Below are positions 1 to 64,000 of a DNA stretch of 64,000 bases, one piece after another. Location: the NCBI GenBank assembly GCA_020846935.1, contig JADLCY010000008.1, positions 62,001-126,000 of the forward strand. The letters are read 5' to 3'. The stretch is from Gemmatimonadaceae bacterium (lineage in GTDB: Bacteria; Gemmatimonadota; Gemmatimonadetes; Gemmatimonadales; Gemmatimonadaceae). Both the position numbers and the translations under genes were made by a program. The notes beneath the pieces are model-generated. The model was not told where the DNA came from and did not search any database. It saw only the letters and a program-made list of their open reading frames with translations. Every line of letters starts with the position of its first letter. Positions within the stretch are counted from its first letter, which is position 1.

Positions 1-223
1 TGAGCAACAACGCGTAGTACAGCTCCGCGAGGTCGTCCTCCCCGAGCCCGGCTTCGCGGCCGAGCCTCATGCCGATCACGCAGGAACGCACGGAGTGCCC
101 GAGCGGCTGCCCCTCGGTCAGGTCGAGCGCGCGCGAGAGCGACGCGAGCACCTCCGAGACGGGAACAGCCTGGTCGCCAGCATGGGGAACGGCCGGTGTG
201 GACGGCTGAGTGGCGTCGGGCAT
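1..223 (-). CDS. HD-domain phosphohydrolase, N-terminus only
   Basis: The reading frame runs off the left edge and gives the first 74 residues. An ATG at 223 opens MPDATQPSTPAVPHAG, followed by VSEVLASLSRALDLTEGQP and GHSVRSCVIGMRLG. This is the N-terminal helical segment typical of HD or HD-GYP output proteins, where the His of GHSVR begins the metal site and a kdaG-type motif should follow beyond the edge. HD-GYP proteins hydrolyse cyclic di-GMP, but the GYP and HD residues are outside the window, so the enzymatic class is inferred. It is transcribed away from the GMC operon and shares the 420-base intergenic region with it. No frameshift is seen in the visible part. Confidence 0.75.
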   Translation of the reverse strand, partial: MPDATQPSTPAVPHAGDQAVPVSEVLASLSRALDLTEGQPLGHSVRSCVIGMRLGREAGLGEDDLAELYYALLL

Positions 224-643
224 CGAGAACGTGGCGGGAAGGCCCCGAGGGGGACCGAAGCAGGGACGACCGCGTTGGCCGGCCCGACACCCGCGACATG
301 ACAGAGTTCGTCGAGATCGTGAGGGTCGCCGGTCATTCCGTCGCGCCGCACGGCCCTCGGCCTGTCAGACCGGCCAACGTGACCGGCGCGCCGCGCGAGC
401 GCGCACGCGTGTTCGTGTGCCTGGCACACCGTGGGTGTCCGCGTCGCACCTTCAGTTCAGAGCAGATGCGTCAGGCGCCACACCCGCAGGCCTGCGTGTC
501 GCACGCATGCGCATGATGAGCACCGGGTGCGAGTCCGCAACCCGGGGCGTCGGCGCTGGTTGCTGGCCGTGTTGGCCGACCGTACGTTCCCGCCGCACGC
601 GACCCGGCGAACCGCGGACAACCATGGGCGCGCGCAGGGCAAC
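224..643. other. Intergenic region between divergent genes
   Basis: About 420 bases separate the leftward HD gene from the rightward subunit-3-like gene. Open frames here have no recognisable protein similarity and are rich in Arg, as expected for noncoding GC-rich DNA. Promoters for both directions must lie here, but I see no convincing -35/-10 pair. Small palindromes such as CGCGCGCCGCGCGAGCGCG near 386-404 are within what this base composition produces. Confidence 0.5.
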
Positions 644-1132
644 GTGTCAGCTGCTGCGATCCTCGAGCCGGTACGCGCCACGTTCCGAGCGGTGGCGTCC
701 ACGGTGATACCGGAAGTTTCGGCGCTCGACCACGAGGGCTGGTCGGCCCTCGAGGCCGCGGTGGAGCGCGCCCTCGCCAAACGCCCCGAAGCAATGCGCC
801 GGCAACTGCTGACTCTGTTGCGGCTCATCGAGTACCTGCCGGTCGCGCGTCCGTTCGGGCGCTTCTCCCATCTCCGCGAGGACCGTCGGCTGGTGGTGTT
901 GCGACGACTGGAGCGGTCACCGCTGCCGCTCATGCGACGCGGAATCTGGGGATTGCGCACGCTCGTCATGCTCGGCTACTACACGCAGCCCGCCATCCAG
1001 GACGCACTCGGCTATCGAGCGCACCGGGACGGATGGGCCGCACGCCGGCGCCTGGCGCCGATCGAGTCGCGCGGCGTACCGCCGATCACGCTGGACATGC
1101 CGGCGGTGCCTGACACGTCGACGACCACGTGA
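644..1132 (+). CDS. Gluconate 2-dehydrogenase subunit 3-like protein
   Basis: This 162-residue protein precedes, and overlaps by 4 bases (GTGA), a GMC oxidoreductase gene. That arrangement and the helical composition (ILEPVRATFRAVASTVIPE, RRQLLTLLRLIEYLP, GYYTQPAIQDALGY) match the small subunit-3 family that accompanies membrane-linked GMC dehydrogenases and is thought to stabilise or export the large subunit. The frame is open from 431, but the upstream part is Arg/His-rich and unlike protein, so I chose the GTG at 644, just before the conserved start. No Tat or Sec signal is visible, unlike the second such protein in this window. The role in electron transfer is inferred from family and context. 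Confidence 0.72.
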   Translation: MSAAAILEPVRATFRAVASTVIPEVSALDHEGWSALEAAVERALAKRPEAMRRQLLTLLRLIEYLPVARPFGRFSHLREDRRLVVLRRLERSPLPLMRRGIWGLRTLVMLGYYTQPAIQDALGYRAHRDGWAARRRLAPIESRGVPPITLDMPAVPDTSTTT

Positions 1133-2670
1133 TCGACCGCGCCTGCGACATCATCGTCGTCGGCTCGGGCGCCGGAGGTGGCGCCGTCGCGGCGTCGCTG
1201 GCACCGATGGTGGCCCAGGGTGTTCGCGTGCTGGTGCTCGAGCAGGGCCCGCGGCTCGACGACCATGAATACACGGGCCGCGAAGAGGAGATGGCCGATG
1301 TCCTCTATGAAGATGGCGGCGGCTTTCTCACGGCCGACGGCAGCATGACCCTCGCGTTCGGGCGGCTCTACGGCGGATCGACGGTGGTGTACACCGGCAC
1401 GTCGCTCATTGCGCCCGATCGCGTCATCCGCGGGTGGTGCGTGCCGGGCCTCGACCAAGCCGACCTGCAGCGTCGCAGCGAGAAGTACATGGCGCAGAAC
1501 CACGTGCACTACCTGCCGCGCGTGCTGCTCAACGAGAACAACAAGCTGTTCTTCAATGGCTGCTATCGGCTCGGATTCCGGGCCGAGCAGTTTCCGCTCA
1601 ACGTGAACGGGTGTCAGGGCTCGTCGCTCTGCAACCTGGGGTGCCCTAACGGCGCAAAGATGGGCACGCACCGCGTACAGCTGCCGGCCGCCGAGCGCCT
1701 GGGCGTCGAGGTCGTGACGCGTGCCGAGGTCCTGCGGCTGGAGCAGCGGGTGGCGGTCGTGCGCGTCCATGACAAGCCGCCAGGGGGCAAGGGCCGGCCC
1801 TCGGAGTGGGCGCCGGGCGAATACCGCGTGTCGGCTCGCCTCATCGTCGCGGCCGGAGGAGCCATCGGTACGAGCGCGCTGTTGCTGCGCTCACCGGTCA
1901 CGCAGCGCGTTCCCGGGCTCGGCGAAAGCTTCACGTGCCACCCGGCGCACATCCTGGTCGCCGAACACGATCGCGAGATCACCAACGACGTGGGCCACCC
2001 CAAGAGCTACTACCTCGATCGTGCCATCGAAGAGGGCTTCGTTCTCGAAACGTGCATGTACTTTCCCTTCACCACGGCCAAGAACCTCACCGGCTTTGGT
2101 CCGGAGCACAGCGCGCTGATGCGCGCGTATCGACGGTTGCAGATGGTTCTGGTCCTCGCCTGCGACAAGGCCGTGCCGGGGAATCGCGTCACGGTCGATC
2201 GGCACGGAAAGCCGGTGGTGCACTACACCTTCACGGATGCCGTCGTGAAGTCGATGGTCGCGGCGACGCGCACGTCGGCGCGCATCTTCTTTTCCGCCGG
2301 CGCACGGCGCGTCCACGCGCCGTCGGCCGATCCCCCGCTGATCGATCGCGCCGACGCCTATCGCGTCGATGACCTCGTGACCGCCGAGCACTTCCTCACT
2401 GGGCGCCTGTCGATCTCGGCGGCGCACCTGATGGGCGGGTGCGGCATGGGCGCCGAAGGGGCCGGTGTCACCGATTCGCGCGGACGAGTCTACGGCGTGC
2501 CGTGGCTCAGGGTCGCCGACAGCGCGCTCTTTCCCGATGCGCTGCAGATCAATCCCTATTTGACCGTCATGGCGCTGGCCGATCGCGTGGCCGAGGGCAT
2601 TCGCGAGGACTGGCCACGCCTCGCGGCGCCGGCGACCGATTCGACTCGAGCGTCGGCCCGGGACCCCTAA
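1129..2670 (+). CDS. GMC family FAD-dependent oxidoreductase
   Basis: A 513-residue GMC oxidoreductase that probably oxidises a sugar or alcohol and passes electrons to a membrane carrier. Residues 7-20 hold the dinucleotide motif IIVVGSGAGGGAVA and the GMC C-terminal signature is present around SALFPDALQINPYLTVMAL with the active-site region HLMGGCGMG before it. Residues about 162-172 contain a Cys cluster, CQGSSLCNLGC, resembling the iron-sulfur-binding stretch of FAD glucose dehydrogenases. The GTG start overlaps the upstream subunit-3 stop by 4 bases, which implies translational coupling. No signal peptide is seen, so export, if any, would depend on the partner. Substrate cannot be told from sequence. 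Confidence 0.9.
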   Translation: MIDRACDIIVVGSGAGGGAVAASLAPMVAQGVRVLVLEQGPRLDDHEYTGREEEMADVLYEDGGGFLTADGSMTLAFGRLYGGSTVVYTGTSLIAPDRVIRGWCVPGLDQADLQRRSEKYMAQNHVHYLPRVLLNENNKLFFNGCYRLGFRAEQFPLNVNGCQGSSLCNLGCPNGAKMGTHRVQLPAAERLGVEVVTRAEVLRLEQRVAVVRVHDKPPGGKGRPSEWAPGEYRVSARLIVAAGGAIGTSALLLRSPVTQRVPGLGESFTCHPAHILVAEHDREITNDVGHPKSYYLDRAIEEGFVLETCMYFPFTTAKNLTGFGPEHSALMRAYRRLQMVLVLACDKAVPGNRVTVDRHGKPVVHYTFTDAVVKSMVAATRTSARIFFSAGARRVHAPSADPPLIDRADAYRVDDLVTAEHFLTGRLSISAAHLMGGCGMGAEGAGVTDSRGRVYGVPWLRVADSALFPDALQINPYLTVMALADRVAEGIREDWPRLAAPATDSTRASARDP

Positions 2671-3176
2671 CTCGTGGGTGGAGCGATGTCGCTGTTGTTG
2701 ATGTCGCGCAAGATCTTCCATGAGCCGTCGGCCTGCCGGTGCCAGACCGTCAGGTACTTGCCCTTGTCGGGCGCGGGCTTGCCGCCCTTGGGGGTGAGCG
2801 TCCACGAGAAGGTGCCCGACTCGATCGCGTAGTCGCCGGTGACGATCACGTCGGCGGTGGTCACGTTCATGTCGGAGATCTTCGCGGTGGAGAGCATGCC
2901 GATGATGCCCTGCTCGATCGCTGCTCTCCCCGCCATCCCTGGCGCTCCCGGCATCATCACCATGGCTCCGTCTTCATAGTGCGCCAGGATCCCCATGGCG
3001 CGTGCGCTGTCGCCCGATGACATGGCAGCGGTGTTCTCGGCATTGATGGCGTCTATCGCCGCCCGAACCGCTGTGGGGTCGGGTGCGGTGGCGGCCGGAG
3101 CCTCGGTCTCTTCCTGGGGCGCAGCGCATGCGACGAGCGCGAAGACCAGCAGACTGCCGAACGGGAAGGCACGCAT
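2667..3176 (-). CDS. DUF4440 / SnoaL-like lipoprotein
   Basis: A 169-residue exported protein. The N-terminus MRAFPFGSLLVFALVACAA carries a lipobox with Cys17. The rest matches the NTF2-like DUF4440 fold: a helical start (DPTAVRAAIDAINAENTAAM), the central GRAAIEQGI segment and the closing strand pair YLTVWHRQADGSWKILRDI. Many such proteins are of unknown function and some bind small ligands. The frame extends 25 codons further upstream, but the lipoprotein signal fixes the start at 3176. It converges on the GMC gene with a 4-base overlap of stop codons. Confidence 0.82.
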   Translation of the reverse strand: MRAFPFGSLLVFALVACAAPQEETEAPAATAPDPTAVRAAIDAINAENTAAMSSGDSARAMGILAHYEDGAMVMMPGAPGMAGRAAIEQGIIGMLSTAKISDMNVTTADVIVTGDYAIESGTFSWTLTPKGGKPAPDKGKYLTVWHRQADGSWKILRDINNSDIAPPTS

Positions 3177-3491
3177 GGGGCTCTCCGGTGTCACGCTGAG
3201 GAGCGTCCGGGCCGGCGCGACGCAGCGCCGGGCGCCAACAGTTGGTTGCATGAGACTGCGTATCGCTGCGCGGCGCTGTCAAGCCGGATGCGCCGAAGAA
3301 CGCCCGCCTCGCCCCGTGCCGACGTGCCTGGTGTGCGGGGCATCGGCAATGCGCCGGCCCTATCCGAGGTTGCTTCATGAGATGTTCACGAACCCCGGGG
3401 GGGAGATCGCGGGGTTGGTGGGGGACATGGCGCATCCGCTCGCCGGTGCGTATCTGGAGGGGTCCGCCACCGCCCTCGCCCGGAGTGAACC
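3177..3491. other. Intergenic region, divergent promoters
   Basis: This 315-base gap lies between the leftward DUF4440 lipoprotein and the rightward Asp-box propeller. I see no coding sequence and no clear promoter hexamers. A run of G at 3398-3404 follows the sequence TTCACGAACCCC. Both neighbouring genes must be transcribed from here. Confidence 0.4.
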
Positions 3492-6431
3492 ATGTCCTGC
3501 CGGATCTCCGCCCTGCTGTGCCTCAGCCTGCTTCTGGCCACCGACGCCCAGGGCCAGGGCAGCTCGGCCACCACACCCCGACCACAGCTCAACGCCACCG
3601 ACGATCCGCTGCTGCGTGGCTTTAGATGGCGATCGATCGGCCCCACGGGGCAAGGGGGCCGCGTCAACGACATCGCCGTGGCCGAAGGGAGGCCCTCTAC
3701 CTTCTATGTAGGCTTTGCCACCGGCGGCCTGTGGAAGACGACGAACATGGGCACGACGTTCACGCCCGTCTTCGACACGTTCAGCACGCACTCGGTCGGC
3801 GACGTCGCGCTGGCGCCGTCCAACCCCGACGTGGTGTACGTCGGCACCGGCGAGCCAAACAATCGACAGAGTTCGTCGTTCGGCGACGGGATGTTCAGGA
3901 GCACTGACGGCGGCGCGACGTTCTCGCCCATCGGCCTGCGTGAGACGCAGTCGATCGCCCGCGTGGTCGTACATCCGCGTGACCCGAATACGGTGTGGGT
4001 CGCCGCGGTGGGCCGGCTCTTCGGGCCAAACCCGGAACGCGGCGTGTTCAAGACCACGGACGGCGGCCGCACCTGGAGCAAGGTGCTCTACGTCGACGAG
4101 CACACCGGTGCCACGGATCTCGTCATCCACCCACGTGACCCCAACACGCTGCTCGCGGCCACATACACGCGCCGGCGGACGTCATGGGGCTTCGCTTCCG
4201 GAAGCGCGGGCACCGGCATCTGGAAGAGCACCAACGGCGGACAGACCTGGTCGCGGGTGTCCGGCAACGGGCTCCCGGCCGGCGTGATGGGACGCATCGG
4301 ACTCGACTGGTCACGTTCGAACCCCGGCGTTGTGTACGCACAAATCGAGGTGGGGCCGAGCGCCGAACCCATCCAGTCGGGCGCCCGCGCGGCGGGGGGA
4401 CAGGGGAGTGGCGCTCAGGGCGGCGGTGGCGGCGGCGGATTCGGCCAGCAGAACCAGCCGCCTGACGATCGCGTGAGCGGAATCTGGCGCTCGAACGATG
4501 GCGGGCGCTCCTGGCAGTTTCGCTCGAACGAGAACCAGCGTCCCATGTACTACTCGCAGATTCGCGTCGACCCGAACAACGAGGACGTCGTGTACGTGGG
4601 CGGCGTGAACGCGGCCAAGTCCACCGATGGCGCAAAGACGTTCCGCCAGCTCACCGGGTACGGACACGTCGATCATCACGCCATCTGGATCGATCCGCAG
4701 AACAGCGAACACGTGATCTACGGGAACGACGGTTCGGTCGACGTGTCGTGGGATGGCGGCACGACCTGGGAGTCCATCCGACATTGGGCGGTTGGTCAGC
4801 CCTACCATGCGTCGGTGGACATGAAGCGCCCCTACACCGTTTGCACCGGCCTCCAGGACAACGGCTCATGGTGCGGACCCTCGTCCGTGCGCTCGGGCCC
4901 CATCCTCGGCCAGGACTGGTTCCGCGTAGGCGGCGGTGACGGGTTCTACAGCCAGATCGATCCCACCGATCCGAACATCCTGTACACCGAGTCGCAGAAC
5001 GGGAACGTGAACCGACTCGACCTGCGCCAGGGCACATCGGTGAGCATTCGTCCCCGCGCACCACAGCGCGGGCCCGACGGGGGCGCCAACTTCGGTGCAG
5101 GAGGGCCCAACGTGTTCCCCACACCGGAGCCTGGAACCGTGTTCCGCTTCAACTGGAACATGCCCATCCAGATCTCGCCACACGACGCCAACACCATCCT
5201 CACCGGGGCAAACCGACTCTTCATCTCCAGGGACCGCGGCGCCACGTGGTTCATGAGCGGCGAACTCACGAAGGCGGTGAATCGCGACGATCGCGAGATC
5301 CTCGGGATGAAGGGCTCTCTGCCGTCCTGCAACCGCCAGCGCGTCGGTACGTGCATCAACTCCAAGAACGACGGCGTCACCTTCTACGGCACGATCATCG
5401 CCGTCGGACAGTCGCACATCTCGCCGGACGTCATCTGGGTCGGGTCCGATGACGGGAACGTTCAGGTGTCACGGGACGGAGGGCGCACCTTCACCGAAGT
5501 CGGCAAGAACATCCCCGGCGGTACCCGCGAGTACTACGTCTCACGGGTCGAGCCTTCATACTTTGATCTCGGCACGGCCTACGTCTCGCTCGACGGTCAC
5601 CGGCACGATGACCTCCGGCCGTACGTGTACGTCACGCGCGACTACGGCGCGACGTGGTCCGCGATCACCGGGGATCTCCCGGGCTTTGGCAACGTGAACT
5701 CGGTCCGTCAGGATCCCCGCAACCCCAACCTGCTGTATGCCGCGACGGAGTTCGGCTTCTTCACGTCGCTCGATGAAGGCAGGACATGGAAGCGATTCAT
5801 GACGAACCTGCCCGTGGTGCGCGTGGATGACGTGATCGTGCATCCGCGGGACAACGACCTCGTGCTGTCCACGCACGGACGAAGCGTGTGGATCATGGAC
5901 GACGTCACGGCGCTGCAGCAGCTCACGCCCGCCGCCATGCAGCAGGACGTGATGCTCTTCGAACCGCGCAACGCGGTGGCCTGGAAGCAGGACATCCGAT
6001 TGCGGCGCTCGGTGACGGGCCAGAAGAACTTCGAGGGCGACAACGCCCCGACGGGCACCGCCATCGCCTACTATCTGAAGGCGCCGGTCACGGGTGAGGT
6101 CAAGGTCACGATCCGCGACCTCGGCACCGGTGATTTCGCGCGGACCATCGACGGCCCCAGGGAGGCGGGCCTGCATCGGGTGCAATGGAACCTGTGCTCC
6201 GATCTGCGCCAGGTGCCGCCGGGACAGGGCGGCGGATTCGGTGGCGGCGGTGGCGGCGGCAACCCGTGTGCCCAGGGTGGCGGCGGTGGTGGTGGGGGCG
6301 GAGGCGGTCAGGCCGGCGGTGCTCGCATTGGACGTGTCGCCGCGCCAGGTGCTTATCTCGTGACGCTGACCGTCAACGGCCGGGAGTACACGAAGACGGT
6401 GACGGTGCTCGAAGACGTGTGGATGCCGTAG
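3492..6431 (+). CDS. Exported sortilin/BNR-type Asp-box beta-propeller protein
   Basis: A 979-residue exported protein with signal peptide MSCRISALLCLSLLLATDAQG. It contains many Asp-box (BNR) repeats, S/T-x-D-x-G-x-T-W/F, for example STDGGATF, TTDGGRTWSKV, STNGGQTWSRV, SNDGGRSWQF, SRDGGRTFTEV, TRDYGATWSAI and SLDEGRTWKRF, which build one or two beta-propellers like the sortilin/VPS10 and xyloglucanase families. A C-terminal all-beta part (about 810-979) ends in GAYLVTLTVNGREYTKTVTVLED, like a secretion or carbohydrate-binding module. Gly-rich stretches interrupt the protein near residues 300-320 and 910-940. Proteins of this type are often called glycosyl hydrolases, but no catalytic residues are evident, so the ligand is unknown. 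Confidence 0.85.
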   Translation: MSCRISALLCLSLLLATDAQGQGSSATTPRPQLNATDDPLLRGFRWRSIGPTGQGGRVNDIAVAEGRPSTFYVGFATGGLWKTTNMGTTFTPVFDTFSTHSVGDVALAPSNPDVVYVGTGEPNNRQSSSFGDGMFRSTDGGATFSPIGLRETQSIARVVVHPRDPNTVWVAAVGRLFGPNPERGVFKTTDGGRTWSKVLYVDEHTGATDLVIHPRDPNTLLAATYTRRRTSWGFASGSAGTGIWKSTNGGQTWSRVSGNGLPAGVMGRIGLDWSRSNPGVVYAQIEVGPSAEPIQSGARAAGGQGSGAQGGGGGGGFGQQNQPPDDRVSGIWRSNDGGRSWQFRSNENQRPMYYSQIRVDPNNEDVVYVGGVNAAKSTDGAKTFRQLTGYGHVDHHAIWIDPQNSEHVIYGNDGSVDVSWDGGTTWESIRHWAVGQPYHASVDMKRPYTVCTGLQDNGSWCGPSSVRSGPILGQDWFRVGGGDGFYSQIDPTDPNILYTESQNGNVNRLDLRQGTSVSIRPRAPQRGPDGGANFGAGGPNVFPTPEPGTVFRFNWNMPIQISPHDANTILTGANRLFISRDRGATWFMSGELTKAVNRDDREILGMKGSLPSCNRQRVGTCINSKNDGVTFYGTIIAVGQSHISPDVIWVGSDDGNVQVSRDGGRTFTEVGKNIPGGTREYYVSRVEPSYFDLGTAYVSLDGHRHDDLRPYVYVTRDYGATWSAITGDLPGFGNVNSVRQDPRNPNLLYAATEFGFFTSLDEGRTWKRFMTNLPVVRVDDVIVHPRDNDLVLSTHGRSVWIMDDVTALQQLTPAAMQQDVMLFEPRNAVAWKQDIRLRRSVTGQKNFEGDNAPTGTAIAYYLKAPVTGEVKVTIRDLGTGDFARTIDGPREAGLHRVQWNLCSDLRQVPPGQGGGFGGGGGGGNPCAQGGGGGGGGGGGQAGGARIGRVAAPGAYLVTLTVNGREYTKTVTVLEDVWMP

Positions 6432-6596
6432 AACGACTGCTGGCGTGGTGAGGCACCAGCGCGTCCGCACTCGCAGGCCCGTGCCGGTGCGTGTCGGTGC
6501 TGCCCGCACTCGTATGCGGTGGAATCTCCGTTCGCCGTGCAGCACGGATTCGACCAGTGGAAGGGTTCGCCGCCGAATAGCGGCGGGAGATGTGCG

Positions 6597-6644
6597 AAGG
6601 GTCCGGGTCGCGCCCTGACGCGACCCGGACCCTTCCTTTCCTGA
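6597..6644 (+). terminator. Strong intrinsic terminator
   Basis: A perfect 16-base inverted repeat (6597-6612 and 6619-6634, AAGGGTCCGGGTCGCG with loop CCCTGA) is followed by TTCCTTTCC. It lies 166 bases after the propeller stop and is the natural end of that transcript. The pyrimidine tract is only partly T. Confidence 0.8.
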
Positions 6645-6820
6645 ACCGGTTGGCGCGGGGCGCCGGTCCGTCAGCGGTGTGTTGCCCTAGCGGGCGGCAG
6701 CGATCCGCGCCGTTCCTGGGTCATGAGACAATGGATCACCTCCTCGCAAGCGGGTGGACGTGAGGGCTACCCTTGCATCGGGAACCATAGCGCGTGACGT
6801 CGGCAACCGGAATTGCCGCA

Positions 6821-7222
6821 TCACGGAAGCGGCGTGATCGGCACGGCGCTCTGCTGCCGATGCGCCGAGAAATCGCCAATGGGCGGTGTGCCGGCGTCGA
6901 GCGCCGGCGCCGCGGCGGGACTCGCCAGCGCGTTCCGCCGCGGGCGCAGCAGCATCCAGCCCGACCACAACAAGAGCGGCGGAATCGTGATCCACCCAAA
7001 CACTGCGGAGAGCGGAATGGCGCTCATCCACGTGGTCGCACCGCCCTGCATGATGGTCAGGGTCAACGTGCCGTCATCCACCCCGGCGCTCACGCTCCCA
7101 CGTGACAGCTGCATCAGGATCGTCGCGGGCTTCCAGAGCGCCAGGGCACCGAGCGCGGTCCAGTAGCCAAGCCACGAACCGAGCAGGTGGCGGGGAGTCA
7201 GCCGTCCAATCCAGTTGGTCAT
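6821..7222 (-). CDS. Hypothetical two-segment membrane protein
   Basis: A 133-residue protein I cannot assign to a family. It starts MTNWIGRLTPRHLLGSW at 7222, where TGGAGGACCC just upstream gives a good ribosome binding site; an upstream in-frame ATG at 7264 is less likely. Two hydrophobic segments are visible, LGYWTALGALALW (about 17-30) and AIPLSAVFGWITIPPLLLW (about 67-87), separated by a polar loop. The C-terminal 45 residues are polar and rich in Ala and Pro. It stands alone between two rightward exported-protein genes. Confidence 0.65.
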   Translation of the reverse strand: MTNWIGRLTPRHLLGSWLGYWTALGALALWKPATILMQLSRGSVSAGVDDGTLTLTIMQGGATTWMSAIPLSAVFGWITIPPLLLWSGWMLLRPRRNALASPAAAPALDAGTPPIGDFSAHRQQSAVPITPLP

Positions 7223-7392
7223 GGGTCCTCCATGGGGCCGCACCGCGTGCCGCCGCGGCGTCACTCATCATACCACTTCACGCGGCCTGAGGTTCATCGG
7301 CGCGTTGCGTGCCTCGTGGCGGGGGGCGAGGTTGACGGCCAGCGCCGTCACCGCGCACGACGCACCCTCCTGCCCACCGGCACCACCGCCCG

Positions 7393-10300
7393 ATGACCCG
7401 ACACCTTTTCATCGCCTCCTCGGCCCTCGCCCTCTCCCTCACGTCCCCGGCCAGCGCGCAGGGCACCCTGCTCCTGCGCCAGCCCACGGTGAGTGCGCGT
7501 CATATCGCCTTTGCGTACGCAGGGAACATCTGGGTGGTGGACCGCGGCGGCGGTCAGGCGCGTCGCCTCACGTCGTTCCAGGGCGGATCTTCAGACCCGC
7601 GGCTTTCGCCCGATGGCCAGTGGGTTGCCTTCACTGGAACCTACGCAGGAAATGCAGATGTGTACGTGGTCGCGGTGGATGGCGGCGAGCCGGCGCGCCT
7701 CACCTGGCATCCGGGCAATGACGCCGTCACCGGCTGGACGGCCGATGGCAAGCGCGTCGTGTTTGCCAGCGGGCGGGCGAGTCACGCGCCGAACGCCGTG
7801 CCGCGCTTCTGGACCGTGGCCACCACGGGCGGGTTCGAGCAGCCGATGGCGCTGCCTCGCGCGTTTCAGGGTCAGGTGAGTCCCGACGGCGGGCGCATCG
7901 CCTATCGCATGGCGTCGTCCTGGGACGATGAACGGCGCAACTACCGCGGCGGACAGAACAAGCCCATCTGGGTGGTCAACCTCGCGAACTGGGCGACCGA
8001 TACCATTCCGCGCCCGATCAACTCCAAGGAGATCGAGCCGGTGTGGCTGGGTGATGACGTGTACTTCATTTCGGATCGCGACGGGGTCCAGAACGTCTGG
8101 CGCTATGGCTCGCGCTCCAGGCAACTCACGCAAGTCACGAAGTTCCGCGACTTCGACGTGAAGACGCTGGGTTCCGGCGGCGGCGCCGTGGTCTTCGAGC
8201 AGGCCGGTCGCATCCACCTGCTCGATCCGGCGTCAGGAACGAGCCGTGCGGTTCCGATCACCGTGACGGGAGACTTTCCCTGGATCATGCCGCAATGGAA
8301 GGACGTGACGGCACGCGTCTCCAACCTCGCGCTTTCGCCCACCGGGCGACGTGCGCTGGTCGAGGCGCGCGGCGAGATCTTCACCATCCCCGCCGAGAAG
8401 GGCGACGTGCGCAACCTCACGCACACGAGCGGCGCCGCGGAACGCATGCCGACGTGGAGCCCCGATGGGCAGTCGATCGCGTGGTTCTCCGACGTGTCGG
8501 GCGAATACCAGCTCGTGGTCGCGTCGCAGGACGGCATGACGTCGCGGTCGATCGCGCTTCCGTCCATGAGCTTCCCGTACTCGCCATCATGGTCGCCCGA
8601 CTCGAAGAAGCTCCTGTTCACAGACACGCATCTCAGGCTCTGGGTCGTGGACGTTACCTCGGGGACGGCACGCCAGTTCGACGGCGACCCGTTCATGGTA
8701 CCGGAGCGTTCGATGAATCCGGTGTGGAGCCCCGACTCCCGATGGATTGCGTTCGCCCGACGCTTGCCGACCTACTATCGCGTGATCGTGGTGATGAACG
8801 CCGAGACCGGTGAGCAGAAGCAGATCACCGACGGGCTGGCCGATGCCACGTGGCCGGCCTGGGACGCCAACGGCAAGTACCTGTGGTTCCTCGCGAGCAC
8901 CGACTTTGCGCTGCGCTCGCAGTGGCTCGACATGACAAACTACGAACGGCCGCGCACCAACGCGCTCTACGTCGCGGTGCTCAAGGCCGGCGAGCCGACA
9001 CCGTTCACGCCGGAGAGTGACGACGAACCGTTGGGCGGCGCCGGCCGTCCACCGACACCAGGCGGTGCCCAGGCAACCGACGCGGCCCAGTCCGCGGCGC
9101 CGCGGTCCGTGGCGGTCGCGATCGACTTTGACGGGTTGGCGCGGCGGACCATCGCCGTGCCCGGCATCTCCGCGCGCGACTACGCGCAGCTCAGGGCCGG
9201 ATCTGCGGGGACCGTCTTCTTCACGGAGAACGTCGCGGCGTCTGGCACGGGCGGCGGTCCCGGAGGGGCACCGCTGCACCGCTACGTGCTGCGCGAGCGT
9301 CGCGCCATGACGTTTGCTAACGGCGTACAGCAGTACACCGTCAGCGCCGACGGCCGCAAGCTGCTGTACCGGACCGGTGGACCACAGGCCGCCCTCTACC
9401 TCGTGGATGCCGGCGCTCCCTCGGCGCCGGCCGCGAACAGCGGCCGGCTCAACGCGACGCTCCGCATGTGGTGGGATGGCAAGGCGGAGTTTGCGCAGAT
9501 CTTCGAGGAAGCGCGCCGCAAGGTGCGGGACTACTTCTATGTGCCGAACCTGCACGGGACTGACTGGCCAAAGGTGGTCGCCCAGTACAAGCCCTTCCTC
9601 GCCCACGTGGTGCACCGCGAGGACCTGAACTACCTCCTCGACTGGATGGAGGGCGAGACGGCGGTCGGGCACTCGTACGTACGTGGCGGGGACATGCCCG
9701 CCGTTCCTGACGCCAACGGCGGCCTGCTGGGAGCCGACCTCGCTATCGAGAACGGTCGCTATCGCATCACGCGCATCTACGACTCCGAAAGCTGGAACCC
9801 GGAGTTGCGCGCCCCGCTGGACGCGCCGGGAATCGACGTCCGTGCGGGAGAGTACCTGCTCGCCGTAAACGGACAGGAGCTCCAGGGTTCGGACAACGTC
9901 TATCGGTTGCTCGACGGCACGGCGAACCGACAGACGATCATCACGGTGAATTCGCGCCCGACGCTTGAAGGCGCGCGTCGAGTCACGGTGGTGCCGGTGG
10001 CGAACGAGCAGGGACTCCGGACCCGCGCCTGGGTCGAAGGCAACCGGCGGCTCGTCGACTCGCTCTCCGGCGGAAAGCTCGCCTACCTGCATCTCCCCAA
10101 CACCGGACAGGGGGGCTACGCCTCGTTCAACCGCTACTACTTCGCGCAACAGGACAAGCTTGGCGCCGTCGTGGACGAACGATACAACGGCGGTGGCTCC
10201 GCGGCCGACTACATCATCGAACTCCTGAGCCGCGACTTTGACGGATACTTCAACAACCCGGTGGGGGATCGGCGGCCCTTTACGTCGCCCTCGGCCGGGA

Positions 10301-10689
10301 TCTGGGGCCCAAAGGTGATGATCATCAACGAAATGGCCGGCTCTGGCGGCGACCTGATGCCGTACATGTTCCGCCGCCGCAAGATCGGTCCACTCATTGG
10401 CACGAGAACCTGGGGCGGCCTCGTGGCCACCTCGGACCAGGCACCTTTTGTCGATGGAGGCGGCCTCGTGGCACCTCGGCTTGGCTTCTTTGATCGCGAC
10501 GGAAAATGGGCCGTGGAAAACGAAGGCGTCGCGCCAGACATCGAGGTGGAGAACTATCCGCGCGAGGTGATCGCCGGTCGCGATCCTCAGCTCGAGCGAG
10601 CAGTCGCCGAAGCGATGAAGCTGCTTCAGGCGAATCCGGTGGTGCTGAGGAAGGAGCCACCCGGGCCCACCTGGGGTCGACGACCCTAG
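7393..10689 (+). CDS. Tricorn-like S41 serine peptidase, exported
   Basis: A 1098-residue Tricorn protease homologue with signal peptide MTRHLFIASSALALSLTSPASA. Residues about 25-550 hold WD40/PD40-type repeats (DPRLSPDGQWVAFTGTY, MPTWSPDGQSIAWFS, SPSWSPDSKKLLFTD, NPVWSPDSRWIAFAR) that form propellers gating substrate access. A C1 segment with GHSYVRGGD (about 758), a PDZ-like part with VDVRAGEYLLAVNGQ, and the S41 core follow. The nucleophile Ser is in NEMAGSGGDLMPY and the acidic residue in AVENEGVAPDIEVE. Tricorn enzymes degrade oligopeptides; an exported form would act in the periplasm. A hairpin terminator follows directly. Confidence 0.93.
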   Translation: MTRHLFIASSALALSLTSPASAQGTLLLRQPTVSARHIAFAYAGNIWVVDRGGGQARRLTSFQGGSSDPRLSPDGQWVAFTGTYAGNADVYVVAVDGGEPARLTWHPGNDAVTGWTADGKRVVFASGRASHAPNAVPRFWTVATTGGFEQPMALPRAFQGQVSPDGGRIAYRMASSWDDERRNYRGGQNKPIWVVNLANWATDTIPRPINSKEIEPVWLGDDVYFISDRDGVQNVWRYGSRSRQLTQVTKFRDFDVKTLGSGGGAVVFEQAGRIHLLDPASGTSRAVPITVTGDFPWIMPQWKDVTARVSNLALSPTGRRALVEARGEIFTIPAEKGDVRNLTHTSGAAERMPTWSPDGQSIAWFSDVSGEYQLVVASQDGMTSRSIALPSMSFPYSPSWSPDSKKLLFTDTHLRLWVVDVTSGTARQFDGDPFMVPERSMNPVWSPDSRWIAFARRLPTYYRVIVVMNAETGEQKQITDGLADATWPAWDANGKYLWFLASTDFALRSQWLDMTNYERPRTNALYVAVLKAGEPTPFTPESDDEPLGGAGRPPTPGGAQATDAAQSAAPRSVAVAIDFDGLARRTIAVPGISARDYAQLRAGSAGTVFFTENVAASGTGGGPGGAPLHRYVLRERRAMTFANGVQQYTVSADGRKLLYRTGGPQAALYLVDAGAPSAPAANSGRLNATLRMWWDGKAEFAQIFEEARRKVRDYFYVPNLHGTDWPKVVAQYKPFLAHVVHREDLNYLLDWMEGETAVGHSYVRGGDMPAVPDANGGLLGADLAIENGRYRITRIYDSESWNPELRAPLDAPGIDVRAGEYLLAVNGQELQGSDNVYRLLDGTANRQTIITVNSRPTLEGARRVTVVPVANEQGLRTRAWVEGNRRLVDSLSGGKLAYLHLPNTGQGGYASFNRYYFAQQDKLGAVVDERYNGGGSAADYIIELLSRDFDGYFNNPVGDRRPFTSPSAGIWGPKVMIINEMAGSGGDLMPYMFRRRKIGPLIGTRTWGGLVATSDQAPFVDGGGLVAPRLGFFDRDGKWAVENEGVAPDIEVENYPREVIAGRDPQLERAVAEAMKLLQANPVVLRKEPPGPTWGRRP

Positions 10690-10698
10690 AAGAACGCA

Positions 10699-10726
10699 GC
10701 GGGGCCCGGCAGACGCCGGGCCCCGC
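10699..10726. terminator. Bidirectional hairpin terminator
   Basis: A perfect 12-base inverted repeat GCGGGGCCCGGC (10699-10710) with loop AGAC pairs with 10715-10726. It sits in the 57-base gap between the convergent S41 and S9 peptidase genes and can serve both. There is no clear T tract on either side. Confidence 0.65.
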
Positions 10727-10746
10727 CGTGCCTCGGGCGCTGGGCG

Positions 10747-12771
10747 TTACGGGTTGTTGCTCACTGCCTTCGTCCGCCTGAGCACGTGCTCCGAGAACCA
10801 CTTGTCCTGTTCCACGTCCAGGTGGAGCCGGTGGACCGGCTCGGTGATGCCGTGTCCTTCGCGCGGATAGCGGAGGAACTCGACCGTCTTTCCGAGCTTC
10901 TTGAGCAGCCGATAGTACTCGTCGGCCTGCGGGATGGGCACGCGAGTGTCGTTCTCACCGTGCGTGATCAACAGCGGTGTGGTGACCTTCGTGGCATGCT
11001 CGATGGGCGACCACCGCTCGTACGTGGCCTTGGACGCACTCGGCAGGCCGCCGAAGCCGAACTCCAGCAGATTCGGGATATCGGTCTGACCAAAGAACGA
11101 GTACCAGTCGGAGATGCCGGCGTGGCCGATCGCGGCCTTGAAGCGCGAGGTCTGCGTGACCGTCCAGAAGGTCATGAACCCGCCGTAGCTGCCACCCATC
11201 ACAGCGAGCTTTGACGAGTCCGCGACGCCCATCGCGATCACGTGGTCGACGCCCTTCATCAGATCGACGTAGTCCTTGCCGCCCCAGTCGTTCTGATTGG
11301 CCGCACCAAACGCCAGCGTGCGCCCGGAGCTGCCGCGTGGATTGCCCTGCAGCACGGCATACCCGCGCGCCGCCCAGATCTGGGCGCCGGCGTTGAAGTT
11401 GGCACTGTAGCGTCCAAACGGCCCGCCGTGGACCTGAAGGATCATCGGAACCTTCGCACCCGGCTGGTAACCGAGCGGGTAGGTGAGAATGCCTTCGATG
11501 GTCCAGTTGTCGGCCCCCTTCCATGTGATGGGCTCCGATCGGGCGATATTGAACTCATCCAGGCGATCTTGCTCGGCGAGAATACGCACCGGCTGTGTGC
11601 CGTCACGACCGGTGAGGTAGACGAGACCTGGCTCGGTGAGTGACCCACCACTCACCAGCCACTTCGTGCCGTCGGACGACGCCGAGAAGTCGCCGAAGAC
11701 AAAGTCCTTGCCGAGGGGCACTTCCACCGGCGTGCCGCCAGAGGCCGCGATCCGGTAGAGCCGCGTCGTCAGCCCTTCGGCCGACGCAAAGTAGATGTGC
11801 GAGCCGTCGGCCGACCACTCGAGGTTGGAGATCGAGTAGTCGTGCGTCGACGTCAGGTTCCGCGCGGTGCCGCCCTGCGCGGGGATGACCTTCAGATCGA
11901 TCTGGTCGGCCGAGTGATTGCGGAGGTCGCTCGAGGCGTACGCGATGAACTGACCGTTCGGGGAGAACACCGGGCCGTTGTCGGGGCCGAGGTTCGCGCC
12001 GGTGATGGCGCGTGGTTCGCCGCCAGCCGCGGGGACAATGTAGATGTCGCTGTTGTTGCTCCAGTTCGCATCGCGCGCCGTGGTGCCGGTGCGGTTCGAG
12101 CTGAACGCGATCCACTGCGCATCGGGCGAGAACACCGGCCCCTGGTTGTCGCTGGTACCGCTCGTGATCTGTGTCCGGGCCTTCGTCGCCAGGTCGAACG
12201 TCCACACATGCGTATACGTGAGCTTCTTCTCGGCGTAGTAGCCATCGTCCTTCTTCTTGACGCGGTCGTCCCATTCCTTCTTGTCGGGTCGCTCGGTTTC
12301 CTGTGTGTAGACCAGGTGCTGGCCGTCCAGGGAGAAGCTGCCACCCGTCGGCAGGCTGTCGCCTTCAACCAGCTTCACTGCTTCGCCGCCGCGCGGGGAA
12401 ATGACGTACCAGGCGTTGCGCCCATCGCGATTGGACGTAAAAGCCACACGTCCATCCGGCAGGAACCGCGCGTTCGATTCACCGCGCTGGGAGTTCGTCA
12501 GCTGGAGCGACGTGCCCGCAGCCACGTCGTACAACCAGATGTGGGATGTGGCGGCCCACTCCCGGGGCTCGCGATCGGTGCGTGTGAAGAGTACGGTCCT
12601 GGCATCCGGCGAGAGCCGGTAGCCGCCGTACGTGGGCCGCGCGAGCACGTCGCGGAGCGTGATGTTTTTCTTCTGTTGGGCCGCCATCGGCGCGGCCAGC
12701 AGGAGTACCGTGGCGGCCGCCAGCGTGCGCAACAGGTACGCCCGGGTGCAGCGAGCGGAGGAGGTGTGCAT
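10747..12771 (-). CDS. S9 family prolyl oligopeptidase, exported
   Basis: A 674-residue serine peptidase that cleaves peptides through the prolyl-oligopeptidase fold. A signal peptide MHTSSARCTRAYLLRTLAAA leads into LLLAAPMAAQQ. Residues about 35-410 are WD40-like propeller repeats (GPVFSPDAQWIAFSSNR, GPVFSPNGQFIAYASS, NLEWSADGSHIYFAS). The C-terminal alpha/beta-hydrolase domain has the nucleophile in VMGGSYGGFMTF, Asp in HGENDTRVPIPQ and His in REGHGITEP. The frame is open to 13101, but the extra residues are not protein-like and the signal peptide places the start at 12771. Length and motif order are normal for acylaminoacyl-peptidase-type S9C enzymes. Confidence 0.94.
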   Translation of the reverse strand: MHTSSARCTRAYLLRTLAAATVLLLAAPMAAQQKKNITLRDVLARPTYGGYRLSPDARTVLFTRTDREPREWAATSHIWLYDVAAGTSLQLTNSQRGESNARFLPDGRVAFTSNRDGRNAWYVISPRGGEAVKLVEGDSLPTGGSFSLDGQHLVYTQETERPDKKEWDDRVKKKDDGYYAEKKLTYTHVWTFDLATKARTQITSGTSDNQGPVFSPDAQWIAFSSNRTGTTARDANWSNNSDIYIVPAAGGEPRAITGANLGPDNGPVFSPNGQFIAYASSDLRNHSADQIDLKVIPAQGGTARNLTSTHDYSISNLEWSADGSHIYFASAEGLTTRLYRIAASGGTPVEVPLGKDFVFGDFSASSDGTKWLVSGGSLTEPGLVYLTGRDGTQPVRILAEQDRLDEFNIARSEPITWKGADNWTIEGILTYPLGYQPGAKVPMILQVHGGPFGRYSANFNAGAQIWAARGYAVLQGNPRGSSGRTLAFGAANQNDWGGKDYVDLMKGVDHVIAMGVADSSKLAVMGGSYGGFMTFWTVTQTSRFKAAIGHAGISDWYSFFGQTDIPNLLEFGFGGLPSASKATYERWSPIEHATKVTTPLLITHGENDTRVPIPQADEYYRLLKKLGKTVEFLRYPREGHGITEPVHRLHLDVEQDKWFSEHVLRRTKAVSNNP

Positions 12772-13169
12772 GGTGTCGAGGTCGAAGGTGGAAGACGCCG
12801 GACGCCGCCAGCGACGCGGAACGCCCGCAGAACCTACAGCCGGGCCGCGGCCGCAACAGCCATCGCGGGGCCTGATGCCGCCGCGGCAGCAGAGACGCGT
12901 TGCGCGGCGCTCGCTCGCCGTCGGGCCCGAGGGGCCAGCGAGCGCCGTGTGCTCCCCGAAGCCCACCCGGTTCGCGGTACCTCGCTGGCAAGGCGTTCCG
13001 CCTCTCAGCGTGGCACGCCCACGCTCCGCTGACGTGGGCGCACCAACGCCACAGCCGGGTCGGCCGGCGCGGCATCCGGAACGGCGGAGGCGAACGCGCA
13101 CCCCGCGTCACAGAGTGCTCGTCGGGTGGCGGAGCCAGCGAGGCAGCGGCGAGTCTGCGGGTGTAGCCG
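12772..13169. other. Intergenic region, divergent promoters
   Basis: Some 400 bases separate the leftward S9 peptidase from the rightward Vgb-like gene. Frames here translate to Arg/Pro/Ala-rich strings with no domain. I see no convincing promoter hexamers or long inverted repeat. Confidence 0.4.
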
Positions 13170-14255
13170 ATGCCTGACGGACGTCGAAAGCTTGACAGCG
13201 GGGACACCGACCCACCGTATGGAGCGAACTGCGCTGCATTCTCGCCCCTTCAGCTCGCCGCCGCCATGCTCCTCACCCTGAGCCTTGCCGCCGTGACGGC
13301 GGTCGCCCCCATCGCATCGCGACGGCCCGCCGTCGACACCATCACCATCCGTGAGTGGAGTGTGCCGTGGGACAAGACCCGCCCACGCGACCCCTACGTC
13401 GCCGCCGATGGACGTATCTGGTTCTGCGGCCAGGCCGGCAACTACATCGCCGTGCTCGATCCGCGCACCGGCAACTTCAAGCGCTACGAGCTGTCGGAGA
13501 ATACCAACCCGCACAACCTGATCATCGACAAGCAGGGCTTCATCTGGTATTCGGGGAACGTGAACGCGCACATCGGCAAGCTCGACCCCAGGACCGGCGA
13601 GATCACCCGCTTCCCGATGCCCGATCCGGCGGCACGGGACCCGCACACGCTGATCTTCGACAAGGCAGGCAACATCTGGTTCACCGTGCAGAACGGCGCC
13701 TTCGTCGGCCACCTCGACACGAAGTCCGGCAAGGTGCGCCTCGTGAAGATGGAAGCCGGGTCGCGCCCCTACGGCATCGTCATGAACTCGCGCGATGAGC
13801 CGTACTTCAACCTGTTCGGGACCAACCGCATCGGCACCATCGATCCGAAGACGATGACGCCACGCACGTTCGCGCTGCCTAACGAACGCGCCCGCGGTCG
13901 ACGCATCGCCATCACCTCCAACGACGACGTCTGGTACGTGGACTACACGCGGGGATTCCTCGGCAGGCTCACGCCGTCCACCGGCGCTGTGCACGAGTAT
14001 CCCTCACCGGGAGGCCCGAACTCGCTGCCGTACGCGCTCACGGTCGACGACCACGACCGACTGTGGTATTCCGAGAACGCGCCCAACCGGCCGAATCGCA
14101 TCGTGGGCTTCGACCCGCGCTCCGGCATGTTCGTGCCGGGCATCGAGGTGCCCAGCGGTGGACAAACGGTGCGACACATGATCTTTCATCGTCCCACGCG
14201 TTCGCTCTGGTTCGGCACCGACGCGAATACACTCGCCAGGGTCACTCTCCCGTGA
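13170..14255 (+). CDS. Virginiamycin B lyase-like beta-propeller protein
   Basis: A 361-residue protein made of repeated blades: DPYVAADGRIWFCGQAGNY, HNLIIDKQGFIWYSGNVN, HTLIFDKAGNIWFTVQN, ITSNDDVWYVDYTRG and LTVDDHDRLWYSENAP. This is the streptogramin B lyase (Vgb)/NHL-like propeller family. True Vgb opens the streptogramin ring, using a His and two Glu on the propeller top, but most distant homologues in environmental bacteria have unknown substrates. A hydrophobic segment MLLTLSLAAVTAVAPIA begins at 13266 and may be the signal core; that ATG is an alternative start if the 32 upstream residues are not translated. The flanking genes give no clue. Confidence 0.8.
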   Translation: MPDGRRKLDSGDTDPPYGANCAAFSPLQLAAAMLLTLSLAAVTAVAPIASRRPAVDTITIREWSVPWDKTRPRDPYVAADGRIWFCGQAGNYIAVLDPRTGNFKRYELSENTNPHNLIIDKQGFIWYSGNVNAHIGKLDPRTGEITRFPMPDPAARDPHTLIFDKAGNIWFTVQNGAFVGHLDTKSGKVRLVKMEAGSRPYGIVMNSRDEPYFNLFGTNRIGTIDPKTMTPRTFALPNERARGRRIAITSNDDVWYVDYTRGFLGRLTPSTGAVHEYPSPGGPNSLPYALTVDDHDRLWYSENAPNRPNRIVGFDPRSGMFVPGIEVPSGGQTVRHMIFHRPTRSLWFGTDANTLARVTLP

Positions 14256-14494
14256 CGCGCACCACCGCGTCGCGGATCCAGCACTCAGGTCCGTCTGCTC
14301 GGCAGGATCGGCAGCGAGCCTGAGTTGCTTACCCCGCGCTCGTGCGGGCCACACGTGCCAGTGCCGTTCCGCCGCCGGGAGTGGGCAGGGTGACTGAATG
14401 TGTGTGACGCCTTAACGGCGTCCTCTGACACGCGTCCGATTCAACAGCGGTGAGGGCACAGCCGCCATGCACCTATAGCGAATCGGAGGGTTCC

Positions 14495-14893
14495 ATGCGT
14501 TCGATGATCGTCGCTCCACTCGCGGCCCTGCTCGTGGTCGCCACCGCCTCGACGCTCGAGGCCCAGTCTGCTCCGCCCCGATGCTACCGCATGCCCTGCG
14601 ATCTGCTCGAGGATGTCCGGGATCGACGGGAGAACCGGCGTGATCGCGCGGAGGACGTGCGCGACCGACGCGAAGATGTCCGCGATCGGGCCGAAGATCG
14701 CCTGGATCGACGCGAAGACCGGCGCGATGCGCGCGTCGACGGTGGGCCGAGGGATCGACTCGAGGATCGGCTCGATCGGCGAGAGGATCGTGCGGATGTG
14801 CGCGAGGACCGTCGTGATCGTCGCGAGGACGTGCGCGATCGTGCAGAGAATCACCGCGACCGCCGCGAGAACCGTCGCGACCGCCGTTCCTGA
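14495..14893 (+). CDS. Secreted Asp/Arg/Glu heptapeptide-repeat protein
   Basis: A 132-residue protein with a strong Shine-Dalgarno (CGGAGGG, 4 bases before the ATG at 14495) and a signal peptide, MRSMIVAPLAALLVVATAST, ending near LEAQ. After a short CYRMPC segment, nearly all of residues 38-132 is a 7-residue repeat of the form D-x-R-D-R-x-E: DVRDRRE, NRRDRAE, DVRDRRE, DVRDRAE, DRLDRRE and so on, about thirteen units with one irregular Gly-Pro break. The result is a very charged, near-neutral polyampholyte, likely a single long helix or disordered. Function is unknown. A strong terminator follows. Confidence 0.78.
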   Translation: MRSMIVAPLAALLVVATASTLEAQSAPPRCYRMPCDLLEDVRDRRENRRDRAEDVRDRREDVRDRAEDRLDRREDRRDARVDGGPRDRLEDRLDRREDRADVREDRRDRREDVRDRAENHRDRRENRRDRRS

Positions 14894-14912
14894 TCAGCAC
14901 CTCTTCAATGGC

Positions 14913-14950
14913 AACCGACCCCCGCTCGATCAGCGGGGGTCGGTTTGTCT
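14913..14950 (+). terminator. Strong intrinsic terminator
   Basis: A perfect 14-base inverted repeat AACCGACCCCCGCT (14913-14926) and its complement (14932-14945) with loop CGATC, followed by TGTCT. It lies 20 bases after the heptapeptide-repeat gene and probably also limits read-in from the convergent leftward gene. Confidence 0.8.
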
Positions 14951-14970
14951 GTGCCGTACGTTGACTGGAC

Positions 14971-15297
14971 TCAGGGACGCGGCGTGAGCTCGACCCGTTC
15001 GGGTGCAGCGATCGCCTCGCGCTTGTCGCGCGCCGGCATCAATGATGTCCTGGTCGACGGCATCACCGCCGCGATCGCAGCGCGCGTGAGCGTCGTCAGC
15101 ATCGGGATGCCGAGCCCGGTGGCCGCGAGGGCAAGGTTCGCGGCCAGCAGCCGTCCCGTCCATCGGTTCACGAGCGAGCGATCGCGCGTGAGTACGAACG
15201 CCGAGATGGCCACGCCATTCATCACGATGAAGGTGAGCGCCGACCACCGAAAGGCTGTCGTGCCGACGCCTGCGAGCCAGCTGAGCATGCCGTCCAT
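14971..15297 (-). CDS. Hypothetical small membrane protein
   Basis: A 108-residue protein with no family I recognise. GGCGGAGGCGTC upstream supports the ATG at 15297 (MDGMLSWLAGVGTTAF). Two hydrophobic segments are visible: WSALTFIVMNGVAISAFVL (about 18-37) and LLAANLALAATGLGIPML (about 50-67). The N-terminal pair is followed by a polar tail ending PERVELTPRP. It is followed on its 3' side by the convergent heptapeptide-repeat gene's terminator. Confidence 0.65.
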   Translation of the reverse strand: MDGMLSWLAGVGTTAFRWSALTFIVMNGVAISAFVLTRDRSLVNRWTGRLLAANLALAATGLGIPMLTTLTRAAIAAVMPSTRTSLMPARDKREAIAAPERVELTPRP

Positions 15298-15416
15298 GAC
15301 GCCTCCGCCTGATGCGGCTCCCGCGGACCCCATGGGGTGTGAGGGAGTGGGTCGGGGTCCTGCGGTCGCCGCTGCGCCCTATATACGCCACGCAACGACG
15401 ATGCGCGAGAGGCGAT

Positions 15417-15881
15417 CTATCCCTTGCCGAGGAGTTTCTGCGCGGCCTTGATGCGGCGATCGGCCGCGCGACGGCTTTCGCCTGCGTATCGACTCTCGGC
15501 CTCCATGCTGCCGAGGATCGCACTGCCGCGCAGGATGATTCGCGGCGCACCCGGCAATGGCACCGCCGTTGGGTCGGGCTTGAAGGTGTAGCTCCCCATG
15601 AGCGCGTCGCCCTCCATTTCGACCGTCACGCCGGGGGGCAGAAGCAGTTCGACCGATCCCAGCAGGATTTTGGTCTCGATGATCGTCTCGCCCTCGGCGA
15701 GGCGCGCCTCGCGCAGGTCAACTTCGACGCTGCCCATGCAGCAGGCGATCCGCAGGTGGCGCGGCACCTCCCACGCCCCGCGTCGTTCCTGCGAACTGAA
15801 GAACGACAGGATGCCTCCGCGTTCCCGCACCGCGTCACCTGGGACAACGTCGAATTGATCCTGGCGCGTCGGAAGCGTCAT
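15417..15881 (-). CDS. LiaF-like cell-wall-stress C-terminal domain protein
   Basis: A 154-residue cytoplasmic-looking protein. Its core, IACCMGSVEVDLREARLAEGE followed by a repeat ILLGSVELLLPPGVTVEMEGDALMGSY, is the parallel-beta pattern of the LiaF/VraT C-terminal domain (often DUF1707/DUF2154 neighbours), in which G-S-V-E-V-D strand turns stack. In Firmicutes LiaF senses envelope damage with a membrane anchor; this copy lacks transmembrane segments. The C-terminus ADRRIKAAQKLLGKG is a basic helix. The ATG at 15881 lies 4 bases after the stop of the upstream AlaX-like gene, so the genes form an operon. Confidence 0.75.
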   Translation of the reverse strand: MTLPTRQDQFDVVPGDAVRERGGILSFFSSQERRGAWEVPRHLRIACCMGSVEVDLREARLAEGETIIETKILLGSVELLLPPGVTVEMEGDALMGSYTFKPDPTAVPLPGAPRIILRGSAILGSMEAESRYAGESRRAADRRIKAAQKLLGKG

Positions 15882-15885
15882 GGTC

Positions 15886-17064
15886 TCAGGGTGCTTCGAT
15901 GGGGAAACCTGTCGCCGCCACGGCGCGCTGCAAGGCGTCGAGATCGGGCGCGCTGCCCTGTGCCAGGCGCGGCGACCCTCCACCCTTCCCACCGACGGCC
16001 GTGAGCGCGGCCTTCACGCTGCGGCCGGCATCCACGCCCGAATCCTCCGACGACGCAATGAGCAGGGCGCGCGAGGCATCGAGCACGGCGACGTAGACGG
16101 CTCGTGGCTGGTTCGCCATGGCCAGTGCGAAGGCGCGCACCTCGTCAGCACCACTGGTCGCGCGACGTTCCACGATCCACCGAACACCTTCTGCATCCGG
16201 CGCGGTCGAGTCCCAGCGGGCGCGCGCACGATGCCCGGCAAGCTCGTCTTCGAGTTTCCGTCGTGCGGCCTCGACCGTACGCAACTGCTCGGCCTGCGCG
16301 GGCACCAGGGTTCCCAGCTCGTCGATGGACGCCGAGGCCGCGGAGGCGAGAGATGCAAGAATGCTGTAGTCCATCCGCGCGCGACGCACGGCGCGGGCGC
16401 CACACACGAACTCCACGCGCGTCTGGCGGCGCATCCGTTCGGCCCGACGCACCAGGATCGGCCCGATCTCGCCGGTGGCGCGCACATGTGTCCCGCCACA
16501 GGCGCTGCGATCGATGCCGTCGATCGTGACGATGCGGAGCACGCCCAGCCGATCCGAAGCTTTGCGCAGCGAGGTGACGGTCGCGGCGTCCTCGAACGAC
16601 ACCGTCACCGCGCGATTCGCGGCGACCACTTCATTCGCACGCGCCTCGGCGGCCACGAGGTGATCGAGCGGAATCGCGTCGTGCGCGAGGTCGAGCGTGG
16701 CGTAGTCGGGGCCAAAGTGCACGCTGGCCGTTTCGTAGCCGAACCGGTCGGCGAACACGGCGGAGAGCAGGTGTTGACCGGTGTGCTGCTGCATGTGATC
16801 GAACCGACGCGACCAGTCCACCACACCCTCGACCGCACCCGGTGCAAGCGGCGCCTCGAGCACGTGAGCGACGCGTGCCTCCTCGTCGATCACGTCCGTC
16901 ACGGCCACGCCGCTGATCGTGCCCCGGTCCGCCGGCTGGCCACCCGAGGTCGGGTAGAACGCCGAGCGATCGAGATAGACCCGCCGGCCTTCATCGGTCA
17001 CGTCGACGATGGTTCCGCGGAACGCGCAGAGGTAGGCGTCGCCGTAGTAGAGCCGTTCCGTCAT
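15886..17064 (-). CDS. AlaX-like alanyl-tRNA editing protein with DHHA1 domain
   Basis: A 392-residue stand-alone homologue of the alanyl-tRNA synthetase editing half. Such proteins hydrolyse Ser- or Gly-tRNA(Ala). The N-terminal part has the beta-barrel AlaRS motifs FYPTSGGQPADRG and VDWSRRFDHMQQHTGQHLL, giving the first zinc pair in HTGQH (about residue 93). The second pair is in DRSACGGTHVRATGEIG (about 184). Residues 230-290 look like a coiled coil and residues 320-392 form a DHHA1 domain with the Gly-rich ending VGGKGGGSPRLAQG. This is the long AlaX type. It overlaps the upstream zinc-ribbon gene by 4 bases. Confidence 0.9.
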   Translation of the reverse strand: MTERLYYGDAYLCAFRGTIVDVTDEGRRVYLDRSAFYPTSGGQPADRGTISGVAVTDVIDEEARVAHVLEAPLAPGAVEGVVDWSRRFDHMQQHTGQHLLSAVFADRFGYETASVHFGPDYATLDLAHDAIPLDHLVAAEARANEVVAANRAVTVSFEDAATVTSLRKASDRLGVLRIVTIDGIDRSACGGTHVRATGEIGPILVRRAERMRRQTRVEFVCGARAVRRARMDYSILASLASAASASIDELGTLVPAQAEQLRTVEAARRKLEDELAGHRARARWDSTAPDAEGVRWIVERRATSGADEVRAFALAMANQPRAVYVAVLDASRALLIASSEDSGVDAGRSVKAALTAVGGKGGGSPRLAQGSAPDLDALQRAVAATGFPIEAP

Positions 17065-17288
17065 GAAGCGTCCCCGCGGATCGCGGCCGGTGATTCACCC
17101 GCGCGGCAGCGCACGCAGAGCATCGAGGCGCCAAAGGCGATGGCGATGCGTCGCCCGATCGAACCGTGCAGGTGCACACCGCAGAGGATCCGGCGACAGC
17201 GCTCGCACACGCCCCCGGAGGTGACCGAGAAGCGGCGGTCACATTCGTCGCACTCGGTGAAGAAGATCGACTTGCGGAAGAATGGCAC
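17061..17288 (-). CDS. Small zinc-ribbon protein
   Basis: A 75-residue protein with three CxxC pairs: CDEC (residues 13-16), CERC (28-31) and CVRC (58-61), plus CGVHLH between them. It resembles a treble-clef or zinc-ribbon fold of the kind used for RNA, DNA or protein contacts. A short hydrophobic segment IAIAFGASML sits before the last pair. The stop overlaps the AlaX-like start by 4 bases, so the two are probably translated together, but no joint function is known to me. Confidence 0.7.
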   Translation of the reverse strand: MPFFRKSIFFTECDECDRRFSVTSGGVCERCRRILCGVHLHGSIGRRIAIAFGASMLCVRCRAGESPAAIRGDAS

Positions 17289-17296
17289 TTGACGCC

Positions 17297-17731
17297 TCAG
17301 TCCTCGAGGGACACCGGATCCCCGGCGCGAATCGGGCCACCGCTGAGGACCTCGCCAAAGGCGCCGCCGCCCCAGTCGGCGGACATCACCTCACGCAGTC
17401 CGGCGAGGGCCTCCTCCATCTGCTCGCAGGGTCGCGTCTCCCCGCGGATAGCGATGCGCGTGGCGCCGATGCGCAGCACGCGCCCTCGACTGCCCGCGAG
17501 CGCACAGCCGCTGACCATGAGGTTGGCGCGGCGGCGTGCGGGATCCAGCGTTCCACCCAGCGCGGTCATGTGGCGTTCCCACACTTCGCGCTCGATGATC
17601 GTGACCTGCCTCTTGCCACCACGGTTGGCATTGCCGGCGAGCCCCTGCCCTTCATCGAGATGGGCCTCGGCCACGGGGTCCATCGGACCCTGCCTGGCGC
17701 GCTTGATCCAGATCTGTTCGAGCCGGCCCAT
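17297..17731 (-). CDS. MOSC domain protein
   Basis: A 144-residue MOSC (molybdenum cofactor sulfurase C-terminal) domain protein. MOSC proteins bind Moco or sulfur-bearing groups through a conserved Cys. Seen here are the family strand order IWIKRARQGPMDPV, GKRQVTIIEREVWE, RRRANLMVSGCALAG (likely family Asn-Leu motif) and IRGETRPCEQMEEAL with the candidate active Cys at about residue 102, then GAFGEVLSGGPIRAGDPVSLE. Length is right for the stand-alone form. It is 8 bases upstream of the zinc-ribbon gene in the same leftward operon. Confidence 0.85.
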   Translation of the reverse strand: MGRLEQIWIKRARQGPMDPVAEAHLDEGQGLAGNANRGGKRQVTIIEREVWERHMTALGGTLDPARRRANLMVSGCALAGSRGRVLRIGATRIAIRGETRPCEQMEEALAGLREVMSADWGGGAFGEVLSGGPIRAGDPVSLED

Positions 17732-17755
17732 GACGGAACTCTCGCGGCGCGACGG

Positions 17756-18097
17756 TCAGCCGCGCTGGTGTCTGCGTGAGGAATCGTGAGGCAGTTTGCG
17801 AAGGAACCACGCCCTCGCGCCGCCGAAGTCGAAGATAAGCACGTCGCCCGGCCCGAAGGTGAAGGCGGCCACCGCATCGTGGGCCATTCCGGGGTACTCG
17901 GTGTGCAGGACGTTGCCCTCGACCCGGTACACGAGCTGGAGCGTTTGCCGCTGCGTGCCGACATCGAACGCATAGCGGAGGCGGCCTCCGCGCTGGAACT
18001 CCATGCTGACGCCCGGCGCGAAATCCAGGGATGGATCGGCGCGCAGCAGGTGCCACGTACCGAGGAGTTGCTCGTCTGGCGGGGTGGGGGCGGTCAC
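17756..18097 (-). CDS. Lipocalin-like small protein
   Basis: A 113-residue all-beta protein beginning MTAPTPPDEQLLGTWHL. The G-T-W motif, alternating strands (SMEFQRGGRLRYAFD, LQLVYRVEGNVLHTEY, AFTFGPGDVLIFDFGG) and small size suggest a lipocalin-like or DUF-type beta barrel. There is no signal peptide. It heads the leftward cluster with the MOSC, zinc-ribbon and AlaX-like genes. Binding partner unknown. Confidence 0.65.
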   Translation of the reverse strand: MTAPTPPDEQLLGTWHLLRADPSLDFAPGVSMEFQRGGRLRYAFDVGTQRQTLQLVYRVEGNVLHTEYPGMAHDAVAAFTFGPGDVLIFDFGGARAWFLRKLPHDSSRRHQRG

Positions 18098-18265
18098 GGC
18101 GCGATGCGTATGACGCGTCCGCCAGGACGTCGCGTCCAGTCCGATGAGGTGGGTCGGGTGCGTCGGACCTGCGTGCCGGTGTGGCCCACGATTCGTTAGG
18201 CCCCTGCGTGTTCGCTCACGGCGTCCGCGGACCGCGCCGTGAGCGGGGGGTTCGAGAGTGCCGGA

Positions 18266-18535
18266 TCAGCCCTGGCGCGACTTGAGCCACTTCACGGCGG
18301 CCTTGAACGCCTTCTCCTTGCCGCCATGCGAGGCGTCACCGAAGAACGCGCGGTGTCTGGGGCGCCACGCGCCTTCCTTGGTGCGATGGTAGCCGACGCG
18401 CACGAAGTATCCGTGGGTGCGCGTGGACTCCTGGTCGATGCGGCTCACGCCAGGCACCGACGAGGCGTTCTTCCTGACGGCTTTCTTTGCCACCTTCTTC
18501 GCCGTCTTCTTCGCTGCGCTCTTCCTGGCTGCCAT
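18266..18535 (-). CDS. AP2-like DNA-binding protein with basic Lys/Ala tail
   Basis: An 89-residue very basic protein. Residues 1-25 (MAARKSAAKKTAKKVAKKAV) form an H1-histone-like Lys/Ala tail. Residues 33-88 contain VSRIDQESTRTHGYFVRVGY and HRAFFGDASHGGKEKAFKAA, which follow the bacterial AP2-domain pattern: three strands then a helix, with the G-G-K-E-K-A helix start. AP2 domains bind DNA in plant factors and in bacterial homing-endonuclease relatives. The start at 18535 excludes an upstream extension that is not protein-like. No strong Shine-Dalgarno is visible. Function as a nucleoid protein is inferred. Confidence 0.72.
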   Translation of the reverse strand: MAARKSAAKKTAKKVAKKAVRKNASSVPGVSRIDQESTRTHGYFVRVGYHRTKEGAWRPRHRAFFGDASHGGKEKAFKAAVKWLKSRQG

Positions 18536-18977
18536 GGGTCTTCGGGGGTATCGTCGCCGGGGGACATGCCTGACGACAGCGTGGGACATCGCGACCGCGC
18601 CGCGGGTTCGCCAACGGACGGGGCACCAACATACATCGCCCGGAGCGTTTGCGCGCCCCCCGTCGCGTGGCATCGACGCACTCTCGTAAGGCAGGACCGC
18701 CGTTAGGCCCGGGCCGTCACATCCTCGCCAGGCAGGTACCGTACCCTGGTTAGGCCTGACGAGTCCCGCCCGCGATCGTTAGACCTGGCAAGCAGGCACC
18801 CGTTCGCGTGCACCGGAGCACTCGCGAAAGCAAACAAGTCACCGGTTTTCCACGCGGGCCACCGTGTGCGACGCAGCCCCGCGGGCGCCCGGTCGCCGCA
18901 ACGGGGCAGACCTGACGCACGCCACGCACGGCGGCCCCATGCCTCGTGCCCCGCGCGGCACGCAGCGCACCCCCTCG
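18536..18977. other. Intergenic region without recognised gene
   Basis: This 440-base stretch separates the DUF1569 gene from the AP2-like gene, both leftward. Open frames here translate to Arg/Ala/Gly-rich strings without domain features. Short imperfect palindromes occur, for example CAGGTAC-CGTACCCTG around 18734-18750 and CGTGCC-GGCACG near 18948-18962. The AP2-like promoter should lie near 18540-18650. Confidence 0.4.
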
Positions 18978-19427
18978 TCAGGCACCGAACTGCCGCAGGT
19001 GGTGGTCGACGTGTTTCCAGGTGAAGGCGCCCCACGCTGGCCCGTCCATCGACCCGAACGCGGGGTGCGGTGACCACGGCGCGCGGCGGTCCATCGCGAC
19101 GAACGCCGCGAGCGCCGCCTCGAGCCCCGCGCGTTCCTCGGCCACCGTACCAACCTCCCCCACGCGAAGCGACGGTGCCGTCGGCGCCCCGCGCGGGAAC
19201 GGCAACACGTTCAGGATCAGGTACCTGAGGGGTGCGAATCGCAACGGCAACCGGGTCCTGAGTCGGGGAACCGGCCGTGCGCCGGTGGCCATCTGCACGC
19301 CCCATGTGAGGTGGCGCAGCATCTGCGCACAGCTCATGCGCCCCCATCGAGCCTGGTGGGCGTCCGTGAGCGTGCCGAGCCGCCGTTGGGCGACCGCCAG
19401 GTCGTCGGGGTTCCAGAGCGTAGGCAT
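18978..19427 (-). CDS. DUF1569 / DinB-superfamily protein
   Basis: A 149-residue helical protein of the DinB-like DUF1569 type. The start MPTLWNPDDLAVAQRRLGTL and the following WGRMSCAQMLRHLTWGVQMA match the first two helices of this family, with a His in a helix that supplies a metal ligand. A later SMDGPAWGAFTWKHVDHHLRQF segment holds the HxxHH-like ligand pair, K-H-V-D-H-H. DinB-type proteins include thiol-dependent transferases using mycothiol or bacillithiol; many have unknown substrates. An upstream ATG at 19451 would add eight residues; neither start has a clear Shine-Dalgarno. Confidence 0.75.
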   Translation of the reverse strand: MPTLWNPDDLAVAQRRLGTLTDAHQARWGRMSCAQMLRHLTWGVQMATGARPVPRLRTRLPLRFAPLRYLILNVLPFPRGAPTAPSLRVGEVGTVAEERAGLEAALAAFVAMDRRAPWSPHPAFGSMDGPAWGAFTWKHVDHHLRQFGA

Positions 19428-19502
19428 GAAAGTCAGGTGGCGGAACCGCATCAGGTCGCGCTCACCGCGCCCGGAGTCAAGAGGTGCCGAGCGTCCTGCG
19501 GC

Positions 19503-20228
19503 TCAGCGTACGATGGGCCACGCGGGATCCGTGGTGACGCGCTGCCGGTGCGCACGATGCAGCGCGGCGTACGACAACCCGGCGATCATGTCGTACGCCA
19601 CGTGCACGAGGATCGGCGCGAGCAGCGAGCCGGTCGCGCGCACGAGCCCGTGCATCCCCAGGGCCACGAACGAGATCACCACCGCACTGCGCCACCCCTG
19701 CAGCACATGGCTGACGCCGAACACGAGCGACGCAATGACCGCGGCCGCGACCGATGACCCGAGCAGGCGCTCGAGCAGCACCCACAACACGCCCCGGTAC
19801 GCCACCTCCTCGGCGATGCCCGCGGCCAGCGAAACCAGAAGCCACAGGATCCGCTCGACGCGCGTGGATGGCATCAACAGCTGGATCCTCGCCTCACCGC
19901 GTTCCACCGCGCGACGCCACATGGGTCGGAAGGCGAGCACCAATGTCGCGGTCGCAAGGCCGGCGAGTCCGAGCGCCTTGAGCAGCGCATCGGGCGCCAC
20001 GTAGATCGGCACCCATTCCGTGCGGGCGACGTACCACGCCACACCAAGGATGGCCAGCTGCTGGATCAGGACCGAACGGAATACGGCCAGGCGATCGGGC
20101 AGCGGCGCATCACGCATGCGCCGTGCGCTTCGTATCGCCAGGACGGGCACCACGATCGTGAACAGCACCAGGTAGAGCAGGCCGGACACGCCCACATACG
20201 GGAACGGGCCCGTCACCGCCACGCCCAC
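19503..20228 (-). CDS. CPBP family intramembrane metalloprotease
   Basis: A membrane protein of about 241 residues with six or more hydrophobic segments. The CPBP (CAAX protease and bacteriocin-processing) motifs are clear: AEEVAYRGVLW (Glu140-Glu141), FGVSHVLQG (His174) and APILVHVAYD (His209). These residues bind the catalytic zinc. Family members process prenylated proteins in eukaryotes and give bacteriocin self-immunity in some bacteria; most have unknown substrates. The start is uncertain: in-frame GTG codons lie at 20228, 20222 and 20216, and the upstream extension overlaps the ankyrin gene. It follows the ankyrin gene by 20 bases. Confidence 0.83.
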   Translation of the reverse strand: MGVAVTGPFPYVGVSGLLYLVLFTIVVPVLAIRSARRMRDAPLPDRLAVFRSVLIQQLAILGVAWYVARTEWVPIYVAPDALLKALGLAGLATATLVLAFRPMWRRAVERGEARIQLLMPSTRVERILWLLVSLAAGIAEEVAYRGVLWVLLERLLGSSVAAAVIASLVFGVSHVLQGWRSAVVISFVALGMHGLVRATGSLLAPILVHVAYDMIAGLSYAALHRAHRQRVTTDPAWPIVR

Positions 20229-20247
20229 CGTGTGACCGCCGGGTGGT

Positions 20248-21030
20248 TCACGCCACCTGCGCCGCCGATGCGTCGGCTGGGGCGTACTTGCGCAGCAACT
20301 GCGCCAGCGGCCCGGCGCGACCCGACTCGGCGAGCGACTGCGGGCAGGATCCGTCGCGGGCCCGAAGGGTGATGTCCGCCCCGTGGCGCAGCAGCTCCTC
20401 GACCTCGGCCACCGGATATCGGCGGCGCACGGCATACGACAGCGGCGTGCGACCTTCAGCATCCCCGATGTTGGGGTTCGCGCCGTGACGCAGGAGCCAC
20501 CTGACCATGCGCGTGCGGCGGAGCCGGGTGGCATAGAGCAGCGCCGTCTCGTCGTGGAAGATCAGGTCGAGATTGGCTCCGTGTTCGTGCAGATGCCTCG
20601 CCATGACCACGTCATCGTTCCACACGACGGCCCAGAGGCAGTAGTCGGGGCTCGCGCCCTCGCGCAACAGGTAGCGGGCGAGGGTGCGGTTCTTTCCTCG
20701 TGCGATGGCGTGCCAGAGCGGCGTCGCCGGAAACGGCTCCCCCTGGTCGGGGATGCGGTGCACGGCATCGAGCGCCGCACCGGCACGGCGCAGCGCACGC
20801 GCTGTGCGGATCGAGGCCGCCACCGGCCGCCGCGCCTTGCCGACGGTGGCCGCCGCGCAGAGGTGCAGCGCGGTGCGGCCGCTGCGATCGGTGACGTTCG
20901 CCAGCTCCGGGTGCGCGCGAAGCGCCTCCGCCACGACCTCCGCGTCCCACCGGCGCGCCGCATCGAGGAATCGCGCGGCGCCGAGGCGCGCGCCGGGTTT
21001 GCGACCAGACGACGGGGAGCGAGGCGGCAT
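20248..21030 (-). CDS. Ankyrin-repeat protein
   Basis: A 260-residue protein with five or six ankyrin repeats. Typical units are SGRTALHLCAA, PLWHAIARGKNRTLARYLLR, MARHLHEHGANLDLIFHDE, TALLYATRLRRTRMVRWLLR and EGRTPLSYAVRRRYPVAEVE, each with the T-A/P-L-x-x-A helix start and GAN/GAD turns. No signal peptide is visible, so it is probably cytoplasmic. Ankyrin stacks mediate protein contacts; the partner is unknown. The downstream CPBP protease gene is close enough to be co-transcribed. Confidence 0.88.
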   Translation of the reverse strand: MPPRSPSSGRKPGARLGAARFLDAARRWDAEVVAEALRAHPELANVTDRSGRTALHLCAAATVGKARRPVAASIRTARALRRAGAALDAVHRIPDQGEPFPATPLWHAIARGKNRTLARYLLREGASPDYCLWAVVWNDDVVMARHLHEHGANLDLIFHDETALLYATRLRRTRMVRWLLRHGANPNIGDAEGRTPLSYAVRRRYPVAEVEELLRHGADITLRARDGSCPQSLAESGRAGPLAQLLRKYAPADASAAQVA

Positions 21031-21045
21031 GACTAACGGTAATCT

Positions 21046-21076
21046 GCAGGGCAGTCGGTGAATGACGATGCCCTGC
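21046..21076 (-). terminator. Weak hairpin after the YbjQ-like gene
   Basis: An 8-base inverted repeat GCAGGGCA/TGCCCTGC (21046-21053 and 21069-21076, 15-base loop) lies between the leftward YbjQ-like gene and the leftward ankyrin gene. It may reduce read-through. No T tract follows in the leftward direction, so the call is weak. Confidence 0.35.
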
Positions 21077-21146
21077 CGAATCTATGCCCGGCGTCGCGCC
21101 ATCGCGAGCCGCGCCCGATCCCCTTCTCCGGCGATGCGTCAGACGG

Positions 21147-21476
21147 TCAGGTGGCGCGCACGCGCACGGCCGTGCCGTAACACAGCACTTCGCTGACCCC
21201 CTGCATCACCTCGGTGGCGTCGTAGCGCACACAGATCACCGCGTTCGCCCCGAGTTCCTCGGCGTGCGAGATCATCTGCGCGAACGCGTCCGCTCGCGCT
21301 CGCTCGCACAACTCCGTGAGCAGCGTGATGTTACCGCCCCGGATCGTCTGCAGCGCCGCGCCGATCGTCCCGAACACGGATCGGGACCGCACCACGATCC
21401 CGCGTACCACGCCGAGCGTCTCCTCGATGCGGTGACCGTCGAGCACCTGCGACATCGTGACGTTTGAGGCCAGCAT
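21147..21476 (-). CDS. YbjQ-like (UPF0145) heavy-metal-binding domain protein
   Basis: A 109-residue member of the YbjQ/UPF0145 family. It shows the family features MLASNVTMSQVLDGHRIEET (start strand), VVRGIVVRSRSVFGTIGAAL, the helix ITLLTELCERARADAFAQMI and the closing ANAVICVRYDATEVMQGV. The family forms pentameric barrels and has been linked to metal binding, but no reaction is established. A strong Shine-Dalgarno (CTGGAGGTATC) precedes the ATG at 21476, so the longer frame is not used. Confidence 0.9.
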   Translation of the reverse strand: MLASNVTMSQVLDGHRIEETLGVVRGIVVRSRSVFGTIGAALQTIRGGNITLLTELCERARADAFAQMISHAEELGANAVICVRYDATEVMQGVSEVLCYGTAVRVRAT

Positions 21477-21658
21477 GATACCTCCAGAGGTGTAGGGAAA
21501 GAGCGCTCGGGGGTCCGGATCCAGCGGACCCATCCAGCATGGCCACGCGTCGTGCGCCGGGCAACTGCGGGCGCCGGATCGTCTGATCCGCCGGCCCCGG
21601 TCACCGGCACATCCGGCGCTTTGACGCGAGTCGAGCCAGGGCCGCGTTAGGCAGGCGG

Positions 21659-22093
21659 TCATCGGGTGAACGCACGCTCACCAAAGATCACGAACGAGTT
21701 CTCGTCCACCATGACGCCCACGCGCACCAGGTACGCGGCCCCGGCATCGAGGGCGATCGGCCCAAAGGCGGAGCGGTACGCCGGGGGAGCCACGCCGTAA
21801 GTCACGTCAGGCGCGATCTTGCCCGTGTCGCCCTGCACGATCCAGTGCACCTGCCGGCGATCGTTCGTCGTGACCTCGAGGTACGTCGCGCCGCATGTCG
21901 GGGACCACGTGAAGCGCGGACCGCGGCCCACATCGACCGCGACGGCCAGCGGCTGATGGCAGATCACGAGTCCCGGGGGGACCGATGGCGCAGGGTCACG
22001 GCACGCGACGACGCCTGCCACCGCGAGCGCATGCGCGAGGCGGCGAACGGCGCTCGTCAGTCCAGGGCGCGCACGGAGTTGACGAGGATACAC
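21659..22093 (-). CDS. Hypothetical lipoprotein
   Basis: A 144-residue protein with a basic start MYPRQLRARPGLTSAVRRLAH and a lipobox-like VAGVVACRD (Cys about 31). The mature part is all-beta: FTWSPTCGATYLEVTTND, QVHWIVQGDTGKIAPDV, AAYLVRVGVMV and NSFVIFGERAFTR. It looks like a fibronectin-type or DUF domain, but I cannot name it. Its start overlaps the 3' end of the upstream cupin gene by 37 bases, which suggests an operon or a slightly later true start. Confidence 0.6.
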   Translation of the reverse strand: MYPRQLRARPGLTSAVRRLAHALAVAGVVACRDPAPSVPPGLVICHQPLAVAVDVGRGPRFTWSPTCGATYLEVTTNDRRQVHWIVQGDTGKIAPDVTYGVAPPAYRSAFGPIALDAGAAYLVRVGVMVDENSFVIFGERAFTR

Positions 22094-22797
22094 CCGTCCG
22101 CGCCAGCAAGCGTGATGTCGTGGTGCGATCCGGGGAGCGCCCGATGGTAGTCGCCCGCACGCATCCGCCGACCCTGCACCTCGCAGCTGCCGTGCAGCAC
22201 GAACAGTTCCTCGATGCCGCCGTGATCGTGGTCGGCCAGCACGGCCCCGGCGTCCGCGTCGACAATGGAGAGTTCGCGAGCTCCGGCGAGAGCCACGCGC
22301 GCGCGGATGCCCGGACCCATCGAACCCCAGCCAAGAGACGTGGCGCGAATGGCACCCGCTGGCGCACCATCGACGTCGCGCGTCGCAAGCTCGAGCACCA
22401 GTGCGCCGCCCTCGCTGTGCCAGGCTGCACTGCCGAAGGCATCGTCGAACAGGTCGCCGGCGCCCAGCGCTTCCGCGCCGCGCGTAAGCCCGCCTTCGAT
22501 CACAACCGCGCTCCGCACGCCGTCGATCGGTGCCTCGGGAAGGTCGTGGCCAGCGGCCACGCGCACGAGGCGCGTTGAGAAGCGCTCGCGCGAGTCGTGA
22601 TACATCTCCCGATAGGCCACCGACGCATCAGGAGCCGGTAGCCAGATGCCCTGCTCTCGATCGAGGAACGTGAACGGCAGCGGCGTCCCGGCTCTGAGCA
22701 CGCGCTCGCGCAGGGCCGTCGGCGGGTCGCAGCGCTGCAGGCCCGTCGCCAAGGCGGCGAGGACGTCGTCGTCGGTCGGTTCCGGGAGAGAGGTCAC
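22057..22797 (-). CDS. ChrR-like bicupin protein
   Basis: A 246-residue protein with two cupin folds, like the ChrR anti-sigma family. The N-terminus (TDDDVLAALATGLQRCDPP) resembles the helical lead, then a first cupin has SVAYREMYHDSRERFSTRLV and the second has ADHDHGGIEELFVLHGSCE with HDH and Glu ligands and GDYHRALPGSHHDI as the final His. ChrR binds zinc and releases an ECF sigma factor under singlet oxygen. No sigma factor gene is adjacent here and the typical anti-sigma HxxxCxxC motif is not seen, so it may be a plain cupin. Confidence 0.75.
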   Translation of the reverse strand: MTSLPEPTDDDVLAALATGLQRCDPPTALRERVLRAGTPLPFTFLDREQGIWLPAPDASVAYREMYHDSRERFSTRLVRVAAGHDLPEAPIDGVRSAVVIEGGLTRGAEALGAGDLFDDAFGSAAWHSEGGALVLELATRDVDGAPAGAIRATSLGWGSMGPGIRARVALAGARELSIVDADAGAVLADHDHGGIEELFVLHGSCEVQGRRMRAGDYHRALPGSHHDITLAGADGCILVNSVRALD

Positions 22798-22824
22798 GTT
22801 CGGAAAGATGGCAGCAACGTGCTG

Positions 22825-23370
22825 CTACGGCGACCTGAGGGATGCCGCCATCAGACTCGTGCGAATGCGGCGCTCGAGGGCGCCCGTCGACTGGCAAATG
22901 ACGGCCGTCCCGCCATTGTCGTCGTGCCGTGCCGAGCCCGCGGCCACCGTGGAGAGCCGGGATTGGTGGTCGCCAACGGGTTGAACCTCCATCGTCACCT
23001 TCACGATCACGCTGTAGCGATCCGCCGTGCGGCCCATCGCGCTCTCACCACACGAAAAATAGGTGGACAGTCGAGCGCCCCCGAGGGATCCACGAAATCG
23101 CGAACTCCGCGTGGTGAGGGTGCCAGCTTTCTGGTCGCTCCCCTCGATCACGAACTGCAGGTCGCCGAGGACTCCAGGCAGGAGTTGCAGGACGGTGTCA
23201 CGGGGCAGGCTCACCTCGTCGGTGACGGCCTCGTGTCGGCGCATCATCTCCACGCCAACGGCCGCCAGCTCGCCCTGAACCACGGCCTGGTCGGTGATCA
23301 CCCGCGTGGCGGTACTCCCTCCACCGGTCGCGCAGCCAGCGATGAAAAACAGGAGTGCCGCGTGCCGCAT
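22825..23370 (-). CDS. Hypothetical lipoprotein
   Basis: A 181-residue protein starting MRHAALLFFIAGCATGGGS at 23370, a standard lipobox with Cys13. The start ATG overlaps the stop of the preceding gene (ATGA), so the pair is translationally coupled. The mature part includes VVQGELAAVGVEMMRRHEAV, a strand-rich middle (RDTVLQLLPGVLGDLQFVIEG, YSVIVKVTMEVQPVGDHQS) and a C-terminal helix GALERRIRTSLMAASL. I cannot assign a family. Confidence 0.62.
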   Translation of the reverse strand: MRHAALLFFIAGCATGGGSTATRVITDQAVVQGELAAVGVEMMRRHEAVTDEVSLPRDTVLQLLPGVLGDLQFVIEGSDQKAGTLTTRSSRFRGSLGGARLSTYFSCGESAMGRTADRYSVIVKVTMEVQPVGDHQSRLSTVAAGSARHDDNGGTAVICQSTGALERRIRTSLMAASLRSP

Positions 23371-23849
23371 CAGTCCACCCGCTGGATGACGAACCGCGGT
23401 GCGCGCAGGAGGGCGCTGGCGCGGCCATCGTGCACGCGTGCCACCAGGTCCACGGCGTCGCCCGGAGCCCACGCCGGCCCGTTGCGCACGACGATTTCCA
23501 TTTCACCGCCGTCAGCGGGCCGCACCTCGGATGGCTGCGAGGTCCACACGGAGTCGCCACGCACCATCTGCACGTCGGTCACGTTCACCGTGGCCTCGAT
23601 GGGCCGGTCGCCGCGGAGTCGAAGGACGACGATGAGCGGCTCCCCGTCCGGTCCTCCACGAATCGGCTGGAAGGAGCGCCAGCCCTCGGCTTCCAGGGTA
23701 AAGCGATTGCCTGGCGCGGTCCACACGAGCGCGGTGGCGCGCAACGCACTCGCGGGAGTGGCGTCATGGCCCATGGACGGGGACGGCGCGCCGCAACCCG
23801 CGAGGGCCGCGAGCACCCACGCCCATCGACGGCTTCGCGCGCCAGGCAT
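23370..23849 (-). CDS. Hypothetical lipoprotein
   Basis: A 159-residue exported protein. Its start MPGARSRRWAWVLAALAGCGA gives a positively charged n-region and lipobox with Cys19. The mature domain is an all-beta segment: TALVWTAPGNRFTLEAEGW, EPLIVVLRLRGDRPIEATV, GEMEIVVRNGPAWAPGDAV and APRFVIQRVD, like an intracellular-proteinase-inhibitor (BsuPI) or Ig-like domain, but the assignment is not firm. Coupled to the downstream lipoprotein by an ATGA overlap and 7 bases after the DUF411 gene. Confidence 0.65.
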   Translation of the reverse strand: MPGARSRRWAWVLAALAGCGAPSPSMGHDATPASALRATALVWTAPGNRFTLEAEGWRSFQPIRGGPDGEPLIVVLRLRGDRPIEATVNVTDVQMVRGDSVWTSQPSEVRPADGGEMEIVVRNGPAWAPGDAVDLVARVHDGRASALLRAPRFVIQRVD

Positions 23850-23856
23850 TGGAGCG

Positions 23857-24339
23857 TTAGTGGCGAGCGAACACGGTGGTCTTGCCTGCCTTGGTGAATG
23901 CCACGACGTCATACGGATCCTTCGCGCCGTTCGGCATCTCCATGCCCGGGCTCCCGCGCGGCATGCCCGGCGCCGCGATCCCGACGATCGCCGGCTTCTC
24001 GCGGAGCATGCGCTGGATGTCGGCCGCCGGAACGTGGCCCTCCACCACATAGCCGTTCACCACCGCCGTGTGGCAGGAGGCAAGATTGTCACCCACCCCA
24101 CGCTTTGTCTTCTCTGCCTGGAGCGCCTCTTCCCCGAGGTCGGTCACCCGCACCTCGAAGCCGGCAGCTTTCATCTTGTCGATCCATGCCTTGCAGCATC
24201 CGCATGTCGGTGACTTGTACACCTGCATGACGGTGGCCGCGGCATTCGGCGCGTTGGCAATCGGGGCGGTCGTCCGCGCCGACGATGCGGCCGCGAGCGT
24301 GCCGGCAACGAGTGACAGGCCTGCGAGGAGACGGAACAT
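23857..24339 (-). CDS. DUF411 metal-binding protein, exported
   Basis: A 160-residue protein with signal peptide MFRLLAGLSLVAGTLAAASS. The DUF411 motif YKSPTCGCCKAWIDKMKAAG (Cys46, Cys48, Cys49) and later NLASCHTAVVNGYVVEGHVP (Cys89, His90) are complete. DUF411 proteins are found with copper-resistance genes and the fold is thioredoxin-like; they are thought to bind copper in the periplasm. The ATG at 24339 is chosen because the upstream frame is not protein-like. Two exported lipoproteins follow in the same direction. Confidence 0.88.
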   Translation of the reverse strand: MFRLLAGLSLVAGTLAAASSARTTAPIANAPNAAATVMQVYKSPTCGCCKAWIDKMKAAGFEVRVTDLGEEALQAEKTKRGVGDNLASCHTAVVNGYVVEGHVPAADIQRMLREKPAIVGIAAPGMPRGSPGMEMPNGAKDPYDVVAFTKAGKTTVFARH

Positions 24340-24433
24340 GTGACGCGCGGTGAAGGTCTGTGGTGAGCCTTCACGAAAGCATCCAGCCCACGGGAAGGCA
24401 ACCCGCGGGGCCAATGCGATGGAAGCAGTGGGA

Positions 24434-24545
24434 GGCAGTACGGTCCCTGCTCACAAGCTCAGCGGCAATGCGCTGCATGTGCGTCTGACTCGGGAGGTCC
24501 ACGCAGTGGCAGTGCGGTCCCTGCTCGCAAGCTCAGCGGCAATGC
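24434..24545. repeat. Two 38-base direct repeats
   Basis: Two copies of a 38-base unit (24434-24471 and 24508-24545) differ at two positions, both A to G. Each begins GGCAGT and ends AGCTCAGCGGCAATGC. They are spaced 74 bases start to start, in the gap upstream of the DUF411 gene. No terminal inverted repeat or integrase is nearby. Confidence 0.75.
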
Positions 24546-24615
24546 CCGTGAAGCGGGCCTGTCGGAAATCGGTACGCGGCCGACGAATGCGATCCCGTCG
24601 CGCTGCCGAGCCGGC

Positions 24616-25113
24616 CTACCTCCGGCTTGCGGCGTACGCGACCGTGGCGCCGATGCTCGGCAGCGCGATGGTGACCGCCCCGATCGTCCAGCAGCCGAGC
24701 CCGCACGAGCGCCTATCGTCGTCCCAGAGCCAGTTGCCCACGCGCACCGTCAGCGCGGCGGTGCCCAGGCCAACCAGGGAGCCACCGAGCGCGGCCGTGG
24801 CCCTGCCGTCGCGACCCACCAGGATGGGACCGGAGGCTGCACCCAGCCACGTACCTGTGTAGGCCGCAATCCATGCGGCACGCGTGGCATGATCTTCCGT
24901 CCAGCCGAGTCGCCGGGCTCCGTGTTTGGTGGCCCACCCGCTGGCGACGAATCCGACGGGCGTGAGCGCGGCGCCGAGGGCGAGTTGACCCGCGAGGCGA
25001 GGGACGGGCTGCGAGGGCGCGTCGGCCTGCTGCGCGTCGGCCCATCCGGCCAGGAGCGCCAAGGCCACCACCAGCCCCCCAGCGGACCGTCGAGCGCTAC
25101 GCACCGACCACAC
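24616..25113 (-). CDS. Hypothetical exported or membrane protein
   Basis: A 165-residue protein starting MWSVRSARRSAGGLVVALAL, a signal peptide or membrane anchor ending near WADAQQ. The rest is Ala/Gly-rich with hydrophobic stretches ALGAALTPVGFVASGW, AAWIAAYTGTWLGAASG, GSLVGLGTAALTV and IGAVTIALPSIGATVAYA. It resembles an uncharacterised integral envelope protein. The start region overlaps the stop of the upstream DUF6982 gene by 17 bases. Confidence 0.65.
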   Translation of the reverse strand: MWSVRSARRSAGGLVVALALLAGWADAQQADAPSQPVPRLAGQLALGAALTPVGFVASGWATKHGARRLGWTEDHATRAAWIAAYTGTWLGAASGPILVGRDGRATAALGGSLVGLGTAALTVRVGNWLWDDDRRSCGLGCWTIGAVTIALPSIGATVAYAASRR

Positions 25114-25498
25114 CCATCGTGGCGATCTGCGCGCGGTTCACGAGGATCCGGAGGTTGTTGCTCACCGAGTCGGCCGGCGTGAGAAAGAAGTACGGCTTGT
25201 TCGGCGGATAGCGGAGCGCGAGCCCGACGACGCGTTCGCCGTCATGAAAGGTGACTTCGACGAGCCGAGCGCCCCGCAGGCGCGGGTCCGCGGGATCAAC
25301 GGTCGTGCCTTCCTGGTGCGTGCGGTCACCGTCCAGAGACTTCACAAAAAAGAGCGCCTTGAGGTCCTTGAGTTCGACCTCCACCATGTCACCGGTGGCG
25401 GTTCGCACGTGGCAGGTGGGGCGATCCTGCGCGACGTCGAGGCTTGTTCCCTTCACGATCCTGCCGTCAGCGTAGCGGGCTACTATGGAGTTCACCAT
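25097..25498 (-). CDS. DUF6982 domain protein
   Basis: A 133-residue protein of a family I recognise as DUF6982 from Acidobacteria and Gemmatimonadota. Seen are IVARYADGRIVKGTSLDV, the middle VEVELKDLKALFFVKSLDGD, and the second half VEVTFHDGERVVGLALRY ending SNNLRILVNRAQIATM. The fold is likely two small beta barrels, PilZ-like in pattern, but no ligand is known. It is divergent from the DUF4342 gene. Confidence 0.8.
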   Translation of the reverse strand: MVNSIVARYADGRIVKGTSLDVAQDRPTCHVRTATGDMVEVELKDLKALFFVKSLDGDRTHQEGTTVDPADPRLRGARLVEVTFHDGERVVGLALRYPPNKPYFFLTPADSVSNNLRILVNRAQIATMGVVGA

Positions 25499-25530
25499 GA
25501 GTTGGCGTCGTGGGCTGAAACTCCCCAGTG

Positions 25531-25605
25531 ACGACCCATCGTTGGGAAGGATAACCTTCCCGAGCGAAACCCGAAGCCGGCGTCAGGTCGTAGGGCAAGA
25601 GACCC
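25531..25605 (+). promoter_or_regulatory. Structured 5' leader candidate before DUF4342 gene
   Basis: The 168-base region upstream of the DUF4342 ATG folds on inspection into nested stems. ACGACC (25531-25536) can pair with GGTCGT (25586-25591), and inside it GGGAAGG (25544-25550) pairs perfectly with CCTTCCC (25555-25561) around an ATAA tetraloop. Purine-rich single-stranded stretches such as GCGAAACCCGAAG and GGCAAGAGACCC flank the stem. I could not match it to a known riboswitch class, so it is a candidate only. Confidence 0.35.
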
Positions 25606-25666
25606 GTCGAGGTACGAAGGCTCGTCCGGGCGCATGGCACCAACGCAGGTCTACGCAGGAGCGGGC

Positions 25667-25915
25667 ATGGAAGAGATCAAGGTATCGGGATCGAAGCTCA
25701 AGGAGCGTATCCGGGAGATCCTCAAGGAGGGCAACGTGCGGCGGATCATCGTGCGCAACCCGAAGGGGCGCACGTTGATCGACATGCCGCTCACCGCCGG
25801 CGTGGCCGGCGCGGTGCTTCTGCCGTTGTGGGCAGCGATCGGCACGATTGCCGCGCTGGCGACCGACTACACGATTGCCGTGGAGCGTGACCCGGGGACG
25901 TCGGTCGCGAAGTAG
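25667..25915 (+). CDS. DUF4342 small membrane protein
   Basis: An 82-residue protein. The start MEEIKVSGSKLKERIREIL and the following EGNVRRIIVRNPKGRTLIDMP match DUF4342. A hydrophobic segment LTAGVAGAVLLPLWAAIGTIAAL (about 43-66) is a membrane span. The family is widespread in Gram-negatives and Clostridia and has no assigned function, though the N-terminal part resembles a UBA-like helix bundle. The ATG at 25667 has GCAGGAGCGGGC upstream. Convergent with the M3 peptidase gene, 7 bases apart. Confidence 0.85.
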   Translation: MEEIKVSGSKLKERIREILKEGNVRRIIVRNPKGRTLIDMPLTAGVAGAVLLPLWAAIGTIAALATDYTIAVERDPGTSVAK

Positions 25916-25922
25916 CGCGCGC

Positions 25923-27617
25923 TCAGTGCGCGCGCAGGGCCGCGATGCGATCCTCCACGAGGCCGACGAGTTCCGCCATGCCGTCGCGGTCGAAGACGAG
26001 GCGCGCCCCCGCGGCGGCGTACAGCTCGGGGAGCGGACGCGTCCCTCCTAACGCGAGGAACGCCTTGTAGCGACGCATGGTTGCCGCCGGGTCGCGCTGC
26101 GCGTCGCGCCAGAGCTGCAGGGCGCCCATTTGGGCGATGCCGTATTCGATGTAGTAGAACGGCAGTTCGAAGATGTGCAACTGGCGGTACCACCGGGCCA
26201 CGCGCTCCGCTTCGAGTCCGGACCAGTCGACCCCGCGCTCGAACCGCTCGCGCTCGGCGAGCCAGGCCTGGTCGCGGGCCACCGCATCGTGGCCCTGGCC
26301 GCTGGTGTAGATCCAGCGCTGGAACGCGTCGACGCTCGCGATATGCGCGAGGCTGCCGAGGATGTCCTCGAGATGCTCGACCTCGACCGATCGCGCTTCG
26401 TCCGGCGTGTAGTAGCCCGTGGGTGCCACCAGGTGCGGCGCCACCAGCAGCTCCATGCTCATCGACGCCAGCTCCGCCGCCTCGTGTCCGGCTGACCGCT
26501 GCCATAGATATGGCAGCCGGTTCGCCGAGAAATCGTGGAAACAGTGCCCGGCTTCGTGTACCAGCGTGTTCACGTCGTCAGGCACGCCGACCGCGTTCAT
26601 GAAGATGAACGGCTTCTTGCGCCACGACAGGTTGGTGCAGTAGCCGCCCGGTGCCTTGCCGGCGCGCGACGTCAGGTCCAGCAGCCCATCGTTGGACATC
26701 TCGCGGAACCGCGCGCCCAACTCGGCGTCGAGCGTGTCAAAGATGCGCTGGGCGGGCTGCACCAGACCGTTGGCGTCCTGGAACGGTCGCACCGGCTCGC
26801 GCGACTCGAGGTGGACGAGCGTGTCCCACGGACGCACGCGATCCACGCCAAGCGATTGGGCTCGGTGTCGCATCAACCGCTCGACGACAGGCGCCACCGT
26901 GGCTTCGACGGCCTCGTGAAAGCGGGCGCAGTCGTCCGGCGTGTAGTCGAACCGATGCTTGGCGCGGAACGCATACTGCATGAAGTCCGGAAAACCCGCG
27001 TTCGATGCAATGCGTTGCCGCACGGCATACATGCGGTCGAACAGCCCGACGAGTTCGTCGCGAATGCCGAGGTAGGCCGCCGCGCCCGCACGAAAGGCGC
27101 GCTCGCGGACCGAACGGTCACGTTCCTTGAGGAACGGCTGCAGCTGCGGCACCGTCAGCGCCTGGCCGTCCCACGCGACCGTGAGATTGCCGGTGGCCTT
27201 TTGGTAGCCGGCGGTGAACTCCTCGAGTTCGGCGAAGAGCGGCACGTTGGCTTCGCGGAAGATCTCGATGTCGGTCCGGAACTCCCGCGTGACCATCTCC
27301 ATCTGAGGTGGGACGGAGCCGGCGTCGACGAGTCGTTGCGCGAGACGGACGTGCTGCTCCATCACGTTCGGGAAGATCTCGGACGACCAACGCAGGTTGA
27401 CCGCCTCCTTTACCGGATCGGCCGTGTCGCAGGTGTAGTCGATCATCGCGATGGTGGCCGCTTCTTCCACCACCTCCTGCAGCGCGGACCACCGGGCCAG
27501 CCAGGCCTCCAGGTCGTCGATCGGGGCCATCGCCAGTTCCTCGTACAGCGGCGCGAGGTCGCTCCACGTGGCGTGCGCGAGGTCGGCTGGGGTGGACGGC
27601 GGCGTTATGGACGTCAT
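25923..27617 (-). CDS. M3 family oligoendopeptidase (PepF-like)
   Basis: A 564-residue zinc metallopeptidase that degrades oligopeptides in the cytoplasm. The HExxH site is VHEAGHCFHDF (about residues 353-363), and the third ligand is in ELASMSMELL, about 25 residues later. The N-terminal oligo-peptidase helices (DLAPLYEELAMAPIDDLEAW) and the C-terminal IEYGIAQMGALQLWRDAQRD are typical. Length is close to that of PepF. The ATG at 27617 is chosen because the upstream 42 residues are not conserved in character. No signal peptide is present. Confidence 0.94.
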   Translation of the reverse strand: MTSITPPSTPADLAHATWSDLAPLYEELAMAPIDDLEAWLARWSALQEVVEEAATIAMIDYTCDTADPVKEAVNLRWSSEIFPNVMEQHVRLAQRLVDAGSVPPQMEMVTREFRTDIEIFREANVPLFAELEEFTAGYQKATGNLTVAWDGQALTVPQLQPFLKERDRSVRERAFRAGAAAYLGIRDELVGLFDRMYAVRQRIASNAGFPDFMQYAFRAKHRFDYTPDDCARFHEAVEATVAPVVERLMRHRAQSLGVDRVRPWDTLVHLESREPVRPFQDANGLVQPAQRIFDTLDAELGARFREMSNDGLLDLTSRAGKAPGGYCTNLSWRKKPFIFMNAVGVPDDVNTLVHEAGHCFHDFSANRLPYLWQRSAGHEAAELASMSMELLVAPHLVAPTGYYTPDEARSVEVEHLEDILGSLAHIASVDAFQRWIYTSGQGHDAVARDQAWLAERERFERGVDWSGLEAERVARWYRQLHIFELPFYYIEYGIAQMGALQLWRDAQRDPAATMRRYKAFLALGGTRPLPELYAAAGARLVFDRDGMAELVGLVEDRIAALRAH

Positions 27618-27873
27618 GCTCGATCTGGTGTCGATGAAGGGGATCGGTCGTTTTGGCCGACTCGCGATTCCCGGGCGCTGCAAGGTAATGGCCCGGCCAG
27701 CGGGCAAGTCAGACGAGCCCAGAACATGACGTGCAAGCGTCACGTGAGCGACACATCACCGGGGGCGTGGACTGCGTTTCTGACACACGGGTCGTCCCGA
27801 GACGCGAACGCCGTTCTGCAGTGTCGGGCGGCGTCGTCCGATACTGAGAACGCCGACTCCGTGCCATCAACCC
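27618..27873. other. Intergenic region, divergent promoters
   Basis: A gap of 256 bases between the leftward M3 peptidase and the rightward HDOD regulator. It holds an imperfect palindrome TGACG-TGCAAG-CGTCA at 27728-27743. I see no protein-like frame. Confidence 0.4.
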
Positions 27874-29097
27874 ATGTCCGACATCTTCCTCGTCCGCCAG
27901 CCCGTCTTCGACCGCAGCGATTCTGCGGTCGGATACGAGCTGCGTTTCAGGCCGTCGGATGACGGAAGTGACCCGTTTGCAAGAAGTTACATGAGCGGGT
28001 CGTTCGAGTTCCTTCGCTCGGGCCTCCCGGCCTGGGTGCGCGCTTCACGCCCGCAGCTCGTCGACGGGATCTTCGATACGCCGGAACCGCAGGCCCTGGT
28101 CGTGCTGATTCCCCCGGAGGTAGGGGCAGACGACGAGGTGGTGGAGCGGGTCGCCGCGCTGTCGCGCCGAGGCGTGCGGGTGGTGCTGGACGAGTTCGAG
28201 CTGCCCAAGGCGCCGGGGGCACCGATTCTCCGCCTGTTGCAGCTGGCGGCGATGGTGCGCATCGACCTGCGCGTTCAGGATCCGAGCGTGCTCGGCTCGC
28301 TGGTGAGCGCCCTCAAGCGCCAGCAAAAGCGGGTGGTCGCCGACCACGTGCTCGACGCCAAGCTGCACCGGGCTTGTGTGGAACTCGGGTTCGAGATCTT
28401 CCAGGGGCCGCACTTCAGCCGCCCGGAGCCGCTGCCGGCCGCGGAGATTCCCACGTCGACCGCGGCGGCGTTGCGGCTGCTCGCGCTGGCTCGCGACCCG
28501 AAGACGTCGGAGCGGGAGCTGGAACGCGTCATCAGCGCCGACCCCGGCATCACGTATCAATTGCTGCGCATCGTGAACTCGGCGGCGCTGGGTGGGCGCG
28601 GAATCACGTCCATTCCGCACGCGCTGCGCCTGGTGGGGCGCGACAACGTCATTCGTTGGCTGGCGCTGGCGTCGGCCACTTCGCGCACCGGCAAGCGTGG
28701 CGTGGACGACGAGTTGATCCGGCAGGCCGTGCAGCGCGCCAGGTTCTGCGAGCAGCTCGCCCTTCCGGCCACGGGCCTGGACAAGGGGACGCTCTTCCTG
28801 ATGGGGCTGTTCTCGTTGCTCGACGCGGTCTTCCGGATGCCGATGTCAGAGGTGCTCGAGCGCGTGAGCCTCAGCGACGAGGTGAAGCAGGCCCTGCTCG
28901 ACCGCACCGGTCCCTACGCCGACCCGTTGGTCGTGGTGGAGTCCTACGAACTCGGACTGTGGGAGTCGGCGTCGGAGGCAGGCGCGCGCATCGGGCTCGA
29001 TGCCGCGCACCTGCCGACGCTGTACTCCGAGTGTGTGCAGTGGGCCGCGGAGCAGATGCCGACGAGCAAGCAGCCGGCGGTGGCAAAGGCGAGTTAG
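27874..29097 (+). CDS. EAL-like/HDOD (YuxH-type) signalling protein
   Basis: A 407-residue two-domain protein. The first half (about 1-190) resembles an EAL domain, FLVRQPVFDRSDSAVGYELR and VRVVLDEFELPKAPGAP, but the catalytic EAL motif and metal ligands are missing (YELRF replaces ELL/EAL), so it is probably a degenerate, non-hydrolytic domain. The second half is an HDOD domain, with TSERELERVISADPGITYQL, LLRIVNSAALGGRGITSI and HALRLVGRDNVIRWL. Such YuxH-type proteins take part in cyclic di-GMP-related and motility control. The ATG at 27874 is 100 or more bases from the upstream gene. Confidence 0.9.
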   Translation: MSDIFLVRQPVFDRSDSAVGYELRFRPSDDGSDPFARSYMSGSFEFLRSGLPAWVRASRPQLVDGIFDTPEPQALVVLIPPEVGADDEVVERVAALSRRGVRVVLDEFELPKAPGAPILRLLQLAAMVRIDLRVQDPSVLGSLVSALKRQQKRVVADHVLDAKLHRACVELGFEIFQGPHFSRPEPLPAAEIPTSTAAALRLLALARDPKTSERELERVISADPGITYQLLRIVNSAALGGRGITSIPHALRLVGRDNVIRWLALASATSRTGKRGVDDELIRQAVQRARFCEQLALPATGLDKGTLFLMGLFSLLDAVFRMPMSEVLERVSLSDEVKQALLDRTGPYADPLVVVESYELGLWESASEAGARIGLDAAHLPTLYSECVQWAAEQMPTSKQPAVAKAS

Positions 29098-29109
29098 GCG
29101 CGCCGCCCT

Positions 29110-30360
29110 CTACTCGTAGCGCAGCGCGTCGATCGGGTCGAGCCGCGCGGCGCGCGAGGCGGGAAAGAGGCCGAACAGAATGCCCGTCAGGCCGCTGGCC
29201 AGCAGCGCCGCGACAATCGCGCCTGGCGGAATGGACGCCTGGAGCGGCGTGGCGCTGCGGATGATCAGGGACACGAGTGCGCCCATCACCAGTCCCACCA
29301 TCGCGCCGATCGCGGTGAGCGTGGCGGCTTCGACCAGGAACTGCCACAGGATGATGCCTCGTGTGGCGCCCAGCGCCTTGCGCACGCCGATCTCGCGCGT
29401 GCGCTCGGTGACGCTGATCATCATGATCGCCACGACGCCCACGCCGCCCACGATCAGGCCGATCCCCGAGAGCGTCAGCATGACGAGGAAGAACACGCCC
29501 GTCATCTTGCCCCACGTCTCGAACAGCTTGTCCTGCGTGAAGACCGCGAATGTGTTGTCCTGCGAGGGACGCAGCCCGCGCGAGGAGCGCAGCGTGGCGA
29601 CGACATCGTCGACGGCTTCGTCGCGCGTAAAGCCAGCGCGCGGTTTGACGGTGAAGTCGATCCACTCGATCCAGATGTTCAGGTACTTGCTGCCGGTGCT
29701 GAACGGCACGTAGGCACGGGGGCTCGGGCTGCTCATGAAGTCGCCGCCACCCTTGAACACGCCGATGACTTCGAACGGTGACCGATTCACCGTGACGACC
29801 TTGCCCAGCGGGTCGCTCTCCTCGCCGAACAGGCGCTTCTTCATTTCTTCGTTGATCACGAGCACGCGCGCCGAGTTCATGTCTTCGGCCGGCGTGAAGT
29901 TGCGCCCCTCGATGATGTCGCCGCCGCTGGTCTCGAGCCAGTCGGAAGTGGTCGCCGACACGCGAGCGGAGGGAAGCTGGCGGTCGAAGTATTTCATGGC
30001 GGCGTTGGCGCCGCTGCTGACGTTGACGCCCTGAATGCTGGGCAGCCGCCGGATGCTTGCCGCCTCGCTGACTCGCAACGGAGGGTTGTTCCGCCACTTG
30101 CACGTGTCGCCGGTGTCGTCGCAGGCCTCGAGCGAAATCGGAAAGCGATTGACGAAGAACGTCGTGGGGCCGGCCTTCTCGAACTCCGAGGCCACGCCCC
30201 GGTTGATGCCGTGGATCGCGGCCGACATCACCACGACCACGAACACGCCGATCGCGATGCCGAGGATCGTGAGCGCTGCCCGCACGCGATTGGCGCGGAG
30301 CGCATCGATGGCGATGACCACACCCTCGAAGAGGCCGGAGATGCGCGAACCCAGCGCCAT
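29110..30360 (-). CDS. MacB-like ABC transporter permease
   Basis: A 416-residue FtsX/MacB-type permease. It has one N-terminal membrane segment (AALTILGIAIGVFVVVVMSA, about 29-48), a large periplasmic MacB_PCD domain (about 50-270) and three C-terminal segments (VMLTLSGIGLIVGGVGVVAI, FLVEAATLTAIGAMVGLVMG and IVAALLASGLTGILFGLFPA). The conserved ERTREIGVRKALGATRG cytoplasmic loop is complete, as is the C-terminal LDPIDALRYE. These proteins move lipoproteins, toxins or peptides mechanically, with an ATPase. No ATPase gene is adjacent in the window. It begins 2 bases after the paralogous permease gene. Confidence 0.93.
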   Translation of the reverse strand: MALGSRISGLFEGVVIAIDALRANRVRAALTILGIAIGVFVVVVMSAAIHGINRGVASEFEKAGPTTFFVNRFPISLEACDDTGDTCKWRNNPPLRVSEAASIRRLPSIQGVNVSSGANAAMKYFDRQLPSARVSATTSDWLETSGGDIIEGRNFTPAEDMNSARVLVINEEMKKRLFGEESDPLGKVVTVNRSPFEVIGVFKGGGDFMSSPSPRAYVPFSTGSKYLNIWIEWIDFTVKPRAGFTRDEAVDDVVATLRSSRGLRPSQDNTFAVFTQDKLFETWGKMTGVFFLVMLTLSGIGLIVGGVGVVAIMMISVTERTREIGVRKALGATRGIILWQFLVEAATLTAIGAMVGLVMGALVSLIIRSATPLQASIPPGAIVAALLASGLTGILFGLFPASRAARLDPIDALRYE

Positions 30361-30362
30361 GT

Positions 30363-31604
30363 CTACTCCTGCCGCAGCGCGGCCACGGGGTCGAGGCGCG
30401 AGGCGCGGCTCGCCGGGTACACGCCGCTGATGATACCCACACCACCGCCCACCAGCACCGCCACGACCACCGACCAGGTTTCCACCGCCGTGGGCAGCGG
30501 CGAGACGGCGGCGATCAGTCGGGCGAGGCCGAACCCGACCGCGATCCCGAGCGAGGCACCGATCACGGCGAGCGTGGTGGACTCGACGAGGAACTGCGAG
30601 AGGATGTCGCGCCGCCGGGCGCCCAGCGCCTTGCGCACGCCGATCTCCCGCGTTCGCTCGGCGACCGCCACGAGCATGATGTTCATGATCACGATCGAAC
30701 CCACGAGCAGGCCGATCGCCGGGAGCGCGATGCCCGCCATCACCAGGAATCCCTGGATCTTGTTCCAGAACTCGAGCGCGCTATCGGAGGTCTGGAGGGA
30801 GAAGTTGTCTTTCTGCGACGGTCGGAGCCCGCGGTGCGCCCGCATGAACTGGCGGATGTCTTCCATCGTCGCCTGCATCTGCAGCTCGTCAGGCAACTTG
30901 ATGATGATGCCGTCGATGATTCCCGGTGCGTTCACCAGTCGCCGCGCCGGCGTCTTGTAGGGCGCCACGGCAAACTTGTCGAGCGAAATCCCGAAGGCGC
31001 TGCCCTGCTTCTCGGCCACGCCGATTACCTGATAGGGAATGCTGCCGATCTTGAGTTCGCGTCCGATCGGGTCGAGCCCCTTGAAGAAGTGGTCATTGAG
31101 GTCCTGCCCGATGACCACGACCGGGGAGCCCAGGTCGTACTCCTGTGCCGTCGGGAAGCGGCCCGCCGAGAGGCCCATGTTCTTCTGGGCGAACCAGTCG
31201 CCGTCCACTACGGTCAGGCTGATCTCACGCGGTCTGGCGTAGCGCGACTCGACGGTTGCGTTGTCCTCGGAGTAGTACGCCCACGAGGCAGTCGCCGGCA
31301 GCTCGTCCAGCACGGGCTTGATGTCCGCTTCCCGCAGTCGGGGTCGCGCGTTCCATTCCCGCCACTCGGAGTCGTCGATGTCGCCCATGGTGATGTTGGG
31401 CCGACGCCGCAACTCGAAGGAGTTCTTGGGGATGAGCTTGCCGACGAGGTCGTCTTCCATGAAGCGCCCCATGCCGCTCACGATCGAGACGATCGCGATC
31501 AGGAACATCACGCCGATCGTGACGCCGAGCAGGGTGAAGAAGCTTTTGAGCTTCTGAGCCCTGATCTGGGCAAGCGCGAGGCGTATGGCTTCGTAAATCG
31601 ACAT
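30363..31604 (-). CDS. MacB-like ABC transporter permease
   Basis: A 413-residue paralogue of the downstream permease with the same layout. The N-terminus MSIYEAIRLALAQIRAQKLK precedes TM1 (FFTLLGVTIGVMFLIAIVSI), a periplasmic MacB_PCD domain (about 45-270), and three C-terminal segments. The loop ERTREIGVRKALGARRRDIL and the ending LDPVAALRQE are family signatures. Two such permeases in a row with an ATPase elsewhere is a common arrangement in this kind of genome. The pair is separated by 2 bases, so it is surely one operon. Confidence 0.93.
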   Translation of the reverse strand: MSIYEAIRLALAQIRAQKLKSFFTLLGVTIGVMFLIAIVSIVSGMGRFMEDDLVGKLIPKNSFELRRRPNITMGDIDDSEWREWNARPRLREADIKPVLDELPATASWAYYSEDNATVESRYARPREISLTVVDGDWFAQKNMGLSAGRFPTAQEYDLGSPVVVIGQDLNDHFFKGLDPIGRELKIGSIPYQVIGVAEKQGSAFGISLDKFAVAPYKTPARRLVNAPGIIDGIIIKLPDELQMQATMEDIRQFMRAHRGLRPSQKDNFSLQTSDSALEFWNKIQGFLVMAGIALPAIGLLVGSIVIMNIMLVAVAERTREIGVRKALGARRRDILSQFLVESTTLAVIGASLGIAVGFGLARLIAAVSPLPTAVETWSVVVAVLVGGGVGIISGVYPASRASRLDPVAALRQE

Positions 31605-31708
31605 GGTTTCGAGGCATACGCGCGCGTCGCCGGGGGGGTTTCATGGCCACCCCCAGGGGCCTGGGCGGCGGCGCCTCACCTGACCGGGCCTTACGCCGCC
31701 GCCGCGCC

Positions 31709-32923
31709 CTATCGATACAGGCGGAACGCCTTGACCTGCTCCGCGAACGCGGCCGACTCCCGGTCGAGGATCGGGATCAGCGCTTCGACCCCACCTTCGG
31801 TTTCGACCGCCTTGCGCAGTCGGTCAGAGCCGGCCAGTCGGTCGATCGCGCTTTCGCGCCACTTGAAGTCGGTCGGGTGCCGGCGATAGATGGCGCGCAA
31901 CATGTGCAGGCCCACCACATGCGGCTTGACCAGCTCGCGATCGCTCACGACGACCACCAGGACGGGCACCGTTTCGCCGCCGAACTTGAAGCCGGCCTCG
32001 ACGCGCTGGCTCGTCGAGTCGAACACGACACCCGGGATGTTCTTCGCGTTGAGTTCCTTCGCGATCGCACCGGCGTCGGTGAGCCACGACGCCCCGACCA
32101 TCTGGAAGGGCATCTGCATGCCGCGCCCTTCATTGAGGTTGGTGCCTTCGAAGAACACCGTGCCCGTGTAGATCACCGCGGCGTCGCCGGAGCGGATGTT
32201 GGGAGACGGATTGATCCAGCCCAGTCCCGTTTCGTTCCACCACATGGTGGGGCGGTAGTTCTGCATCGGCACCACGGTGAGGTCGGCCTTGACCTGCCCG
32301 GACTTCACGAGGTAGTTGGCCAGTTCGCCGATCGTGAGTCCGTAGCGCATCGCCACCGGGTACTGGCCCACAAATGAGCGGAACTTCGGGTCGAGGACGC
32401 CGCCTTCGATACGGTCACCGCGAATGAGGTTTGGCCGATCGAGCACGATGAACGGCTTCTTTGCCGCCTCGGCGGCGAGGGCCATCGTCCACGGGTAGGT
32501 GTAGACGCGCGCGCCGACCTCCTGGATGTCGAACACGAGCACGTCGACGTCCTTGAGCATGTCCGCTGTCGGGATGCGCGTGTCGCCGTAGAGTGAGTAG
32601 ACGGGGACACCGGTCGCCGAGTCCACGGACGACGCGATGTGGTCCCCGGCTCGCGCCACGCCACGGATGCCGTGTTCGGGGCCGTAAAGCGCCGTGAGTT
32701 TCACACCCGGGGCGCGGAACAGCAGGTCGACGGTGCTGCGGCCCATCGGCCCAACGCCCGTGTGGTTGGTGATCAGCCCGACGCGTTTGCCGCGCACGAG
32801 GTGCAGGGAATCGCTGAGGAGCACTTCGAGACCCGTGCGCACGCGCGGCCCCTGGGCCGACACGAACGAGGGGGCCAGCATCGCGAGGAACGCGACCAAG
32901 CGGAGAAGGGTGCGGAGGCGCAT
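31709..32923 (-). CDS. namZ: DUF1343 exo-beta-N-acetylmuramidase (NamZ-like)
   Basis: A 404-residue exported protein with signal peptide MRLRTLLRLVAFLAMLAPSF ending FVSAQG. The DUF1343 family includes NamZ, which releases terminal MurNAc from peptidoglycan fragments. Family motifs are GKRVGLITNHTGV, LYGPEHGIRGVARAGD, VLVFDIQEVGARVYTYP, VLDRPNLIRGDRIEGGVLD and IRSGDAAVIYTGTVFFEGTN with the acidic residues of the active site. The ATG at 32923 is preceded by normal promoter space shared with the divergent mtgA. It acts in the periplasm during cell-wall recycling. Confidence 0.92.
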   Translation of the reverse strand: MRLRTLLRLVAFLAMLAPSFVSAQGPRVRTGLEVLLSDSLHLVRGKRVGLITNHTGVGPMGRSTVDLLFRAPGVKLTALYGPEHGIRGVARAGDHIASSVDSATGVPVYSLYGDTRIPTADMLKDVDVLVFDIQEVGARVYTYPWTMALAAEAAKKPFIVLDRPNLIRGDRIEGGVLDPKFRSFVGQYPVAMRYGLTIGELANYLVKSGQVKADLTVVPMQNYRPTMWWNETGLGWINPSPNIRSGDAAVIYTGTVFFEGTNLNEGRGMQMPFQMVGASWLTDAGAIAKELNAKNIPGVVFDSTSQRVEAGFKFGGETVPVLVVVVSDRELVKPHVVGLHMLRAIYRRHPTDFKWRESAIDRLAGSDRLRKAVETEGGVEALIPILDRESAAFAEQVKAFRLYR

Positions 32924-33067
32924 GCCGGATGATACCCCCACGCGCGGGGGGGCTCCATGCCTCTCGCTCGAGCAGGTAGAGACCAGGGCCGATACGCCGC
33001 GCGGCAGGGAACCATTGGTCGGAGTGGCCCCCTCCCCGCCCTGGCTTCGCCTGGCCAGTTTTCGCGC

Positions 33068-33787
33068 GTGAAGACCGGGCTCCTCCGCCGCCTGTGGCGC
33101 ATTGCGCTCATTGCCGCCGCGGTCCTCTTGATCGGGCCAGTGGTGCTCGCGCTTCCGCTCAACTTTGTGCAGCCGTTCACTACGATGGTGATGCTGCGTC
33201 GAGCGGTACAGCGCCTCATGGCGGGCAAGCGTCCGGTGTATCCTCGGCGCGATGTGGTGGCGCACGACGCGATCTCGGACCATCTGCGGCGAGCGGTCCT
33301 GGCCAGCGAGGACGACCGATTCTACCTGCATTACGGTTTTGACCTGACGGAGATCGAGAAGGCGCTGGAGAAGGCCAGGCGTGGCCGGCGACTCCGCGGC
33401 GCCTCGACCATCACGCAGCAGGTGGCGAAGAACCTGTTTCTGTGGGAGGGGCGGTCGTTTGTGCGGAAGGGATACGAGGCGTACCTGACCCTGGTGCTGG
33501 AGACGTGCCTGTCGAAGGACCGCATCCTCGACATCTATCTCAACCTGGCGGAGTGGGGCGACGGGGTGTTTGGCGCGGAGATGGCTGCGCGCACGCATTT
33601 CAGGAAGTCGGCGAAGGCGTTGACGCGCGAGGAGTCGGCGCGCCTGGCCGCGGTGCTGCCGTCGCCCTTGCGCTGGTCGCCGCGGGGTTCGCTGGCCACG
33701 CGGCGGGCATCGACGATTCTTGCGCGGATGCAGTACGCCGCACCGCGCGAAGCGCCGCCTGCTCCAACGCGCAGGAGCAAACGCTGA
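33068..33787 (+). CDS. mtgA: Monofunctional peptidoglycan transglycosylase MtgA
   Basis: A 239-residue GT51 transglycosylase that polymerises lipid II glycan strands. A single N-terminal membrane segment (LIAAAVLLIGPVVLALPLNF) anchors the catalytic domain. Motif 1 is LASEDDRFYLHYGFDLTEIE with the catalytic Glu, motif 2 is [20 protein letters not shown], and motif 4 is [20 protein letters not shown]. The GTG at 33068 starts right before VKTGLLRRLWR, giving the usual 240-residue length. The gene is divergent from the NamZ-like gene. A broken second copy lies at 36122-36655. Confidence 0.95.
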   Translation: MKTGLLRRLWRIALIAAAVLLIGPVVLALPLNFVQPFTTMVMLRRAVQRLMAGKRPVYPRRDVVAHDAISDHLRRAVLASEDDRFYLHYGFDLTEIEKALEKARRGRRLRGASTITQQVAKNLFLWEGRSFVRKGYEAYLTLVLETCLSKDRILDIYLNLAEWGDGVFGAEMAARTHFRKSAKALTREESARLAAVLPSPLRWSPRGSLATRRASTILARMQYAAPREAPPAPTRRSKR

Positions 33788-33837
33788 GCCAAGAAGCTCG
33801 CCGGCCATTCGACCGTGGGTCGTCTGCTGCTGCGCTC

Positions 33838-33958
33838 GTGGCAACTGCAGCTCCCAGCCAGGGCGAGGATCGTCGGAGCTGGTGAACGAATGATCTACGT
33901 GGTTCAGCGCACGGATGACGACCTCGAGACCTCAGCACCCACCCCAGGAAGGGGCCTC
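33838..33958 (+). pseudogene. C-terminal remnant of a beta-propeller gene
   Basis: About 40 codons downstream of mtgA (QLQLPARARIVGAGERMIYVV, QRTDDDLETSA) match the C-terminus of the intact propeller at 36894-37994 (QLQLPARARIVGFGERRVYVA, QRNDDDLETLS), including at the DNA level. Nothing of the rest of the propeller remains here. It has no start codon of its own and is not expected to be functional. Confidence 0.75.
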
Positions 33959-34010
33959 CGGGAATCCCGGGTCGATTCAGAATGCTCCATTTCGGCGTGC
34001 GCGCTCGAAG

Positions 34011-34463
34011 CTACTTGGCCGGGGAGCGTTGCATTCGCGACAGAATGTCGTCAACGCTGTCCCACATCGCGACCCTGCGTATGCTCGAGAGTCCGATTGC
34101 GCTCATGACAACGCGGCCGTTCACAATCAGGTGCTCGCTGGGGATGTCGCTACTCGGCCAGTCGCGCACTACTCCGGATACGGGAATCCGCTGCCGCTGC
34201 AGGGCCATCTTCGTGTCTTGTTTCGGGGCCTTGTCAAGCATGAGGAACAGCGAGACGCTCCCGTCATTCGCGAGGGCTTCCCAACGTGAGAACATTGTGG
34301 AGCACGAGAAGCACATTTCCGCCTCGTACACCAGAACCATGTTCGCACTGGCCGTGGAGGTGGCGACCGCTGACGCAATCGTTCGGCCGTCGTAGAGTCG
34401 TTGACCCAGCAGCGAGGCCTCATTTCCGTTGCCGCAGCTCACCGCAGCGAGTGCCCCCAACAT
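34011..34463 (-). CDS. Thioredoxin-like CxxC lipoprotein
   Basis: A 150-residue protein with a lipobox-like start MLGALAAVSCGNG (Cys10, though the n-region lacks basic residues) and the motif YEAEMCFSCSTMFSRWEALA with a redox CxxC at Cys51 and Cys54. The following VSLFLMLDKAP, IPVSGVVRDWP and PSEHLIVNGRVVMSAIGL suggest a thioredoxin-like fold with a cis-Pro region near PSEH. CACAAGGGG gives a ribosome binding site. The gene is 36 bases after the propeller gene and in the same frame, so it is the third gene of the peptide-propeller operon. A broken copy lies at 38140-38417. Confidence 0.7.
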   Translation of the reverse strand: MLGALAAVSCGNGNEASLLGQRLYDGRTIASAVATSTASANMVLVYEAEMCFSCSTMFSRWEALANDGSVSLFLMLDKAPKQDTKMALQRQRIPVSGVVRDWPSSDIPSEHLIVNGRVVMSAIGLSSIRRVAMWDSVDDILSRMQRSPAK

Positions 34464-34499
34464 CCCCTTGTGAGCCGTAAACGCACCGAGGGCATCGCG

Positions 34500-35627
34500 T
34501 CAGTCTCGCCAGCACGCAGACGAGTCGATCCGCTTGGCCTGAACGATCGTCGTTGGCGCTCCCGCGGGCTCTACGGCCTGCAGGAGGAGGAACACCGTAT
34601 CTCCCACGACGTCTACCCACGGTTGGGGGTCTGTGATGAGAGTGAGCGACGCATCGCTGCACGCCCGGCGACGCTGGAGGTCAACGAGCGACAGCCACAG
34701 GCGCCCGGTCATTCGATTGGAGGCAAAGGTTTGGTCGACTGACGTCAGCGCCAGGATCGATGGATCCCCCGTGCGAGCGAGAAGGAAGGGATACGAAGGC
34801 TGATACGCGGCTCGCTGCTGAGACGCAGGGTCATCGTCCGTCACACCGTTGACCAGCTCCGGCATCGCCCCACGCCTGGACTTCACCGGTACAGCGATGC
34901 TGTCAAAGGGGCCCGTCAGCGGCCCGAAGTAGAGGAAGTCCGAATTCTGGACCATGACCGCAACGCGCGACGTGTCGAGAGGCACTAGCGCCAGAAATGA
35001 CAGCATGTTGTCGACCGCAAGAGATCGCCCCATCATCGAGGTGAACGGCCCGCCGTGTACCCGCTCGCTGCCGACAACCCTCTCGACGGTGGTCCGGGCG
35101 CCACGGTCGATCAAGCGGAAGAACGCGGCGCTGCCGCCCATCGCCAGGAAACTGGAGCCTGCAGGCCTCGATGCCTCCGACAAGACGGTGCCAGAAGGGA
35201 ATGCCAAGGTCTTGTGTCGCGATCCGTCGCTAACCCCGACCTGTGACTCGCTCACCTTCACGACGAACGGGCCGCGCGACCACTCGTCCGGGCCCGGACC
35301 TCGCCTCCCAATGGCAGCGAGCCGACGGCCATCACGGGCGAAGCGATGGAGAACGCCGTTTCGCCGATCCGCAATGAGGAAAGAGCCATCGGGACCGATG
35401 GCGAACCCAGAGGGCTCGGCAACGAACGCGGACTCCGATTCCTGCAGTACAATGCTGTCGAGCGCCACCAGGCCCGGGCGCGGAGAACGGTCCTCTGCCT
35501 TGCTACCACCACAAGCCGCTGCAAGCAACACGGCTCCGGTCAGAGCTTGCCGAGTCTTCGCGCGGCCCCGGCGCGGCAGGCATCTCGAGACGCAGGTCGC
35601 GAGATGCCTGACAGTTGCTATCCGCAC
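34500..35627 (-). CDS. 6-bladed beta-propeller lipoprotein
   Basis: A 375-residue protein. The lipobox ALTGAVLLAAACGG places the lipidated Cys at about residue 39. Blades include AEPSGFAIGPDGSFLIADRR, GVLHRFARDGRRLAAIGRRG and the G-P-G-P-D-E-W turn typical of NHL-like 6-bladed propellers (PF17170-like). Its GTG start at 35627 overlaps the 3' end of the six-cysteine peptide gene by 10 bases, which implies translational coupling; the frame is open further upstream but without protein character. Propellers of this kind in Bacteroidetes sit beside small cysteine-rich peptides. Start choice is inferred. Confidence 0.78.
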   Translation of the reverse strand: MRIATVRHLATCVSRCLPRRGRAKTRQALTGAVLLAAACGGSKAEDRSPRPGLVALDSIVLQESESAFVAEPSGFAIGPDGSFLIADRRNGVLHRFARDGRRLAAIGRRGPGPDEWSRGPFVVKVSESQVGVSDGSRHKTLAFPSGTVLSEASRPAGSSFLAMGGSAAFFRLIDRGARTTVERVVGSERVHGGPFTSMMGRSLAVDNMLSFLALVPLDTSRVAVMVQNSDFLYFGPLTGPFDSIAVPVKSRRGAMPELVNGVTDDDPASQQRAAYQPSYPFLLARTGDPSILALTSVDQTFASNRMTGRLWLSLVDLQRRRACSDASLTLITDPQPWVDVVGDTVFLLLQAVEPAGAPTTIVQAKRIDSSACWRD

Positions 35628-35791
35628 CAGCCGGTCGGCGTGCAGTTCGACCCCGCGCAGCTGCCGATGCCGGAACAAATGCAGCCATCGTACGTCCACA
35701 GGCAGCCCATCATCCCCTGAGCCGATGCGGTCGAGGGCGCGATCGAAGCGAGCACGAGCAGCGATGCGGTGATCCTGAACATTCTGCGCAT
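35618..35791 (-). CDS. Secreted six-cysteine peptide
   Basis: A 57-residue peptide. A perfect Shine-Dalgarno AAGGAGGT lies 5 bases before the ATG at 35791, and the signal peptide MRRMFRITASLLVLASIAPS ends in STASA before Gln. The predicted mature part is 33 residues, QGMMGCLWTYDGCICSG then IGSCAGSNCTPTGWCG, with six Cys in the pattern C-x6-C-x-C-x5-C-x4-C-x5-C, so up to three disulfides. It overlaps the start of the propeller gene by 10 bases. The layout recalls NVEALA peptides of Bacteroides, although the sequence is not obviously related. A role as a secreted, disulfide-bonded ligand or cargo is inferred. Confidence 0.72.
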   Translation of the reverse strand: MRRMFRITASLLVLASIAPSTASAQGMMGCLWTYDGCICSGIGSCAGSNCTPTGWCG

Positions 35792-36121
35792 GAGGTACCT
35801 CCTTGATGTGAGGCGCGCGCGAGTCTTCATGACATTCCAAGCCAAGTCCCTCCACGGGGTGAGCAGCCAGGAGTTGCACCGACTTCAGGCCGTCTCAGAC
35901 CATCGCGACCGAGGCGATGATGCGCGCCACGACTCATCCCCGATGCTTGGCCTGTTGTCAGGCCGTGCACCAGCGAGTCTGCAGGCGACGCTTTCTGAGG
36001 TCAATCACGATGATGCGACACGAGTGCGTCAACGGCAACCTCAGCCTGTCTCACGCCGCTCGCCACCGTACCCATCGAGCCCGAGGTTCCGGAGGTAGCG
36101 TGCCGGCGGGCACACACCCGC
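35792..36121. other. Intergenic region upstream of the six-cysteine peptide operon
   Basis: About 330 bases between the start of the peptide operon (leftward) and the broken mtgA copy. A leftward TTGACC hexamer, reading on the minus strand near 36000-36005, could be a -35 element, but a matching -10 is not clear. No protein-like frame is visible. Confidence 0.35.
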
Positions 36122-36655
36122 TTCGCGGCGCGCCCGGTGTATCCGCGCCGCGAGTGGTGTCGCACGACGCAATTTGAAACCACCTACGGCGGGCCGTGCT
36201 CGCCAGCGAGGGCGACGCTTTGCCTGCACTTTGGGTTCGATCTCACGGAGATCAAGAGGCGCTGGAGAAGGCGAAGCGCGGGCGGCGGTTGCGCGGTGCG
36301 TCTACCACTGCGCAGCAGGTGGCGAAGAACCTGTTCCTGTGGGAGGGGCGGGTTCGTGCGGAAGGGGTAAGAGGCGCATTTGTCGCTCGTGCTCGAGGCT
36401 TGTCTGTCGAAGGATCGCATCCTCGACATCTGTCTCAACCTGGCGGAGTGGGGTGACGGGGTGTTCGGCGCGGAGGTGGCGGCCCGTACGCATTTCAGGA
36501 ACTCGGCGAAGGCGTTGACGCGCGAGGAGTCGGCGCGTCTTGCGGCGGTCTTGCCGTCGCCGCTGCGCTGGTCGCCGCAGGGTTCCCTGGCCACGCGCCG
36601 GGCGTCAACGATTCTCACTCGCATGCAGTACGCCGCGCCACATGAGGCGAGTTCG
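36122..36655 (+). pseudogene. Frameshifted second copy of mtgA
   Basis: The DNA matches mtgA (33229-33760) closely over most of its length. Pieces in different frames read [33 protein letters not shown] and [20 protein letters not shown], then FGAEVAARTHFRNSAKALTR to MQYAAPHEA. Several one-base losses or gains break the frame, the membrane anchor is missing and a stop (GGGGTAAGAGG) follows the KNLFLWEG motif, so no functional enzyme can be made. The match ends at the fusion to a DsbA-like fragment. Confidence 0.85.
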
Positions 36656-36897
36656 CTGCGCGCTCGGGAGTGCCGGACAGCAAAGTCTCATCTGTGTGCA
36701 TGGGAGGAGCGCATCCATTTCCTCGCATTGAGGTGGGGCGCGACCTGGGAACTCGCCTTGCGGTCACCGCGACACCGACGATGTTCATCAATGGTTGGCG
36801 CGTGAGAGGTTCCGTCGATTCAGGCCAGATCCGGGAGATGTTTGATGACATCCCGGTGGGGCGGACGCCGAAGCGCACGAGTCGGGAGAGACCGTGA
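36649..36897 (+). pseudogene. C-terminal fragment of a DsbA-like thioredoxin-fold protein
   Basis: About 80 codons read EFAARSGVPDSKVSSVC and RDLGTRLAVTATPTMFINGW, then RVRGSVDSGQIREMFDD. The cis-Pro motif TATPTMFINGWRV is characteristic of the DsbA/thioredoxin_4 family, but the N-terminal half with the CxxC site is absent. It is joined abruptly to the broken mtgA copy. Its stop overlaps the GTG start of the intact propeller gene (GTGA), which suggests the two once formed one operon. A GTG at 36670 could allow a short product. Confidence 0.7.
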
Positions 36898-37994
36898 GAT
36901 CGACCGTGATACCACACCTGCTGTGCGTTTGCTTCTCGTCGCTTCTTTGTGCACAGGCGCAACCCGTGGCAACGCTGCGACCGGCGAGCGGTCACCTCGC
37001 GTACGAGTTCACCGACGTACGTGGTGTGCGCGAACTGCCCGACGGTCGAATCATTGTCGTTGACCGCGGGGTCCGAGCCGTGCTTTGGGTGGATCCATCA
37101 TCAGGCCGCACGGGCCCCATTGGCCGCCAGGGGGAGGGACCGGGTGAGTATCGCTACCCCGCGTTTGTGGTGTCCCTCGGCCTGGACTCGTCGCTGGTTG
37201 TGGACACGCAGCTGAGACGCTGGATCCTCCTGGCGGGTGACCGGGTCGTCCGCACGATGGGGCCCGATAACGATCTGGTGCGCCTGCTCGGTGTCGACAT
37301 CGTCGGGGCCGATCGCCTCGGTCGCGTCGCGTCGCTGTCGGGGGAGCCGCCGATGTCCTACGTGATGAGACAGCCCACGAGCGCGCAAACGCGCTTCGTC
37401 GTCACCGCGCGAGCCGGACACCTAAGGCTCGATACCATCGGCACGATCCGTGTGCGTCGGGGAAACACGATCGTTCGACGCGGCACGACGGCGTACTTCC
37501 TGCGCAACCCGCTGGCGATCGATGAGCAGAGCGTGCTGATGCGTGACGGCTGGCTGGCGGTGGCGAGAACATCGCCCTACCGTGTCGACTGGGTTTCGCC
37601 CGCGGGCGTCGTCGTCGCGGGAGCACATCAGGAAGTCATGCCGCGGGTCACCGAGGCCTACAAGCAGAGTGCGATTGCCCGCGAGTGGCTCGTGCCGGGC
37701 TATACCGGGCCCGTCTGGGTACCGACGGACTTCCCCGAGTGGCCGGCGGAAATGCCGCCATTCCTCGGAAGCGCCCTGATGGCAAGTCCTGAGGGACAGC
37801 TCCTTGTTGAGCGTTCTGCGCTTGCATCGTCTCGCGGAACACTGGTGGATGTGTTTGATCGATCCGGCTCGCGTGTGCGGCAGCTGCAGCTCCCCGCCAG
37901 GGCGAGGATCGTCGGATTCGGCGAACGAAGGGTCTACGTGGCTCAGCGCAACGATGACGACCTCGAGACTCTGAGCATCCACCCCTGGCCATGA
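36894..37994 (+). CDS. 6-bladed beta-propeller protein, exported
   Basis: A 366-residue protein with signal peptide MRSTVIPHLLCVCFSSLLCA ending near QAQP. Blades include FTDVRGVRELPDGRIIVVDR, AVLWVDPSSGRTGPIGRQGE with the G-E-G-P-G-E-Y turn, and LGLDSSLVVDTQLRRWILLA. The C-terminus reads VFDRSGSRVRQLQLPARAR. This is the same NHL-like 6-bladed family as the propeller at 34500-35627. It starts at a GTG inside the TGA of the DsbA-like fragment. A C-terminal remnant of the same gene lies after mtgA (33838-33958), showing duplication. Confidence 0.8.
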   Translation: MRSTVIPHLLCVCFSSLLCAQAQPVATLRPASGHLAYEFTDVRGVRELPDGRIIVVDRGVRAVLWVDPSSGRTGPIGRQGEGPGEYRYPAFVVSLGLDSSLVVDTQLRRWILLAGDRVVRTMGPDNDLVRLLGVDIVGADRLGRVASLSGEPPMSYVMRQPTSAQTRFVVTARAGHLRLDTIGTIRVRRGNTIVRRGTTAYFLRNPLAIDEQSVLMRDGWLAVARTSPYRVDWVSPAGVVVAGAHQEVMPRVTEAYKQSAIAREWLVPGYTGPVWVPTDFPEWPAEMPPFLGSALMASPEGQLLVERSALASSRGTLVDVFDRSGSRVRQLQLPARARIVGFGERRVYVAQRNDDDLETLSIHPWP

Positions 37995-38139
37995 CGCGCC
38001 GAACGATCCCTACCGCCATTGCCAGCGAGTGAGTCGCGCCGATTCGTGCGGAGACGGCGGGCGCCCCTGCTCATGATGGCCATCGCACGAAGCGGCAGCG
38101 ACCATCGCGCAAGGAACAAGGAGGGCGATGCCACTTTGC

Positions 38140-38417
38140 AGTGCGTCAAGCGGCTCGCCAGCGCGGCCCGACGCATATCTGGGAGCCCGAGCGCGCTGAT
38201 GACAACGCGCCCATTCAAGAGCACGTGCTCGCTGGGAACGGCGGACGTTGGCCAGTTGCGCATCACACCGGAAACTGGAATCATCTGGCGCATCAGGGCC
38301 ATCCGCGTGTCCTCTTTCAGCATGAGGATCACCGACGCCCTGCTCGTGTTCGCCAGGGCTTCCCAATGTGAGAGCATGGGGGAACGCGAGAAGCAAGGCT
38401 CCGCCTCGTACAGTCAA
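38140..38417 (-). pseudogene. Broken copy of the CxxC thioredoxin-like gene
   Basis: The DNA matches the gene at 34011-34463. The minus-strand reading gives LYEAEPCFSRSPMLSHWEAL then ASVILMLKEDTRMALMRQMI and PSEHVLLNGRVVISALGL. The second Cys of the redox motif is now Arg (CFSR for CFSC), the N-terminus is replaced by a frame with an in-frame TGA just before the conserved block, and the C-terminus diverges. A remnant open frame starts at an internal ATG near 38377. It lies opposite and downstream of the intact propeller gene. Confidence 0.8.
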
Positions 38418-38489
38418 CCTGCCGCCTAGTGCCCTCGTCCCTGGGGTCATATGAGGTGAGCCACACCGTGCTTCCGTTGAAGCTCGCGG

Positions 38490-38852
38490 TCACGTCCCAC
38501 GTCCTCCCCGAGGAAGGCGCTTCCGAATCTTCGCTGCCTCACGTTTCTCGTCGAGGTACATCCGAACCAAAGTGCCGACAGGAGGTGGGAGGAATGTTGG
38601 TCGAGGGCGAAGGCGCCACACAGAGTCGCTTTGCACTCGGAACAGCGCCGTATCGACGATACCTGCAGGACGCCAGATGAAGAGGGTGACCGTGTCGCCC
38701 GACTCACGCAGCGTCACACTGTCGCTCCTGTCCATTCCGGGTAGGCGGGATCCAGAGGGACTCTGAGCTGGAAGCGTAGCGGCAGGGACAGTCGCAACGG
38801 TTGCTACGACCCACCAGAACCGCCAGGGCAACGGAGCCAGGAGGCGCGTCAC
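38490..38852 (-). CDS. Hypothetical exported protein, possibly frameshifted
   Basis: A 120-residue protein with a clear signal peptide MTRLLAPLPWRFWWVVATVA ending LPAQ. The mature part reads SDSVTLRESGDTVTLFIWRP and VDTALFRVQSDSVWRLRPRP, then YLDEKREAAKIRKRLP. It ends RGGRGT, but the following DNA in the next frame continues with WDVTASFNGSTVWLTSYDP, which looks like a natural C-terminal strand pair. A one-base change may therefore have cut the protein. No family assigned. Confidence 0.5.
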   Translation of the reverse strand: MTRLLAPLPWRFWWVVATVATVPAATLPAQSPSGSRLPGMDRSDSVTLRESGDTVTLFIWRPAGIVDTALFRVQSDSVWRLRPRPTFLPPPVGTLVRMYLDEKREAAKIRKRLPRGGRGT

Positions 38853-38891
38853 TGATCGTTGTTCCCGTGGTAGGCGTGGCAGCCTGAAGCG

Positions 38892-39248
38892 TTATTGAGA
38901 TTGTTTGGGCGCGGAGGGTTGATGTGAGCGTGCGTAGCTCGCCGTTCTTCTGAGCTGCCTGCTCGTCGTTACTAACCGCGCGATCGGGAGCAGAGTCGCG
39001 AGGACGAGGACGGCGGCAACACCAACGCGCGGTCCCTGACAGAGCGACGACGAGCGCTCCGAGGGCGGCTCCTGCTCGGCAGCCGTTGGCGACATCGCGC
39101 GGACGACGATTGCGCGGCACTCTGGGTGCACCCAAGTGCCCAACTGACGAAAGGGGCCAGCCTGAAGGATCGCGCCAGTGCTGATGAGCGCGAGCACAAT
39201 AAGCGTTACGACGTTTGGGCCAATGAGAAGCCAAGCCCTGCCTTGCAT
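38892..39248 (-). CDS. Hypothetical membrane protein
   Basis: A 118-residue protein. GTGGAGG lies 8 bases before the ATG at 39248. Two hydrophobic segments, LLIGPNVVTLIVLALISTGA (about 7-26) and VGVAAVLVLATLLPIARLVT (about 76-95), flank a polar loop with two Cys (HPECRAIVV and SSLCQGP). The C-terminus is Ser/Gln-rich. It is 39 bases upstream of the exported-protein gene in the same direction. No family recognised. Confidence 0.6.
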   Translation of the reverse strand: MQGRAWLLIGPNVVTLIVLALISTGAILQAGPFRQLGTWVHPECRAIVVRAMSPTAAEQEPPSERSSSLCQGPRVGVAAVLVLATLLPIARLVTTSRQLRRTASYARSHQPSAPKQSQ

Positions 39249-39539
39249 CGCTGAAGCCTCCACTTCGGAGCGGTTTGCGACTGCTGCGAAGCACCGGATC
39301 GCACAACTGCCGGTTCTCCCTTGACTCATCATTCGACGGGGCGCACACAACCGCTGGAGCTCACCGGGAACCCTGGACAGCGTGGGCTCCCGCCCAAGAA
39401 GGCACACGGCTTCAAAGTTCTTCCCGTGCCCGTTGCCTCGACCAACTCCCGGCTACGTCTCGGACTCCGGCGACAGGGCGGGACCTGCTGCCCCAACCAA
39501 CGGGACCGATCCGACCAACTTGACGATGCGCGCCGTGGC

Positions 39540-39710
39540 TCATTCGAGCCCCGAGACATGCTCGTAGGCGACCAGCAGGGCGAGCTCAGAGCCCGCGAAC
39601 CCCAGCGCACGGCCGCTCGCGGACACGTGCGCGAAGGTCGCCTGATCCGTCAGCACCCCGATGCGCGCCGCGCAGATGGCCTCACCTCCTGCCTGTCCAC
39701 CCTGACTCAT
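39540..39710 (-). CDS. Possible small peptide
   Basis: A 56-codon frame with GGAGGGGGGCACGGG just before its ATG. It reads MSQGGQAGGEAICAARIGVL then TDQATFAHVSASGRALGFAG, with a Gly-Gly stretch near the start and one Cys. It could be a bacteriocin-like or leader peptide, or a chance frame. The good ribosome binding site is the main support. It lies 290 bases upstream of the membrane protein gene and reads in the same direction. Confidence 0.3.
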   Translation of the reverse strand: MSQGGQAGGEAICAARIGVLTDQATFAHVSASGRALGFAGSELALLVAYEHVSGLE

Positions 39711-39884
39711 TCCCGTGCCCCCCTCCGAAACAAAGCCAGGATCCCCCGAGGCCCTCGCCGTGCCAGCAACGGTCAAATATCCGCAGCGGCTTGCGTTGTC
39801 AAGCAGCCACAGGCGGAGGGCGATGACGCTCCACATGCACGACTGTCCATTCCGTCACTTAAGCTGGGTACGTCATGCCTCCCG

Positions 39885-40532
39885 CTAATCGCCGACCCGC
39901 TTGCGCTCCGTCTCGAACGCGCGACGCACCGCCTCCGAGCCGTCGATGTTGCTGATCAACACCTTGAGCAGGCCGTCGCTCAGGCCGTAAATCATCCCGT
40001 GCAGCACCGGGCGCGCTCCGCGCTTCCATGCCTCCTGCACGATCGGCGTGCGCGAAAGGTTGTGCACCTGCCGCAGCACGTTGAGCTCCACCAGCCGCTC
40101 GAAGCGCTCGGACTCGGCGCCACACGCGCTGAGCTCCTCCTGGTGCCGCCGTCGCGTTTCGCGCACCCCGGCCAGCCAGTGGTCCACCAGTCCGTACGTG
40201 TTGTCGCTCATCGCAGCGCCCACGCCGCCGCACTGCAGGTGACCGCACACGATCACGTGCTTCACGTCGAGCACCTCAACGGCATACTGCAGCACCGACA
40301 GCATATTGAGGTCGCCGGGATAGACCTGGTTGGCGATGTTCCGGTGCACGAACATCTCCCCGGGAAGTACGCCGGTCAGCATCTCCAGCGGCACACGACT
40401 GTCAGCGCAGCCAATGAACAGGAAATGCGGCTCCTGCTTTCCGGCGTTGCGGCCAAAGAAGCCCGGATCGCTCTTGGTGATCTCGCGGGCGAAGGTGCGA
40501 TTGTTGTCGAGAATGCGCTTCAGGTCTTCCAC
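39885..40532 (-). CDS. Beta-class carbonic anhydrase
   Basis: A 215-residue carbonic anhydrase that interconverts CO2 and bicarbonate. Zinc ligands are clear: IGCADSRVPLE (Cys42, with the Asp44-Arg46 dyad) and VIVCGHLQCGGV (His98, Cys101). The NIANQV and GDLNMLSVLQYAVEVLDV segments are typical, and length fits. It follows the SulP transporter gene by 2 bases in the same direction. Pairs of SulP with carbonic anhydrase are usually taken to supply or move bicarbonate. Confidence 0.96.
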   Translation of the reverse strand: MEDLKRILDNNRTFAREITKSDPGFFGRNAGKQEPHFLFIGCADSRVPLEMLTGVLPGEMFVHRNIANQVYPGDLNMLSVLQYAVEVLDVKHVIVCGHLQCGGVGAAMSDNTYGLVDHWLAGVRETRRRHQEELSACGAESERFERLVELNVLRQVHNLSRTPIVQEAWKRGARPVLHGMIYGLSDGLLKVLISNIDGSEAVRRAFETERKRVGD

Positions 40533-40534
40533 GG

Positions 40535-42238
40535 TCAGGACTGGTGGGACGGCATGATGGTGCTGTCGGGAATCCCGACTAGGCGATAGTCGATCTTACG
40601 GCTCGTGGCGGTTTCCCGAAACTCATGGATGAGTTCGAGCACGTCATGATCGAGGTGGCGCGCGTACCGGCCGTCGAGTTCGATCCGGCTGCCGGGCGGC
40701 AGGGCCTCGAGGGTCTCGGCGAGCGACGCCTTGTGCAGAAAGGACACGGTGTCGTTGAACCGGAGGCGCGTAAGGACCGCACCGTGTGGACTCACGACGG
40801 AAAAGCCCGCCGAGCGCTGGTGCTCAATGAATACGAACAGGAATCCGACCGCGAGCCCGGTGACCATGCCCGTCAGCAGGTCCGTGAACAGGATCGCCAA
40901 CGCGGTCACCAGGAACGGCGTGAACTGGCGCCAGCCCTGCCGCCAGACGTGCGCCACGAGCGTGGGATGCGCCAGACGGTAGCCGGTGTACAGCAGGATC
41001 GCCGCAAGGACCGCCAGCGGAATGGCATTGAGCGCGAACGGAATCAGCACGACGGCGAGCAACAGCAGGATCGCGTGCATCATCACCGCGGCCTTGGTTC
41101 TTGCGCCCGCGTCGATGTTGACCGCACTGCGGACGACCACGCCGCTCAGCGGCAGACCCCCGACGAGCCCAGACACCATGTTGCCAAAGCCCTGCGCAAA
41201 CAGCTCACGGTTTGTCGAGGGCTCCCGGCGATGAGGGTCGATACGGCTCGTGGCGCTCAGCGCCAGCAGCGACTCGAGGCTGGCGACCACCCCCAGCGTC
41301 AGGCCGATGCGCCACGCCTCGCCTCGCAGCAGCACCGACCAGTCGGGCAGCTGTAGCACGGGACCCAATGCGGCCCACGACGTCAGGTCGGGAAGCTGCA
41401 CGAGCTGGCCGCCGGTCAGCGCCCAACTCGGCCGCCAGGCGCCAAAGAGCGCGTTGAGCGCGATCCCCACGATCACGATCAGCAGCGGTCCCGGCACCCA
41501 TCGCCTGGCGGTCGTCGTGCGGGACCACCCGATGAGCAGGAGCAGCGAAATGACGGTAACGCTCACCGCACCGGGGTGCATGCTTTCGAGCGCGGTGACG
41601 ACGCTGGTGAACGTGTTCTCGTTGTTCAGCTGGCGGAATGCCTCATCGCCCTCGAAGTCGACGCTGTAGCCGACAGCGTGCGGGATCTGTTTGAGAACGA
41701 GAATGATGCCAATGGCCGCCAACATACCCTTGATGACCGAAAGCGGGACGACGTAGCCCAGCACGCCGGCACCAACGATCGAGAGCACCACCTGCATCGC
41801 GCCGCCAACCACGAGGGCGGCGAGGAACCCCCGGTACGACCCCAGCGCCGCGGTGGCGCTGATCGTGATCGCCGCGAGCCCCGCGGCCGGACCGGTCACC
41901 ATAAGCGGCGACTGCGAGATCGCACCCACGAGCAGGCCACCGATCACACCCGTGATGACGCCGGTGAGCGGCGGCGCGCCGGACATGACGGCGATCCCCA
42001 CGCACAGAGGAAATGCCACCAGCACGGTGACCATGGCTGCGCGGGCGTCGGCAGCCCAGGTGAGCGACGTGCGCAGGGCCGCAAACTCGTGCGTCGCGGT
42101 GGCCAGCGCCTCCCGACCCACGCGGTCGAGTTGCAGCCGGTCCGTGAGAGCCTTCATGGTGCTGGGCCGGTCAGGCGCCGGGGGCAACGTGTCCCCCGAC
42201 TCCGAACCGGGCCGGTGATCGGCATCGGTCGTGGCCAT
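40535..42238 (-). CDS. SulP family anion transporter
   Basis: A 567-residue transporter with about ten to twelve membrane segments. The SulP motifs LVAFPLCVGIAVMSGAPPLT and GAISQSPLMVTGPAAGLAAI with the substrate-binding helix pair, and SAVNIDAGARTKAAVMMHAI, are present. The C-terminal 130 residues resemble a STAS domain (VVSPHGAVLTRLRFNDTVSF, PGSRIELDGRYARHLDHDVL). SulP proteins transport sulfate, bicarbonate or other anions. The immediate carbonic anhydrase suggests bicarbonate, by analogy with BicA-type systems. An N-terminal polar tail of about 60 residues precedes the membrane domain. Confidence 0.92.
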   Translation of the reverse strand: MATTDADHRPGSESGDTLPPAPDRPSTMKALTDRLQLDRVGREALATATHEFAALRTSLTWAADARAAMVTVLVAFPLCVGIAVMSGAPPLTGVITGVIGGLLVGAISQSPLMVTGPAAGLAAITISATAALGSYRGFLAALVVGGAMQVVLSIVGAGVLGYVVPLSVIKGMLAAIGIILVLKQIPHAVGYSVDFEGDEAFRQLNNENTFTSVVTALESMHPGAVSVTVISLLLLIGWSRTTTARRWVPGPLLIVIVGIALNALFGAWRPSWALTGGQLVQLPDLTSWAALGPVLQLPDWSVLLRGEAWRIGLTLGVVASLESLLALSATSRIDPHRREPSTNRELFAQGFGNMVSGLVGGLPLSGVVVRSAVNIDAGARTKAAVMMHAILLLLAVVLIPFALNAIPLAVLAAILLYTGYRLAHPTLVAHVWRQGWRQFTPFLVTALAILFTDLLTGMVTGLAVGFLFVFIEHQRSAGFSVVSPHGAVLTRLRFNDTVSFLHKASLAETLEALPPGSRIELDGRYARHLDHDVLELIHEFRETATSRKIDYRLVGIPDSTIMPSHQS

Positions 42239-42306
42239 CGATATCTGTGTCAGAGAACGGACCGGGCCAGCTGAACGCGTTCCGCCGACGCCCGCACGCG
42301 CCCAGG

Positions 42307-43953
42307 TCAGATCTCGCCCCGCTTCGCGAACTCGGCGATGCGTTCACCGGCCCTGAAGGCCAGCGCCATGATCGTCATGGTGGGTTGCCCTCGCCCGGAC
42401 GTTACCAGACTGGAGCCATCGCACAAGAACAGATTTTTCACGTCGTGAGTGCGGTGGAACTTATCAATCACGCTCGTGCGCGGATCGTTGCCCATGCGAC
42501 AGGTACCGAGCAGGTGGGCCGTCCCCGTCTGGACCTCGACCGGGAGCCGCCACGACTGCGTCGCGCCGGCGGCCTGGTGAATCTCCATCGCCCGGTCCTG
42601 GAGGTACTTCATCATCTTCAGGTCGTCATCGTGATCGCGATAGGTGAAGCGGATCGCGGGCAGACCCCAGTCGTCCTTGAGCGTGGGATCGAGGCTCACG
42701 CTGTTGCTTTCCACCGGTAGGGACGTGGTGTGCCCGAAGATGACCATCTGGCGCGAGAAGCCGTGCTCGAGGAATCGCTTGTGCTCGGCGCCCCAGTTGC
42801 GCACGCCGGGTTTGCCGCCGTTGAGCGCGAAGAAGATGGGCAGGTTGATGTCACCGCGCGCGTCGATTCCCCCGCCTCCATAAAAGCCGCGCTTGGGGTC
42901 CGAATCGTACCAGTCGTGCGCGATGCGCGTGACCTGCACGCCCTTGTATTCGTTGAGCGGATGTTCGTAGATGCCCGGCGCGAGCGAGGCACCGTTGAAC
43001 ATCAGGTGCTTGCCCACCATGCCTGACGAGTTTGCGAGCCCGTTGGGGAAGCGGTTGCTCGCTGACATGAGGAGCAGGCGCGGGGTCTCGGCGCCGTTCG
43101 CGCACAGGATCACCGCCTTCGCCCGCTGCCGCTGCTCGCGCCGGTTTTCGTCGAAGTACACCACCCCCGTCGCCCGCCCACGGGCGTCGACTTCGACCTG
43201 CCTTACGTACGCGCGCGCGCGGATCTCGCACTTGCCCGTGCGCTCGGCCATCGGGATCATCGAGGCGAGCGTTGAACTCTTTGCGCCGTATTCGCACCCA
43301 AAGCCCTCGCAGAAGCCGCAGTTCTGGCAGGCGGCGCGCCCGTTGTGGGGCTGCGACAGGATCGCCATCGGTGCAGGATACGGATGGAAACCGAGCTTCC
43401 GCGCCCCGCGCTCGAAGAGCACACCGGAGGACTTCACCGGCAGAGGTGGTACCGGGTAGGGCCTGGACCGCGGCGGATCGTTAGGCCCCGGCGCCCCGCT
43501 CACGCCGATCTCCCAGTCGACCTTCGTGTAGTACGGCTCGAGATCCTGGTACGTGATGGGCCAGTCGACCAGCGACGCGCCGGGAATCGCGCCCAGTCGG
43601 CTCCGCTCGTTGAAATCCACGGGGCGGAAGCGCCAGAAGTTCGCCGTGAAGTGCACGCTGCTGCCGCCAACCATCTGCGCATACCAGAGGATCCCGCCCG
43701 GCTTTGCGACTTCCGTGGGCGTCTGCCGCCAGGTGATCGGCTGCCTGGTGTTGATCTCGTTGCGGAAGAAGTAGGCGTATTCGTCGTGGTGGAACTGCGA
43801 GGGATGAATGCGCGGCCCCTGTTCGAGCACCACCACCGTGTGCCCGCGCGTCGAGAGCTCCTTGGCCATGATGCCCCCGGCCGCGCCTGAGCCGACGATC
43901 ACGAAGTCGACCTCGGTCGTGAGGGGAAAGCGCGCGGCTTGCTGCTGCGTCAT
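42307..43953 (-). CDS. GMC family FAD-dependent oxidoreductase with Cys cluster
   Basis: A 548-residue GMC oxidoreductase. FAD motif: DFVIVGSGAAGGIMAKELST (about 16-35). Residues about 213-226 hold RAACQNCGFCEGFGCEYGAK, a Cys cluster like that binding iron-sulfur in FAD-glucose dehydrogenase alpha subunits. The C-terminal signature is HLLGTCRMGNDPRTS and SLVTSGRGQPTMTIMALAFR. The start overlaps the subunit-3 gene's stop by 4 bases. Together they form a periplasmic or membrane dehydrogenase probably acting on sugars or polyols and feeding a cytochrome. The electron acceptor is not visible in this window. Confidence 0.93.
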   Translation of the reverse strand: MTQQQAARFPLTTEVDFVIVGSGAAGGIMAKELSTRGHTVVVLEQGPRIHPSQFHHDEYAYFFRNEINTRQPITWRQTPTEVAKPGGILWYAQMVGGSSVHFTANFWRFRPVDFNERSRLGAIPGASLVDWPITYQDLEPYYTKVDWEIGVSGAPGPNDPPRSRPYPVPPLPVKSSGVLFERGARKLGFHPYPAPMAILSQPHNGRAACQNCGFCEGFGCEYGAKSSTLASMIPMAERTGKCEIRARAYVRQVEVDARGRATGVVYFDENRREQRQRAKAVILCANGAETPRLLLMSASNRFPNGLANSSGMVGKHLMFNGASLAPGIYEHPLNEYKGVQVTRIAHDWYDSDPKRGFYGGGGIDARGDINLPIFFALNGGKPGVRNWGAEHKRFLEHGFSRQMVIFGHTTSLPVESNSVSLDPTLKDDWGLPAIRFTYRDHDDDLKMMKYLQDRAMEIHQAAGATQSWRLPVEVQTGTAHLLGTCRMGNDPRTSVIDKFHRTHDVKNLFLCDGSSLVTSGRGQPTMTIMALAFRAGERIAEFAKRGEI

Positions 43954-44531
43954 GCCTTCTTCCCTCCACGCTGCAGCGGCGCGTCGTAGTAGCCGAACGG
44001 CGGTCGATGCACGGGCTGAGGGTCGAAGCCGATGATCTTCCAGCCGATCCTGTCGCGATTGCCGCCGTACTTCGGGTCGCCGAACATGCCGACCATCGTG
44101 GCCGTGCGCATCTGTTCAAAGAAGGGCGTCTTTTCGATCGCAGCGAGAATCGCGTCCTGATCGCGCACGGGCAGCGCGGCGAACGACGCGGCACCGCGCT
44201 GCCTGCGCGTCGCGCGCGCACGGAGATCGGCCAGGCCCCGCCGTACCTCGGGGAGCGCGGCCTTGTCGAACGTGGCAAGCGCCTTGTCGATGAAGAAGAT
44301 CACGCCGGCCTCCTTCGCCCCCGGGGTTTCCGTCGTCGGGACGATGCGCTGTGCCATGGCGTCGAGGTCACGCGCCTCAGCCGCGCTCAGGGCGGTGAAC
44401 GCCGGCGGCGGCTGCGTGACGCTCCTCGCGGCGTGTGCGAGCGCGTCTTCGACCAAGGCCCAGTCGGTGGCCAGCCACGCGGCGCCAAGCCCAGCCGCGC
44501 TGATGATGAACGATCGTCGGGAAGTTGCCAT
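43950..44531 (-). CDS. Gluconate 2-dehydrogenase subunit 3-like, Tat-exported
   Basis: A 193-residue protein with a Tat signal MATSRRSFIISAAGLGAAWL. The mature domain has LSAAEARDLDAMAQRIVPTT and FIDKALATFDKAALPEVRRG, then MRTATMVGMFGDPKYGGNRD with the WKIIGFDPQPVHRPPFGYYD ending, all typical of the family. The Tat signal likely carries the folded GMC partner (with no own signal) across the membrane by a hitchhiker mechanism, as in FAD-glucose dehydrogenase. It overlaps the GMC start by 4 bases. Confidence 0.93.
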   Translation of the reverse strand: MATSRRSFIISAAGLGAAWLATDWALVEDALAHAARSVTQPPPAFTALSAAEARDLDAMAQRIVPTTETPGAKEAGVIFFIDKALATFDKAALPEVRRGLADLRARATRRQRGAASFAALPVRDQDAILAAIEKTPFFEQMRTATMVGMFGDPKYGGNRDRIGWKIIGFDPQPVHRPPFGYYDAPLQRGGKKA

Positions 44532-44591
44532 CGTGGGCGTTGGCGCGAGAGGAGTGCCGCAGGAGGCACCAAACTCGTGCCTACCGGTCCG

Positions 44592-46046
44592 TCACGGAAG
44601 CGGGTCGCGGTGCCCGTTGGTCGACGCCGGGAGGCTCAGGGGCGCAGTCTCGGGGACGCGCGGTGCGGTGAGCCGGCCCCACCAGTCGGCCACGCCGCGG
44701 GCAGCCCGGCCGAGGACCGCGCCCACGAGGGTTGGGTAGTCGATCGGGGAGGAGCCGTCGCCCAGGTCGAGCGAGCGCAGGATGCGGCCCCGCATGCGCA
44801 GCGCGATCGGCGTCGCAAAGGTGATGGCGTTGAACGCCGGGTCGTAGCGCACGCCCAGCCCCTCGATGAGGGCCGCGGTCCGCGCGAAGTAGACCATCTC
44901 GCTCGTCAGGCGCACCGGCCAGTCATACAGCGACGCCAGCACCTCCTGGGCCAGCAGGTCCACGCGCTCGGCCATCGTCGACCGGTCATACGCGATATCC
45001 ATCAATCGTTCGGCGAGCGGGCGCAGTTCGTCGTTTGTGACATGCGCGTCGAGGAGGCCGAGCGACCGGAAGCCGTCGAGGATGCCATCGAGATCGCGAC
45101 GGATCGCGGCGAAGACCGTGCGGACGAGGTTGGCGCGCATCTCGCGCGGCACGCGGATCACCATGCCGAAGTCGAGCAGGACGACGCGCCCGTCGGGGGC
45201 CACAAGCACGTTGCCCGGATGCGGGTCGGCGTGGAAGAACCCGTCGACCAGCATCATCTGGAGGTAGAGCTCCATCACGCGACTCACGACGCCACCGGGG
45301 TCGTGCGTCGGGTCACCGGGGTGCGGCTGCAGGCGATCCACCCGGATGCCCTCGATGTACTCGAGCACCAGCGTGCGCCGCCTCGTCAGGCTGCCGATGA
45401 CCTCGGGCACGATGACCCGCGGATTGTCGCACAGGTTGGCTCGGATCTCGATCGCGTTCGCCGCCTCGTGTTCGAAGTCCAGTTCCTCCCAGATGCGGTG
45501 GGCGAACTCCTCGATGACGACGCGCGCGTTCTCCACGTGTGGATTCGGGAACCGTCGAGAGAACCAGCGCACCAGGGGGCGAAACACGGCAAGGTCGTCG
45601 CGGATCAGCGCCTCGACGCCGGGCCGCAGCACCTTGATGACCACGTCGCGCCCGCCGTGGCGCGCCCGATGCACCTGTCCCAACGAAGCCGCGGCCAACG
45701 GCTCGGCCTCGAACCGTTCGAACAACTGCTCGGGTGGGCGACCATAGCTGCGTTCGATCTCCTCGCGAATGCGCGCCGTGGGCACCGGCGGCACCTGATC
45801 GGTGAGCGTGGAAAGTGCGCTGACGTAGGGTTCGGGAATGAGGTCGGCGCGCGACGAGAACACCTGCGCCATCTTCACGAACGACGGCCCGAGGCGCGCG
45901 AGCGCGGCGACCAGCGCCGTGGCGCGTGCCCGATGAAAGGCCGGGCTGCGGGTCGCGGCACGCCCCCACCAGATCCAGCGGCGCCGGTCGCGGAGGAACG
46001 ACGCCGTGAGCGGAGCCAGGTGCCACAGGATCACGAGCGCGCGCAT
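44592..46046 (-). CDS. UbiB/ABC1/AarF family kinase-like protein
   Basis: A 484-residue member of the ABC1 atypical kinase family, which supports quinone synthesis or lipid distribution. Motifs: LGPSFVKMAQVFSSRADLIP (KxGQ-like region), AAASLGQVHRARHGGRDVVI, ELDFEHEAANAIEIRANLCD, GFFHADPHPGNVLVAPDGRV and LLDFGMVIRVP. The canonical KxGQxxSxR appears as KMAQVFSSR, with Ala for Gly. A hydrophobic C-terminal part contains ITFATPIALRMRG. It starts 44 bases from the divergent SnoaL-like gene. Confidence 0.9.
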   Translation of the reverse strand: MRALVILWHLAPLTASFLRDRRRWIWWGRAATRSPAFHRARATALVAALARLGPSFVKMAQVFSSRADLIPEPYVSALSTLTDQVPPVPTARIREEIERSYGRPPEQLFERFEAEPLAAASLGQVHRARHGGRDVVIKVLRPGVEALIRDDLAVFRPLVRWFSRRFPNPHVENARVVIEEFAHRIWEELDFEHEAANAIEIRANLCDNPRVIVPEVIGSLTRRRTLVLEYIEGIRVDRLQPHPGDPTHDPGGVVSRVMELYLQMMLVDGFFHADPHPGNVLVAPDGRVVLLDFGMVIRVPREMRANLVRTVFAAIRRDLDGILDGFRSLGLLDAHVTNDELRPLAERLMDIAYDRSTMAERVDLLAQEVLASLYDWPVRLTSEMVYFARTAALIEGLGVRYDPAFNAITFATPIALRMRGRILRSLDLGDGSSPIDYPTLVGAVLGRAARGVADWWGRLTAPRVPETAPLSLPASTNGHRDPLP

Positions 46047-46089
46047 GCCGCAATCTACCGCGCTCCTCCCGAGCCCTTCATCGTCCGGT

Positions 46090-46608
46090 ATGACCTCCCG
46101 ACTCCGAATGTTCTGCCCGGCCGCGCTCCCCGCTGCCCTGCTCTTCTCGCTGACGGTCGCGCCCCTCGGCGCTCAGTCCCCGGAGGCGCGGTCGAGCGCG
46201 CGCGAAATCCGTCGCCTCAGGGAATCGTCGAACGCGGCGATCGCGCGCCACGACACCGCCGGTGTCGCCGCGATCCTTGCGCCCGACGTGGTCGTCGTGT
46301 CCTCGAACTCCACGCACATCGTGGGTCGCGAGGCCAACGCCCTGCGGTTCGCCGAACAGTTCCGGCTGCGCCCCGATGTGACCTACCGACGCGCACCCGG
46401 GAGCGTGCGCATCTTCGAACCGTGGCACATGGCCGCCGAGGAGGGGACGTGGGCCGGCTCGTGGACGGACGCCGACGGGCGCGTCAGCATCGGCGGCCGC
46501 TACTTCGCCAAGTGGCGCCGCATCGACGGCGCCTGGCGCGTGGAGAGCGAGACCTACGTGCCGTCGTACTGCCGGGGCAGCGCGTATTGCCGGCGCGCGC
46601 CCCAGTGA
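46090..46608 (+). CDS. SnoaL-like / DUF4440 exported protein
   Basis: A 172-residue protein with signal peptide MTSRLRMFCPAALPAALLFS ending LGAQS. The mature part is an NTF2-like fold: AREIRRLRESSNAAIARHDT, VAAILAPDVVVVSSNSTHIV, GREANALRFAEQFRLRPDVT and YFAKWRRIDGAWRVESETYV. It is the second DUF4440-type exported protein in the window. The C-terminus has two Cys (SYCRGSAYCRRAP). Function is unknown; the family often has ligand-binding cavities. ATG at 46090. Confidence 0.82.
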   Translation: MTSRLRMFCPAALPAALLFSLTVAPLGAQSPEARSSAREIRRLRESSNAAIARHDTAGVAAILAPDVVVVSSNSTHIVGREANALRFAEQFRLRPDVTYRRAPGSVRIFEPWHMAAEEGTWAGSWTDADGRVSIGGRYFAKWRRIDGAWRVESETYVPSYCRGSAYCRRAPQ

Positions 46609-46615
46609 TCGCGGC

Positions 46616-47059
46616 TCAGAAGGGAAACAGCGGGCGCGCCCATGGGGTGAACGCGAGCATCGCCACGAGTGCGAGGCCACACCACAGCGTCGCCGTCTGA
46701 AATCGGCCGGAGTCACTGGTCGCCTTCCGGACTCGCGCGGCTCCGATGTGGATGAGCGCCACCGCGATCAGCATGACCAGCGGATGCTCCACGATCATCT
46801 GGCGCACGGCGGCGGTGCGCATGGCCGCGCCCATGTCGCCCAGCCCCTCTCGCACGAGCGGACTCGCGAGGGCGAGCAGCACACCGAGGGTGAACTGCAG
46901 CGATGCGACGTGGGTGAAGATCCGGAGCGCGAGGCCGTCGGCCGGGGACCAGGCGGCGCGCGTCATCCATCCGCGCCACGAGCGCGCCACGACGTACACA
47001 CCGGCCGCGAGGATGAGCCACCTAACGATATTGTGTGAGGCCAGCAGGAACGGGTACAT
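46616..47059 (-). CDS. Hypothetical four-helix membrane protein
   Basis: A 147-residue protein with four predicted membrane segments: HNIVRWLILAAGVYVVARSW (about 9-28), ASLQFTLGVLLALASPLV (about 52-69), HPLVMLIAVALIHIGAARV (about 92-110) and TATLWCGLALVAMLAF (about 122-137). His residues at the ends of segments 1 and 3 suggest possible haem or metal ligation, but no family motif confirms it. It is convergent with the SnoaL-like gene, 7 bases apart, and divergent from the M14 peptidase. Confidence 0.75.
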   Translation of the reverse strand: MYPFLLASHNIVRWLILAAGVYVVARSWRGWMTRAAWSPADGLALRIFTHVASLQFTLGVLLALASPLVREGLGDMGAAMRTAAVRQMIVEHPLVMLIAVALIHIGAARVRKATSDSGRFQTATLWCGLALVAMLAFTPWARPLFPF

Positions 47060-47205
47060 GGGCGGCGGCGGTGGGCGAGCGTGGTCGAGCGGTGCGGACG
47101 CGTGGTGCGGAACCTATGCCGGGCTCCCGTTGCGCTCCAGCGGCCCGGCGACTCGCTCCCGGTCCACACTATAGATTCGCGCCGACCCCTCCCGACCCTA
47201 CGCGC

Positions 47206-49827
47206 ATGACCCGACCCGTCCACCTCGCGCTCGCCGCCGTCCTTGTCGCTGCTCCCGGTGCTGCCAGCGGCCAGCACACCTACTCCGAGGCCGGCGCCAC
47301 GTACGATCCACGGGTACCGACCCCGCGCTCGGTGCTCGGCCACGACATCGGTGAGCGGTTCACCACGCACCGGCAGATGCTGCGGTACATCGAGCGCGTG
47401 GCCGCGGCAACGGCGCGGGTGAAGGTCGACACGGTGGCCCGCACGTTCGAGGGCCGCGAGATGCTGCTCATCACCATCTCCTCCGAGGCGAACATGGCGC
47501 GCCTCGCCGAGCGTCAGGCGGATGCCCGGCGCATCGGCGACCCGCGCTCGGCGCCGGCCGCGGAGGTCGATGCGGCCGTCCGGCGGAGCCCGTCGATCGT
47601 GTGGCTGGCGCAGTCGGTGCACGGGGGCGAGGCCTCGGGCGTCGAAGCCGGGCTCGCGCTCTTCTACCAGCTCGCCGCCGGCACGGACGCCGAGACCCGC
47701 ATGGCGCTCGACAGCACCATCGTGCTGATGGACCCCAGTGAAAACCCGGACGGTCGCGAGCGACATACGCACGACATCGAGCGCACGTGGAGCGCGATGT
47801 CGCTGCCGAGTGAGCCCGGTGCCCTCAACAATGCGGGATCGTGGCCAGGCCCGCGCACCAGTCACTACGCCTTCGACCTCAACCGCGACTGGTTCATCAT
47901 GTCGCACCCGGAGTCGCAGGGACGCGTGAAGTCGTTCCTCGCGTGGTGGCCGCACGTGGCGATCGATGCGCACGAGCAGGGGTCGAGCGCATCGTTCTAC
48001 TTTGCGCCACCGCGCGAGCCGGACAACAAGAACAACCCGGCACACCTGTTCAAGTGGTTCGACATCTTTGCTGCGGCGCATGGCGAGGCGTTCGATCGCC
48101 ATGGGTGGTCGTACTTCCGCCGCGAGGGCTACGACTCGTTCTATCCGGGCTACGGCGAAGGCTGGCCGATGCTGACGGGTTCGATCGGCATGCTCTTTGA
48201 GTCGGCGTCGTCGTCAGGCGGTGCGATTCGACGAAGCGATGGACTGCTGCGCACCCTGCGACAGGCCGCGTGGGAGCACTACACCGCGGAGTGGACGACG
48301 GTCCGCACCGCCGCTCGGCGCCGCACGGAGCTCGTCAGCGACTATGCCAAGTCACGGCGCGATGCGATCACGAAGCACGCCGCTGGCCCGATGCGCGCAA
48401 TCGTGTTCGAGCGCGACCTGCAGGGACGCGCCGACTCGCTCGCGGCCAAGCTGCTCGCCAACGGGATCGACGTGCTTCGCCTGGGCGGTGATACCGACCT
48501 GCGCGACGCCACACCGTTCGGCGAGCGTACGGCCGTGACCTCGGCGCGTGTGCGTGCCGGTTCGTACGTCGTCGACCTTGCCCAGCCGCAGGGCCACCTG
48601 GCCAAGGCGATCCTGGAGCCGGACGCCGAACTCGACTCCGCGTTCATCAAGGCGGAGCTGGAGATGCGACGCACCGGGCAGCCCGATCGCTTTTACGACG
48701 TGACCGCGTGGTCGCTGCCGTTTGCGTATCGCGTGCGCGCCTGGCACCTCCGGGCCGTGCCTGCCGGTACGACCCAGCTCACCGCGGTCGCGCGTCCGGC
48801 GGCGACCGTGCCCGCACGCGCGCAGTACGCGTATGCGTTCGAGCCTGGTTCCGAGGCCTCCAACCGGATGCTGGCGTGGCTGCTCCGGGATTCGGTGCGC
48901 GTCTGGCACGCCACGCGCTGGTTCACGACGGGCGGAAAGCGTTTCCCGGACGGCGCGTTCGTCGTGCGTGTGGCGGCCAATGACACGTCGGTGCACGCGC
49001 TCGTCGCGAGGCACGCCGCGGCCGCCGGCGCCGCGGTCTTTTCGATTCGTTCGGCGGGCGTTGACGAGGGGACGGATCTTGGCTCCAACTCGGTGCAGCC
49101 GATCCGCATTCCGCGCGTGGCGCTGCTGAGCGGGCCACCGGTGAGCGGCGGCTCGTGGGGCTTCACCTGGTATGCCATGGATCAGCGGCTTGGGTATCCC
49201 ACCACGCTGGTCGACGCGTCGTTCGTGGCCGGCGGCGGGCTGGAACGGTTCAACACACTGATCGTTCCCTCGGTGGCGGGCGCGGCCCTCGATCGGGCGC
49301 TCGGCGACGCGGGCAAGACGAGGCTCGCGGAGTGGGTGCGCGGCGGTGGCCTGCTGATCACGATCGACGGCGCGTCGGCCTGGCTCGCGCAGGAGAGCAC
49401 GCGCCTGGCGCGTATCCGCGTGCGGCGCGACACCACCCGCGCCGATAGCGCTGGCGGTGCTCCGCTCCAGACATCCCTCCCGGGCGTGCTGGCCCGGGCC
49501 ACGATCGACACACTCTCGCCGTTGCTCGCCGGCATTCGCGATGTGGAGCTGCCGGTGTTCGCCAACTCCGACCGCGTGTACACCGTCCCGCGCGACCTGA
49601 CGGCCGGCGAAGCCGTGATCCGTTTCGCGCCGAAGGAGCGTGTGCGCCTGGCCGGCTACTTCTGGCCGGAGATGCCCGAGCGCATCGCGCTGTCGCCATG
49701 GTTGTGGACGGAGAACGTGGGACGCGGACGGGTGGTGGCGTTCGCGCACGACGTGAACTTCCGCGATCTGTTCCGTGGATTGCTGCCGATCTTCGGCAAC
49801 GCCGTGCTGCTTGGAGGAACCTTCTGA
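47206..49827 (+). CDS. M14 family zinc carboxypeptidase, exported
   Basis: An 873-residue exported metallopeptidase. Signal MTRPVHLALAAVLVAAPGAA ends SGQHTY. The zinc motif HxxE is in LAQSVHGGEASGVEAGLALF (about residue 139), the DPSENPDGRERHTHD and AFDLNRDWF segments follow the M14 pattern, and the third ligand is in HVAIDAHEQGSSASFYF. The acid/base Glu probably lies in MLFESASSSGG. Residues 450-873 include a class-I glutamine-amidotransferase-like tail (PRVALLSGPPVSGGSWGFTW). A TATAGAT hexamer at 47170-47176 may be its -10. It cleaves C-terminal residues in the periplasm. Confidence 0.9.
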   Translation: MTRPVHLALAAVLVAAPGAASGQHTYSEAGATYDPRVPTPRSVLGHDIGERFTTHRQMLRYIERVAAATARVKVDTVARTFEGREMLLITISSEANMARLAERQADARRIGDPRSAPAAEVDAAVRRSPSIVWLAQSVHGGEASGVEAGLALFYQLAAGTDAETRMALDSTIVLMDPSENPDGRERHTHDIERTWSAMSLPSEPGALNNAGSWPGPRTSHYAFDLNRDWFIMSHPESQGRVKSFLAWWPHVAIDAHEQGSSASFYFAPPREPDNKNNPAHLFKWFDIFAAAHGEAFDRHGWSYFRREGYDSFYPGYGEGWPMLTGSIGMLFESASSSGGAIRRSDGLLRTLRQAAWEHYTAEWTTVRTAARRRTELVSDYAKSRRDAITKHAAGPMRAIVFERDLQGRADSLAAKLLANGIDVLRLGGDTDLRDATPFGERTAVTSARVRAGSYVVDLAQPQGHLAKAILEPDAELDSAFIKAELEMRRTGQPDRFYDVTAWSLPFAYRVRAWHLRAVPAGTTQLTAVARPAATVPARAQYAYAFEPGSEASNRMLAWLLRDSVRVWHATRWFTTGGKRFPDGAFVVRVAANDTSVHALVARHAAAAGAAVFSIRSAGVDEGTDLGSNSVQPIRIPRVALLSGPPVSGGSWGFTWYAMDQRLGYPTTLVDASFVAGGGLERFNTLIVPSVAGAALDRALGDAGKTRLAEWVRGGGLLITIDGASAWLAQESTRLARIRVRRDTTRADSAGGAPLQTSLPGVLARATIDTLSPLLAGIRDVELPVFANSDRVYTVPRDLTAGEAVIRFAPKERVRLAGYFWPEMPERIALSPWLWTENVGRGRVVAFAHDVNFRDLFRGLLPIFGNAVLLGGTF

Positions 49828-49835
49828 CGAGCGGG

Positions 49836-50285
49836 GTGCAGTTCACCCGCGAGTCCGCCGACTCGGCCGACCTGCGCACGCTGGCGGCCGAGCTCGACGC
49901 CGAGCTCCTGGAGCGATACGGCGCTGACCAGGCCCAGTTCACTCCACACAACGCGCTCGCTTCGCTCGATGCGGTGGTGATCGCCCGCACGGATGCGTCC
50001 CTCGTCGGCTGTGGCGCCTTTCGCCGGCATGACGCCGAGTCGGTGGAGGTGAAGCGCATGTTCGTGCGGCGGACGCACCGAGGTTCGGGCGCAGCGGCGG
50101 GTGTGCTTGCGGAGCTGGAGCGCTGGGCGAGGGAGCTCGGGTTCACGCGATGCGTGCTCGAGACGGGGGTTCGTCAGCCCGATGCGCTGCGGTTCTACGC
50201 GAAGATGGGCTATACGCGCGTCGACGCCTTTCCGCCCTACGTGGGCAACACGCTGAGCGTCTGCCTCGGCAGGGCGATAGCCTGA
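49836..50285 (+). CDS. GNAT family N-acetyltransferase
   Basis: A 149-residue acetyltransferase. The acetyl-CoA motif is VEVKRMFVRRTHRGSGAAAG (R-x-x-G-x-A/G region), followed by VLAELERWARELGFTRCVLE and ALRFYAKMGYTRVDAFPPYV. The substrate is unknown; small GNATs act on amines. The GTG at 49836, eight bases after the M14 stop, is the best start; a CTG overlapping the stop is an alternative, nearer to the GGAGGA sequence. Likely co-transcribed with the peptidase gene. A strong terminator follows. Confidence 0.83.
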   Translation: MQFTRESADSADLRTLAAELDAELLERYGADQAQFTPHNALASLDAVVIARTDASLVGCGAFRRHDAESVEVKRMFVRRTHRGSGAAAGVLAELERWARELGFTRCVLETGVRQPDALRFYAKMGYTRVDAFPPYVGNTLSVCLGRAIA

Positions 50286-50291
50286 ATGCGT

Positions 50292-50320
50292 GCGAGGGAC
50301 GGCGACTGGCCGTCCCTCGC
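50292..50320. terminator. Bidirectional intrinsic terminator
   Basis: A perfect 12-base inverted repeat GCGAGGGACGGC (50292-50303) with loop GACTG pairs with 50309-50320. It lies between the convergent GNAT gene and the leftward helical-protein gene and can end both transcripts. No T tract is present. Confidence 0.75.
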
Positions 50321-50341
50321 GAGTCGTGATGACGCGCCGGT

Positions 50342-50974
50342 TCAGCGCGTGGCGAACTTTGCCGGAAACTGCTTTGCGATGGCGTCGGCGAGCGGATCAG
50401 CGATCATCTGCATGTGCATCGCGGCGGCCCGGAGCGCGGTGAAGGTGGCCTTGCCATCCATCGCGGCCTGCGCGTCGATGACCGCCTTGAGCGTGAGGAC
50501 GTGGTCCTTCACGAGGCCGGCCACGGCGTCTTTCGGCAGGTTGGGATTCGCCGAGGCGAGGAAGGCGCCAAAGTCCTGCGTGTACTGCACCAGATCACCG
50601 ACCGCCTTCTCGGACTTCTTCGCGTCCTTGGTGGCCAGGCCCACCGTGTAGTCGACGACGAAGCCGATGTGCTTGCGCCACAGGGCGAGGAAAGCCTGCT
50701 CGGCGCCTGCGCCGTACACGGACCCGATGGCCTTTGCAACGTCGACCGAGTTCATGTCGAGCGCGCCGGCGGCGGCCTCAAACTCGGCCTTGCGCCCGCC
50801 GAGGGCGGCGCCGGTAGCGTTGCTGGCGAGGAAGGCGTGCTCCTGCAAGAGCGTGCGGAGGTTGGCGCGCAGGGTGGATCCGGCCGCGCCGGCCATGGTG
50901 TGCTGTGCGTGACTCGTCGCGGGAGCCACGGCGAGGATGGCGCCGAGGACGGCGACCGGGAGCGTGCGGAACAT
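50342..50974 (-). CDS. Exported helical protein, copper-context
   Basis: A 210-residue protein with signal peptide MFRTLPVAVLGAILAVAPAT ending SHAQH. The mature part contains an internal helical repeat: LRANLRTLLQEHAFLASNAT and later LVKDHVLTLKAVIDAQAAMD, each followed by a similar helix pair, and RKHIGFVVDYTVGLATKDAK. Similar proteins in Firmicutes are found near copper amine oxidase-like or spore functions. It lies 13 bases from the upstream cupredoxin gene, so both form an operon. His residues (QEHAF, WRKHIG, KDHVL, AAMHMQ) might bind metal. Function inferred only from neighbours. Confidence 0.72.
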   Translation of the reverse strand: MFRTLPVAVLGAILAVAPATSHAQHTMAGAAGSTLRANLRTLLQEHAFLASNATGAALGGRKAEFEAAAGALDMNSVDVAKAIGSVYGAGAEQAFLALWRKHIGFVVDYTVGLATKDAKKSEKAVGDLVQYTQDFGAFLASANPNLPKDAVAGLVKDHVLTLKAVIDAQAAMDGKATFTALRAAAMHMQMIADPLADAIAKQFPAKFATR

Positions 50975-50987
50975 TGAGGGGGGTCTC

Positions 50988-51320
50988 CTAACGAGTGGGA
51001 GTGACGATGACGGTGCCCTTCATGAAGCGGTGCCGATCGCAGAAGTAGTCGTAGCGGCCGGCGCGTGCGAACGTCCTCGTGCCGACACGGTCCATGGCGG
51101 CGAGGACGATGTTCCAGCCGGCAACGGGTGCCTCGGGCGTGCCACCGGTGACCGTGTGTTCGATCTGGTCCCGGTTTACCCAGCGCACCGTGGTGCCCAC
51201 CGGCACGCGGAGCGTGTCCGGCACCACCTGGAACGTCCGGTACTCGACCACGGGCTCACGCGTGCGGAGCAGGCCCGGAAGTGCGAGCGGGAGACAGAGG
51301 ATGAATGCGCGGAGAGCCAT
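50988..51320 (-). CDS. Cupredoxin (plastocyanin-like) protein
   Basis: A 110-residue exported cupredoxin. A signal or anchor MALRAFILCLPLALPGLLRT leads into FQVVPDTLRVPVGTTVRWVN. Type-1 copper ligands are His55 (QIEHTVTGG), Cys94, His97 and Met100 (YFCDRHRFMKG). The loop between Cys and His has two residues, like plastocyanin/amicyanin-class proteins. It likely shuttles electrons in the periplasm. A helical exported protein gene follows 13 bases downstream. Confidence 0.88.
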   Translation of the reverse strand: MALRAFILCLPLALPGLLRTREPVVEYRTFQVVPDTLRVPVGTTVRWVNRDQIEHTVTGGTPEAPVAGWNIVLAAMDRVGTRTFARAGRYDYFCDRHRFMKGTVIVTPTR

Positions 51321-51690
51321 GACGGGTCGGCGTTCGAGCGGCCGAATTGCCGCACGGCCTGTCTACGACCGTACTGGCGTGGCGGATTGCCCCCGATGCT
51401 CCGACGCCGGACCTCGGCTCACGCGCGCCTGAGGTGGCGTGATCGCCGGCCGGTCCGGCGCTGTCGTGGCTCGCGGCCCCGGTCGTCATGCTCCGACCCC
51501 AGCCGGGTCCACGAGCCAGTCGCCGCCGCTCCGTGGGTTGTGGTATCAGCTGCGGTACCCACGAAGCCTACACTTTCAGTGCTGGGAATCTCTGCTGGAA
51601 ACCACTGAACGAGGGTTACGCATTTTCGGCATGCTCGTGGTCCCGGCCCGCGCGCGACGCGCAGGCCTCCACGGCGGCGCGCTCGGCCGC
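51321..51690. other. Intergenic region without recognised gene
   Basis: About 370 bases between the leftward cupredoxin gene and the leftward TPR gene. Frames are Arg/Ser/Pro-rich and lack domain features. The promoter of the cupredoxin operon should be in the first 150 bases (about 51321-51470), but no confident hexamers are seen. Confidence 0.4.
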
Positions 51691-52518
51691 TCAGCGAGGC
51701 CGCAGGCGACGCAGCTCGATCTCGGACATGATGAATGCAAACCCCGGCCAGCCTCCGGAACGCACCGCGGCCTCGAAATGGCCAAGCGCGCGCGCCGTGT
51801 CTCCCTGCACGACGTACCAGTTCCCCAGGCCGTAGTTGAGCGTGGCGATCTGCACGTCGGCGGTATCGGAAGACGTGATCACCCGCTCGGGCGTCAGCTC
51901 ACCACGGTACAGTCGCAGGCGCGCCACGTATGCGTTGTTGGCCGGCAACGAATCCGGCCGCTGCGCAAGCATCGCCGCCGCCTCGCTGCGCCGACCAGCC
52001 CGCATGAGCGCCATCCATCGCCAGTCGGTGGAACCCGCGAGTTCGCCGGCGTCGGGATAGTGCCGCTGTGCCCGACGGAACAGCTCGGCCGCTGCAGCAA
52101 AGTCGCTCTGGGCAAACCGCACGATGCCCAGGTGGTAGAGTGCGCCGTAGTTTATGCTGTCGAGTTGCAGCGCCCGGCCGAGGTCGGCCTGCGCACGATC
52201 GAGCTCGCGCACCGACAGGTACCGATGCCCGCGCCAGCGATACAGCATCGGGTGATCGGGGGCGACCTCGATTCCGCGCGTGAACGTGGCGATCGCCTCA
52301 CGGAACTGCCGCGCCCCGGACTCGGCGACCCCCAGTTCGATGAACCGCTGCACATTGCGCGGCTCGCGGGCGAGCGCTTCGCGCGCGCGGGCAATCGGGC
52401 CGCTGTCGGCTTGGGCCTTGTAGGCCACGCCAGCGGGCGAGGTGTACTGCACGGTTTGCGCGCCTGCCTGCCCCGCTACCATTGCGGCCATCGCCAGCAG
52501 CAGTCGTCCTCGCCTCAT
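51691..52518 (-). CDS. TPR-repeat protein, exported
   Basis: A 275-residue exported protein with signal peptide MRRGRLLLAMAAMVAGQAGA. TPR units include NVQRFIELGVAESGARQFRE, AIATFTRGIEVAPDHPMLYR, LDRAQADLGRALQLDSINYG, ALYHLGIVRFAQSDFAAAAE and LFRRAQRHYPDAGELAGSTD, with W-x-x-L/Y-G-x-Y/A-P signatures. TPR proteins scaffold other proteins. The ATG at 52518 is selected because the upstream frame is not protein-like. It lies 67 bases after the M2-like peptidase gene in the same direction. Confidence 0.83.
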   Translation of the reverse strand: MRRGRLLLAMAAMVAGQAGAQTVQYTSPAGVAYKAQADSGPIARAREALAREPRNVQRFIELGVAESGARQFREAIATFTRGIEVAPDHPMLYRWRGHRYLSVRELDRAQADLGRALQLDSINYGALYHLGIVRFAQSDFAAAAELFRRAQRHYPDAGELAGSTDWRWMALMRAGRRSEAAAMLAQRPDSLPANNAYVARLRLYRGELTPERVITSSDTADVQIATLNYGLGNWYVVQGDTARALGHFEAAVRSGGWPGFAFIMSEIELRRLRPR

Positions 52519-52585
52519 ATTGAGACCCCGCTCTGATGAAGGCGCCGAGCTTCGCACCACGAGGCCTCTGGCGCCAGCCTGAATC

Positions 52586-54316
52586 TCAACGTCCGATGCG
52601 GGCGAGGTCGCTTCGGAGGGCAGCGACGCCCGGTGGCCGCCCAAGGAAGCCCTCGAGTACGTCACGCGATCGGCGACTGCGGCCAAAGCGGTAGAGGTGA
52701 CCCGCGAGCCATGGGTAGAGCTTCGGCGCCCCGGCCATGAATCCGCCGCGCTGCTCACGCACGCGCTCGCGCACGTCGGCGGCAACGATGGCACCCAGGG
52801 CGTAGTTCACCATGTAGCCAGGGCTCTCGACCAGTTGACCACGCAGGGCCCACCACGACCACTCCGTGTGCGGCGCAATCTGCAGGTAGCGTCCGGTGAT
52901 GTCGGCCCACACGGCGTTGGGATCGCGACCGGGGTCGCGGTGCATGCGCAGTTCGAACAGGGCCCACGCCACGTCCATCATCACGCCGGCGTACTTCTCG
53001 CGCAGTGACTCACCGGTCGACGCCGAGTCGCCGAGAAATTTCACTTGCCACGCGGGCTCGTATGCCTCGAGGGCCGGGACGTCGGCAAGCGCCTCGGTGA
53101 ACGGATCGCTGTCCGGCCAGTCGGCAAACGCGGGCCGCGTCGCCACCGCCGCGATGTGGACGGCGTGCCCGGTCTCGTGCAGCAGTTCCACCAGGTTGCC
53201 GAATCCGCCCTCGCGATAGGTGGCAAACACGCGAGGGTCGGCGCCACGCGGTCCGTCACGACCCTCGCGGGGCAGCCCACCAAACTGCGTGAACGCGACC
53301 GCGGGCTTGCCCGCGCGCGGTGCAAGGTCGAAGACAATGCCCAGCGCCCGCGGTGAGGCACCAAACGAGGCGTAGTAGGCTTCGTTGACGCGCTCCAGTT
53401 CACCGAGCGGCAGGCGCGCGAGGAGTCGGCGGCTGGCGGCGCCGTGAACGAACCACCAGTCCCACGGCTCGACCATTCGCTCGGGTTGTCGGTCGCGCCA
53501 CGCGTCGAGGAGTTCGGTGAGCAGCGCCTCGACCCGACCGGGTTCGAAGCCGAGCGACGTCGCGGCCCCGTCCACCGGAGACTCGTCGAGGCGCCAGCGT
53601 TCGGCGCTCATCGCGATCAGGCGACGCCACCGTTGCCCGGGAGTATTCGTGCCGTTCGCGCTCTCCCAAACCGGCCGCAGCGCGAGAAATGCCTCCCTTC
53701 GCCGCACGGCCGAGGTGTCGTTCGCAAGGCGGGCGAGGACCGTGAGCCGATCCAGGGTATCGCCCCGCACGACCACGTTCGATTGCGCCTGCCGATAGCA
53801 CGCACCAATACTCGCGCTGAGCGCGTCGAGCGTGGTGGCTCCGGCGTCGGTCGCGGCACAGGGCACGGACGACCCCGTCTCGATGGACGCCCCCAACTGG
53901 CGGTGCATCGCCTCCCAGGCGCGGCGGTCCACGGGGCCAAGGCGATTGGCGTCGATGGCCTCGAGTCGCTCGAGGGCGCGCTCGCGCAGGGCGCCATAGC
54001 TCACGCGCAGCGCTTCGAGCGGTACGCCGTTGGCGGCACGTCCGGTTCCGCTCGCCTGGGTGACCTCCGCCTTGAAGTACAGGTCGCGGGCATCGGCGTA
54101 GAGTCGTTCAGCCTCGGCAAAGCGTTGCGCCAGCGAGGCTTCGCTGGGCGGGGCGATGTACTGGACGCACCCCGTCAGCACGATCAGTGCGCCAGCCGTG
54201 AGTCGACGGCCGGACAGATTCAGGGGACGAAGTCGCTCGCAGTGGCTCGAAATGCGCCGGTCCTCGAAACGCTTGACGGCGGTCGGGGATTCGCCCGACT
54301 CATCCTTATGAAGCAC
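52586..54316 (-). CDS. M2/M3-like zinc metallopeptidase lipoprotein
   Basis: A protein of about 576 residues with the zinc motif VELLHETGHAVHIAAV (HExxH) and a third Glu in ALADVPALEAYEPAWQV, like the angiotensin-converting-enzyme (M2) and related families. A lipobox TAGALIVLTGCVQY lies about 50 residues from the chosen start. The N-terminal half is helical (YADARDLYFKAEVTQASG). The 5' end is uncertain: GTG at 54316 and ATG at 54347-54349 both overlap the divergent acyl-CoA dehydrogenase gene, while no standard start lies closer to the lipobox. A CTG near the lipobox is possible. Confidence 0.78.
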   Translation of the reverse strand: MLHKDESGESPTAVKRFEDRRISSHCERLRPLNLSGRRLTAGALIVLTGCVQYIAPPSEASLAQRFAEAERLYADARDLYFKAEVTQASGTGRAANGVPLEALRVSYGALRERALERLEAIDANRLGPVDRRAWEAMHRQLGASIETGSSVPCAATDAGATTLDALSASIGACYRQAQSNVVVRGDTLDRLTVLARLANDTSAVRRREAFLALRPVWESANGTNTPGQRWRRLIAMSAERWRLDESPVDGAATSLGFEPGRVEALLTELLDAWRDRQPERMVEPWDWWFVHGAASRRLLARLPLGELERVNEAYYASFGASPRALGIVFDLAPRAGKPAVAFTQFGGLPREGRDGPRGADPRVFATYREGGFGNLVELLHETGHAVHIAAVATRPAFADWPDSDPFTEALADVPALEAYEPAWQVKFLGDSASTGESLREKYAGVMMDVAWALFELRMHRDPGRDPNAVWADITGRYLQIAPHTEWSWWALRGQLVESPGYMVNYALGAIVAADVRERVREQRGGFMAGAPKLYPWLAGHLYRFGRSRRSRDVLEGFLGRPPGVAALRSDLARIGR

Positions 54317-56188
54317 GCGGTAGTTTCCGAACGAACCCTTCGCGTGCATGAATACAACGCGCCGGATGCCGTTCCACCCTACGAGGTGCCACTCGTGCCC
54401 ACCTATCGCGCTCCAGTCGACGACTACCGCTTCCTCCTCACCGAGGTCTTCGATACCGCACGGCTGACGCGGTACCCCGGCTATGAGGAGGTCACGCCTG
54501 ACCTGCTCGTCTCCGTGGTGCAGGAGGCCGGCGTGCTCTGCGAATCGCTGCTTGCGCCGCTCAACATGCGCGGCGACGCTGAGGGCTGTACCTGGGAGAA
54601 CGGGGTGGTGCGCACACCGCAGGGGTTCGGCGAAGCATTCCGGCAGTACGGAGGTGGAGGGTGGATCGGCCTGTCCTGCGACCCGGCCTTTGGCGGTCAG
54701 GGCTTGCCCGTGTTTCTGCGCTATGTCGTTGATGAGATGGTGTGCGGCGCCAACCTGTCGCTGGCAATGTACCCCGGCCTCACGCAGGGCGCGTTCGAGA
54801 CGATCCACCGCCACGCGTCCGAGGAACTAAAGGCAAGGTACCTCCCGAAGATGGCGACCGGCGAGTGGACGGCGACGATGTGCCTGACCGAGGCCCACGC
54901 CGGCACCGATCTCGGGATGATCCGCACGCGCGCCGAGCCAATGGATGACGGCAGTGCGCACATCAGTGGTACCAAGATCTTCATCACGGCGGGAGAGCAC
55001 GACCTTTCGGAGAACATCGTGCACCTCGTGCTCGCGCGCCTACCGGACGCGCCGGCGGGCTCGCGGGGCATCTCGATGTTTCTCGTGCCAAAGCGGCTCC
55101 CGCATGCAGATGGGACACTGGGCGCACCGAACGGCGTGACCTGCGGCTCCATCGAACACAAGATGGGCATCAGAGGCTCGGCGACGTGCGTGATGAACTT
55201 TGATGGCGCCAAGGGCTGGCTGGTCGGCGAGCCGCACAAGGGCCTCAAGGCCATGTTCACGATGATGAACGGCGCTCGGCTCGGCGTGGGACTGCAGGGC
55301 CTCGGCCTCGCCGACGCCAGCTATCACGGTGCGGTGGCGTATGCGCGCGAGCGCCTGCAGGGACGATCGCTGTCCGGCGTGAAGAACCCATCCGGACCGG
55401 CCGACCCGATCATCGAACACGCCGACATCCGGCGCGGGCTGCTCTTCATGCGCGCATTCATCGAGGGGGCGCGCGCGCTCTCGGTGTTCTGCTCCCTGCA
55501 TCTCGATGAGGAGGAGCGCAACCCCGACGCGGCCTCGCGCGAAGCGGCCGCTGATGTGGTCGCGCTGCTCACACCGGTCATCAAGGCGTTCTTCACCGAC
55601 CTCGGCTTTGAGTGCACAAACATCGGGCTGCAGACGCTGGGTGGGCACGGCTACATCCGTGAGTCCGGCATGGAGCAGTTCGTGCGCGACGCGCGGATCG
55701 GCATGATCTACGAGGGGACGAACCACGTGCAGGCTCTGGACCTGGTGGGCCGAAAGCTCCCCGAGGGCGGCGGGCGGTTGCTGCAGCGGTACGCGAAGAT
55801 CGTTGGCGATGAGATCGAACAGGCGCGGTCGGTTCCGGAGGTTGCGGAGTTCGCCGCAACGCTGGGCGGCGCGGCCAAACAGCTGCAGGAGGTCACGATG
55901 ACGCTCGGGATGCGCGCCATGCAGAACGGTGATGAGGCCGGCGCCGGCGCGAGCGAATATCTGCGGATCTTCGGGTTGGTTGCGCTGGGGCACATGTGGC
56001 TGCGGGCGGCACGCGTGGCGGTGCAGCGCAAAGCGGCAGGCGGCGCGTTTGACGCGAGCTTCTATGACACCAAACTCGCACTGGCGCGCTATTACTTTGC
56101 GCGCATGATGCCGGCGTGCATGTCGCTCGCCGCCAGCGTGAAGGCGGGCGCGGGCCCGATCCTCGACTTTCCGAAGGACCGCTTCTAG
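54308..56188 (+). CDS. Acyl-CoA dehydrogenase
   Basis: A 626-residue FAD enzyme for the first step of fatty-acid beta-oxidation. The ACAD core has LSCDPAFGGQGLPVFLRYVV, TMCLTEAHAGTDLGMIRTRA, IFITAGEHDLSENIVHLVLA and TLGGHGYIRESGMEQFVRDA. The QTLGGHGYIRE segment and EGTNHVQALDLVGRKL mark the C-terminal helical domain; a further C-terminal domain (about 470-626) is typical of long-chain or FadE12-like members. Glu in IGMIYEGTN is the likely catalytic base. The ATG at 54308 is used; the open frame further upstream overlaps the M2-like gene. Confidence 0.93.
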   Translation: MKHAVVSERTLRVHEYNAPDAVPPYEVPLVPTYRAPVDDYRFLLTEVFDTARLTRYPGYEEVTPDLLVSVVQEAGVLCESLLAPLNMRGDAEGCTWENGVVRTPQGFGEAFRQYGGGGWIGLSCDPAFGGQGLPVFLRYVVDEMVCGANLSLAMYPGLTQGAFETIHRHASEELKARYLPKMATGEWTATMCLTEAHAGTDLGMIRTRAEPMDDGSAHISGTKIFITAGEHDLSENIVHLVLARLPDAPAGSRGISMFLVPKRLPHADGTLGAPNGVTCGSIEHKMGIRGSATCVMNFDGAKGWLVGEPHKGLKAMFTMMNGARLGVGLQGLGLADASYHGAVAYARERLQGRSLSGVKNPSGPADPIIEHADIRRGLLFMRAFIEGARALSVFCSLHLDEEERNPDAASREAAADVVALLTPVIKAFFTDLGFECTNIGLQTLGGHGYIRESGMEQFVRDARIGMIYEGTNHVQALDLVGRKLPEGGGRLLQRYAKIVGDEIEQARSVPEVAEFAATLGGAAKQLQEVTMTLGMRAMQNGDEAGAGASEYLRIFGLVALGHMWLRAARVAVQRKAAGGAFDASFYDTKLALARYYFARMMPACMSLAASVKAGAGPILDFPKDRF

Positions 56189-56205
56189 TTCGGAGAGGTT
56201 GCGCT

Positions 56206-57123
56206 CTGCGCCGGATCCGCTGGATCGTCCTCGCCGTGCTGCTGCTCGTTGGAGGGTGCAGCGCGTGGCTGGCGCGCGATCCGGTCCCGGGGTTCCTGGC
56301 GCGGCGACAGACGGCGGTGCGCGTGGAGCGCGTCGTGGAACCACCGCAGGGCGAACACGTGAACGAGCACGTCCGGCTCCTGGGTGACAACGGCCTCCGG
56401 GTCGACCTGCAACTGCGGCGGCCGCTGTCGCGCTCGAACGATGGCGCGGTGCGGCGCCCCGTCTTTCTGATCCTCGGGGGCTACGCCACGGGCGATCGTG
56501 CCGCACAGCTCATTCCCGACACGCGCGGCAACATCGTCGGTGCCCTGTCGTACCCGTATGCCGGCGACGTGCGCGTGAAGGGACTGGCCGTGCTGCCGGT
56601 GGTGCCAGCGCTGCGTCGCGCCATCCTCGACACGCCGCCCGCGTTGATGCTGGCCATCGATTACGTGCTCTCGCGACCCGACGTGGACCCGGCGCACGTG
56701 GAGCTGGTGGGCGCCAGTTTCGGCACGCCGTTCGCGACCGTCGTGGGCGCGCTCGACCAACGCGTGACGCGCGTGTGGGCGGTGCATGGTGCGGCGTGGC
56801 CGTACAGGCAGATCGAACACAACCTGCGTGCGCGCATGCGCGCGCCCATGCGCCAGGTCGTCGCGGCGCTGGCTACGTCGTTTGCGTCCGGATGGCAGCT
56901 CGATCCCGCGCACTGGGCGCCGCGCATCGCGCCGCGGCCGTTCGTGATGATCAACGCGCGACAGGACGAGCGCATGCCAGCCGACGCCGTCGCGGCACTG
57001 TACGCGGCCGCCCGCGCACCGAAGGACCAGCTCTGGATCGACGGGCCGCATGTGCAGGGCAACCGGCGAGAGGTGATCGCCGCGCTCGTGGACGCCGTGC
57101 TGCAACGTGCCGCTAAGCATTGA
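56206..57123 (+). CDS. Alpha/beta-hydrolase lipoprotein
   Basis: A protein of about 305 residues. A hydrophobic start, RRIRWIVLAVLLLVGGCS, gives a lipobox (LVGGCS). The hydrolase core has PVFLILGGYATGDRAAQLIP, nucleophile elbow VELVGASFGTPFATVVGALD and late Asp/His segments NARQDERMPADAVA and DGPHVQGNRRE. The only start that fits the lipobox is CTG at 56206, 7 bases after GGAGAGG; a far upstream ATG (56116) lies inside the previous gene. It is likely an exported esterase- or peptidase-like enzyme. Overlaps the DinB gene end by 11 bases. Confidence 0.72.
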   Translation: MRRIRWIVLAVLLLVGGCSAWLARDPVPGFLARRQTAVRVERVVEPPQGEHVNEHVRLLGDNGLRVDLQLRRPLSRSNDGAVRRPVFLILGGYATGDRAAQLIPDTRGNIVGALSYPYAGDVRVKGLAVLPVVPALRRAILDTPPALMLAIDYVLSRPDVDPAHVELVGASFGTPFATVVGALDQRVTRVWAVHGAAWPYRQIEHNLRARMRAPMRQVVAALATSFASGWQLDPAHWAPRIAPRPFVMINARQDERMPADAVAALYAAARAPKDQLWIDGPHVQGNRREVIAALVDAVLQRAAKH

Positions 57124-57733
57124 GTGGAGTGGCGTCGCTGAAGTACTCGCCGCGCCGGCGGGCGACCACAAGGACGTGGTGCTGGTTGTGGTACAGCGTG
57201 AACAGCAGCATCTCGCGTACCGTGAGCCGCCCGAGCAGCGGGTGGGGGAGCCGCACACTGTCCACCTGGCGACGGGTCCAGCGCATCGTGCGCGCGGCGA
57301 GGGCGTGCACCTCGGCGTGGTGGCGCGCCAGCAGCTCCCGACGGTAGTGCGCCGGATCGCCGACCACCGACCGGGGAGCCGGTGCAAAGCGCCCGGCCTG
57401 TCCGCCCGCCTGCAGGCGAGCGTGGTACATGGAGACGAGCTGGTCGTACGGACGTGAGACCACACGGGACCAGCCAAACACCACGCGCAGGATGAGCCTG
57501 GGCACGCGCATGCCCTGCGAGACGGCGCGCACGGTCCCGGTGAGGTGCCGCACGTGATCGGCCGGCGACCACGCGACCCCGAAGGGGGCGACGAACTCCT
57601 CGTCAGGCATCGCGTTCCAGTACAGCTCGCTGTTCGCGCACACGCGGCGCAGGCCATGCGCGATCTCGGCGCGGTGATACGCGGAGACCGACGGCGGGAC
57701 GAGGTGCGCAAGCGAGCTGTGCGTTGCCGACAT
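57113..57733 (-). CDS. DinB family protein
   Basis: A 206-residue DinB-like four-helix protein. The first helix starts SVSAYHRAEIAHGLRRVCAN and the metal-ligand motifs are WSPADHVRHLTGTVRAVSQG (Asp-His-x-x-His) and LFTLYHNQHHVLVVARRRG (His-x-x-His). DinB members include thiol-dependent transferases for mycothiol and bacillithiol; in this group the function is often unknown. Convergent with the alpha/beta-hydrolase gene. Starts at ATG 57733. Confidence 0.85.
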   Translation of the reverse strand: MSATHSSLAHLVPPSVSAYHRAEIAHGLRRVCANSELYWNAMPDEEFVAPFGVAWSPADHVRHLTGTVRAVSQGMRVPRLILRVVFGWSRVVSRPYDQLVSMYHARLQAGGQAGRFAPAPRSVVGDPAHYRRELLARHHAEVHALAARTMRWTRRQVDSVRLPHPLLGRLTVREMLLFTLYHNQHHVLVVARRRGEYFSDATPLNA

Positions 57734-57880
57734 TCCGGAGGTGTTGTCGCTTCGGGTTCGATCAGCGGCTCGCCAACCTCGGGGGCTCGATGCGAGGACG
57801 CAAGGGCCGCTCTGTCCGTTTGCCGCGAGCCGGACTCGGCGCCGGCATTGAGGTTCTGCCGACGTCGAGCCCGACGCGCG

Positions 57881-58183
57881 TCACGTCTCGTCTTCGATCT
57901 CGAGCGCCGCGAGATGTGCTCGCTGACGCGCCCGCTGACGCGGTGTGGAGTCGTACAAGCCCTGAATCTCCACGGTCTGCAGTCGGATCAGCGACCCCAC
58001 CGAATCGACAAACTCGATCCAGCGCGGGCGCAGCCGGCGCCCGGTGACGTCGGCGATCCACGCACCCACCTCACGGGAGACGCGCAGCGTCCCGAACTCA
58101 CCCCACACCACGACGAACTCGGCCGACGCGCGCCAGGCACGCGTCGGTTCGCGCTCGATCGTTCGCCACATCATCATCATCAT
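57881..58183 (-). CDS. Hypothetical protein with five tandem Met codons
   Basis: A protein of about 100 residues. Five in-frame ATG codons in a row (58169-58183) stand at the probable start, followed by WRTIEREPTRAWRASAEF. The rest, VVVWGEFGTLRVSREVGAWI and RPRWIEFVDSVGSLIRLQTV then EIQGLYDSTPRQRARQRAHL, is helical with a charged tail. No Shine-Dalgarno is clear, and the frame continues upstream for 16 codons. I recognise no family. Confidence 0.6.
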   Translation of the reverse strand: MMMMMWRTIEREPTRAWRASAEFVVVWGEFGTLRVSREVGAWIADVTGRRLRPRWIEFVDSVGSLIRLQTVEIQGLYDSTPRQRARQRAHLAALEIEDET

Positions 58184-58661
58184 CGGGATCACCGCTGGTT
58201 CCCTGGTATTGAAAACACCACGCCCCGCCACGAATCGCTTCGCGGCGGGGCGGTCGCTGAACGACGCGGTCTTGCGTCGCCCTATCCGATTCCCTCATCG
58301 CGACGCCGTCCTCGGCATCGGTCGCTCACGTCGACGGCCATGCCGAACGACGCACGCCCAGGGCGCGCGTCGAGGTGCATGTACGTCGATGGGCAGGTGG
58401 TCGACATCAGAACGTGATCGAGGGAGAGTGACGGGAATGCACCCGTGGTACCAGGGAGACCCCGACCTCGGCAGAGCCGTCACACTCGCGGGTGAGCGGA
58501 TCGTTGTCGGGCTCGACGTGGTTGTCCGGGCCCGCCATCATTCGCCATGCCGATGCGACCGCCGTCTCCGCGTGTCGAACCCTCACTGACGGACGCCACG
58601 CGGCCACGGCCACGGGACACAAGGCCGCGGCCCGGCACATGACTCGCAGCGACTCCCGGCC
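58184..58661. other. Intergenic region with a GC-rich hairpin
   Basis: About 480 bases between the leftward small gene and the rightward DUF5916 gene. At 58221-58252 a hairpin CGCCCCGCC-A-CGAA / TTCG-C-GGCGGGGCG (9 plus 4 base pairs around one mismatch) is seen. On the leftward strand it is followed by TGGTGTTTTC, so it resembles a terminator for a leftward transcript, but no leftward gene to its right is recognised. The remainder holds no protein-like frame. Confidence 0.5.
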
Positions 58662-60839
58662 GTGACGCGGCGCATGTGGCCGCTCTGGGCGCTTGTGATC
58701 GTCACGAGCACCGCCCCCTTATCCGCGCAGGAGCCGGCCTGGCCGCGCGTGTTGCGCCTCACGCCGCGCGACACAGCGCCGTCGCTCGACGGGTATCCGG
58801 GCGAAGCAATCTGGCTTCGCGCCGACAGCATCGTCGACTTCACCCAGCGCGACCCGAGCGAGGGCTCGCCGGCCTCCGAACGCACCGTCGTGCGACTGCT
58901 GGCCGCGGACGCGGGGCTCTGGATCGGGATCTGGGCGTACGACCGCACGCCCGACGGCATTCGCCACGCGCAGCTCCGTCGAGACGCCGACTTCGAGACC
59001 GACGATCACGTGACGGTCGCGATCGACGCCATGAGCGACCGACGCTCCGGATTTCTCTTCTCCGTCAACCCCAACGGCGCCATCGCCGACGCCGAGATCA
59101 TCACCTTCGAAAACGAGAACCCGCGCTGGGACGGCATCTGGGACGCGCGCGCGCGCATCACGAGCGAGGGCTGGTTCGTCGAGGCGCTGATTCCGTGGCA
59201 GACGCTGCGCTACCCGACGGGCGCCACCGGGTGGGGACTCAACGTTCAGCGATTCATCCGCCGCAAGAACGAGTTTGCCCTCTGGCGCGCCTGGCGGCGG
59301 GGCGAGGGGATACGCTTCCTCGAGCGCGAGGGGCGCGTGGAGGGCCTGGCCGAGCTTCCGGGCCGCGCACGCGTGGAGCTTCGGCCCTATGCCCTGACCA
59401 CCGGTCGCTTGCCGGAGCGCCGGCACAGCGACACTGCTCCCGATTCGATCCTCGCTTCGTCGTCCCTCACCGGCGAAGTCGGCATTGACGCCAAGCTCCC
59501 GGTTTCCAACACCCTGACGCTCGATCTCACCTACAACACCGACTTTGCCCAGGCCGAAGTCGACCAGCAGGTGGTGAACCTGACGCGCTTCCCGGTGTTC
59601 TTCCCCGAGACGCGCCAGTTCTTCAACGAAGGCGCCGGCATCTTCGACTTTGGTCGCCTGCGCGAGACCCAGCTCTTCTACAGCAGACGCATTGGCCTGC
59701 GTGAGGGGCGCGCGCTGCCGATCGTTGGCGGCGCGCGCCTCACCGGACGCGCGGGCCGGCAGCAGGTGGGCGCCCTGCTCGTGCGCACGGGCGGCGATGA
59801 CGACGCCACCGACTTTGCCGCGCGCATCAAGCGCGACATCCTGGGCCGGGGCTACGTGGGTGCGATGGCCACCGGACGAGAGGCGCGCGACGCCCCGGCG
59901 AGCGTGGTCGGTGGGCTGGACGTCAACCTGCCCTACATCGTCGGCGGCAAGAACCTCGTGTTCATCGGCTCGACGGCGTGGCATCGCGACAGCACGTCGG
60001 GCACCGTGTCGAACTACTCGCGCCTCGTCGTCGACTTTCCGAACGACGTGGCGGACCTGGTGGCCCGGTACGATCGCGTGGGTGAGGGGTTCGAACCGGC
60101 ACTCGGGTTCGTGGCGCAGTCCGGCATTCAGCGCTTTGCCGGGAACCTTGCGTACACGCCGCGTCCGCGACGCTGGGGCATTCGCCGGTTCGACTTCTCC
60201 TTCGGCCGCTGGGACTGGGTCTCGCGCCTCGATGGATCGCTCGATAACGCCGAACTCGCGTTCACGCCGCTGGGCGCCGATTTCGAGAGCGGGGACTCGT
60301 TTTCTCTCCAGGTCCAGCGGAGCTGGGACGTGCCGCGCCAGGCGTTCGAGATCTTCCCTGGTTCGGTCATACCGGCGGGCCGCTATTCGTGGGATGCGAT
60401 CGAGCTGCAGGTGGACGGCTCCGAGGCCAGGGCCATCGTGCCCGAGTTCTCCATGACCGTGGGTGAACTCTATGACGGACGCCGCATCGAATGGAGTCTC
60501 GCCCTCGGGGTCCGACGGGAGCCCCACGTACTGCTCAGCGCCGAGTACGAGCGAACAAGGGTCACCCGGGGATCGCAGGGATTCACCGCAAGCGTGGCCC
60601 GCCTTCGCAGCGATTATGCCGTCTCGCCGCGACTCAACACCACGTTGTTCGCGCAATACGACAACGAAACCGAGCGCGTCTCGGTGAACGCGCGCCTGCG
60701 CTACACGCGCTCGCCGGGCAGCGACCTGTACGTCGTCTGGAACAGTGGTTGGCCGTCAGGGCTGGAACGCGGCATTCCGTGGAGCCGACCAACTCGCGGC
60801 GCGCTGGTGGTGAAATACGTGCAGTACCTGCGGCGATAG
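58662..60839 (+). CDS. DUF5916 outer-envelope protein with CBM9-like domain
   Basis: A 725-residue exported protein. GTG at 58662 begins a signal peptide ending LSAQE. Residues about 30-200 form a CBM9-like carbohydrate-binding domain: DTAPSLDGYPGEAIWLRADS and RDADFETDDHVTVAIDAMSD, then SVNPNGAIADAEIITFENEN. The C-terminal 500 residues, with repeated short strands such as TLTLDLTYNTDFAQAEVDQQ and PVFFPETRQFFNEGAGIFDF, are the DUF5916 domain, predicted to form an outer-membrane beta barrel. Often adjacent to exported hydrolases in Gemmatimonadota and Bacteroidetes. Substrate unknown. Confidence 0.9.
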   Translation: MTRRMWPLWALVIVTSTAPLSAQEPAWPRVLRLTPRDTAPSLDGYPGEAIWLRADSIVDFTQRDPSEGSPASERTVVRLLAADAGLWIGIWAYDRTPDGIRHAQLRRDADFETDDHVTVAIDAMSDRRSGFLFSVNPNGAIADAEIITFENENPRWDGIWDARARITSEGWFVEALIPWQTLRYPTGATGWGLNVQRFIRRKNEFALWRAWRRGEGIRFLEREGRVEGLAELPGRARVELRPYALTTGRLPERRHSDTAPDSILASSSLTGEVGIDAKLPVSNTLTLDLTYNTDFAQAEVDQQVVNLTRFPVFFPETRQFFNEGAGIFDFGRLRETQLFYSRRIGLREGRALPIVGGARLTGRAGRQQVGALLVRTGGDDDATDFAARIKRDILGRGYVGAMATGREARDAPASVVGGLDVNLPYIVGGKNLVFIGSTAWHRDSTSGTVSNYSRLVVDFPNDVADLVARYDRVGEGFEPALGFVAQSGIQRFAGNLAYTPRPRRWGIRRFDFSFGRWDWVSRLDGSLDNAELAFTPLGADFESGDSFSLQVQRSWDVPRQAFEIFPGSVIPAGRYSWDAIELQVDGSEARAIVPEFSMTVGELYDGRRIEWSLALGVRREPHVLLSAEYERTRVTRGSQGFTASVARLRSDYAVSPRLNTTLFAQYDNETERVSVNARLRYTRSPGSDLYVVWNSGWPSGLERGIPWSRPTRGALVVKYVQYLRR

Positions 60840-60990
60840 TGCTGATCGCGCGGGCGTGCGTTCGGCGCTCGAGGCATGGGGCGCACCACGAGCGCCGGCC
60901 CGACCTGGCGCGGGGAGCCACTCGTCCGGGGTGTCGGCGGCGAACATCGCAGGACCGAGCTGAAGCCAGAGCCTCGCTCGCGGCGATCCG

Positions 60991-61476
60991 CTATCGCGCC
61001 CGGAAGGTCGCCACGGCGCCTTGTGCCGAACGCAGCGTCAGCGTGGAGTCGCTGACCGTCCAGCCACGCACTTCGGCGAGCATGTCAAAGAAGACGCGTT
61101 CGACCGAATCGCCATCGTGGCAGAACATCTTCGTGGCGGCGAGTGCGCCGAACACGAGCGAGTCCGCGGCCATGGTGTATGGCCCGTTGTACCGGTTGCA
61201 GCCGCCAAAGCCGCCAGCCCGTCCGCTCGCCGCGTCGAGTCGCAACGTTGGCGCACGCCCTCCACTCCCCGTGGGCGCGACGGCGCCACGGCCGAACGAC
61301 GCGAGTTCCCAGTCGCGGTCGGTCACGGCGAGCGTCGTCGCGCTGTCAACAGTTGGGGCCACCGCGGCCGGTGGGAGGACGGACGACGAGTCAGAAGCAC
61401 CTCCCCCGGACGGCGAGCACCCGATCCAGACCGCACACCCAAGGGCAACCATCGGACCGACCTGAAGCGCGCGCAT
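60991..61476 (-). CDS. META-domain lipoprotein
   Basis: A 161-residue lipoprotein starting MRALQVGPMVALGCAVWIGC with a lipobox near Cys20. The META (DUF306) motifs are RDWELASFGRGAVAPTGSGG, PTLRLDAASGRAGGFGGCNR and YNGPYTMAADSLVFGALAAT with KMFCHDGDSVERVFFDMLAE. META domains were found in HslJ and other proteins linked to motility, novobiocin resistance and host interaction; no reaction is known. It is 3 bases after the DUF4399 lipoprotein gene in the same direction. Confidence 0.88.
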   Translation of the reverse strand: MRALQVGPMVALGCAVWIGCSPSGGGASDSSSVLPPAAVAPTVDSATTLAVTDRDWELASFGRGAVAPTGSGGRAPTLRLDAASGRAGGFGGCNRYNGPYTMAADSLVFGALAATKMFCHDGDSVERVFFDMLAEVRGWTVSDSTLTLRSAQGAVATFRAR

Positions 61477-61479
61477 GGG

Positions 61480-61929
61480 TCACCTCACGATGAACGAGAC
61501 GGTGTCGCGCCTGACGCCGGGCATCGCGACGTGGTCCCCACCGGCGAACACCGCGATCACGCGATGCGGACCGGGCGGCAGGGTCGCGATGACGTAGTCC
61601 GACGCGCCGTTCCCGAGATGAATCACTTGCGGCGGCTTGGGGAGCGGCGGCAGCGGGTCCTCTGGCACATCTCCGTCGATGATCAGGTGGTGATGACCCT
61701 TTCCCTCTTCGCGCTGCCCGGTCGCCGGCACGACGACCACACCGGTGGCGCCGAGTGTGAGGGTCAGGGGAAGCGCGACCGAGTCTCCATCGGCCGGTGA
61801 GGTAATGTCGACGCTGGCAGCGGTGCCGGACAGCAGGGTGGTCACACTACCTGGCGTTTCACCGCCGCTCCCGTCGCACCCGACCACGAGCGTGAGGCCG
61901 GCAAGGCTAAGCAATCGAGTGGCAGTCAC
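61480..61929 (-). CDS. DUF4399 lipoprotein
   Basis: A 149-residue lipoprotein, MTATRLLSLAGLTLVVGCDG (Cys18). DUF4399 features are clear: VDITSPADGDSVALPLTLTL, then the His-rich EEGKGHHHLIIDGDVPEDPL, VIHLGNGASDYVIATLPPGP and HRVIAVFAGGDHVAMPGVRR. The family is exported and probably binds a small ligand or metal through the His cluster. It forms an operon with the META-domain lipoprotein. Confidence 0.9.
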   Translation of the reverse strand: MTATRLLSLAGLTLVVGCDGSGGETPGSVTTLLSGTAASVDITSPADGDSVALPLTLTLGATGVVVVPATGQREEGKGHHHLIIDGDVPEDPLPPLPKPPQVIHLGNGASDYVIATLPPGPHRVIAVFAGGDHVAMPGVRRDTVSFIVR

Positions 61930-62066
61930 TGGGGTACCGTCGCAGGGATAGGCATCACGAGGGAATGAATGGCGTCACCCGGGAAAGTCCAGTTCCCGTC
62001 GACCTTGCCCGCCCTCGACCAGCGTCCCAACTTCGCCGCTCCAATTCCTGCAGAACGGAGACGACC

Positions 62067-63026
62067 GTGCGCGCTCGATGGATGCTGTCGCTGTCTGTCA
62101 TGGCTGTGCCTGGCGCCGCGGCGCTGGCGCAGGCAAAGCACCGGAACCCGATCGTGGACCTGCTCGATCAGCACAAGCCGGTCTTCGGGCTGTACGCACC
62201 CTCCAACCCGCGCATGCGTCCGGGCCAGTCCCCGGCGGCCAACGCGCCGGCGCCACGGACTCAGGCTCAGCTTGCCCAGGATGCCCTCGCCTACACCAAC
62301 GGCGACTACGTCTTCGACGGCAGCATGGAGGGCAACTTCGACGCAGGCCTTGTCACGTTCTCCGAGTTCGTGAAGGGCATGGCCGTGGGAGGTTCGCTCG
62401 CGCGAACACATCCGCTCATGGTGAAGGTGCCGGAGATCGCGCCCAATCTCGCCCTCGCCCGGGAACGCATTGGCCGCCAGCTGAACCTTGGCGTGAGCGG
62501 CATTGTCTTTGTTGACGTGGAAAGCGCCGAGGAAGTGCGGCAGGGACTGGCCATGATGCGTCCGCGGTCCAGCGGAGGAACGCGCCCTGACGACGTGGGG
62601 CAGGCACCGTCGCTGTGGGGAATGACCGAGCGCGAGTATCGCGCCAAGGCGGATCTGTGGCCGCTCAACCCGGCGGGCGAGCTGGTGAACTGGACGATCG
62701 TCGAGTCGAAGGAGGGTCTCGCGCGAGTCCGCGAGATCGCCGCGGTGCCCGGCATTGGCGTGCTCTTCCCCGGCGCGGGCACGCTCCGCGGCGTGTTCTC
62801 GACGACCGACTCCACGGGGCGTCGCGTGGTGGACGAGGTGGCCTGGGAGGGCGCGATCCAGCAGGTGCTGGCGGCCTGCAAGGAGTTCAAGATCCCCTGC
62901 GGGTACCCGGCAAACCTCAACGACATCGAACGGCGCATGAAGCAGGGCTTCAGCGTGTTCGTGATCGGCTGGGGCGAGCCGGGCATGAAGACGATCGAGC
63001 TCGGAAAGCGGGTCGGCGGTCGCTGA
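62067..63026 (+). CDS. Exported HpcH/HpaI aldolase-like protein
   Basis: A 319-residue protein with signal peptide VRARWMLSLSVMAVPGAAAL ending AQAK. It has the HpcH/HpaI aldolase pattern: KPVFGLYAPSNPRMRPGQSP, GDYVFDGSMEGNFDAGLVTF, HPLMVKVPEIAPNLALARER and the IGRQLNLGVSGIVFVDVESA strand-turn-helix. True HpaI-type enzymes are cytoplasmic and use a metal and His in D-x-E-H; here the place reads DGSMEG, so the catalytic His is not seen. A GTG at 62067 has CGGAGACGACC upstream. Function is therefore uncertain. Confidence 0.8.
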   Translation: MRARWMLSLSVMAVPGAAALAQAKHRNPIVDLLDQHKPVFGLYAPSNPRMRPGQSPAANAPAPRTQAQLAQDALAYTNGDYVFDGSMEGNFDAGLVTFSEFVKGMAVGGSLARTHPLMVKVPEIAPNLALARERIGRQLNLGVSGIVFVDVESAEEVRQGLAMMRPRSSGGTRPDDVGQAPSLWGMTEREYRAKADLWPLNPAGELVNWTIVESKEGLARVREIAAVPGIGVLFPGAGTLRGVFSTTDSTGRRVVDEVAWEGAIQQVLAACKEFKIPCGYPANLNDIERRMKQGFSVFVIGWGEPGMKTIELGKRVGGR

Positions 63027-63134
63027 TCGCCGGGAACTCGGGGCGCACGAGGGCGCTTCGGGTCGTTGGCCCCCGGGGACTGCCCAAGCGATCCCGGGCG
63101 CTGCATCGTTCTGCGCTGAGCCCTCACCGGATCC
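63027..63134. other. Short intergenic region
   Basis: About 108 bases before the MBL-fold gene. It is GC-rich, with imperfect palindromes such as GCGCACGAGGGCGC near 63041-63055. No terminator with a T tract and no promoter hexamers are evident. Confidence 0.35.
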
Positions 63135-64000
63135 GTGCCTGTGCGCTCCCTCCTCCTCGTAGCCGCCCTTGCCTGCGCGACGACCCTCCCCGCGCAGCAA
63201 AACTTCGACACCGTGCAGGTCCGAGCGACCGCCCTGGCCGGCAGCGTCCACATGCTCGTGGGATCGGGCGGCAACATTGCCGTGTCGGTCGGCGACGACG
63301 CGGTGTTCATCGTCGATGACCAGTTCGCTCCGCTCACGCCGAAGATCCAGGCCGCGATCGCGCGACTGACCCCGAAGCCGGTGCGGTTCGTCGTCAACAC
63401 GCACTGGCATTTCGACCACACGGGCGGCAACGAGAACTTCGGCAAGGCGGGGGCGCTCATCGTCGCGCACGACAACGTGCGCAAGCGCATGTCGACCGAG
63501 CAGTTCATGGCCGCGCTCAACCGGCGCGAGCCACCGTCCCCGCCGGCAGCGCTCCCGGTGGTGACCTTCTCCGACGGCGTCACGTTCCATCTCAACGGCG
63601 ACTCGGTGGTCGTCACGCACGTGCCGCCGGCCCACACCGACGGCGATGCGGTGATTCACTTCGTGAAGGCCAACGTCGTGCACATGGGCGACGCCTTCAA
63701 CAATGCGGGCTTGCCCTTCGTGGATCTCTCGAGTGGCGGCTCCATCAATGGCATCATCGGCGCCGCCGACAAGGTGTACGCGATGACCAATGACGCGACG
63801 AAGATCGTGCCGGGGCATGGTCCGCTGGCCAACCGGGCTCGCCTCAGGCAGTATCGCGACATGCTCTTTGCCCTGCGCGAGCGGGTGCAGCGCGAAGTGG
63901 CATCGGGCCGCTCGGTCGACCAGGTCCTCGCGCTGAGGATCACTGATCCATACGCGCGCGACTTCCCCGGTGGGCACGAGCGTTTCGTGCGGCTCCTGCA
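63135..64000 (+). CDS. MBL-fold metallo-hydrolase, exported (3' end outside window)
   Basis: At least 288 residues are visible; the right edge cuts the gene. GTG at 63135 (or 63141) begins a signal peptide VPVRSLLLVAALACATTLPA. The metallo-beta-lactamase fold is shown by RFVVNTHWHFDHTGGNENFG (HxHxDH at about 95-100), HVPPAHTDGDAVIHFV (His), VVHMGDAFNNAGLPF and IVPGHGPLANRARLRQYR (C-terminal His). Exported members of this class include subclass B3-like beta-lactamases, quorum-quenching lactonases and other hydrolases, and the exact substrate cannot be told. Confidence 0.9.
   Translation, partial: MPVRSLLLVAALACATTLPAQQNFDTVQVRATALAGSVHMLVGSGGNIAVSVGDDAVFIVDDQFAPLTPKIQAAIARLTPKPVRFVVNTHWHFDHTGGNENFGKAGALIVAHDNVRKRMSTEQFMAALNRREPPSPPAALPVVTFSDGVTFHLNGDSVVVTHVPPAHTDGDAVIHFVKANVVHMGDAFNNAGLPFVDLSSGGSINGIIGAADKVYAMTNDATKIVPGHGPLANRARLRQYRDMLFALRERVQREVASGRSVDQVLALRITDPYARDFPGGHERFVRLL

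Follow-up and report, generated by a model that had tools for sequence, protein, structure and literature searches.

The open reading frame at positions 14,495 to 14,893 of the window (the whole 64,000-nucleotide stretch of DNA that was analysed) encodes a small, highly charged protein, for which an architecture of two helical arms, matched in length and linked through a conserved turn, is well supported by comparison with its relatives. An ECF-type promoter element that appears to be common to the hairpin genes of Gemmatimonadota is likewise well supported, and this promoter, which was absent from the first-pass annotation of the same DNA, carries most of the functional information. With a probability of roughly 0.55, the protein is read as a secreted charged hairpin that is controlled by the ECF promoter and acts as an electrostatic chaperone or scaffold under envelope stress. 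The features of the locus are as follows.

14412..14436 (+), ECF-type promoter element TTAAC-N16-CGTC (-35 at 14412-14416, -10 at 14433-14436), from genus alignment, window scan and phylum sample
14485..14490 (+), ribosome binding site GGAGGG, from the sequence; GGAGG was invariant in five genus upstream regions
14495..14893 (+), charged heptad hairpin protein, 132 residues plus stop, from the open reading frame, homologues and dN/dS
14495..14563 (+), signal peptide of 23 residues ending in LEA ahead of Q, from inspection and similar leaders in many homologues
14582..14599 (+), Cys-X4-Cys, residues 30-35, immediately ahead of the first arm, from the sequence
14603..14734 (+), N-terminal heptad arm of six units, from register count and AF2 helix
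14735..14749 (+), turn V-D-G-G-P, with GG at 14741-14746, from conserved turn columns and the AF2 helix break
14750..14887 (+), C-terminal heptad arm of six units, from register count and AF2 helix
14914..14944 (+), terminator-like hairpin with a 13-bp stem and a short T run, from sequence and folding energy

The reading frame (plus strand, ATG start, 132 residues) matched the coordinates of the first-pass annotation exactly. The protein was laid out as a 23-residue leader, a short Cys-X4-Cys linker and heptads that ran nearly to the last residue. Secretion had been proposed, and the leader MRSMIVAPLAALLVVATASTLEA, followed by Q, fits a signal peptide as judged by inspection only. The proposal had been made to depend on signal-peptide-bearing homologues with the same heptad; leader-like starts were seen by eye in many hairpin homologues, including those of other phyla, so the proposal withstood this check. 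Charged residues made up 69% of the protein, which bore out its description as a polyampholyte; the GRAVY value was -2.45, and the net charge was slightly positive (+3). The gene had its own ribosome binding site at 14485-14490, as claimed. A terminator had also been claimed, and the 13-bp stem at 14914-14944 was found; the 71-nt stretch with this 3′ hairpin had a folding energy of -34.5 kcal/mol (z -4.3). The T run after the stem is short (TTTG), and hence the hairpin is a likely rather than a certain terminator.

The hairpin gene was single-copy in its own genome, where the next match had an E value of 0.26. The window protein matched no Pfam or NCBIfam family at E<=1 and no PHROGs family at 0.1, and a literature search, in which four motifs were also entered as letters, returned no paper on the charged heptad repeat. 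Families of this kind may go unannotated because low-complexity filters usually remove highly charged repeats. A mobile or phage origin of the gene was rejected, as tblastn against plasmids and phages gave nothing at 1e-5 and no PHROGs family was matched.

Matches to the window protein at E<=0.001 were present in 31 of 148 genomes of the family and 51 of 395 genomes of the phylum. They were also present in 20 of 395, 41 of 285 and 33 of 294 genomes of the phyla of an Emticicia, an Omnitrophica and a Pirellulales genome, respectively, the weakest of all these matches taking in other charged or coiled-coil proteins. The same heptad with the same turn occurred in named Lentisphaeria, Bacteroidota, Omnitrophota and Planctomycetota records. 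The 105 loci that were kept contain duplicates as well as three unrelated charged proteins (L100, L113, L165), which were turn-less and entered no arm count. An identical protein was encoded by JAEUJL010000065.1 (L007, a Gemmatimonadetes MAG) and by contig C743 of G075, a genome of the window's genus.

Six of the 10 pairs of genus orthologues were estimable and gave a dN/dS of 0.038-0.112 over the arms; these values are rough, with dS saturated in the genus pairs. By this comparison, the hairpin gene is real and under purifying selection. Two overlapping minus-strand open reading frames (14412-14900 and 14441-14854) were set aside as probable by-products of composition, given the purifying selection on the plus frame. 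The first-pass annotation had supposed that the repeat could expand or contract by slippage or recombination. The 21-base period in the DNA is real but weak, with matches of 68-85% between units, and six units on either side of the turn were kept in five genus orthologues, the window's included, when repeat number was compared across species. Hence, no trace of recent expansion is seen within the genus, whereas arm length does vary among distant relatives, in most cases with both arms changing in step. The MAG-68 assembly (L007, L011) broke at the hairpin gene, so that two contigs each hold its first residues, L011 ending after about 46; k-mers overlapping within the repeat are the probable cause.

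Counted in strict register, the protein has 12 heptads, six on either side of the GG, instead of the "about thirteen" that had been described. The heptads themselves are real, and the unit is better written as D-R-[RA]-E-[DN]-[VR]-R than as D-x-R-D-R-x-E. The reported Gly-Pro interruption is a true break, but it is actually Gly-Gly-Pro (VDGGP) in the conserved turn. Unit statistics were collected over 871 units, with position 1 taken from 797. Position 1 was D in 98.2%, position 4 was E in 98.9% and position 5 was D or N in 98.1%, and R occupied position 2 in 75% and position 7 in 72%. At position 1 the unit filter admitted D, E, N or H, and at position 4 it admitted E, D or Q; the presence of an acid is thus partly by construction, and the preference for D at the former and for E at the latter is a genuine finding because alternatives were allowed. 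Positions 3 and 6, which would form the hydrophobic core, were Arg or Lys in 62% and 38% of cases, and a canonical coiled coil with hydrophobic a/d positions was rejected on this ground.

The arms of the window protein were two-faced, with acidic residues on one side and arginine plus aliphatic residues on the other, in directions separated by about 185 degrees. Each arm had a charge moment larger than that of 5000 of 5000 shuffles. Moreover, residue pairs at i/i+3 and i/i+4 carried like charges about 2-3 times as often as opposite charges; in the N-terminal arm, 9 opposite and 17 same-charge pairs were counted at i/i+3, and 8 opposite and 18 same-charge pairs at i/i+4. Single alpha-helices of the ER/K type have very high charge, with opposite charges placed at i/i+3 and i/i+4. 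The charge pattern of the window protein is the opposite of theirs, which implies that partner surfaces balance the charge. The Arg faces of both arms would repel each other if they met in the core, a point against the hairpin reading.

The turns were collected with a search pattern that fixed GG, a D four residues after it and an E seven residues after it, and arms were counted by an outward walk from each turn in heptad register with one missed unit tolerated. Three of the 77 turn matches lacked a heptad in the expected register and were excluded, which left 74 turns in 72 proteins (24 turns from Planctomycetota, 19 from Gemmatimonadota, 19 from Omnitrophota, 11 from Bacteroidota and 1 from Lentisphaeria). 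Aligned on the GG, the commonest residues gave the consensus E-D-[VI]-[RW]-D-A-x-H-D-G-G-x-x-D-[RK]-[LI]-E-D, in which the GG and the D and E that follow were set by the search pattern. Arm length ranged from 3 to 10 heptads, and the two arms agreed within one heptad in 69 of the 74 turns and were equal in 53 (Spearman 0.80 across turns). Random placement of the turn gave a mean of 9.0 matched turns and a maximum of 20 in 10000 draws. The five exceptions were L036, L120, L123, one turn of L124, and L173. When relatives that were at least 80% identical were removed, 58 of 63 turns remained within one heptad, 45 of them with equal arms. Ten proteins had other tips, i.e., a longer loop or a coiled-coil-like tip instead of GG, including one ordinary coiled-coil hairpin; their arms were matched in nine, and 13 further non-identical proteins in this comparison had no assigned turn. 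The lengths of the two arms are coupled, as would follow if one arm lay along the other, and the matched lengths provide an argument from sequence for the architecture. The elements of a helical hairpin, two helices matched in length and a turn, were found, the helices being predicted and the lengths counted.

In the AF2 model from the single sequence, helices spanned residues 12-59 and 62-108 of the mature protein (pLDDT 87, pTM 0.42). A 10-row alignment gave helices at 11-59 and 62-108 and lowered the pLDDT to 71 (pTM 0.34). Antiparallel packing was not confidently predicted because the pTM was low in both models. Cross-arm hydrophobic covariation gave no peak at the facing layer, Foldseek returned 0 PDB matches for the window protein model, and a sequence profile search of the PDB gave no significant match (best E 0.59, to a chain called "sohair"). 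Cysteine was located no more than 12 residues ahead of the arms in 18 of the 74 turn proteins. In L060-L063, unlike in most relatives, both open ends had a Cys no more than 12 residues away, and this placement suggests the arrangement that a closing disulphide would need. A turn-less relative with a single charged arm and Cys near both ends (L095) may be built as if for an intermolecular pair.

The promoter element was evaluated in the genus, the phylum and beyond. TTAAC and CGTC were invariant and 16 nt apart in five aligned genus upstream regions. In the window, the element lay 83 to 59 nt ahead of the ATG and was the sole match to TTAAC-N16-CGTC in the 64 kb (0.09 expected). Among the hallmarks of ECF sigma factors given in a review are AAC at -35, CGT at -10, a co-transcribed anti-sigma and autoregulation (PMC8103513), and the window element carries the AAC/CGT hallmark as given there. 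In a sample made up of the best-scoring loci from the searches, the element (N16/17) was located upstream of 33 of 42 Gemmatimonadota hairpin genes, with a spacer of 16 in 29 and of 17 in 4; the 200 sets of shuffled upstream regions gave a mean of 0.03 and a maximum of 1. It preceded 14 of 19 genes of the window's repeat type and 19 of 23 genes of a second type, (DRRDLRS)n, and was absent from 5 of 19 and 4 of 23, respectively. Furthermore, a pattern-free scan for gapped 5+4-mers in the phylum's 19 upstream regions of the window's repeat type ranked TTAAC-N16/17-CGTC first, with 14 of 19 regions against 3-4 in the best of ten shuffle sets. In Omnitrophota, TAAAC-N16/17-CGTC was found independently in 12 of 30 upstream regions (shuffles 4-5). 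The motif of Bacteroidota was weak (5 of 11; shuffles 3-4) and probably came from close relatives, and no motif rose above shuffles in 28 upstream regions of Planctomycetota. Genome-wide, TTAAC-N16/17-CGTC was not commoner than its reversed control (10 vs. 11 in the window's own genome, 80 vs. 115 in ten genomes), and hence the pattern is convincing by position and orthology alone.

By this comparison, two different repeats stand behind one promoter in Gemmatimonadota. The second secreted heptad type, (DRRDLRS)n, was observed at L040-L053, L055-L058 and L067-L071, mostly with a G-D type turn, and the unrelated protein L054 was kept out of this class B set. With turns picked by eye and 4 of 23 loci left out, the class B arms agreed within 10 residues in 16 of 19 (Spearman 0.29, p 0.23). 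The arm rule is not claimed for class B because its arms are only roughly matched.

In the window's own genome, one site starts 42 nt before an ECF sigma gene (Sigma70_r2/r4), which is followed by a zf-HC2 protein; this anti-sigma neighbour was checked in that genome. The sigma factor had a match in 14 of 16 genomes, and the element lay no more than 70 nt from the start of the best match in 11 of 13 testable cases, ten by script and one (G121, a contig-edge locus) from coordinates. The element was at 125 nt in G372 and absent in G208, and the gene was truncated in G054. From the shared element, we infer that this L204-type sigma factor reads the hairpin promoter. A second sigma gene (L195) was rejected for this role; its element was 184-228 nt upstream, and the conserved spacer looks like the coding sequence of the preceding gene.

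The wider candidate regulon was assembled from 11 genomes (the window's own and ten others), in which the element preceded the sigma gene in 10, the hairpin gene in 9, a DUF1800 family in 7, the LTXXQ-like L203 family in 6 and an esterase in 5. Pfam named one member each of the DUF1800 and Esterase_PHB groups, and the rest were assigned by BLAST; of the 80 sites in the ten genomes, 40 were fetched and 17 were assigned by coordinates. The LTXXQ Pfam cut-off of 24.3 bits was passed by the candidates L290 (37.4), L321 (33.6) and L295 (30.0), with L310 just under it (23.1), and three tested members of the L203 family were below it (L296, 24.0; L203, 20.1; L304, 14.3). A TTAAC-N16-CGTC site was located 138 nt ahead of a reading frame judged by eye to be MreB-like (L293, G024:C59:23388), and the regulon would thereby be connected with cell shape. 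One Omnitrophota genome was scanned over 1.6 of its 1.97 Mb, and TAAAC-N16/17-CGTC occurred there 25 times vs. 28 for the reversed control. Four sites with the fuller form TAAAC[CT]TTT, which was defined after the family upstream regions had been viewed, preceded the hairpin gene and three further genes; these three have leader-like starts, and an LTXXQ-like stretch was seen by eye in one of them. Inspection by eye over the same 1.6 Mb revealed no sigma gene behind the motif.

The promoter supplies a probable functional setting, envelope stress, and the predicted ECF sigma regulon belongs to a little-studied phylum. In the proposed mechanism, envelope stress, the presumed inducing signal, would release the sigma factor. 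The TTAAC-N16-CGTC promoter would then drive transcription of the hairpin gene, in common with the sigma/zinc-finger anti-sigma operon and the LTXXQ-like, DUF1800 and secreted esterase genes. The hairpin would be exported to the periplasm or outside the cell, where its arms, each with an acidic side and an arginine/aliphatic side and joined at the GG turn, would pack together. The charged faces may pair mutually or with charged partners such as unfolded proteins, LPS or cell-wall polymers. Taken alone, the role of electrostatic chaperone or scaffold under envelope stress falls somewhat short of even odds; it is suggested by the regulon company, which consists of exported proteins, several of them LTXXQ-like.

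Among the alternatives, a desiccation or osmotic protectant of the hydrophilin or LEA type holds up best, although it is unlikely. Such a protein would be disordered when wet and helical when dried or crowded, and the detail of its sequence would matter little. The composition (GRAVY -2.45, 69% charged) and the stress-type promoter element agree with a protectant, but D and E are position-specific and the arms are matched, and a generic protectant would need neither. LEA group 3 proteins have an 11-residue repeat, and membership of this group was rejected on the period of 7. LEA proteins and hydrophilins resemble the hairpin family as hydrophilic polyampholytes with plausible stress regulation; the hairpin family differs in its period, its strict residue identities and its conserved turn.

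A metal- or mineral-binding protein of the extracellular matrix, whose acidic faces would bind Ca2+ or mineral, is more doubtful than a protectant. Hairpin arms are fused to EF-hands in Lentisphaeria and Planctomycetota (L003, L029, L149, L171), similar stretches in Omnitrophota L123 and L140 were identified solely by eye, and the regulon protein L304 had a sub-threshold Metal_resist match. However, the window protein has no EF-hand and a net charge of +3, and no EF-hand was seen by eye among the Gemmatimonadota proteins inspected. Polymerisation into layers or condensates, in which the acidic face of one molecule would stack on the basic face of another, is given the same low standing: two-faced charge would allow it and the turn-less L095, with Cys at both ends, fits an intermolecular antiparallel pair, but the matching of two arms in a single chain favours pairing inside the molecule first. 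The single long charged helix of the first-pass annotation, a rod or spacer of the SAH or ER/K type, agrees with a charged, helix-predicted and heptad-periodic sequence, but is very improbable given the conserved central turn, the matched arms, the two AF2 helices, the opposite-face charges and an excess of about 2:1 of same-charge over opposite-charge pairs at i/i+3 and i/i+4.

The charged hairpin under ECF control was also compared with known systems. Spy/CpxP (LTXXQ) proteins are likewise small, secreted and helical, and LTXXQ-like genes stand behind the same Gemmatimonadota element; the window protein differs in having no LTXXQ Pfam match (E<=1) and a regular seven-residue repeat. Antiparallel coiled-coil hairpins share the two matched arms and the turn, and some relatives have a coiled-coil-like tip, whereas the core positions 3 and 6 of the window family are rich in Arg/Lys (62% and 38%). 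Basic-acidic dipeptide (BAD) RNA-binding proteins are eukaryotic and nuclear, with mixed Arg-Asp/Glu repeats, and are self-assembling. The mixed Arg-acid repeats are alike, but the hairpin protein is probably exported and has regular heptads and a turn.

A broader proposal is put forward more tentatively than the chaperone or scaffold role itself. Equal-armed, charge-faced hairpins may form a widespread undescribed envelope-stress class of electrostatic chaperones or self-assembling envelope scaffolds. The regulon slot would take either the DRREDVR or the DRRDLRS heptad, selection would keep the physics of a charged hairpin and not its sequence, and ECF-type control would recur in a second phylum. 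Arms of 3 to 10 heptads provide a natural series in which to study how helix pairing is specified by charge patterning.

The hairpin gene has no operon partner, because shared gene clusters are almost confined to its genus, and traces were seen in a single further genus (L189). Several neighbours were observed in the window. Tricorn-type and S9 peptidase genes adjoin at 7393-13101, and a LiaF-like C-terminal domain protein lies near the hairpin gene at 15417-15992 (-). The reading frame at 13170-14255 (+) matched the Vgb_lyase (Virginiamycin B lyase-type) profile at 122.6 bits, and three further genomes of the genus have a related reading frame close to their hairpin gene.

What the first reader, a model, noticed from the sequence alone, without database searches (positions are those of the whole stretch)
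34011..35791. Candidate system: six-cysteine secreted peptide + beta-propeller lipoprotein + CxxC lipoprotein in one operon
A 57-residue peptide with perfect Shine-Dalgarno, signal peptide and six Cys in a 33-residue mature part overlaps by 10 bases the start of a 6-bladed propeller lipoprotein, followed after 36 bases by a thioredoxin-like CxxC lipoprotein. The tight coupling suggests the peptide is made, oxidised or received together with the propeller and the thiol protein. Family knowledge: in Bacteroides, NVEALA-type Cys-rich peptides sit next to 6-bladed propellers, but the peptide here is not obviously that family and the phylum is different.
Basis: partly seen in the sequence, partly recalled or inferred. 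Interest (0 to 1): 0.72.

Follow-up and report, generated by a model that had tools for sequence, protein, structure and literature searches.

The report
Cysteine-rich peptide, propeller and thiol lipoproteins
A small secreted cysteine-rich peptide sits in one gene block with a propeller-shaped lipoprotein and a thioredoxin-like lipoprotein, and this trio recurs at more than 40 places across the bacterial phylum Gemmatimonadota, matching no annotated peptide or thiol-protein family tested, so it looks like an unstudied system for making and holding disulfide-bonded peptides.

Summary
The window has a 57-aa Sec-signal peptide with six Cys (P), a 6-bladed propeller lipoprotein (B) and a thioredoxin-fold CxxC lipoprotein (T) in P-B-T order. 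The peptide sequence itself is an orphan. A profile of T, run blind on 395 Gemmatimonadota genomes, gave 40 further loci: 37 have B adjacent, 24 have a signal-bearing Cys-rich peptide on the same strand by a strict filter (about 35 by relaxed inspection), 0 on the opposite strand. Background is 1 candidate per 400 kb; 50 propellers without T have none. Searched by peptide, 5 of 5 new hits lie next to a propeller. Related peptides are mostly under purifying selection with all Cys kept. A strong hairpin follows the peptide stop in 9 of 37 cases, 1 of 90 after T or B, as if the peptide were the abundant product. No Pfam or NCBIfam family matches P or T; NVEALA does not match. Most likely T makes or repairs the peptide's disulfides and B binds it; the biological role is open. 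Caveats: the 10-base overlap rests on a forced GTG start, some T proteins lost the first Cys, and no interaction was shown.

The parts
35618..35791 (-). P: 57-aa Sec-signal peptide with six Cys in the mature part
   Evidence: SD, signal, Cys pattern; class recurs beside B/T; its SC-AGSN-CTPTGWC end resembles LC-ENA-CTPGWCC of L268 (by eye)
35797..35804 (-). Shine-Dalgarno AAGGAGGT of the peptide
   Evidence: sequence read
35577..35610 (-). Stem-loop just after the peptide stop (15-nt arms, 93% complementary)
   Evidence: such hairpins follow peptide genes in 9 of 37 modules versus 1 of 90 after T or B
34500..35627 (-). B: 6-bladed beta-propeller lipoprotein; GTG start at 35627 uncertain
34011..34463 (-). 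T: thioredoxin-fold lipoprotein with CFSC
38155..38415 (-). Decayed second copy of T (frameshifted, 62% identical over 91 aa)
36894..37994 (+). Second, more distant propeller, convergent with the decayed T copy
33816..33940 (+). Remnant of the C-terminus of a propeller like the one at 36894-37994, convergent with T

Best explanation
This is a cell-envelope module of three proteins made together. P leaves the cytosol by Sec as a small, variable, Cys-rich peptide and is the abundant product. T, a thioredoxin-fold lipoprotein anchored in the envelope, forms, reshuffles or repairs the disulfides of P, as PedC is thought to do for pediocin. B, a six-bladed propeller lipoprotein, is the dedicated partner that binds P: as carrier, receptor or self-protection. 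Shown: the genes, their recurrent adjacency, the predicted folds, the selection on related peptides, the hairpin enrichment. Inferred: T acts on P, B binds P, P is exported and disulfide-bonded. A role in competition between cells is my guess, from the variability and patchy distribution.
For: Blind T-profile search: 37/40 loci with B, 24/40 with a strict peptide, 0/40 on the opposite strand; 0/50 propellers without T have one, Fisher 1.4e-11; 11 more peptides on relaxed inspection. Reciprocal peptide search: five new hits, all adjacent to a propeller. Peptide dN/dS 0.14-0.6 in most pairs with Cys invariant. T has a thioredoxin fold, nearest StoA, FetE and ResA-type proteins; lipobox Cys nearly invariant, CxxC invariant in 14 aligned members. 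T and B distances correlate, r 0.93, and modules in one genome are mostly as different as modules from other families. Hairpin after the peptide stop 9/37 versus 1/90, p 5.5e-5. In G411 the peptide and the 5' part of T were lost together. PedC precedent: PMC4919988.
Against: No interaction, disulfide or expression data. Some T proteins lack the first Cys of CxxC (L244, L274, L299, L200, L201, L261, probably L272), and at least four of these (L244, L272, L274, L299) still have a peptide, so catalysis cannot be the whole story everywhere. Four of the five new peptide hits show a propeller but no T nearby, some on cut contigs. No conserved exporter, protease or immunity gene was seen. Some dN/dS values are near 1. 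The window peptide itself has no homologue, so selection on it was not tested.
Confidence: 0.5

Rival explanations
1. Metal or redox-cofactor module: the Cys motif of P (C-x2/3-C ... C-x-C or CC) binds a metal or a built-in cofactor, B is the large subunit of an envelope enzyme or metal carrier, and T keeps the thiols of P reduced. Part-by-part analogue: methylamine dehydrogenase (Cys-rich small subunit, propeller large subunit, MauD).
For: The part list matches (Cys-rich small protein, propeller, thioredoxin-like protein); C-x-C and CC pairs recur; T resembles reductive thiol proteins such as ResA and StoA.
Against: No conserved Trp pair, His or Met ligand across the peptides; no cofactor-making or cytochrome genes were seen by eye in the module flanks; strong sequence variability is unusual for an enzyme subunit; even numbers of Cys are common.
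Confidence: 0.2
2. Signal and receptor pair: P is a secreted peptide signal, B is its surface receptor and T only ensures folding; the hypervariability is specificity, as with pheromone types.
For: Every newly found class-I peptide is beside a propeller; propeller and T evolve as a unit; several different modules coexist in one genome.
Against: No sensor kinase or regulator was recognised by eye in the flanks; a lipoprotein alone cannot signal across the membrane.
Confidence: 0.15
3. Chance neighbourhood: propellers are numerous in Gemmatimonadota, and the window trio is an accidental result of the local duplication seen there.
For: The window has decayed duplicates of T, mtgA and a propeller tail; the closest B relative, in G043, stands alone in an integron cassette.
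Against: Three-gene adjacency recurs in about 40 genomes with background 1 peptide per 400 kb.
Confidence: 0.04

Closest known systems
NVEALA peptides (PF14055) beside 6-bladed propellers in Bacteroidota (association from my own knowledge)
   Same: Small exported Cys-containing peptide next to a propeller lipoprotein; B matches Bacteroides propellers 3s9j and 4raa in fold
   Different: No NVEALA match in 27 peptides or in the genome; here a thioredoxin-fold lipoprotein is a regular third gene; different phylum
Pediocin-type bacteriocin operons with the thiol oxidoreductase PedC
   Same: Small disulfide peptide plus dedicated thiol oxidoreductase in one operon; PedC raises potency (PMC4919988)
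   Different: Sec signal instead of a double-glycine leader; no PedD-like exporter as a fixed part; a propeller lipoprotein in place of PedB
Methylamine dehydrogenase cluster (MauA, MauB, MauD; from my own knowledge)
   Same: Cys-rich small subunit, propeller, thioredoxin-like maturation protein
   Different: Peptides are far smaller and variable, no conserved Trp pair, six blades rather than seven, no cofactor genes seen in the flanks
StoA, ResA and TlpA thiol-disulfide oxidoreductases
   Same: T has the same fold and CxxC
   Different: No hit to Pfam or NCBIfam redoxin models at their cut-offs; CFSC-type motif without the usual WC, about 10-20% identity to fold matches

Membership tests
NVEALA (PF14055) | Match to the PF14055 profile | tested here: not met
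   0 of 27 module peptides; 0 in the genome while the control Bacteroides ihuae rings
NVEALA (PF14055) | Secreted peptide next to a 6-bladed propeller | tested here: met
Pediocin-like (class II) bacteriocin operon | Double-glycine leader with a dedicated ABC exporter | tested here: not met
   Sec signal with Ala-x-Ala end; ABC genes seen only beside one module (L190)
Pediocin-like (class II) bacteriocin operon | Dedicated thioredoxin-like thiol protein in the operon | tested here: met
Pediocin-like (class II) bacteriocin operon | Antimicrobial activity and immunity protein | not testable with these tools
   needs the bench
Methylamine dehydrogenase-like | Conserved Trp pair for a tryptophylquinone cofactor in the small subunit | tested here: not met
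   no conserved Trp in 27 aligned peptides
PF17170 6-bladed propeller | Score above the gathering cut-off | tested here: not met
   13.9 bits against 22.9
6-bladed propeller fold | Predicted propeller fold close to solved six-bladed propellers | tested here: met
   model pLDDT 84; NHL domains and Bacteroides propellers, E down to 1.4e-11
Thioredoxin-fold thiol oxidoreductase | Thioredoxin fold | tested here: met
Thioredoxin-fold thiol oxidoreductase | CxxC in all members | tested here: inconclusive
   present in the window and invariant in 14 aligned, but seven others lack the first Cys or the motif

The most novel reading that the evidence does not exclude
A phylum-wide, undescribed class of Sec-exported, hypervariable disulfide-stapled peptides of Gemmatimonadota, each with its own envelope-anchored disulfide catalyst and propeller receptor or immunity lipoprotein: a new kind of peptide weapon or signal system in a phylum with few known competition systems.
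Probability: 0.4. Interest if true: 0.88.

Novelty: new variant of a known kind. Interest (0 to 1): 0.75.

Why it matters
It reveals a large reservoir of small disulfide-rich peptides that annotation pipelines miss, because they are short, variable and in no family. It also gives each one two candidate partners that can be tested directly. If the peptides are antimicrobial or signalling molecules, this opens a peptide system in a phylum common in soil but poorly cultured. The resemblance in layout to the Bacteroidota NVEALA-propeller pairs also gives a handle on those uncharacterised genes.

Tried and rejected
Direct homologue searches with the window peptide found only signal-peptide look-alikes. 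An exact Cys-spacing search in 395 genomes found CTG-repeat artefacts and one or two unrelated Cys-rich ORFs. I first read the lone propeller in the G043 integron cassette as evidence against the trio; the later profile searches overturned that. Integron origin for the window was rejected: no attC-like site in the window. TlpA-like low-scoring T hits (L195-L199) have neither propeller nor peptide and were set aside. I thought loss of CxxC always went with loss of the peptide (L200, L201); one search shows counter-examples, so this is dropped. Plasmid search with T and phage search with B: none. Rfam: none. Literature searches found no description of such a module.

Full report
Check of the observation. 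The three genes exist as described. The peptide runs from 35791 to 35618 on the minus strand with AAGGAGG six bases before ATG, a signal sequence ending STASAQ and Cys spacing C-x6-C-x-C-x5-C-x4-C-x5-C. The propeller start at GTG 35627, which creates the 10-base overlap, is the only ATG/GTG/TTG codon within reach of its lipobox. A strong stem-loop lies inside that N-terminal stretch, so the overlap is doubtful while the adjacency is not. The thiol protein starts 36 bases after the propeller stop. Its lipobox and CFSC motif are conserved in relatives.

The peptide alone is an orphan. Blast-level searches in 41 genomes (the window's own and 40 relatives) and in the GTDB contigs found nothing, and the exact Cys spacing recurs nowhere else as a comparable peptide gene. 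The nearest propeller relative (42% identical) sits alone in an integron cassette in G043. At that point the trio looked accidental.

Profiles changed the picture. A propeller profile found some 25 fuller relatives in the family. Scanning their surroundings for small ORFs with SD, signal and Cys gave peptides just upstream of several, and next to them small lipoproteins with CFSC, CLSC, CMSC or CFGC. 400 kb of unselected DNA from three of these genomes gave one candidate. A profile of the thiol protein then found more loci in the family, again with propeller and peptide. Over all loci the orders are P-B-T, P-T-B, T-P-B and B-T-P. The host genome has three modules (the window and two on contig C2) and a decayed fourth T.

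Independent test. A 14-member T profile was run on 395 genomes of the phylum. Forty loci not used in the profile were fetched. 37 have a propeller adjacent, 24 have a same-strand peptide with at least 3 Cys by the strict filter, and none has one on the opposite strand within the same distance; 50 propellers without T have none (Fisher 1.4e-11). That comparison set of propellers is mostly from the window's own family. Relaxed inspection of the rest added 11 peptides, so about 35 of 40 loci have one. Loci come from families f1, f2, f3, f5, f6 and f7 of the phylum sample. In reverse, a profile of the main peptide class found five loci not seen before, all with a propeller directly adjacent, one with T.

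Selection and composition. Pairs of related peptides show dN/dS mostly 0.14-0.6, all Cys kept, while propellers of the same modules are at 0.16-0.28. A few values near 1 occur among more distant pairs. Module genes often have lower GC3 than their neighbours, and by eye some loci have transposase-like genes close by. Distances of T and B correlate with r 0.93 over 51 modules. Modules within one genome mostly differ as much as modules from different families (there is no species-tree control, and near-identical genomes inflate r).

Expression clue. In 9 of 37 peptide genes the 60 bases after the stop fold with z below -3; after T or B genes this is 1 of 90. Hairpins behind precursor genes are known from bacteriocin operons, where they give more precursor than processing protein (own knowledge). 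This suggests that P is the product and B/T act in smaller amounts.

Folds. T is predicted with pLDDT 88 as a thioredoxin fold, nearest StoA, FetE and ResA-type proteins. B is predicted with pLDDT 84 as a propeller nearest NHL domains and two Bacteroides exported propellers. No Pfam or NCBIfam family covers P or T at its cut-off.

Peptide core. Most peptides share C-x2-4-C followed after 4-12 residues by C-x-C or CC, often with a hydrophobic PII(V/I) tail. The window peptide keeps C-x4-C-TPTGWC, close to C-x3-C-TPGWCC of L268, and adds an N-terminal C...C-x-C; this comparison is by eye.

Mechanism. The best reading is a dedicated module in which T makes, reshuffles or repairs the disulfides of P and B binds P. 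Against a purely catalytic T: some members have only the second Cys, and at least four of those still have a peptide. The PedC precedent (PMC4919988) shows that an operon-borne thioredoxin-like protein can raise the potency of a disulfide peptide. Which biological purpose P serves is open; competition is favoured by variability and patchy distribution, but nothing here tests it.

Novelty. In parts and layout it resembles the Bacteroidota NVEALA-propeller pairs and PedC-type operons but fails defining features of both (and the leader type). I therefore rate it a new variant of a known kind, with a substantial chance that it is a class of its own. The literature searched holds no description; that library is open-access only.

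Noticed in passing
window 33229-33754 vs 36130-36649; 33840-34330 vs 37879-38412: Decayed tandem duplication: mtgA transglycosylase (83%) and a propeller tail plus convergent T (66%), with one copy of each part broken.
   Followed up: partly
L025 (G043:C3:1-9000): Chromosomal integron cassette array in Gemmatimonadaceae with about ten attC-like sites; one cassette carries a lone propeller 42% identical to the window's.
   Followed up: partly
L244, L261, L274, L299, L200, L201, L272: T homologues that kept the second but lost the first Cys of CxxC (TFVC, ALKC, WFRC, WLEC and similar), some with a peptide still present.
   Followed up: partly
L240:2632-2823, L252:2877-3074, L268:7992-8189: Another conserved secreted peptide with eight Cys (core GDGPEAYCC) roughly 2-3 kb from three T genes.
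   Followed up: no
L149:3195-3380 and 11726-11923 (G115): Two related secreted peptides with DL[ST]EVCGPGCYV near propellers but not beside T.
   Followed up: no
L301:1360-1650: Secreted peptide with 11 Cys directly beside a propeller.
   Followed up: no
L137:13347-13589: Eight-Cys secreted peptide in a control region with no propeller.
   Followed up: no
L190:3822-5515 (G346:C4): ABC-type ATPase and permease-like genes directly downstream of a B-T-P module.
   Followed up: no
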